From: a virus
Direction: 5' to 3' (one strand)
Length of the DNA: 22,787 nt
Virus record (IMG/VR): IMGVR_UViG_3300025141_015510
Coordinates: 32,001-54,787 of that record
Shown piece after piece: positions 1 through 22,787 of the stretch; within the stretch, counting starts at the first letter, position 1, and each line of letters opens with the position of its first letter. Below the pieces are notes generated by a model. The model was not told the origin of the DNA. It ran no database searches and worked only from the letters and a program-made list of their open reading frames with translations. The position numbers and the translations under genes are program-made.

Positions 1-1
1 T

Positions 2-376
2 GATAAGGAAGAGGGTTGTGAAGATCATTGTGGTGAAAATTATTGTAGTAATGAAGAGAATAAGGGAAATGAACTTAGAGAAGCGGCTGAAAAGACAGTT
101 AAGTCAGCATATATTTTAAATAGAATATATAATATGGAATCTAATTTGGCATTGACCAAGGATGAAATAAATACTTCTCTTGATATGGAAGCTCAAAGCC
201 GCAATACAACAAGGCAAGTTTTATTAAAGCAAATTAAACAAAATAATATGTACGAGCATTTTATTGGCAATTTAAGAAATAGAAAAATTATGACTTTTAT
301 ATTGTCAAATGCTACAGTAGTAGAACAACAAGGAGATGAGAATGTCAGCAATAGAACTAACGAAAGTGAGTCCTGA
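2..376 (+). CDS. Trigger factor-like chaperone, C-terminal fragment (5' truncated by window)
   Basis: The frame is open from base 2 to a TGA at 374-376, so this is the 3' end of a longer gene. From about residue 25 of the fragment the helical pattern matches the C-terminal substrate-binding domain of trigger factor: an alternating helix ending SAYILNRIY, a TKDEIN segment like the family's 'T-x-E-E-V', a long spacer helix, then LRNRKIMTFILSNATVVE, like the family's 'L-R-x-x-K-x-x-x-F-L-x-x-N-A-x-V'. Trigger factor is a ribosome-associated folding helper; its N-terminal ribosome-binding and PPIase domains would lie left of the window. The fragment begins with an acidic stretch holding three Cys and one His (GCEDHCGENYC), not typical of the family. 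The next gene is GroES-like, which supports a chaperone role. A SurA-type chaperone is the main alternative. Confidence 0.55.
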   Translation, partial: DKEEGCEDHCGENYCSNEENKGNELREAAEKTVKSAYILNRIYNMESNLALTKDEINTSLDMEAQSRNTTRQVLLKQIKQNNMYEHFIGNLRNRKIMTFILSNATVVEQQGDENVSNRTNESES

Positions 377-608
377 GAAAGATTATTTATTGGTGAAGAA
401 ATTAGAGGAAACTAAAACTGCCAGTGGTCTGGTTGTGTTAAATTCTCTAATAAACTTGGTGGATATTATAGCAGATGGAACAGGCGAGGGCAGGGAGGGC
501 CTAACGGGTATTTTACAACAGCCACCAGAAAATGATTTAAATAATGGTTTATTTTTAACACATAAAAATAATTTAGTTGGAACTGCAGTTACAAAGGAGA
601 AAGAATGA
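342..608 (+). CDS. GroES (Cpn10)-like co-chaperonin, divergent
   Basis: This 88-residue protein opens like GroES: the segment VSPEKDYLLVKKLEETKTAS, then GLVVL, parallels the family's 'RPLxDRVxVKRxEEETKxAGGIVL', and the following VDIIADGTGEG parallels 'GxVxAVGxGR'. GroES caps the GroEL folding chamber. The length is near the usual 95 or so residues, but the C-terminal half (LFLTHKNNLVGTAV) is only loosely similar and the usual mobile-loop sequence is altered. An in-frame ATG at 336 directly abuts the AAGGAG at 330-335, while the ATG at 342 has six bases of spacing, so 342 is the better start. The gene overlaps the trigger factor-like gene by 35 nt. No GroEL is present in the window, so it would act with the host chaperonin or one encoded elsewhere. 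The call rests on the N-terminal half. Confidence 0.48.
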   Translation: MSAIELTKVSPEKDYLLVKKLEETKTASGLVVLNSLINLVDIIADGTGEGREGLTGILQQPPENDLNNGLFLTHKNNLVGTAVTKEKE

Positions 609-811
609 GTCAAGCACAAGAAGTAAGAGGGTTCGTAGTAAATAATTTTCAAGTAAAACAAGATACTGTTAAATTAACATTGATAGCTGACAAGGATGAT
701 ATTGGAGGGGGAGTATTAACTCTTGGCGATATTCTAACAGCTTTTGAAATACATTCTACGTCAGGAAGTGATTTAGGTTTATTAGTTTCGCCAGCAGATC
801 AAGATGTTTAA
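605..811 (+). CDS. Small unknown protein (68 aa)
   Basis: I do not recognise this protein. It has a good AAGGAG site at 593-598, overlaps the end of the GroES-like gene by 4 nt, and its TAA shares a base with the next ATG, so it is clearly part of the run of co-translated genes. The first 30 residues (EVRGFVVNNFQVKQDTVKLT) alternate hydrophobic and polar residues as in paired beta strands. The rest is Gly/Asp-rich (DDIGGG, SGSDLG) and has no cysteines, membrane segment or signal peptide. It may be a small beta-sheet accessory protein; no function is assigned. Confidence 0.6.
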   Translation: MSQAQEVRGFVVNNFQVKQDTVKLTLIADKDDIGGGVLTLGDILTAFEIHSTSGSDLGLLVSPADQDV

Positions 812-1110
812 TGGCCAACTTCTCTAAACAGAGAGTTAGTACATGTATTAAGTTCGCAAGAGCATTTAGTTATTCCCTCCCCATTAAAATTAACAATAAT
901 ATAGTTCAATATTTAGGATCATTTGGAAAGCAAGCTTGGTCTTTTAAAAACACAAATTTACTTAAATTAAATGGACCAAAATTCCAAATAGATGCTATTG
1001 GGGATACTCATGTATTAACTATAACAATGAAAAAAGATACTACTCAACAAGACGTTGATAGATTAGAAACCTTATTAGATTCTTATATAGATTCAGAAAG
1101 GAGCAATTAA
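811..1110 (+). CDS. Unknown protein (99 aa) directly upstream of the polymerase gene
   Basis: I do not recognise this protein. It begins at the ATG that overlaps the preceding TAA (TAATG) and ends in a TAATG overlap with the polymerase start, so both borders suggest translational coupling. No strong ribosome binding site precedes it. The N-terminal 45 residues are basic and aromatic (Lys, Arg, Phe), the middle carries beta-like hydrophobic stretches (THVLTITMKK), and the end is a short amphipathic helix (DVDRLETLLDSYI). Coupling to the polymerase gene hints at a role near replication, but that is inference from position only. Confidence 0.6.
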   Translation: MANFSKQRVSTCIKFARAFSYSLPIKINNNIVQYLGSFGKQAWSFKNTNLLKLNGPKFQIDAIGDTHVLTITMKKDTTQQDVDRLETLLDSYIDSERSN

Positions 1111-4100
1111 TGGATTTTGTCCATCTTCACACACATACAAGCCTAGGATCTATGTTAGATGCCATGATTTCTGTAAAAGATCTATTTACAATAGCAAAAG
1201 AATCTGGTCAAAAAGCTATTGCTATTACAGAACATGGAACACTATCATCTTGCTTAGATGCTTTTAATATGTATAAGGAAACTGGTGTTAAGTATATACC
1301 GGGTATGGAAGCTTATGTTACAGATACATATGAAGGAAAGCAAGCTGAGACTGGTAGAAAAAGAACTATTTATGAAAAACGCAAACATCTTGTTTTATTG
1401 GCACAAAATGAAACGGGTTGGAAAAATCTTTTAAAACTCTGTCATATTGGATTTCAAAATCATTTGGTATTCATTGGTAGAGTTTGGCCCCGACTTTCCA
1501 TGGAAGACTTGGCGCAATATTCTGAAGGTATTATTGCAACTACAGCTTGCGCTTCGGGATATGTAAGTCAAGCTTTTCTTAATGAGGGATATGAAGCCGC
1601 TGAAGAGAAGTTAGATGTATTGAGAAATATATTTCCAGGCAGACTGTTTTTAGAACTTCAGCCTCATAAGTTAAAAAATGAACGAATTGATCAAGATGCT
1701 TTAAACATGGTCTTGATTGAATTACATGAGAAATATAATATTCCTTTGACGGTCGGCATTGATGTTCATTATAAAACAAAAGCATCTGAAGAATATCATG
1801 ATGTTTTATTAGCTATTAATGATAAAAAAGCGTTAGATGATCCAAGCCGACATAGATATGGAATTTCAGAATTTTATTTTAAAGAGCCAAGTGAAATATT
1901 TAATTTTTTATCAGATGAATATGGGCCCAAGGTGGCAACAAAGGCAATGAGTGGAACTGTTGAAATTGCTAATATGTGTGACCCACCTGATTATATGGAA
2001 ACAGTTGGTCATCGACTTCCCAAATTCGATGTTCGGTCTGAAAAAGACTATTCTCAATTTATGGAGTGGAAAAACGAAAATTTTCATAAATTAGATAGAG
2101 ATGTTGCTTATATGAGATACAAGTGTATAGAAAGTTTTAAACAAAAGTTTGGTCAGCTTAATAAGAGTGAGCGTAAGAAAAGATGGGATAGGGTTAAAAA
2201 TGAGATATCAGTCTTAGAAAGTAATAATTTTTCATCTTATATGTTGGTTGTTTCAGATTATATTAAATGGGCAAAAAATAATGGAATTTTAGTTGGAGTT
2301 GGAAGAGGCTCAGTGGGCGGTTGTATGATTGCTTATTTGTTAGATATTCATGGTGTTGATCCACTAGAACATGGTTTATTATTTGAGAGATTTCAAAATG
2401 CTCAGAAAAAAGATTTACCTGATGTTGATACAGATTTTACATCAGCAGGTAGAGATATTGTTCAAGAGTATGTAAGAGATAAATATGGAGAAGATCACTG
2501 CGCTCAAGTATCCAATATTAATACTTATACTGCTAAAAGTGTTGTGCCCGACTTAGCTCGTTCTATGAAAATTCCTGATTATTGGAATGTGTCAGCAAAA
2601 ATTAAAGATGCTATTCCATTAGAAGATGGTAAGGGCAAGCCAATTAAAACCTTAAAAGATGCCTTAAGCAATTCACAAAGGTTAAGAGAGTTTGCCAATA
2701 CATATCCCAAATTGATGGAATATGCTAATGAAATTGTTGGCTTAGAGAAAGAATTTAGCACTCATGCTGCAGCAATGGTTATTGCCAATGAGCCAATTAT
2801 TAATTTTGCTCCATTGCGTGTAGATAAAAATGGAATGACAGCTACACAATATGAAAAAAATAGAAGTGAAGCGGTTGGTCTTGCAAAGATGGACTTCTTG
2901 GCTATTTCCACTCTTGATGTTATTGACGAAACTTTTAAAAACATCCGAAAGTTAGGTGTAAGAGCGCCTAAGACAATGGAAGATATTCCACTTAATGATG
3001 CGGAAACATATCAAATGATTCAAAAAGGTAATACAAAATGTGTATTTCAGTTAGGTAAATCTGGCATGATGCAATCATTATGTAAAAGAATTAAACCTGA
3101 TAAAATTTTAGATATTGCGATTATCAATGCTTTAGGTCGCCCTTCTTCTAAAGATGAAAGGGATGAATTTATTAATAGGCGCAATGGAAAAAAATCTGTC
3201 ACATATCTTCATCCAAGTTTAAAATGTTTAGAAGAAACCTATGGTATTTGTTTGTTTGAAGAGCAACTTATGAGTGTTGCCAAGGATGTTGCTGGTTGGG
3301 ATCTTAATAAAGCAGATGGATTAAGAAAATATACTAAATTGAAGGGAAAAAACCCAGAGTTAGCGGAACAGCTTGAAATAGATTTTATTAAAGGGGCGAT
3401 GGACGCTCATGAAATGGAATATGAATTAGCCCTAGAAATTTGGAAAACGGTTGTTCAGAAATTCTCAGGATATGGCTTTAACAAGTCTCATGCAATTTTT
3501 TATTCTATTAATGGATACTATACTGCTTATTTAAAAAGACATTTTCCTGCAGCTTTTTTAGCAGCTAAGTTGAAAATTGAAACTGTTAAAAATTCAATTA
3601 CTTCTGAGGAAGAAATTTCTTCTGCGAAGGTAGAATGTAAAAGACTTGGAATTAAATATCTTCCCCCAGATATTAATAGGAGTAGTAGTGGATACGAAAT
3701 ATTAGATGAAAAAATAATAGTTATGGGATTTTCTGCTATTAAGGGTCTTGGAGAAAAGGCTATTAATGATATTACAGAGAATCAGCCTTATGAGTCTTTA
3801 GTTGAATTCTTTTTAAAAACGCAAGGGCGGTTGGTTAATAAAACTAGGGTGGAAGCTTTGGCGAGTGGCGGCGCATTTGATTCCCTTGACCTTTCCAGAA
3901 GGCAGATTTTTGAGAATGCACCTAAATTAAGAACTAAAGTATCAAATTTTGTGAGAAAGAGCATAAAGAAAGGAGAAAACCCATTAAAGGAGTTTTCGGA
4001 ATTATCTCTTAAATTGTCTGATGAAGAGTGGAGTCGTTCAGAATTCCTAATTCGTGAAAGAAAAGTTTTAGCCGAAGTTATTTCTGGGACTTTGGGAGAA

Positions 4101-4439
4101 CTATATCCGGGTTTCTTCTCAAGCATGTCAACTCCGGTTGCCTCTATAAAAAGAATGCCAGAAAGAAATTCGGCCTTGTTTGAAGTTATTATCAAGTCTG
4201 AGCTAAGAGAGTTTATTATTAAGAAAGAAGGGAAGTGGAAGGGCAGAAAGATGGTCAAATATAAAGTATCAGATCAATTTGGTGATGAAACTGAGCTTAC
4301 AGTTTGGCCTACAGACTATCGTCTTGCTAAGAAAATGATAGTAGAGGGCGAGCCTGTCAAAATAATTGCTGAAGTTAGCAAATGGGGCGGTGATACCAAT
4401 TTAGTTTTAAAAAGTTTTGAGAAATTTTACGCTAAATGA
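1110..4439 (+). CDS. dnaE: DNA polymerase III alpha subunit, C-family (DnaE type)
   Basis: At 1109 residues this is a full-length replicative C-family polymerase. An N-terminal PHP domain opens with HLHTHT at residues 5-10 and continues with ITEHG, GMEAY, KHLVLLA, TTACAS and GIDVHY, which together carry nearly the full set of metal ligands. The catalytic core has GVGRGSVGG near residue 396 and LPDVDTDF near 437 (first two catalytic Asp), KMDFLA near 593 (third Asp), then GRPSSKDERDEF, FEEQLM and GYGFNKSHA. A helix-hairpin-helix region (IKGLGEKAINDI) and a C-terminal OB-fold-like segment follow. It shows the DnaE domain order, with no exonuclease inserted in the PHP as in PolC. No separate epsilon subunit or sliding clamp gene is visible in the window. 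AAAGGAG precedes the ATG, which overlaps the upstream stop by one base. It would extend the phage's DNA at the fork. Confidence 0.97.
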   Translation: MDFVHLHTHTSLGSMLDAMISVKDLFTIAKESGQKAIAITEHGTLSSCLDAFNMYKETGVKYIPGMEAYVTDTYEGKQAETGRKRTIYEKRKHLVLLAQNETGWKNLLKLCHIGFQNHLVFIGRVWPRLSMEDLAQYSEGIIATTACASGYVSQAFLNEGYEAAEEKLDVLRNIFPGRLFLELQPHKLKNERIDQDALNMVLIELHEKYNIPLTVGIDVHYKTKASEEYHDVLLAINDKKALDDPSRHRYGISEFYFKEPSEIFNFLSDEYGPKVATKAMSGTVEIANMCDPPDYMETVGHRLPKFDVRSEKDYSQFMEWKNENFHKLDRDVAYMRYKCIESFKQKFGQLNKSERKKRWDRVKNEISVLESNNFSSYMLVVSDYIKWAKNNGILVGVGRGSVGGCMIAYLLDIHGVDPLEHGLLFERFQNAQKKDLPDVDTDFTSAGRDIVQEYVRDKYGEDHCAQVSNINTYTAKSVVPDLARSMKIPDYWNVSAKIKDAIPLEDGKGKPIKTLKDALSNSQRLREFANTYPKLMEYANEIVGLEKEFSTHAAAMVIANEPIINFAPLRVDKNGMTATQYEKNRSEAVGLAKMDFLAISTLDVIDETFKNIRKLGVRAPKTMEDIPLNDAETYQMIQKGNTKCVFQLGKSGMMQSLCKRIKPDKILDIAIINALGRPSSKDERDEFINRRNGKKSVTYLHPSLKCLEETYGICLFEEQLMSVAKDVAGWDLNKADGLRKYTKLKGKNPELAEQLEIDFIKGAMDAHEMEYELALEIWKTVVQKFSGYGFNKSHAIFYSINGYYTAYLKRHFPAAFLAAKLKIETVKNSITSEEEISSAKVECKRLGIKYLPPDINRSSSGYEILDEKIIVMGFSAIKGLGEKAINDITENQPYESLVEFFLKTQGRLVNKTRVEALASGGAFDSLDLSRRQIFENAPKLRTKVSNFVRKSIKKGENPLKEFSELSLKLSDEEWSRSEFLIRERKVLAEVISGTLGELYPGFFSSMSTPVASIKRMPERNSALFEVIIKSELREFIIKKEGKWKGRKMVKYKVSDQFGDETELTVWPTDYRLAKKMIVEGEPVKIIAEVSKWGGDTNLVLKSFEKFYAK

Positions 4440-4458
4440 TAAAATATACTAATATTTC

Positions 4459-4486
4459 TTGACAATTATTAATAGAGATATATATT
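4459..4486 (+). promoter_or_regulatory. Sigma70-like promoter upstream of the zinc-motif gene
   Basis: A perfect TTGACA at 4459-4464 is followed, 16 bases later, by TATATT at 4481-4486 (5 of 6 to TATAAT). Predicted transcription would start near 4493, giving a short leader that carries AGGAAGG just before the ATG at 4510. The elements lie in the 70-base gap after the polymerase gene, one of the few intergenic gaps in the first half of the window. The flanking DNA is very AT-rich, so the -10 could occur by chance, but the exact -35 and workable spacing make this the best host-type promoter I see here. Confidence 0.55.
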
Positions 4487-4509
4487 TGTATAAAATAGGA
4501 AGGTATCAC

Positions 4510-5199
4510 ATGAAATGTTTTAATTGTAAAATAGAAATTCCTCAAGCTTTCACATTTGCTCTTTCTCAGAATGAGTGTCCAGGTTGCGGGAAGGAAATAC
4601 TCGATGAGGAAACCAGAGCACTAAAAGATGATATTGTGAAATATGTTGGTAGCTCAATAACTTTAAAGCCAGCAACTCTTGATAAGCTATCAATGATGCT
4701 AATATCCAGATATGATATTCAGGGAATTTCTGGCAATTCATTTAGTGAAGTAGCTACAAAGACAAGAAAAGAATTAATTGCAGAAGCTAGTGTGGAAGTT
4801 ATAGAAGAGAGTGAACAGGACGTTCTTGATGCAGATGAAGAGATTAGGAAGCTTCAAGAAAAGAGAGATCAGGATATTAAGAATAAGGAATTAGATGATC
4901 TTAAAGGAGAAGCTTTGCAGGAAGCAATGAAGGAAAGGTATAATATAAGCTTTCAGGGAAAAGATAAAAAAATAAGTTCTTCAATGTCACCCACTGATCT
5001 CGGAGAAGACGACTTACCTCCCATAATTAGACAAAAAATGAATAGCCCTGATATTCCCGCAAATATTCCGGCATCAGAAGTTTCTAATGTTGATTTTGGT
5101 GATGTAAATCCCATAATTGAAGCTGAGCGTTTAAAAAGAAAAGTAAAGGGCGCTCAGGCTTTACAGGGATCAACAGAGGGAAGTTTCCGTAGAACATGA
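4510..5199 (+). CDS. Unknown protein with N-terminal CxxC...CxxC zinc motif
   Basis: The product is 229 residues if it starts at the ATG at 4510, which has AGGAAGG well placed upstream. An in-frame ATG at 4459 lies inside the promoter and lacks such a site. Residues 3-6 (CFNC) and a second pair (CPGC) about 16 residues later look like a zinc ribbon. The middle is a strongly charged helix likely to form a coiled coil (EEIRKLQEKRDQDIKNKELD), and the C-terminal third is a Pro/Ser/Asp-rich, probably disordered tail ending in a basic stretch (RLKRKVKG). I do not recognise the family. Its position between the polymerase and the SSB block suggests DNA metabolism or its regulation. The next gene overlaps it by 4 nt. 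Confidence 0.7.
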   Translation: MKCFNCKIEIPQAFTFALSQNECPGCGKEILDEETRALKDDIVKYVGSSITLKPATLDKLSMMLISRYDIQGISGNSFSEVATKTRKELIAEASVEVIEESEQDVLDADEEIRKLQEKRDQDIKNKELDDLKGEALQEAMKERYNISFQGKDKKISSSMSPTDLGEDDLPPIIRQKMNSPDIPANIPASEVSNVDFGDVNPIIEAERLKRKVKGAQALQGSTEGSFRRT

Positions 5200-5477
5200 T
5201 AGTGCCTATTAATCATTTGCCTGTTGAAATGACCAAAGATGAACATAGCTATTATCAGAAATTATCACAAAATTTGTGTGATAATGGTGTGTCCATTTCT
5301 GATCAACTTAGGGGCACTTTTGATGTTGACGAAGATGGAATTATAACTATTATTAAGCCATCACCCGGAAAGCAAATTCAGTGGGGTTTAATATTTTTTT
5401 TACAAAACTTAATGATAAATCAGAGATTAAGAAAGATGGAAGACTTTTTAGGAATGAAGGAGGAGAATAATGCCTAA
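5196..5477 (+). CDS. Small unknown protein (93 aa)
   Basis: I do not recognise this protein. Its ATG overlaps the upstream TGA (ATGA), suggesting translational coupling, since no strong ribosome binding site is close; a GTG two codons later is an alternative start. The N-terminal half is polar and acidic, followed by a short beta-like segment (DGIITIIK) and then an amphipathic, partly hydrophobic helix (WGLIFFLQNLMI) that is too short and mixed to call a membrane anchor. The C-terminus is charged (RLRKMEDFLGMKEEN). It ends 8 nt inside the next gene, which has its own GGAGGA site. Confidence 0.6.
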   Translation: MIVPINHLPVEMTKDEHSYYQKLSQNLCDNGVSISDQLRGTFDVDEDGIITIIKPSPGKQIQWGLIFFLQNLMINQRLRKMEDFLGMKEENNA

Positions 5478-5985
5478 TATTATGAAAGCGTTATTTCCTG
5501 ATCAATTCAGCTTAGAAAATGTAGATTTAAGTGAAGTTCAGGAATTAGCCAAAAAAATACCAAGTGACGGTCATGTTGACCTGAATACAGCAGAAGATTT
5601 AGCTGTACAATTTTTAAGAGGTGCCGACAGATGTGACGAAATTTATACTACGATCATCTGGCTTGTTCAAGAAAAGGAGGATTATAAAAAGAAAATATTT
5701 TCAGAAGCAGTTCTAGGACGAGCGACAGAGAAAGGGGCAAAAAATATTTCAGAGAAAAAAATATATGCCGAAGCAGACCCTGAATATTTAGAGGCATGTA
5801 GACAATATAATAAGATTATAGCCATAAAGAAATGGCTGGAAAATAAGAAACAGAGCTTGGTCAGCGCACATTATCTAATGAAGGACATATTAAAAAGAGG
5901 CCATGAAGGTGCTGCTAATTTTAGTGGCCGTAGACGGCAAAAACAAAATGAAATGTCTTGTGGAGAGCAAACGTGGAACGACTAA
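5470..5985 (+). CDS. Unknown helical protein; possible UvsY-like recombination mediator
   Basis: This 171-residue, largely helical and charged protein has a strong GGAGGA site. The layout resembles T4 UvsY, which loads the UvsX recombinase onto gp32-coated single-stranded DNA: an N-terminal helical part, a Lys/Glu-rich middle, an Ala/Asp-containing turn (YAEADPEYLEACRQYNK), then a C-terminal helix (KKWLENKKQSLVSAHYLMKD) like the last helices of UvsY. Residue-level similarity is weak and the protein is about 30 residues longer than T4 UvsY. Context supports the idea: the next gene is a gp32-like SSB and a UvsX/RecA gene lies about 4 kb downstream. The tail is basic (SGRRRQKQ), consistent with nucleic-acid binding. 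Treat the function as a hypothesis. Confidence 0.35.
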   Translation: MPNIMKALFPDQFSLENVDLSEVQELAKKIPSDGHVDLNTAEDLAVQFLRGADRCDEIYTTIIWLVQEKEDYKKKIFSEAVLGRATEKGAKNISEKKIYAEADPEYLEACRQYNKIIAIKKWLENKKQSLVSAHYLMKDILKRGHEGAANFSGRRRQKQNEMSCGEQTWND

Positions 5986-6024
5986 TAAACAAAAAAGTGC
6001 AATGCGCACAGAAAAGGAGTTAAA

Positions 6025-6630
6025 ATGGAAAATAAGTATGGAGAGACTAACTGGGGCGACGTAAAAACTAGCGGTGGCAATGACTTTATTAATCTCGTAC
6101 AGGGGTCAAATAAGTTTAGAGTCGTCACAAAGCCTTATCAATTCGTTGTTCACTGGACCAAAGATCCATCAGGAGCTAACAAGAAACTCAGATGTACAAC
6201 TAAGAATTGTCCAGTATGCCAGCATCTAGACGTTAAGGCTCAGTATCGTTGGTATGTGGGAGTTATTTCTCGCCAGGAAAACAAATGTGGCATCTTGGAA
6301 ATCTCCTCACAAATTATGACTGGTATTAAAAGTCTAGTAGAGGATGATGACTGGGGTGATCCTAGCTCATATGACATTGATGTTACTCGTGGGCCAAAGG
6401 GTTCACAGCCACTCTATAACGTAAATCCTAAGCCTCATAAGAAGCTTACGAAGAGCGAGGAAACAATGGTGGCAAACTTCCTGGAGAACCTCAATCTGGC
6501 AAAGATGGTAGTGCCTCCAACCCCAGAAGCTTTGACGGAAAAGCTACTGGACCTAGGATTTGATAATCTAGGTTCATCGGCAGATGACTCAGATGATGGA
6601 GAGGATACTTTCAATTTTGAAGATGAGTAA
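6025..6630 (+). CDS. Single-stranded DNA-binding protein, T4 gp32-like
   Basis: The 201-residue product has the two hallmarks of gp32-type SSBs. One is a zinc site made of H43, C57, C62 and C65 (CTTKNCPVCQH), comparable to the His-x12-Cys-x9-Cys-x2-Cys site of T4 gp32. The other is a strongly acidic C-terminal tail (DDSDDGEDTFNFEDE), which in gp32 recruits partner proteins. Between them lie alternating strands with aromatic residues (FRVV, WYVGVI, GILEI) as in an OB fold. It would coat single-stranded DNA at forks and recombination intermediates and interact with polymerase, primase and recombinase encoded nearby. It is shorter than T4 gp32 (301 aa). Codon choice is visibly richer in C and G at third positions than in neighbours, suggesting high expression. 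AAAAGGAG precedes the ATG. Confidence 0.85.
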   Translation: MENKYGETNWGDVKTSGGNDFINLVQGSNKFRVVTKPYQFVVHWTKDPSGANKKLRCTTKNCPVCQHLDVKAQYRWYVGVISRQENKCGILEISSQIMTGIKSLVEDDDWGDPSSYDIDVTRGPKGSQPLYNVNPKPHKKLTKSEETMVANFLENLNLAKMVVPPTPEALTEKLLDLGFDNLGSSADDSDDGEDTFNFEDE

Positions 6631-6638
6631 GATCTAAT

Positions 6639-6731
6639 AAAATATAGACAATGGTGAGCCCTGTAAGGCATAGGGTGGAGATTTTTTACAGAAGATCAGA
6701 AAAGCCACAACCATTGTCTATATTTTTTTTT
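6639..6731 (+). terminator. Large branched stem-loop with U-tract (terminator and possible structured RNA)
   Basis: Bases 6639-6655 pair perfectly with 6710-6726 (17 bp), and a run of nine T (6723-6731) overlaps and follows the right arm, as in an intrinsic terminator. The 54-nt loop is not plain: 6658-6663 can pair with 6671-6676 (CCCTG with TAGGG plus a G-T), and 6682-6687 with 6698-6703 (T-rich with A-rich), with a possible TGG/CCA extension. This gives a three-way-junction-like fold. It lies just after the SSB stop and just before the GGAGG site of the next gene, so it could both end SSB transcription and affect the downstream message. The stem is certain from the sequence; the RNA function is inferred. 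Confidence 0.75.
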
Positions 6732-6745
6732 AATATGGAGGATAT

Positions 6746-7330
6746 ATGATCAATTTTGAGTCAAATATTTGGACAGAGCTTGATGGACCCATGAGTGTTA
6801 GCGCCGTAATTCGATTTGAAGGCGACTTAAAATCTTCCAAGCTTATAAGGAATTTAATGAATTTATGTTTTAATCATGGAATAGGTCTTACCTCTCCAAT
6901 GCTTTCTTCGGAAAATAGAAATTTAATGATATTTGGACTTAAAATCATTATTCCTAGCAACCAATATGCTAAAAAATATTATAATCATATGGAAAAATGT
7001 ATTTCTACAATTGAAGATTACTTAGAAGAGGTTGAGAGACAAATGGACTTTGTTTCATTAGACATTTCAATGTTTTCTGAATTTGATATAAATGGAATTA
7101 ATTTTAATTCTATTGTGAATCAGCGAGATAATAGATTTAATGGGTCGTGGGATGCTTATAAAGATGATCTCGCGAGGAGTGGCCATGCTACTGAGGCAAA
7201 TTTAGTTCAGAAGTGTTCTGAGTTTGAGAAAAAAAATCAAAAAGACTTGGGAATTGTTAGCCAACAAATAACTAATATAATAAATATGGGTCAGCAAGGT
7301 TTGTTTAATTATAGCAATGATAAAAATTAG
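6746..7330 (+). CDS. Unknown protein (194 aa)
   Basis: I do not recognise this protein. It starts at an ATG four bases after GGAGG, directly downstream of the T-tract of the branched stem-loop. The first 75 residues look like a mixed alpha/beta domain with hydrophobic strands (SVSAVIRFEG, LMIFGLKIIIPS). The middle is a long charged helix (YYNHMEKCISTIEDYLEEVE), and the C-terminal 60 residues are Asn/Gln-rich and polar. It has no cysteine cluster, signal peptide or membrane segment. Lying between the SSB and RuvC genes, it may take part in replication or recombination; that is from position only. Confidence 0.65.
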   Translation: MINFESNIWTELDGPMSVSAVIRFEGDLKSSKLIRNLMNLCFNHGIGLTSPMLSSENRNLMIFGLKIIIPSNQYAKKYYNHMEKCISTIEDYLEEVERQMDFVSLDISMFSEFDINGINFNSIVNQRDNRFNGSWDAYKDDLARSGHATEANLVQKCSEFEKKNQKDLGIVSQQITNIINMGQQGLFNYSNDKN

Positions 7331-7339
7331 GAGAAAGAA

Positions 7340-7525
7340 ATGAGTGAATTAGTATTAACACTGGATGGAAATCGTCCATGGTCGGACGAAGAAGAGACAA
7401 CTGCCTGTAAGGTAGAAATTAAGGATGGTATGACAAGTTCAGAATTCCTTTATCGTTTGCAGGATATGTTTGTAGTAGTATTAGAACAGGAAAATGCTAG
7501 AATAAAGGAGAGTGAAACAAAGTAA
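7340..7525 (+). CDS. Small unknown acidic protein (61 aa)
   Basis: I do not recognise this protein. It has a clear AGGAG site, a short beta-like start (ELVLTLDGN), an acidic stretch (SDEEETT) and a C-terminal amphipathic helix (SEFLYRLQDMFVVVLEQENA) that could mediate an interaction. Its TAA shares a base with the following ATG, so it is likely co-translated with the 200-residue gene next to it. One cysteine and no motif are seen. Confidence 0.6.
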   Translation: MSELVLTLDGNRPWSDEEETTACKVEIKDGMTSSEFLYRLQDMFVVVLEQENARIKESETK

Positions 7526-8127
7526 TGGAAAAAAATGAAGTAACAGCCGCGTGGGGAGGTATAGTAGGTGCTATATTAAAATATAGTCAGACTAGGATTT
7601 CTATGAGGGATGCTTTAGGAGAACTATTAGAAGAAGAAAATGAACTACTAAAAAAGAAGGTTGCTTTGCTTTTTAAGAATCTAACAGATTATGAAGAAAT
7701 CATAGAAGAAGAATTCTTGGGAAATCTTACACAGGATGTTGTAGATCAAGAACCATCAACTGACACATTAGCCAAGCTTTTTGCCGCATCAGTCGAAGAG
7801 GTTCCTCAGTCAGATCTAAATAAGAATAAGTTTTCTGGAGGGATCTGGGATTCTAAAACAAGAGCGGCAAGTGAATTATTGGACAGGAAAAGAATCTCCA
7901 CACAAGAAAAGAAAGACATATTGGAATTAGCTTTTGCAGATTCTGATACTCCAGAGGAATTTCTCACTTCTGTCGTTCGCTGTGCTAATAAATTACCAGC
8001 AGCGGTTCTAGAGGAACTTGATGAAGATGGGTTGGGAATATCAGCGATGGCCGAAGAATTAGAATCAGATGTTCAAGATGCACAAGATGCTTTTGAAAAA
8101 GCTATGAGATCATCGAAGTCGTGGTAA
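7525..8127 (+). CDS. Unknown acidic helical protein (200 aa)
   Basis: I do not recognise this protein. It begins at an ATG overlapping the previous stop (TAATG); the nearest GGAG is about 15 nt upstream, so translation probably depends on coupling. It is predicted mostly helical and strongly acidic: a coiled-coil-like stretch (ALGELLEEENELLKKKVALL), an acidic spacer, a Ser/Lys segment around WDSKTRAASELLDRKRIS, and a C-terminal acidic helix (ELESDVQDAQDAFEKAM). No cysteines in pairs, membrane segment or catalytic motif can be seen. It is followed within 6 nt by the TTG-started nuclease gene. Confidence 0.65.
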   Translation: MEKNEVTAAWGGIVGAILKYSQTRISMRDALGELLEEENELLKKKVALLFKNLTDYEEIIEEEFLGNLTQDVVDQEPSTDTLAKLFAASVEEVPQSDLNKNKFSGGIWDSKTRAASELLDRKRISTQEKKDILELAFADSDTPEEFLTSVVRCANKLPAAVLEELDEDGLGISAMAEELESDVQDAQDAFEKAMRSSKSW

Positions 8128-8133
8128 TAAAAC

Positions 8134-8724
8134 TTGAAGAAGATAAAGACTAAAAGTGTTCAGAAAATTCTGAAACAGGTTATCCCAGATCATTGTATTC
8201 TAGGATTAGATTGTAGCTCTTCTGTCTTAGGATGGGGTCTTATAGATCCTAAGACAGAAGAGTTAATCGCCTATGGCTATTATAATTTAGCTTCTTCTAA
8301 ATATTCTATTCTTGAGAGATTAGATTATCTTTATCAGATTATTAAATCTCTTTGTGAACAATTTTCGCCAAAAGTAGTTGCTATTGAAGAAATTATTAAG
8401 TTTATGAAAGGTCGTTCTAGCGCAGCGACAGTTATTTCTTTAGCATCATTTAATAGAACAGCTGCATTATCTGCTTATCATTCTGTAGGAAATGTCGCTT
8501 TTTTAAATGTTAATACTATTAGAAAAATTATTAAAAACGCTTGTAATTTAAAAGAAAAGATAGACAAAATGGGTATGCCCGATATTATAAAGAGATATTT
8601 ACATAGTGATTTAAAATATTATAAAAAACGTACAACAGGATGGACAGATCAGACTTATGATCAGGCAGATGGAATCGCAACAGCATGGGCTTATGTATTG
8701 GAGAATTATGCCAGTAATAAATAG
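8134..8724 (+). CDS. RuvC-like Holliday junction resolvase / RNase H-fold nuclease
   Basis: The 196-residue protein has the RuvC-type RNase H fold signature: GLDCSSSVLGWGLID near residue 24 (D26), VVAIEEI near 83 (E85/E86), and YDQADGIATAWAY with D176 and D179. These supply the acidic metal ligands for phosphodiester cleavage. Length is close to bacterial RuvC (about 170). It would cut four-way or branched junctions made by the RecA-like recombinase encoded 1 kb away, or debranch DNA before packaging. No ATG occurs in frame until after the first motif, so the start is a TTG at 8134, preceded by a stop and only a weak ribosome binding site. It lacks obvious zinc or extra domains. Confidence 0.85.
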   Translation: MKKIKTKSVQKILKQVIPDHCILGLDCSSSVLGWGLIDPKTEELIAYGYYNLASSKYSILERLDYLYQIIKSLCEQFSPKVVAIEEIIKFMKGRSSAATVISLASFNRTAALSAYHSVGNVAFLNVNTIRKIIKNACNLKEKIDKMGMPDIIKRYLHSDLKYYKKRTTGWTDQTYDQADGIATAWAYVLENYASNK

Positions 8725-8863
8725 GAAACAGAAGATAGTACTCCCGAAGTTTAGAATTATTTCTTGCCCAACTATTAAGATACCAAAACAGTTGGCTGAT
8801 AGAATTAAGAAAAATATTGAGAATAAGAAGAAAAATGCCAGTACTAGAAAAAGGATTAATTGA
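8708..8863 (+). CDS. Small basic protein (51 aa), overlapping the nuclease gene
   Basis: The frame opens at 8657, but the ATG at 8708, preceded by GGAG at about 8700-8703, is the likelier start. This gives a 51-residue, highly basic protein (PKQLADRIKKNIENKKKNAS, ending STRKRIN) that overlaps the last 17 nt of the RuvC-like gene and stops directly before the DnaJ ATG. I do not recognise it. The strong positive charge would suit nucleic-acid binding. Because Lys codons dominate AT-rich DNA, a spurious ORF cannot be excluded, but it fills the gap exactly and keeps the packed gene order. Confidence 0.5.
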   Translation: MPVINRKQKIVLPKFRIISCPTIKIPKQLADRIKKNIENKKKNASTRKRIN

Positions 8864-9802
8864 ATGAATCCATATAAAATCTTAGGTGTTGCCCAAGATG
8901 CCTCTGAGAGTGAAATAAAAAAAGCATTTAAGGAACAGGCAAGAAAGTGGCATCCTGATTTAAATAAAGAAGAAGGCGCGGAAGAAAAGTTTAAAAAAGT
9001 AAATCAAGCATATGAGCAGCTAACAAATAAAACCAACAATGTTACAAATCCGGGGCAGGGTTTTAATCCATTTATGAATATCAATATACATGACTTTTTT
9101 AATAAAAGAAGGTCTGCTAATGCCATAGAGAATATTGGATTTATTTATGTTACACTAGAAGAGGTTATGTCCGGGACTAAAAAGAATATTGAAGTTGTAA
9201 AAAGAAGCACTTGTAATTCTTGTAATGGTGTTGGATATAATTTATCTGAAGAAGATTGTTCTCATTGTGATGGAAAGGGTAGTATTCATTTTCAACAAAG
9301 TGTTATGAGGGTAATGTCACAATGTGGTTTTTGTAAAGCTACAGGCAAAAAAGTATTAGCTGTGTGCGATGTGTGTCAAGGAAATCAGGTAGTTTCTAAT
9401 TCGGAGAAGATAGAAGTCAATATTCCACAGGGCATTGAGCATGGCTCTATGATACAGGTAAAAGATAATTATATGGCTACAATTGCACACGCAGAACATC
9501 CTATCTTTAAAAGAAGTGATAATCCATTACATTTATCACAGTTTACTGATATAGAGTGGCTTGATGCTTTATTAGGCAAGTCGTTGAATATTCCAACGCT
9601 ATCTGGCATAAAGAAAATAAAGTTGAAGCCAGTTGTGCAGCAAAGTTCTACATTGAGAATAAAAGGCAGTGGCCTTGTGGATGAAAATGGCAATAAGGGA
9701 CATATGTTTGTCAAATTAAATATAAATATGCCTAAAGATCTAAGTGAAAAACAAATAAAATTGTTAAAAGAAATAAGGAGAGAAAATGGCGGAAAATCCT
9801 GA
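8864..9802 (+). CDS. dnaJ: DnaJ (Hsp40) co-chaperone, class A
   Basis: The J domain occupies residues 1-55 with HPD at 30-32 (KWHPDLN), the loop that stimulates DnaK ATPase. A short Gly/Phe segment follows (GQGFNPFM), then the substrate-binding part with the zinc centre: four C-x-x-C units beginning at residue 117 ([32 protein letters not shown]). All eight cysteines are kept, but the last two units lose one glycine each. The two C-terminal beta domains follow ([32 protein letters not shown]). At 312 residues it is shorter than E. coli DnaJ (376) mainly because the Gly/Phe region is reduced. No DnaK is visible, so it probably directs host DnaK. In lambda, DnaJ/DnaK remodel the replication complex, and its place between nuclease and recombinase fits such a use. 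It overlaps the recombinase gene by 17 nt. Confidence 0.95.
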
Positions 9803-10925
9803 TACAATAGGACTAATGGATTCTTTCAAAGAGCTAAATAAAACTTTTGGTGGCTTTGGATTATTTGTTGGTGATGATGAAAAGATTGAACCCGTTGAGC
9901 CAATATCTTCGGGAAGTTTAGTTGTTGATGACATTCTTGGAATTGGAGGATATCCAAGGGGAAGAATGGTGCAATTTGCTGGTAAAGAGAGCAGTGGCAA
10001 GACCTTTCAGTCAATAATGGTAATTAAGGAGTGGCAGAAAAAGCATCCCAAAAACTGGGCATTATTTATTGATGCTGAATATACTTATGATGAAGGATGG
10101 TTTAGATCCTTGGGTGTTGATACAAGTAGACTGATGATATTTAAGGAAAGCAGTGGCACAAAAATTTGGAATTTCTTATGTGGAACTCCGAAGCAAAATA
10201 AGGTTACAAAAAAGATTACTACAGTTCCTGGCCTATTACAAAATATTATTGATGCTAAGAAGGATGATGATGAAAATAATCCAATGAAATATTGTGGAGT
10301 TATTGTTCTTGATAGTATAGCGCAAGTTGTTCCACCAGTTGAAGAAGCTTCTGTAATTGGTAAGCAGAATATGGCCCCAATGGCACGATTTTTGTCTGAT
10401 GCTTTAAGAAGACTAACTCCTCTTGTTGGACAAGCTAATGTTTTATTTATTTCTACAAATCACATTCATATTAATATTGGTCAAATGTATGGAGATCCTG
10501 AGACAACATCTGGTGGAAGAGCATGGAAACATGCCTGTTCCACCATGGTTAATTTTGCGGCTCAAATACAAAAAGATAATTTGATCAAAGATGAGGCGAC
10601 AGGTGAAACTGTTGGTCACAAGGTTAAGATTAAGGTTGAGAAAAATAAGTGTGCTCCTCCAAATAAGGAATGTGAGTTTGATATTAAGTATGTTGATGGA
10701 ATTGTAAATAGGCATTTAGAGATAGGAGCTTTGGCAATTAAATATAATGTAGTAGAAAGACCCAATAATGTCATGTATGAGTATGATGACAGGAAATGGA
10801 AGGGGAGAGATAATTTTCTTCAGGCTTTAGAGTTAGACGAGGAATTACAAAATAATTTGCTGAAGACAATTGAGAAAATTCAGGAAATGAATAGACAAAA
10901 AATAGAATCCGAGGAGGACGAATAG
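9786..10925 (+). CDS. recA: RecA/UvsX-type recombinase
   Basis: The 379-residue protein has the RecA core: Walker A GKESSGKT at residues 66-73 (RecA has GPESSGKT), the aromatic/acidic segment [14 protein letters not shown] like RecA's 'AFIDAEHALDP', Walker [13 protein letters not shown] near 174, the L1-like region [20 protein letters not shown], and a [20 protein letters not shown] stretch followed by [10 protein letters not shown], paralleling RecA's 'TNQ...GNPETTTGG-A-KFYAS'. An insertion around residues 130-155 ([12 protein letters not shown]) is Lys-rich. The C-terminus is acidic (ESEEDE), as in RecA. It polymerises on single-stranded DNA and drives strand exchange; partners nearby are the SSB, a possible mediator and the RuvC-like nuclease. 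AAGGAG precedes the ATG, which lies inside the DnaJ gene's end. Confidence 0.95.
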
Positions 10926-11252
10926 ATGTTATTAACATGTACAAATAAAGGTTGCTTACAATCTAATGAAGCAAAATTGAACAGAAAGACCAATAAGGTA
11001 ATGTGTATGGAGTGTGGCCAAGAAATTGGAGGCATTACAGACACTTTTAAGAAGATTTTGGATAGTCAGGGCCAAATTATGCGAGCAGAGTCTAAGGCAA
11101 TGTCAGTACAATGTGGTGCATGTAAAAAGAAGTGTGATATTAATATTAAAGAAAATAAGCCATTTTGTAGCTTATGCGATGAAGAATTACAGCTATCTGA
11201 CACTTTTTTCAATATGGCTAAAACAATGATAGAGAAAGGGAGCGATGAATAG
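10926..11252 (+). CDS. Double zinc-ribbon protein (108 aa)
   Basis: Two zinc ribbons are visible: C5/C10 with C27/C30, and C63/C66 with C81/C84. Each is followed by the same element, an acidic/amide patch and then S/T-D-T-F leading into a helix (ITDTFKKIL and LSDTFFNMA), so the protein is an internal duplication of a ribbon-plus-helix unit. It begins right after the recombinase stop and its end overlaps the primase start by 8 nt. Zinc ribbons often bind nucleic acid. The primase gene next door has no zinc-binding domain of its own, so this protein may supply that function in trans. This is inference: the cysteine spacing differs from the C-x2-H...C-x2-C of classical DnaG zinc domains. A transcription-factor-like ribbon is the alternative. 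Confidence 0.75.
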   Translation: MLLTCTNKGCLQSNEAKLNRKTNKVMCMECGQEIGGITDTFKKILDSQGQIMRAESKAMSVQCGACKKKCDINIKENKPFCSLCDEELQLSDTFFNMAKTMIEKGSDE

Positions 11253-11958
11253 TCCTAAAACTATAAATAGAGTTATAGATTTTTGCCACAAATCTCTTTT
11301 AGAAGATAATAGGGGTTTGAGCTATTTACAAGATTCTAGAAATTTAGATATAGAGATTATTAAAGAATTTTCTTTAGGATTATTTCCACAAGACATACGT
11401 GTATTGTTTCAAGTAGCAGATCCACAAATTTTAAGAAAGATTAATATAATTACGAATGCTTCTCACAGCGTATTTAAGACTTGGGAAATAATTTTTCCTG
11501 TACGAGATGGTTTTGGTGTACCAGTTGCTTTGGCAGGTAGATTGATAGAGGCCAATAATAAATTATCTAAATATATGAACACACCTTATCAAAAGAAAAA
11601 TTATCTTTTTGGTCTTGATTTAGCAAAAAAGACCATTTTAAAAGAAGATAAAGTATATGTTGTAGAAGGATATTTTGATGTAATCAAGGCTCATCAACAT
11701 AATATCAAAAATGTAGTTGGAGTATGTAGTTCTTTTTTAACCAGAAGACAACTATCTTTATTGTCGCGATACACTGAAAATATAATTTTAATGTTGGACA
11801 ATGATGAGCCTGGCAAGAGAAATACTCAAAAAATACTTTCTAGATTTGAAAATCTTAATGGTGTAAAAATGTCACATTTAAATCCTTTTTGCTCTGATAC
11901 GAAAGACTTAGACGAATTTCTAGACAAGTATGGACCAAAAAAATTAATATTGAGGTGA
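11245..11958 (+). CDS. DnaG-type primase, catalytic core only
   Basis: The 237 residues align with the RNA polymerase domain of DnaG: an N-terminal segment (SYLQDSRNLDIEIIKEFSLG) like 'YL-x-x-RGL-x-x-x-x-I-x-x-F-x-x-G', then WEIIFPVRDGFGVPVALAGR, KYMNTP (DnaG KYLNSP), LFGLDLAKK, and the Toprim motifs VEGYFDV at residues 140-146 (catalytic Glu 141) and MLDNDEPGKR from 183 (D185, D187). The usual N-terminal zinc domain (about 100 residues) and C-terminal helicase-binding domain are absent, so the protein is less than half the length of E. coli DnaG (581). It would lay RNA primers for the DnaE-type polymerase. AAAGGGAG precedes the ATG. The adjacent double zinc-ribbon gene may compensate for the missing domain. 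Confidence 0.9.
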   Translation: MNSPKTINRVIDFCHKSLLEDNRGLSYLQDSRNLDIEIIKEFSLGLFPQDIRVLFQVADPQILRKINIITNASHSVFKTWEIIFPVRDGFGVPVALAGRLIEANNKLSKYMNTPYQKKNYLFGLDLAKKTILKEDKVYVVEGYFDVIKAHQHNIKNVVGVCSSFLTRRQLSLLSRYTENIILMLDNDEPGKRNTQKILSRFENLNGVKMSHLNPFCSDTKDLDEFLDKYGPKKLILR

Positions 11959-11965
11959 TATTTTA

Positions 11966-12400
11966 ATGGCAGGAAAAAAAAACAAATCAGACTCGTATCA
12001 GTATAAAATTATAGAAATACCCATAGATCCCTCATTGTTAGGTGAATTTTCTAACAATGAGGGGTTGGGGGGATTTTTACATATTTCTTCTCATTCAGAA
12101 GAACATGATGAATTAAAAAAACAGTTATTGGTTGAAGTATATAGACTTATTTCAACTGAGCTTACTGCTAGACAGGCAGAAGTAGTATATATGTTTTTAG
12201 AAGGTAAGACTCAAATGGAAATAGCGGAAGTGCTTGGAGTACATCAAACATCAGTACACAAGTGTTTAAAGGGTAATATAGATTACACAAATGGAAAAAA
12301 AAGATATGGTGGGGCCATTAAAAAGTTAAAGAAGCTATGTAAAAAAGATGAAAATATTGGATCTATATTAAAGAGCATTAGATCTTGTAAATTTGATTAA
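11966..12400 (+). CDS. Small protein with sigma region 4-like helix-turn-helix
   Basis: Within the 144 residues, LTARQAEVVYMFLEGKTQME followed by IAEVLGVHQTSVHKCLKG closely follows sigma70 region 4 and the related LuxR/ECF helix-turn-helix ('L-x-x-R-x-x-x-V-x-x-x-x-x-x-G-x-x-x-x-E-I-A-x-x-L-G-x-x-x-x-x-V'). A basic helix (YGGAIKKLKKLCKK) follows. No region 2 is seen, though the first 60 residues are uncharacterised. It has a strong GAGGTGA site. As the last gene before the structured leader and the change to probable virion genes, it is a candidate late-transcription factor. Small split sigma-like proteins are known in phages, for example T4 gp55. It could also be a plain DNA-binding repressor or activator. 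Confidence 0.7.
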   Translation: MAGKKNKSDSYQYKIIEIPIDPSLLGEFSNNEGLGGFLHISSHSEEHDELKKQLLVEVYRLISTELTARQAEVVYMFLEGKTQMEIAEVLGVHQTSVHKCLKGNIDYTNGKKRYGGAIKKLKKLCKKDENIGSILKSIRSCKFD

Positions 12401-12408
12401 TTTTATTT

Positions 12409-12479
12409 TTTATATAATTAAGATATGGGCGCGGGGGTAGTCCGTCTAGATTTTACTATCGCGATCCTTATTATATAAA
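12409..12479 (+). other. Structured intergenic stem-loop between sigma-like and modular-protein genes
   Basis: In the 177-nt gap, bases 12409-12424 pair with 12464-12479 (AT-rich, two mismatches). Inside, a GC-rich part can form CGC 12430-12432 with GCG 12461-12463 and GGTAGT 12436-12441 with ACTATC 12455-12460, leaving a 13-nt loop. The GC-rich centre (GGGCGCGGGGGTAG) stands out from its AT-rich surroundings. No T-run follows, so it is not a classical terminator. It may be a structured RNA, a processing site or an operator. A tRNA was considered and ruled out. Confidence 0.45.
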
Positions 12480-12523
12480 GATTTCCTCTCTTTAAGAAAA
12501 TTTTCTCAGATTTTTCATTCAAC

Positions 12524-12564
12524 CTATCAATAACCCAGCATTATCTTGAATATTTTATTGATAG
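12524..12564 (+). promoter_or_regulatory. Hairpin ending at the ribosome binding site of the modular-protein gene
   Basis: CTATCAATAA at 12524-12533 pairs perfectly with TTATTGATAG at 12555-12564, leaving a 21-nt loop. The right arm overlaps the first bases of the AGAGG (12563-12567) that serves the ATG at 12578. It could modulate translation of the large gene. A 12-bp palindrome (AGAAAATTTTCT, about 12495-12506) lies just upstream. The pairing is visible; the regulatory role is inferred. Confidence 0.4.
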
Positions 12565-12577
12565 AGGTATATTAAAA

Positions 12578-15500
12578 ATGCTAGAAAATTTTGCGATAGA
12601 TTATAAAGAGATTCTTAATAAGTTAGATGGAAATCAAAACATGAAGCCAGTAAAAGGTAATGAAGACAAGATGATACGAGTTGCCTTTGACTTTTTTAGG
12701 CTTAAGGACGCTGATCCTGAGACACTTTGGCAAGTACAAAAGGCAGATGACGGTCAGGAATATTTAATGAGGACTTTTTCTGATGATGAATCAGAGGAGA
12801 AGTTGAAAGTTGAGTCTGACTGGGATGTACAATTAAACAAAGAGGCGTCAGATCTTACTATATATAAGTCTGATGTACCAGTTCACCGAATGAATTTGGA
12901 TAAGATGAAAATAGGGCGCGAAGAGTCCGAGAGCTTTCGCGCTTTTGTTTTGGGAAAGCTTCGCAGAAAAGATTCTAGTTTCTTACAAAGTCTTGCCATG
13001 GAGATGCCTTTAAATAAGATCGCTTCTCTAAAAAATGCTGGTATTATTGATTTGGATGATACTCGCACTAAGGCAGAATGGGAAGTTTTAAATAAGCAAG
13101 CTGCAGCCGGCACAGAGTTTCTTGAAAGTGTAAATAACTGGTTAAAAGAAGCATATTCATTATTGCCGTATATGTTAAAAAATAAGGCATCACTTACAGC
13201 AATGCTTAAAAATATAAAAGCATCACTTAACAATCATCAAAAATTATGGAATATTCTTCCTGGTGCCCAAGAAATGATTTACAGGGGAGAGATTGGTGGT
13301 AAACTAACTGCCGTTAGGTCTCTTTATCAAAATATGGAAAAAGCTTATGGGCAGATTCAAGAATTTCCATCAAAAAAAGCTGCTATGGCGATGCAGAAAT
13401 TTGCTAGAGCGATACCGCAAAAAATTCGCGTTGAGGGAATTCCTTATTTTTGGGAAAGAGATTATAGAAGGAACCCTATGGGAAATTGGCTTACTCATGA
13501 GGGCTGGTTTACATTTTCTGGCGAAGAAGGATCTTCAAAATATACTCATGCACTAAAAGATAGAAAAGGATATTTATATGTTCGCCTATCTCAAGATAAT
13601 AGTAATGTTACTTTATTGAGTCCTGATATTAAATCAGAGAATGGAGAGATGATAGCTATGTCTATTCCAGGAAATATAGCAAGGAAAAAATTTCCTATTA
13701 CGGACAGAAGTGAACAGAATATTGCCACGGATGATGTTGTTGACTCAGAAGTTACAAGAGCTGTGAAAGATGTAGAATCACTTGTGGAAGAAGGCCGAAG
13801 GCAATCAGATGAGGCATTACAGAGGGTAAAGCGCAAAACCCAAAAACAAAGAAAAAGAAGAAATTACTGGTATAAAGATGCCAATGTTGGCCGAGTACAG
13901 AAATTATTAGGTTTTAGTGGGCGGCAATTAGATAGCAAGTGGGGCCCAAAAACTCGTAATGCGTGGAATACTTTTATAAAGAATAATCCCGCAGCCTCAG
14001 AAGAATATGGAATGAGGCCAATTTCTGGAAGAGCAAAGCCAAACCCAGCAACATTACAGTGGTTTGTTAAGAACTTTAAGGTTTTAAAAGGGCAGACTAT
14101 GGAGGAACTTAGTCAGTGGGCAAAAAAACGACAAACAAAAAAGCCAGCGGCTGTAGCAAAAACACCAACGCCTGGAGCAAAAACACCAACGCCTGGAGCA
14201 AAAAAGCCAGCGGCTGGAGCAAAAACACCAGTAGCTGCGGCAGATGATCAGTGGTCATTAGCTTTTCAAAATCTTAATTTAAAAAAAGAAGCAAAAGAAG
14301 TTACGTCGGCAATTAAGTTGAGCGGGATACCTTATTTCTGGGAGAGAAAAGATAGCATGGGCCTTACAATAAGTGGATGGTTTAAGCATCAAGCTCATGA
14401 ATATTATACCTATAATGACCCAGATGGGAATTTTATTTTATATGTAGAGGCACTTCCCAATGGAAAAGGCGCTAAGATTCAGTCAGTTATGTTGTCTGAT
14501 GGTAACAGAGATATTGAGGCTCCTCCCAAACTAGCAGCAAAGATTTTTCCTATTCGTGGGAGTAGTTCCAAAATGAAAACACTTAAGTCAAAATATGATC
14601 CTGCTCCCAGTGGGAACTCCAGTTGGGTGCCCGAGTGGGGAAATTATATTAAGTATCTAGTTACTACCCAAGAGTTAGCACCTGGGACTGTACTTTCACA
14701 TGATAATATTACTTGGACAAAAAAACAACGCAGAGACCCACAAATTTCATCAGGAGGGTATGTTCCGTATTCTAAGTTGAAGAAAATTATTGGGCATAAG
14801 TTAACTGTACCAGTAAGGGAACATGGTTTAATTCCTTGGTCGGGAATAAAAGGTAATAGAAGGCGCAAGACTCCGCAATCAATACAATATAATGTTTCTG
14901 TCTCTAATGTACAAAAAGTATTAAGTGATTTGGGATATTACAGAGACACTATAGATGGTAAGTGGGGCCCAAATAGCAGAAATGCTTGGAATGCTTTTGT
15001 TGGTAAATTTACCTCATCCTCTCAAAGAAATGGATTAAAAATATATTCAGGAAGACAAAGGCCAAGTGAAAAAGAATTATGGCATTTTATTGGAACATAT
15101 AAAAAGCTAATGACGAATCAGCCAAAAATGGAATTAGATCCCGTAAGAGTTAAGAAAGTAAAGGAAGTGGCCCAGAGAGGTTTTGAAAAAACGAAAGATT
15201 GGGCTTCTCGGCAGATTAGTGATTTTATTTCAGACAAAAAAGCTCCGACTGCTACTGTAAAAAAACAAAAAAAACCTAGCAATGCGCCGTCCTCTGCAGA
15301 TGATCAATGGTCATTAGCTTTTCAAAATCTTAATTTCAAAAAACAAGCAGATTTAATAACTAAAAAACAGCAAATATTAATGGATTTTGACGATTGTATT
15401 GATGACATAAATCGTGCTGCTTGGCTTTATACAGACCATATTCGTCATATAGAAGACAAATGTCCACTAAACAAAGTACAATACTCTGATGGGTTACAAC

Positions 15501-17596
15501 AGGCAATTAAGAATATGCAAAAAATGGCCAAAATTCTTGAAGTAAAAGGTACTGGAACTGATGGTCAATTATTCATGCGTAAATATGTTTGGCAAGTAAT
15601 GAAAATTTGGAAAGCAAATCATAACATTATATATGGTGAATTATCTAAATTAGAAAATATTGTTCGAAAGGAAAAAAAGAGTAAATTTCTTTCTGAACGA
15701 TTAAAATATTATTATAATCAGGGGCAGAAATTTTATGTAACTTTGATTAAAATAAATAGAAGACTTAAAAAGGAAATAAAAAAGGGTGAAGTTTTTCCTG
15801 ATCTTATGATAACAAAGATTGCCGATCCTGAAGAAGAGTTTGGCAGCAAAGAGGAATCATTAGAAGATAGTGATTATGAAGGCAGAATGATGCAAGGAAC
15901 TTATACTGAGCCGCCACATTTTGAAAAAGAAATTGATGTCATGTCTCCCAAAAGTAATGTTCGCAGTCTCCCATTAGATTTAGATGAGTCTGATAATTTA
16001 TCTGAATTAACCGATTATGAATTGGCGGGAATTATTTTAGATGTTACTGAGAAAACAAAAGTAAAAGCTCCTCTGGCAACTAGGCTTATGCCTGATCAGG
16101 GAATGGGATTAGTTCCTGGATCAGAAACTCTAGATGAAGAAGAAAAAGACCATTTGATGGATTTATTAGAAAATGCATCGAAAGAGCTAGATAGAAGACA
16201 GGATCTTTTAGATGAGAAATTGGAAGAGTTTTCGGCTTTACTTAGACAATTTAATGACGGTAAGGCTGGCAGAGAGGGTTCTCCTTCTGAATTAAATTTT
16301 CGTGATGTTTTTGGAGATCTAGATAGAGAAGATCGATATTTAAAAACTATGATAATGGGCTATTTTGAAGATTGGTCGTGGGACTATCATGAAGACTTAG
16401 TTCCCTTAGAGCAAATTAAAAAGATACGCGGCTATATCCAAGAAAAGAGAGATTACCTAGATGAGATTCTGGAGAAAGCTTATGAATTAAAGGATCTTGG
16501 TGGTTTAGATAAAAAAATATTAGATGCCGAAGACCAATATAAAGAAGCGTTTCGTAGACTTGAGCTAAAGAAGCAAGGTGGTCCGAAATGGTTAAAACAA
16601 GAAGAAACTGATTGGGGCGAAGAGCCTGAGTCAGAAGAGATTGACTGGGGCGAAGAGCCTACGCCGATTGAAAAAGAAATTAAAATAGATATTGACTCGC
16701 TAGACGAAGATGAATTTTCCTTTATAGGAGATAGCAATAGACCGGGCGGTATAGATATTATTACAAAAGAATTAAAAGATAAATTTCTTGATTATATGAG
16801 AGATGAGGGGCAAGCGCCATTTGAATTGAAAAAAGATATGGCCGTTAAACTTTCAACTGAAGGTGATAGCGATGGAGAAATATGGTCTCCTGCGATGGTA
16901 CATTTTAATGAAGAAACTGATTGGTGGGAGTGGAAAAAAGAACTACCAGGTTTTAAAGAGGATCAATATAAAGAAGCATTTCAGCAGCCTCAATTAAGCA
17001 AAAAGGCCACTAATATTAAATTGAGAAATTTGATAAGTGATTGGGGAAAAGAAGCTCAAGAATATGCAAAAATGACCCATCCAACCAAGGATCAAAATGG
17101 AGAATTAAGTTATACATTTAGGCCATTTAGGCCACCAATTGTCTTAAGTTCTTTTGATTTTCAACAAATTTTAAATCTTCTTACAGTTGTAGAGAAGAAG
17201 TGGGATGTCGAATTATTCAAAGAATTGATGAAAAAAGTTTCTAACATACATAGTCAAATTAAAAGCAAAACATTATTGAACAGTCACAGTTCCTATTTCA
17301 TGAGTTTTTTCAAAGATGTAGATGAAAAATATAATAAAATAGTGAGATTTTTCAAACGCTATTTAGTTTATAAAACCCCTGTAAAAACTCCTGTAAAAAC
17401 TCCTGTAAAGCTCCCTCATAGCTATAAAGGAAAAAAACCTTCGGCAGGACCAAAAGAATTTCATTTTGATGGTCCAGTAGATGAGCCAGAGCCAATAGAT
17501 GATTCAAAATGGGATTTAGCAGATGATATTCAGTGGAAAAAAGCATTTAGTAGACTTGATGTAAAAAAAAGCAAATATTCAGATAAAAGAGAATAA
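12578..17596 (+). CDS. Giant modular protein (1672 aa): peptidoglycan-binding-like repeats, SAF-like domain, five tag repeats
   Basis: Several modules are visible. Residues 287-294 and 583-590 both read GIPYFWER and open two related domains. Residues 437-480 (VQKLLGFSG, then SKWGPKTRNAW) and about 773-812 (VQKVLSDLGYYRDTIDGKWG) resemble the PG_binding_1 peptidoglycan-binding fold. Residues 692-758 (TTQELAPGTVLSHDNITW, later IIGHKLTVPVREHG) resemble a SAF/type III antifreeze-like domain. A 7-residue Lys/Thr/Pro/Ala linker repeat lies near 522-556. A tag, D/E-D-Q-W/Y-x-x-A-F-x-x-L-x-x-K-K, occurs near residues 556, 908, 1318, 1461 and 1649. The C-terminal half is acidic and helical, with DWGEEP repeated and TPVK three times. 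No signal peptide, protease or hydrolase motif is seen. It is probably a virion component touching the cell envelope, or a polyprotein cut at the tags; neither is proven. AGAGG lies 10 nt before the ATG. Confidence 0.8.
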   Translation: MLENFAIDYKEILNKLDGNQNMKPVKGNEDKMIRVAFDFFRLKDADPETLWQVQKADDGQEYLMRTFSDDESEEKLKVESDWDVQLNKEASDLTIYKSDVPVHRMNLDKMKIGREESESFRAFVLGKLRRKDSSFLQSLAMEMPLNKIASLKNAGIIDLDDTRTKAEWEVLNKQAAAGTEFLESVNNWLKEAYSLLPYMLKNKASLTAMLKNIKASLNNHQKLWNILPGAQEMIYRGEIGGKLTAVRSLYQNMEKAYGQIQEFPSKKAAMAMQKFARAIPQKIRVEGIPYFWERDYRRNPMGNWLTHEGWFTFSGEEGSSKYTHALKDRKGYLYVRLSQDNSNVTLLSPDIKSENGEMIAMSIPGNIARKKFPITDRSEQNIATDDVVDSEVTRAVKDVESLVEEGRRQSDEALQRVKRKTQKQRKRRNYWYKDANVGRVQKLLGFSGRQLDSKWGPKTRNAWNTFIKNNPAASEEYGMRPISGRAKPNPATLQWFVKNFKVLKGQTMEELSQWAKKRQTKKPAAVAKTPTPGAKTPTPGAKKPAAGAKTPVAAADDQWSLAFQNLNLKKEAKEVTSAIKLSGIPYFWERKDSMGLTISGWFKHQAHEYYTYNDPDGNFILYVEALPNGKGAKIQSVMLSDGNRDIEAPPKLAAKIFPIRGSSSKMKTLKSKYDPAPSGNSSWVPEWGNYIKYLVTTQELAPGTVLSHDNITWTKKQRRDPQISSGGYVPYSKLKKIIGHKLTVPVREHGLIPWSGIKGNRRRKTPQSIQYNVSVSNVQKVLSDLGYYRDTIDGKWGPNSRNAWNAFVGKFTSSSQRNGLKIYSGRQRPSEKELWHFIGTYKKLMTNQPKMELDPVRVKKVKEVAQRGFEKTKDWASRQISDFISDKKAPTATVKKQKKPSNAPSSADDQWSLAFQNLNFKKQADLITKKQQILMDFDDCIDDINRAAWLYTDHIRHIEDKCPLNKVQYSDGLQQAIKNMQKMAKILEVKGTGTDGQLFMRKYVWQVMKIWKANHNIIYGELSKLENIVRKEKKSKFLSERLKYYYNQGQKFYVTLIKINRRLKKEIKKGEVFPDLMITKIADPEEEFGSKEESLEDSDYEGRMMQGTYTEPPHFEKEIDVMSPKSNVRSLPLDLDESDNLSELTDYELAGIILDVTEKTKVKAPLATRLMPDQGMGLVPGSETLDEEEKDHLMDLLENASKELDRRQDLLDEKLEEFSALLRQFNDGKAGREGSPSELNFRDVFGDLDREDRYLKTMIMGYFEDWSWDYHEDLVPLEQIKKIRGYIQEKRDYLDEILEKAYELKDLGGLDKKILDAEDQYKEAFRRLELKKQGGPKWLKQEETDWGEEPESEEIDWGEEPTPIEKEIKIDIDSLDEDEFSFIGDSNRPGGIDIITKELKDKFLDYMRDEGQAPFELKKDMAVKLSTEGDSDGEIWSPAMVHFNEETDWWEWKKELPGFKEDQYKEAFQQPQLSKKATNIKLRNLISDWGKEAQEYAKMTHPTKDQNGELSYTFRPFRPPIVLSSFDFQQILNLLTVVEKKWDVELFKELMKKVSNIHSQIKSKTLLNSHSSYFMSFFKDVDEKYNKIVRFFKRYLVYKTPVKTPVKTPVKLPHSYKGKKPSAGPKEFHFDGPVDEPEPIDDSKWDLADDIQWKKAFSRLDVKKSKYSDKRE
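14141..14245 (+). repeat. 21-bp tandem repeat encoding a Lys/Thr/Pro/Ala linker
   Basis: Five 21-bp units start at 14141, 14162, 14183, 14204 and 14225 and encode KPAAVAK, TPTPGAK, TPTPGAK, KPAAGAK and TPVAAAD. Units two and three are identical. The peptide is an extended, probably flexible linker between the first peptidoglycan-binding-like module and the first tag. Copy number probably varies by slippage. Confidence 0.85.
14240..14293 (+). repeat. Tag repeat copy 1 (near-identical DNA to 15296-15349)
   Basis: Eighteen codons here and at 15296-15349 match at 51 of 54 bases and encode ADDQWSLAFQNLN, then L or F, KK, E or Q, A. Adjacent domains are duplicated too but much more diverged, so the tag DNA is either a younger copy or is kept alike by recombination. 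Confidence 0.85.
15296..15349 (+). repeat. Tag repeat copy 2
   Basis: This is the partner of the repeat at 14240-14293, differing at three bases (CAG/CAA, TTA/TTC, GAA/CAA). More distant relatives encoding the same tag pattern lie at 16529-16573, 16958-17005 and 17522-17569. The last falls at the very C-terminus of the protein. Confidence 0.85.
17375..17410 (+). repeat. 12-bp tandem repeat encoding TPVK x3
   Basis: Three 12-bp units (17375, 17387 and 17399) encode TPVK and differ at two bases. They form a short flexible linker before the last segment of the giant modular protein. Confidence 0.8.
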
Positions 17597-17607
17597 GGCC
17601 AAGGTAA

Positions 17608-17867
17608 ATGACATCAGAAAAAGAATAGATAACCTTGAGCTTCTGAAAGAAAGTGATCTAAAAGATCTTAGTGCCAAAGACCTACAATCATTGAAAATTG
17701 CACTTGAAGGTAGAATTTTTGAGTTAAATAGAGCTAAGGAAGATGAAAATACGAGATCTGGAGCAGATGCTATTATTGAGACTAATCTTGAATATCTTAA
17801 AGAATGCTTGGATAAGGTAGAATCTAGAATGGCTGAAGAAAATGATTTAAGTGCCGAGGCAGACTGA
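17608..17867 (+). CDS. Helical ORF with apparent frameshift (about 86 aa if restored)
   Basis: A 101-codon open frame ends with TGA at 17865-17867, but no ATG or credible GTG/TTG start is found at its left end. An ATG at 17608 with AAGG just upstream, 11 nt after the preceding stop, reads MTSEKE and then stops in a different frame. A -1 slip, or one extra A, in the A-run 17618-17622 joins MTSEK to the open frame (RIDNLELLKESDLKDLSAKD and onward), giving a normal-looking 86-residue charged helical protein ending DLSAEAD. Codon use and amino-acid makeup match real neighbours. It could be a sequencing undercall in a homopolymer, a true mutation, or programmed frameshifting at AAAAAG. A +1 fusion to the giant upstream gene at its A8 run (17563-17570) is a less likely option. 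The remaining gap, 17868-17958, is very AT-rich; apart from a TATAAATT at 17893-17900 I see nothing in it. Confidence 0.5.
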
Positions 17868-17958
17868 TTTGAGGTTTGGAGATGCCCGGTAATATAAATT
17901 TTTAAATAATATATTAATAATTTTGAATAAGTAAGATAATTCTTTTGGAGGAAAAGAC

Positions 17959-19611
17959 ATGAGTAATATCACTAACATTAAAAGTGAGGCAGAAAGAGTT
18001 CTAAAGGACTTGGAACGAGGCAATGAATATATTATCTCACGAGTAGATAATAGAATGAGGCAAGCAGTTAATCAATATCCTAGAGATACTGTTATTCGCG
18101 CCGTGGCAGGTGTAGTTGAGCGAATGGCAAGTATTAATCCTAGCAGAGTAATATCTCAAGGAGAAATTAATGAGATTTATAACAATCTTGTAGGATTAGG
18201 ATCTAATACACAGTTTAGAGAAGCATTGGGAGATTTGCTCAATACGCAAATTGAAAAGACTTCCACAACAGATCCGGAGTTTATTTCTAAGAATAGAGAT
18301 ACTGAAGATTCATCTATTGATGTGTTAGGTGGTGTAGATAATGAATTAAAGATTTTATTTGAGCAATCTGAGGATAAATATGATAGAGACAAGATTGCTT
18401 CTGCCAAACATAGGGTTGATTCTGAGCTATCAATGCTTGGATATAAGCAGACACGCACTAAGTTTGCTGGAGGAAATTCACAATTTCTTGTTTTTTCTTC
18501 AGATTTAGACACAAACCGAGGCGCTGTTAGAGTATATATTCCTTGTGAGGCAAAGAGTCAAAACTTACCTTCTGTATTTGTTGCTGGTGATCAATTCATG
18601 GAATTAACGCCTGAAAATATACAGACTCATATTGTAGAATCAGCCAATTTTAGAACAAATCTGCCACCCGTTCATGCTATTCTACATTCTCTTAATATAT
18701 TAACTGCCCAAGCCAAAAAAACAATGCCCGAAAGCGAGTTTAATAAGATAGCGGGGAAAATCCCTACTGATAAGACAATGCCTCTATGTGCTCCGTCACT
18801 ATTGGGAACAATTCCAGAAGAAAAACCTCTTGGAACTGTAGAAATGCCTAAAATAAATGTTCCTGAGCCACTAAAAGTGCTTGCTAATGATATAGAAGAG
18901 AAAATGGTTGAGACTGCTTTAGATTTTCCTTTGGTGTCTGTAAGAGCAGCAAAAAATATGTTAGCCGCAGAGATTAACTCGATGGGATTTTCTGGAACCC
19001 AGATAAAAATTGCTGCTCCCACTTCAGATGGTTTTATTTGTGAGGCTATTATAAATACCCCCAATGGCAAAACTAGTATTGAGGTTCCTATTGAGATGAA
19101 GCAAGATAGGCCATTAATGCCTGCAGTTTTTGCTCAGAGCGATCAAGTGTTTGATTTTGATGAAGAAACTCTCAAAATTTTTATATCTAAAAATGCTAAT
19201 CGCGATACATATATAAACAGAGATAGTCAACTTTTAGATATTGATATTTCTAAGTTGCGGGATTTACTAGTGAAATCTGCCCTTGATAAGAACTTCACCA
19301 CTTGTGATGAAATTTTAGCAGCGGCTTCAGAAAGATTTGATGCTGTTACATATAAAAACTTAGTAACTGATTTTAATTCAATTCTTAAGAATGCTAGCAC
19401 CACAGAGGTAAAATCTAGTTGCCAAAGGCAAGTAAAAAGCCCCAACTCGATTTATAAGTATTGTGGTCATCACAATGTTCCTTTACATGACGTTGTACAA
19501 GATGATGGTGGAAATTGCTGCTTAAAGAAAACATATTTTTCTCGTCAAGCACAAGAGACAGAGGGAGCTATGTTTTCAAGTGCAAGAGTTTTACTTAGCG
19601 AAGAGAAATAA
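17959..19611 (+). CDS. Unknown 550-aa protein with internal duplication, probable structural protein
   Basis: I do not recognise this protein, but it has clear architecture. Residues 1-130 are helical. Residues about 145-234 and 327-417 are diverged copies of one domain. Each begins with a helix and then G-Y/F-x-x-T-x-x-K-x-A (LGYKQTRTKFA and MGFSGTQIKIA), followed by V-x-I/V-P-x-E-x-K, a P-x-V-F-x-x-x-D-Q turn, and an I-x-x-x-A-N end (IVESANFR and ISKNANR). The two are joined by a Pro-rich linker with EEKPLGTVEMPKINVPEPLK. The C-terminus has a Cys/His cluster (YCGHHNVPLHD, then CCLKK), possibly zinc binding, and resembles the one in the next protein. GGAGG lies just before the ATG. Size and position suggest a virion or assembly protein; this is inference. 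Confidence 0.75.
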   Translation: MSNITNIKSEAERVLKDLERGNEYIISRVDNRMRQAVNQYPRDTVIRAVAGVVERMASINPSRVISQGEINEIYNNLVGLGSNTQFREALGDLLNTQIEKTSTTDPEFISKNRDTEDSSIDVLGGVDNELKILFEQSEDKYDRDKIASAKHRVDSELSMLGYKQTRTKFAGGNSQFLVFSSDLDTNRGAVRVYIPCEAKSQNLPSVFVAGDQFMELTPENIQTHIVESANFRTNLPPVHAILHSLNILTAQAKKTMPESEFNKIAGKIPTDKTMPLCAPSLLGTIPEEKPLGTVEMPKINVPEPLKVLANDIEEKMVETALDFPLVSVRAAKNMLAAEINSMGFSGTQIKIAAPTSDGFICEAIINTPNGKTSIEVPIEMKQDRPLMPAVFAQSDQVFDFDEETLKIFISKNANRDTYINRDSQLLDIDISKLRDLLVKSALDKNFTTCDEILAAASERFDAVTYKNLVTDFNSILKNASTTEVKSSCQRQVKSPNSIYKYCGHHNVPLHDVVQDDGGNCCLKKTYFSRQAQETEGAMFSSARVLLSEEK

Positions 19612-19634
19612 ATTATAATATTGGAGAAAATGGT

Positions 19635-20279
19635 ATGAATAAAATAGGTACATTACAATATCTTATTAATTATGCTGATCATTTAGACAAGGTTGGATTA
19701 ACATCTTATGCTAGCCTTATTGATTATGCTTCTGTAATTTTATCAGATATTCAAAAAAATACGGATTTAGTAAAAAATTCTGATAGTGCTCCAATTGCAT
19801 TAGCAAAATGTGCCGACTACTTAGATGATATTAATCAAACAGCAAGTGACGTATTAGATAGGGTGTTGGTAATTATAGCTAATGAGGAAGATGCTGGACG
19901 ATATGGCCCAATAGGTCAATTTAATAGGCTAGATCATTCCAAGGCTGTATATAATACAGAATCGCCAGATAAGAAGCAGGAAAAAAGAAAGAGAAATGAT
20001 GAACATAGTGTCAAGGGGTTTGGAGAGAGCGGATCTCATTTAAACACAAGGTATTGCCCAGATCATCATGGTGTTCAGACTTCTAGGATTGGTGAAAGAG
20101 TGTATCAGTGTTCTTTAGATAAGAAAATTTATAATTACGAGACTGGTTATACAAACTATAAGGGAGAGAATATCCCCGGTGGCAGTGTCGCTCATCAAAC
20201 TCCAGAATCAAGCGATTATTTTGCGGCCCCATCAAGAATTTTTGATTCTAGGGAAAACTTAATGAATCCCATTGTATAG
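19635..20279 (+). CDS. Unknown Cys/His protein (214 aa) with N-terminal helical repeats
   Basis: Two related helical stretches open the protein: LINYADHLDKVGLTSYASLI and, about 40 residues on, LAKCADYLDDINQTASDVLD. Both follow A-D-x-L-D-x-x-x-x-x-x-A/S-x-x-L/I-D. A basic, disordered-looking middle (KKQEKRKRNDEH) follows. The C-terminal half has RYCPDHHGVQ and then YQCSLDKKIYNYETGY, a plausible C-x3-H-H...C metal site also hinted at in the preceding 550-residue protein, and ends in a Ser/Pro/Tyr-rich tail. I do not recognise the family. GGAGA precedes the ATG at 19635; another ATG at 19630 is out of frame. It is probably a structural or assembly protein, judged from the neighbours. Confidence 0.7.
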   Translation: MNKIGTLQYLINYADHLDKVGLTSYASLIDYASVILSDIQKNTDLVKNSDSAPIALAKCADYLDDINQTASDVLDRVLVIIANEEDAGRYGPIGQFNRLDHSKAVYNTESPDKKQEKRKRNDEHSVKGFGESGSHLNTRYCPDHHGVQTSRIGERVYQCSLDKKIYNYETGYTNYKGENIPGGSVAHQTPESSDYFAAPSRIFDSRENLMNPIV

Positions 20280-20287
20280 GTGACATA

Positions 20288-21052
20288 ATGTCGAAGATTA
20301 AGCCTGGCAAAAAGAAATTTGAAAAGATATTACTTCATCCTGATAGAAATCTTATAATTAAGTTGTTGGCTCGCGGAGATGGTGTCAGATCGGTCTCTAA
20401 TGTTTTAGAAGAAAAATATTCGGGCGATAAGAGTAAAACTATTACTTTTATGACACTTCAAGCTTTTAGAAAAGAATATATGGACTTAGATGCTGAGGCA
20501 TTGGCTCTTATAAAAAAAGAAACGAAAGAAAAGTTGCAAAAGAAAGAAGAAATTCAAATTGATAAGAAGATAAGAAATCTTCCTTCTTATAAGGAAGTTA
20601 TAGAAAGTGCTAAGGAAGAGCACATTGACATTAGAAGAACTTTGAAAAATCTTGAAGTAATTATTAACTCTCGAATGGAAACTCTTTTTAATCTTGCTAC
20701 TGAAGGAAAATTATCTCAAAAACGAGAAGAGAATTTTTTGGGCTATATGGAGAAACAACTATCTGTTCTTGAAAAATGGGGAAAGTATGTAGAAAAAATT
20801 GCCGATAAAACTATACAAACTGATGTTAATATCACGGTTGTTCAAGATCAGGCAATCTTAATTAGAGAGGCAATTTTAGAGACATTAGATGAGATAACGC
20901 CAGATCTTAAAATAAAGTTTTTAGAAAATCTAAATAAAAAACTTAACAATACTATTTTTAGAAAGAAAAAAACTACCAGTATTAAAAGTATTAGCAATAG
21001 CGCTCATGAGATGTTAGATGAGTATGTTGATATGGAGATTGTTAATGACTAA
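20288..21052 (+). CDS. HTH plus coiled-coil protein; possible small terminase-like protein
   Basis: The first 65 residues (LIIKLLARGDGVRSVSNVLE, then TFMTLQAFRKEYM) look like a helix-turn-helix: a helix after 'L-L-A-R-G', a turn, and a second recognition-type helix. A long charged coiled-coil region follows (EEIQIDKKIRNLPSYKEVIE and onward), then a beta-like strand (VNITVVQDQ) and C-terminal helices ending acidic. An N-terminal DNA-binding unit plus an oligomerising helical core is the layout of phage small terminase subunits, which recognise the packaging site and regulate the large subunit. No large terminase is visible, so this is a hypothesis; a DNA-binding structural or regulatory protein is the alternative. 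AGGTGA precedes the ATG. The next gene overlaps its end by 8 nt. Confidence 0.4.
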   Translation: MSKIKPGKKKFEKILLHPDRNLIIKLLARGDGVRSVSNVLEEKYSGDKSKTITFMTLQAFRKEYMDLDAEALALIKKETKEKLQKKEEIQIDKKIRNLPSYKEVIESAKEEHIDIRRTLKNLEVIINSRMETLFNLATEGKLSQKREENFLGYMEKQLSVLEKWGKYVEKIADKTIQTDVNITVVQDQAILIREAILETLDEITPDLKIKFLENLNKKLNNTIFRKKKTTSIKSISNSAHEMLDEYVDMEIVND

Positions 21053-22787
21053 TTATGTTCAAAATGTTTTAGATAATATTTCCGATTATGGTATGACTCC
21101 CGGATTATGGGACTTAGTAAATAAAGATATAAAAAATATGAAAAATGCGGGTGTTTCTAACAAAAAAGAGAAGACCCTTCTTTTTTATATAAGAAGATTT
21201 TTAAATGACATTTTGGACGAATTCAATACTGAAAGAAGACCCGGCCTTGCTAATGAGGTCTTTTTAGTATTAAAAGACAAGGAAAATATTGGCATAGAAG
21301 ATATAAAAAATGCTGTAGCGAGTTGTTTAAATGTAAAGAAAGCATATCCAAATACTATGGGTGTTTATAGATTATATAATCAAAATAATGTAGACATTAA
21401 TAAATGGATTAGCACAATGGCCCAAATTAATAGTGCTGAGGATAAAATAGAAGCTTTTGGCACATTAACAAACGCATGGAATGAAACAGAAAAATATGAT
21501 TTTATTCAATGGATGAAATACTATGAGGACAATAATCACATGAAATATGGATTTGATAAACAGGCAAATGATCACTTAGATTATGTGCTTGATGAAGATT
21601 TTTTTGGAAAGATACAAGATGCAGAAGATCCAATAATGGTTTCAGAACCAGAAATGGCTGAGCCGGAAATCCCCGAAGCTGTTGCTCCAAAGGCAGAGGT
21701 TTCTTTACAAGATTACAAAGTTAAACTAGTTAGCAGATTAGATTCCGCTGACAAGTTACTTCGTCATTTTAGTCAGGTACTTGATGGTTCGCAGTGGACT
21801 TATCTATATAATACAATAACTAGGCTCAAGGGGGAAATTCAACAGTTGCGTGTGGCTGAGTCGATTAATGATCGTGTTATTAGAGCGGCTAATATATTTG
21901 AAAATAATAATTTTGAAGAAGGAGCCATTGAGCTGAGAAAAGTTGCTGCGCCTATTGGAAATTTAGCTAAGCGCATTGAGGATGCTTTAGAGGGCGGTAG
22001 TAGTGATCAGGGAATGGGAATGGATGAGGGTGGTGATGATATGGGAATGGGTGGTAATGATACTGGTTTGAATGAAAATCTTGATTTGGGATTAGATTCT
22101 GCGGCCCCAGAAGGCGAAATGGCAATGCCGGAAGATACTCCTGAGGGAGATGAAGATATTGCGCCTCCACCGGAAGCCCCACCGGAAGTTCCAGGGGGAG
22201 ATGATTTAGATGTTGAGGAGGATGATCTGCCGGAAGCTAATGAGGATGATTTAGATATTGAAGAACCCGTTGCTGATGAAATGGATGTTGCTGACCCAAT
22301 TGGAGGAGATAACCCCTTTTCCAACTCTAATATAGAAGATGTTGTTAATTTAATAAATCCATTATTACAAAATGCCCGTAATAGAACAAATGTTAGAGTA
22401 CTAACTAAAGCAGATATGATGCTTGACGGTCAGGGAGTTGCTTCGTATCTTCCAGAATTAAGTGAAGCAATTGCGAAACAAATAGAATGTGATAACTATG
22501 TTGCAAATAGGCTAGAAAAAATAATTGGAAAACTACAAGGTAGTCAAGGAGGCGAGGTTCCCGGTGGTATGCCGCCAACTGCTTCTGCGCCGTCTATAGA
22601 GACGGGAGAAATTACCGGAGAAGAAGATATAGAGGTAGAAGAACCTGAAGTGGAGGCTCCAGAGGCTGCTCCAGAAGTTGCTCCAGAAGTTGCTCCAGCG
22701 GCTGCTCCAGAAGTTGCTCCAGCGGCTGCTCCAGAAGTTGCTCCAGCGGCTGCTCCAGAAGTTGCTCCAGCGGCTGCTCCAGAAGTT
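21045..22787 (+). CDS. Acidic Pro/Glu/Ala-rich protein, 3' truncated by window
   Basis: The frame beginning at the ATG at 21045 (GGAG at 21034-21037) stays open for 581 codons to the window end, so the stop lies outside. The N-terminal 200 residues are folded-looking and helical (YVQNVLDNISDYGMTPGLWD, later WISTMAQINSAEDKIEAFGT and YDFIQWMKYY). They are followed by a Glu/Pro segment, a coiled-coil helix (YKVKLVSRLDSADKLLRHFS), and a long acidic Gly/Met/Asp/Pro tract without structure. A second helical domain comes next (IEDVVNLINPLLQNARNRTN through YVANRLEKIIGKL), and the window ends in APEV/APAA repeats. I do not recognise it. Alternating compact helical parts and acidic disordered linkers suggest a virion interior, scaffold-like or linker protein. 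It overlaps the upstream gene by 8 nt. Confidence 0.75.
   Translation, partial: MTNYVQNVLDNISDYGMTPGLWDLVNKDIKNMKNAGVSNKKEKTLLFYIRRFLNDILDEFNTERRPGLANEVFLVLKDKENIGIEDIKNAVASCLNVKKAYPNTMGVYRLYNQNNVDINKWISTMAQINSAEDKIEAFGTLTNAWNETEKYDFIQWMKYYEDNNHMKYGFDKQANDHLDYVLDEDFFGKIQDAEDPIMVSEPEMAEPEIPEAVAPKAEVSLQDYKVKLVSRLDSADKLLRHFSQVLDGSQWTYLYNTITRLKGEIQQLRVAESINDRVIRAANIFENNNFEEGAIELRKVAAPIGNLAKRIEDALEGGSSDQGMGMDEGGDDMGMGGNDTGLNENLDLGLDSAAPEGEMAMPEDTPEGDEDIAPPPEAPPEVPGGDDLDVEEDDLPEANEDDLDIEEPVADEMDVADPIGGDNPFSNSNIEDVVNLINPLLQNARNRTNVRVLTKADMMLDGQGVASYLPELSEAIAKQIECDNYVANRLEKIIGKLQGSQGGEVPGGMPPTASAPSIETGEITGEEDIEVEEPEVEAPEAAPEVAPEVAPAAAPEVAPAAAPEVAPAAAPEVAPAAAPEV
22653..22787 (+). repeat. 24-bp tandem repeat encoding AAPEVAPA, cut by window end
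   Basis: Exact 24-bp units begin at 22701, 22725 and 22749, with a partial unit at 22773-22787. A looser, Pro/Glu/Ala-coding run fills 22653-22700. Each unit encodes AAPEVAPA, a flexible proline-rich linker. The array continues beyond the window, so its full copy number is unknown. Confidence 0.9.

Follow-up and report, generated by a model that had tools for sequence, protein, structure and literature searches.

Large phages are known to process head and ejection proteins, which are mostly single proteins carrying N-terminal propeptides that are cut after Glu. The internal head proteins of T4 have capsid targeting sequences that are cut by gp21 (PMC9026906), and cleaved head and ejection proteins are likewise found in phiKZ, 201phi2-1 and SPN3US (PMC10052503, PMC9026906). 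The proteases of T4, phiKZ and SPN3US cut after Glu, and what they take off is mostly an N-terminal propeptide (PMC10052503, PMC9026906). In phage P1, the short capsid targeting sequence of DarB is sufficient to bring cargo into heads (PMC9024508). Polyvalent proteins of phages and conjugative elements join disparate domains in one virion-linked chain, for which processing has been proposed (PMC5512222).

The window analysed here, a stretch of 22,787 nt, comprises bases 32,001-54,787 of a 54,787-base contig from an uncultivated virus. On its plus strand, which also bears the two neighbouring genes described below, an uninterrupted reading frame (12578-17596) encodes a protein of 1672 aa that consists of an N-terminal domain followed by five segments, each ended by a short tag. 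The tags lie at 14240-14293 (tag 1, ADDQWSLAFQNLNLKKEA), 15296-15349 (tag 2, ADDQWSLAFQNLNFKKQA), 16526-16579 (tag 3, AEDQYKEAFRRLELKKQG), 16955-17008 (tag 4, KEDQYKEAFQQPQLSKKA) and 17519-17575 (tag 5, ADDIQWKKAFSRLDVKKSK), with their Q residues at positions 558, 910, 1320, 1463 and 1652 of the protein. The first-pass annotation had reported five copies, and all five are present; in 20,000 composition shuffles of the protein, tag matches never exceeded one (mean 0.0005), and a sixth copy is absent from all frames of the 54.8-kb contig. The pattern proposed there describes the copies in general but not exactly, as tag 4 (EDQYKEAFQQPQLSKKA) has P where L is conserved and tag 5 contains one inserted residue. 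Tag 5 does sit at the C terminus, ending six residues before the stop. Three of the four internal tags (1, 2 and 4) end in phi-x-K-x-A, while in tag 3 the final A is replaced by G, and the C-terminal tag 5 lacks K-x-A.

The N-domain (residues 1-158; 12578-13051) was modelled by AlphaFold2 with a mean pLDDT of 77 as mixed beta structure followed by helices. Comparison of this fold with the PDB gave nothing significant, and against VIA the best Z was 4.8, to PH-like fragments over about 50 residues, from which no fold assignment was drawn. A single match in BFVD (E 3e-11) is a predicted viral protein of unknown function. Segment 1 contains a 'GIPYFWER' domain (about residues 284-380; 13427-13717) and a peptidoglycan-binding-like domain (about residues 437-490; 13886-14047), the latter recognised by its homology to the PG_binding_1 region of segment 2 and to the relative L016. 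Segment 2 has its own 'GIPYFWER' copy (about residues 580-665; 14315-14572), matched to that of segment 1 by blastp (33% identity, E 6e-8), and a peptidoglycan-binding domain (residues 774-809; 14897-15004; Pfam PF01471, E 4.8e-5, over the cut-off) that PHROG endolysin profiles also match (E 2e-6). Besides these common parts, it includes a SAF domain (residues 693-757; 14654-14848; Pfam PF08666, E 3.9e-5, over the curated cut-off). Segments 1 and 2 have two domains in common, about 33% identical (E 1e-20 and 6e-8), and, judged by these matches, are a diverged duplication of a unit made up of 'GIPYFWER' domain, peptidoglycan-binding domain, linker and tag.

Segment-versus-segment BLAST detected nothing but the tag in common among segments 3-5, and the tag is the sole sequence common to all five segments. 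The earlier statement that the content between the tags differs thus fits segments 3-5 but not segments 1 and 2. The Pfam matches of the 1672-aa protein include no peptidase, long stretches of it are without any assigned domain, and a sequence search found no solved structure. Segment 2 was modelled with a mean pLDDT of 44; the peptidoglycan-binding domain alone is confident, and the model is too poor to bear on the role of the tag.

Relatives were first sought in IMG/VR with a DNA pattern for DDQWxxAFxxL, which returned two real relatives that have the N-terminal domain in common with the window's protein and the middle only in part. Alignments of the N-domain and of the 550-aa protein encoded next to it added many more, all from uncultivated phages, with sizes up to 428 kb. 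Most matches to another pattern, DDEWxxAF, were unrelated proteins. There were no matches to the whole protein, the N-domain or the 550-aa neighbour by tblastn against GenBank phages, nor to exact peptide patterns from the full protein and DnaE in IMG/VR, and a scan of GTDB genomes found no relative of the N-domain.

The first ~158 residues form a conserved family that is normally a stand-alone protein of ~150 aa, and this single-domain form (126-164 aa) accounts for 66 of 67 further distant relatives. Extended forms of 288-1672 aa, with unlike modules and mostly with one to five tags, occur in 14 phages. In a midpoint-rooted N-domain tree these 14 cluster with no short form inside, at a node of weak support (0.15). 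Most carry the QW-type tag of the window or a clear variant, the LAALExxL type; four (L023, L028, L040 and L097) have no clear tag. The orthologue in the closest relative has 622 aa and two tags. That of L017 has 567 aa and two tags, with a cupin-like module ahead of a tag, and in L036 such a module stands behind a tag; the cupin-like and Cys-rich modules of relatives were named by eye rather than by profile search. Across the orthologues the N-domain is always present and tags are mostly retained, but what stands between the tags varies. A cupin-like module much like that of L017 is also present in an otherwise unrelated virion-side gene (L023:17111-18421).

The gene is preceded by one for a sigma-region-4/HTH protein (11966-12400), identified by Pfam Sigma70_r4_2 (E 1e-6) and by synteny, and followed by one for a conserved 550-aa protein (17959-19611), at which the virion-side module begins. 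The 550-aa protein has orthologues in every phage compared, and the order of sigma-like HTH gene, tag gene and 550-aa gene is kept in most relatives. PHROGs gave no match to either the N-domain or the 550-aa neighbour. Two further features of these genomes were recorded. At the contig end (window 22637-22780), a 12-nt tandem repeat encodes (A)PEVAPAA runs in a 590-aa ORF, and RecA-like and UDP-sugar dehydrogenase-like genes of other phages (L043:6321-7880 and L040:6079-8907) are interrupted in frame by long, intein-like inserts.

The first-pass annotation suggested that the tag was a processing or docking signal, by which one gene would yield several proteins with a common address, and proposed a search for it in this contig and related genomes. 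Orthologues do carry copies, again amid unrelated cassettes. Across 2.4 Mb of these phages, DNA coding for [QE]WxxAF occurs in the tag gene of QW-type phages and otherwise as a few scattered single matches. The idea of an address on many proteins was rejected, as the tag is seen in this one gene only. The idea of a signal by which one gene yields several proteins has indirect support in the recurrence of the tags among unrelated cassettes and in the phi-x-K-x-A ending of most internal copies. Over 20 tags from the window gene and its relatives, a K-x-A (or R-x-A) ending is found in 11 of 16 internal tags and 0 of 4 C-terminal ones (P 0.026); among the five internal tags without K-x-A are tag 3 and the two of L017. 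These sequence patterns suggest that the tags are cut sites of the phage's own head-assembly enzyme, yielding separate virus-particle proteins. If each tag is a helix joined to a head-protease site, the gene would encode a processed polyprotein of the head (virion) in a jumbo-like phage clade, a reading that we favour by a modest measure.

The same motif is enriched in virion proteins at large. ORFs of the virion modules contain 201 phi-x-K-x-A sites against 82.7 expected (2.4-fold), and replication ORFs 57 against 63.7; the pooled z is inflated because orthologues are not independent. Taken phage by phage, with the tag gene itself excluded, the virion counts are 60 against 30, 50 against 16, 24 against 13 and 34 against 11, and the ratios are 2.0 in G001, 3.1 in G004, 1.8 in G006 (both stretches) and 3.0 in G008. 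When other tag families are masked, G004 has 34 against 14.8 (ratio 2.3). Ratios are near 1 in non-virion stretches except for the 20-40 kb region of G008, a presumed non-virion control that is enriched largely via a repeated N-terminal hairpin family. The wider phi-x-R-x-A pattern was set aside because a strand of the N-domain yields it. Proteins at L086:13284-20000 (G008) and at L045:1072, 3891 and 6484 (G004) share one hairpin of helices at the N terminus, M-L-K-x-L-I-x-L-A-N-x-L-D-x-x-G-x-x-K-E-A-D-x-L-D-x-x-I-x-K-x-A, that closes with phi-x-K-x-A and may serve as a propeptide for head targeting.

We checked the motif test on SPN3US, in which head cleavage after A-x-E is known by mass spectrometry (PMC10052503). 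The experimentally known motif, [VA]-A-x-E, was found 13 times against 4.9 expected in head proteins and once against 4.2 in the others, and phi-x-K-x-A showed no bias in this phage. An arbitrary control motif reached a z of 4.2 there, so a single z near 4 is not decisive. Bacillus phage G has a weaker phi-x-K-x-A bias (24 against 12.0 in the head region, 23 against 16.9 elsewhere).

Sites of this form also lie where a head protease is expected to cut, which is in favour of cutting: in an extension of the capsid protein, in a pair in the portal and in a protease-scaffold chain. In all five intact copies of the capsid protein that were read, I(V/M)KYA occurs near residue 29, within an N-terminal extension. 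The two phages compared both have paired phi-x-K-x-A sites at around residues 100-125 of the portal. A protein of 1051-1416 aa joins a head-maturation protease domain (PHROG head maturation protease, E 1e-9) to a long chain resembling a scaffold, and several phi-x-[KR]-x-A sites of the fusion are conserved in 5-8 of eight readable sequences; in L048 (3803-7960), the protease domain spans about residues 40-315. The Pfam head-protease profile PF03420 gave no match, and its controls were equally silent. As in prohead-protease systems generally, a head maturation protease is encoded (found in 10 of 15 records) and a short motif is biased to virion proteins (two- to threefold in several phages). 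The five records without the protease gene are all under 84 kb, and the window's contig stops ahead of its own portal, protease and capsid genes. The motif is also present at probably structural places, such as a second site in the capsid protein and, in its R-x-A form, a strand of the N-domain. In G005, the capsid gene is split into four parts within about 4.4 kb (C1:187659-192111), some of them with stops, an arrangement such as introns or insertions might produce.

Another giant protein in the closest relative, at least 3715 aa long, repeats a tag of its own, ASRxDxIxKLA, between its parts, and this tag too has the K-x-A ending. In G004 (L045:8856-20000 and L046:1-6800), virion-side giant proteins of at least 3715 and at least 1832 aa bear the repeated tag ASRxDxIxK(L/I)A.

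How does this arrangement compare with the described systems? The head module of Bacillus phage G (gp19 protease, gp21 and gp27) has a homologous protease and a capsid protein that is 54% identical over 83% of the query. It differs in that gp19 and gp21, which match the ends of the protease-scaffold fusion, are separate genes and in that the capsid extension is absent; tblastn found no tag protein in phage G. With the T4 internal proteins, the tags would have in common a short element that is tied to head targeting and cut or removed by the head protease, the cargo being ejected later. T4 signals are N-terminal, single and cut after a Glu-ending motif, whereas the tags are repeated, internal and terminal, and end in K-x-A. 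In place of a T4-type targeting peptide, the N terminus here is a folded conserved domain, and at the sequence level T4-type cleavage after (I/L)-x-E finds no counterpart in the tags or in the virion sets, where [IL]xE occurs at about 1.1 times. The likeness to phiKZ, 201phi2-1 and SPN3US lies in a large head proteome, many substrates, multiple cuts and a motif bias by the same test. These phages cut after S/A-x-E or A-x-E and nearly always remove N-terminal propeptides, whereas our virion sets have no clear bias for that motif ([SA]xE 0.94 and 1.04 times; [VA]AxE 1.34 and 1.24 times, not significant).

The DarB targeting sequence of P1 resembles the tag in being short, but is single, N-terminal and 30 residues long (PMC9024508). 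Polyvalent proteins are the nearest architectural idea to a tag polyprotein, and several disparate domains are indeed present, SAF and peptidoglycan-binding here and cupin-like or Cys-rich in relatives. Their processing is ascribed to embedded zincin-like peptidases, which are not an absolute requirement of the class, whereas a separate head protease would act here; no repeated inter-domain tag is described in the parts of that account used here (PMC5512222). Within the portion of the literature covered, we found no description of a tag-delimited phage head polyprotein or of a phi-x-K-x-A cutting pattern. Herpesvirus assemblin cuts after Ala, which makes an Ala cutting rule plausible for this enzyme class.

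The conservation of DDQWxxAFxxL reaches well upstream of the K-x-A end, beyond the needs of known prohead-protease sites, and for this reason we think that the upstream helix of the tag probably binds a partner as well. Docking could even be its whole function, with the repeated helices binding one partner (capsid, scaffold or the 550-aa neighbour) through avidity and the chain left intact. A tag copy number that ranges from 1 to 5 and the lack of K-x-A in 5 of 16 internal tags would suit such a role, but it leaves unexplained both the virion-wide phi-x-K-x-A bias and the absence of K-x-A from terminal tags, and we regard it as rather unlikely.

Tags 1 and 2 are identical at 51 of 54 nt, against 36 of 45 for the best-conserved peptidoglycan-binding core of their segments, and modules shuffle among genes and phages. 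Both observations would be expected of a recombination joint, a by-product of cassette duplication or exchange at short conserved DNA with little function of its own. The tag is, however, conserved as protein across diverged phages despite different DNA (41 of 54 nt against L016), and its C-terminal copies are kept with nothing after them, which makes this explanation improbable. It is slightly harder still to see the tags as nothing more than the closing helices of repeated globular domains, which the first-pass annotation had named as grounds for abandoning its proposal. AlphaFold2 does place a helix at tag 2, though with a pLDDT of about 48, but the modules ahead of the tags are unrelated and of unequal length, Pro/Ala/Lys-rich linkers precede tags 1 and 2, and in relatives the tag comes after different modules. 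The least credible alternative is a tail or cell-wall-binding protein whose peptidoglycan-binding and SAF domains act in adsorption with the tags as structural spacers, since these domains, present here, are missing from most relatives and the gene is placed on the packaging/portal side of the virion module.

Under the favoured reading of a processed head polyprotein, a small conserved N-domain protein would have been extended by successive cassettes, each with a tag in which DDQWxxAFxxL, probably helical, runs into the cleavage signal phi-x-K-x-A. The full chain would be assembled into the prohead, where the head-maturation protease would cut after the Ala of the internal tags. Cutting would free the N-domain and several cassette proteins that retain the helix at their C-termini. 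We infer from this scheme that the products reside in the head, where the helix may dock, and that the cassettes (peptidoglycan-binding, SAF and others) could be packaged or ejected cargo, like the internal head proteins that are cleaved in T4 and phiKZ-like phages. A fuller version can be offered only tentatively: that one gene supplies unrelated capsid cargos with a common docking helix, cut in the prohead by a protease of new phi-x-K-x-A specificity, and that the second protein, of at least 3,700 residues, follows the same principle with a different tag. If true, a tag-delimited polyprotein and a Lys-x-Ala rule would make the processing map of an uncultivated jumbo-phage clade readable from sequence, and would represent a modular way to load chosen proteins into phage heads.
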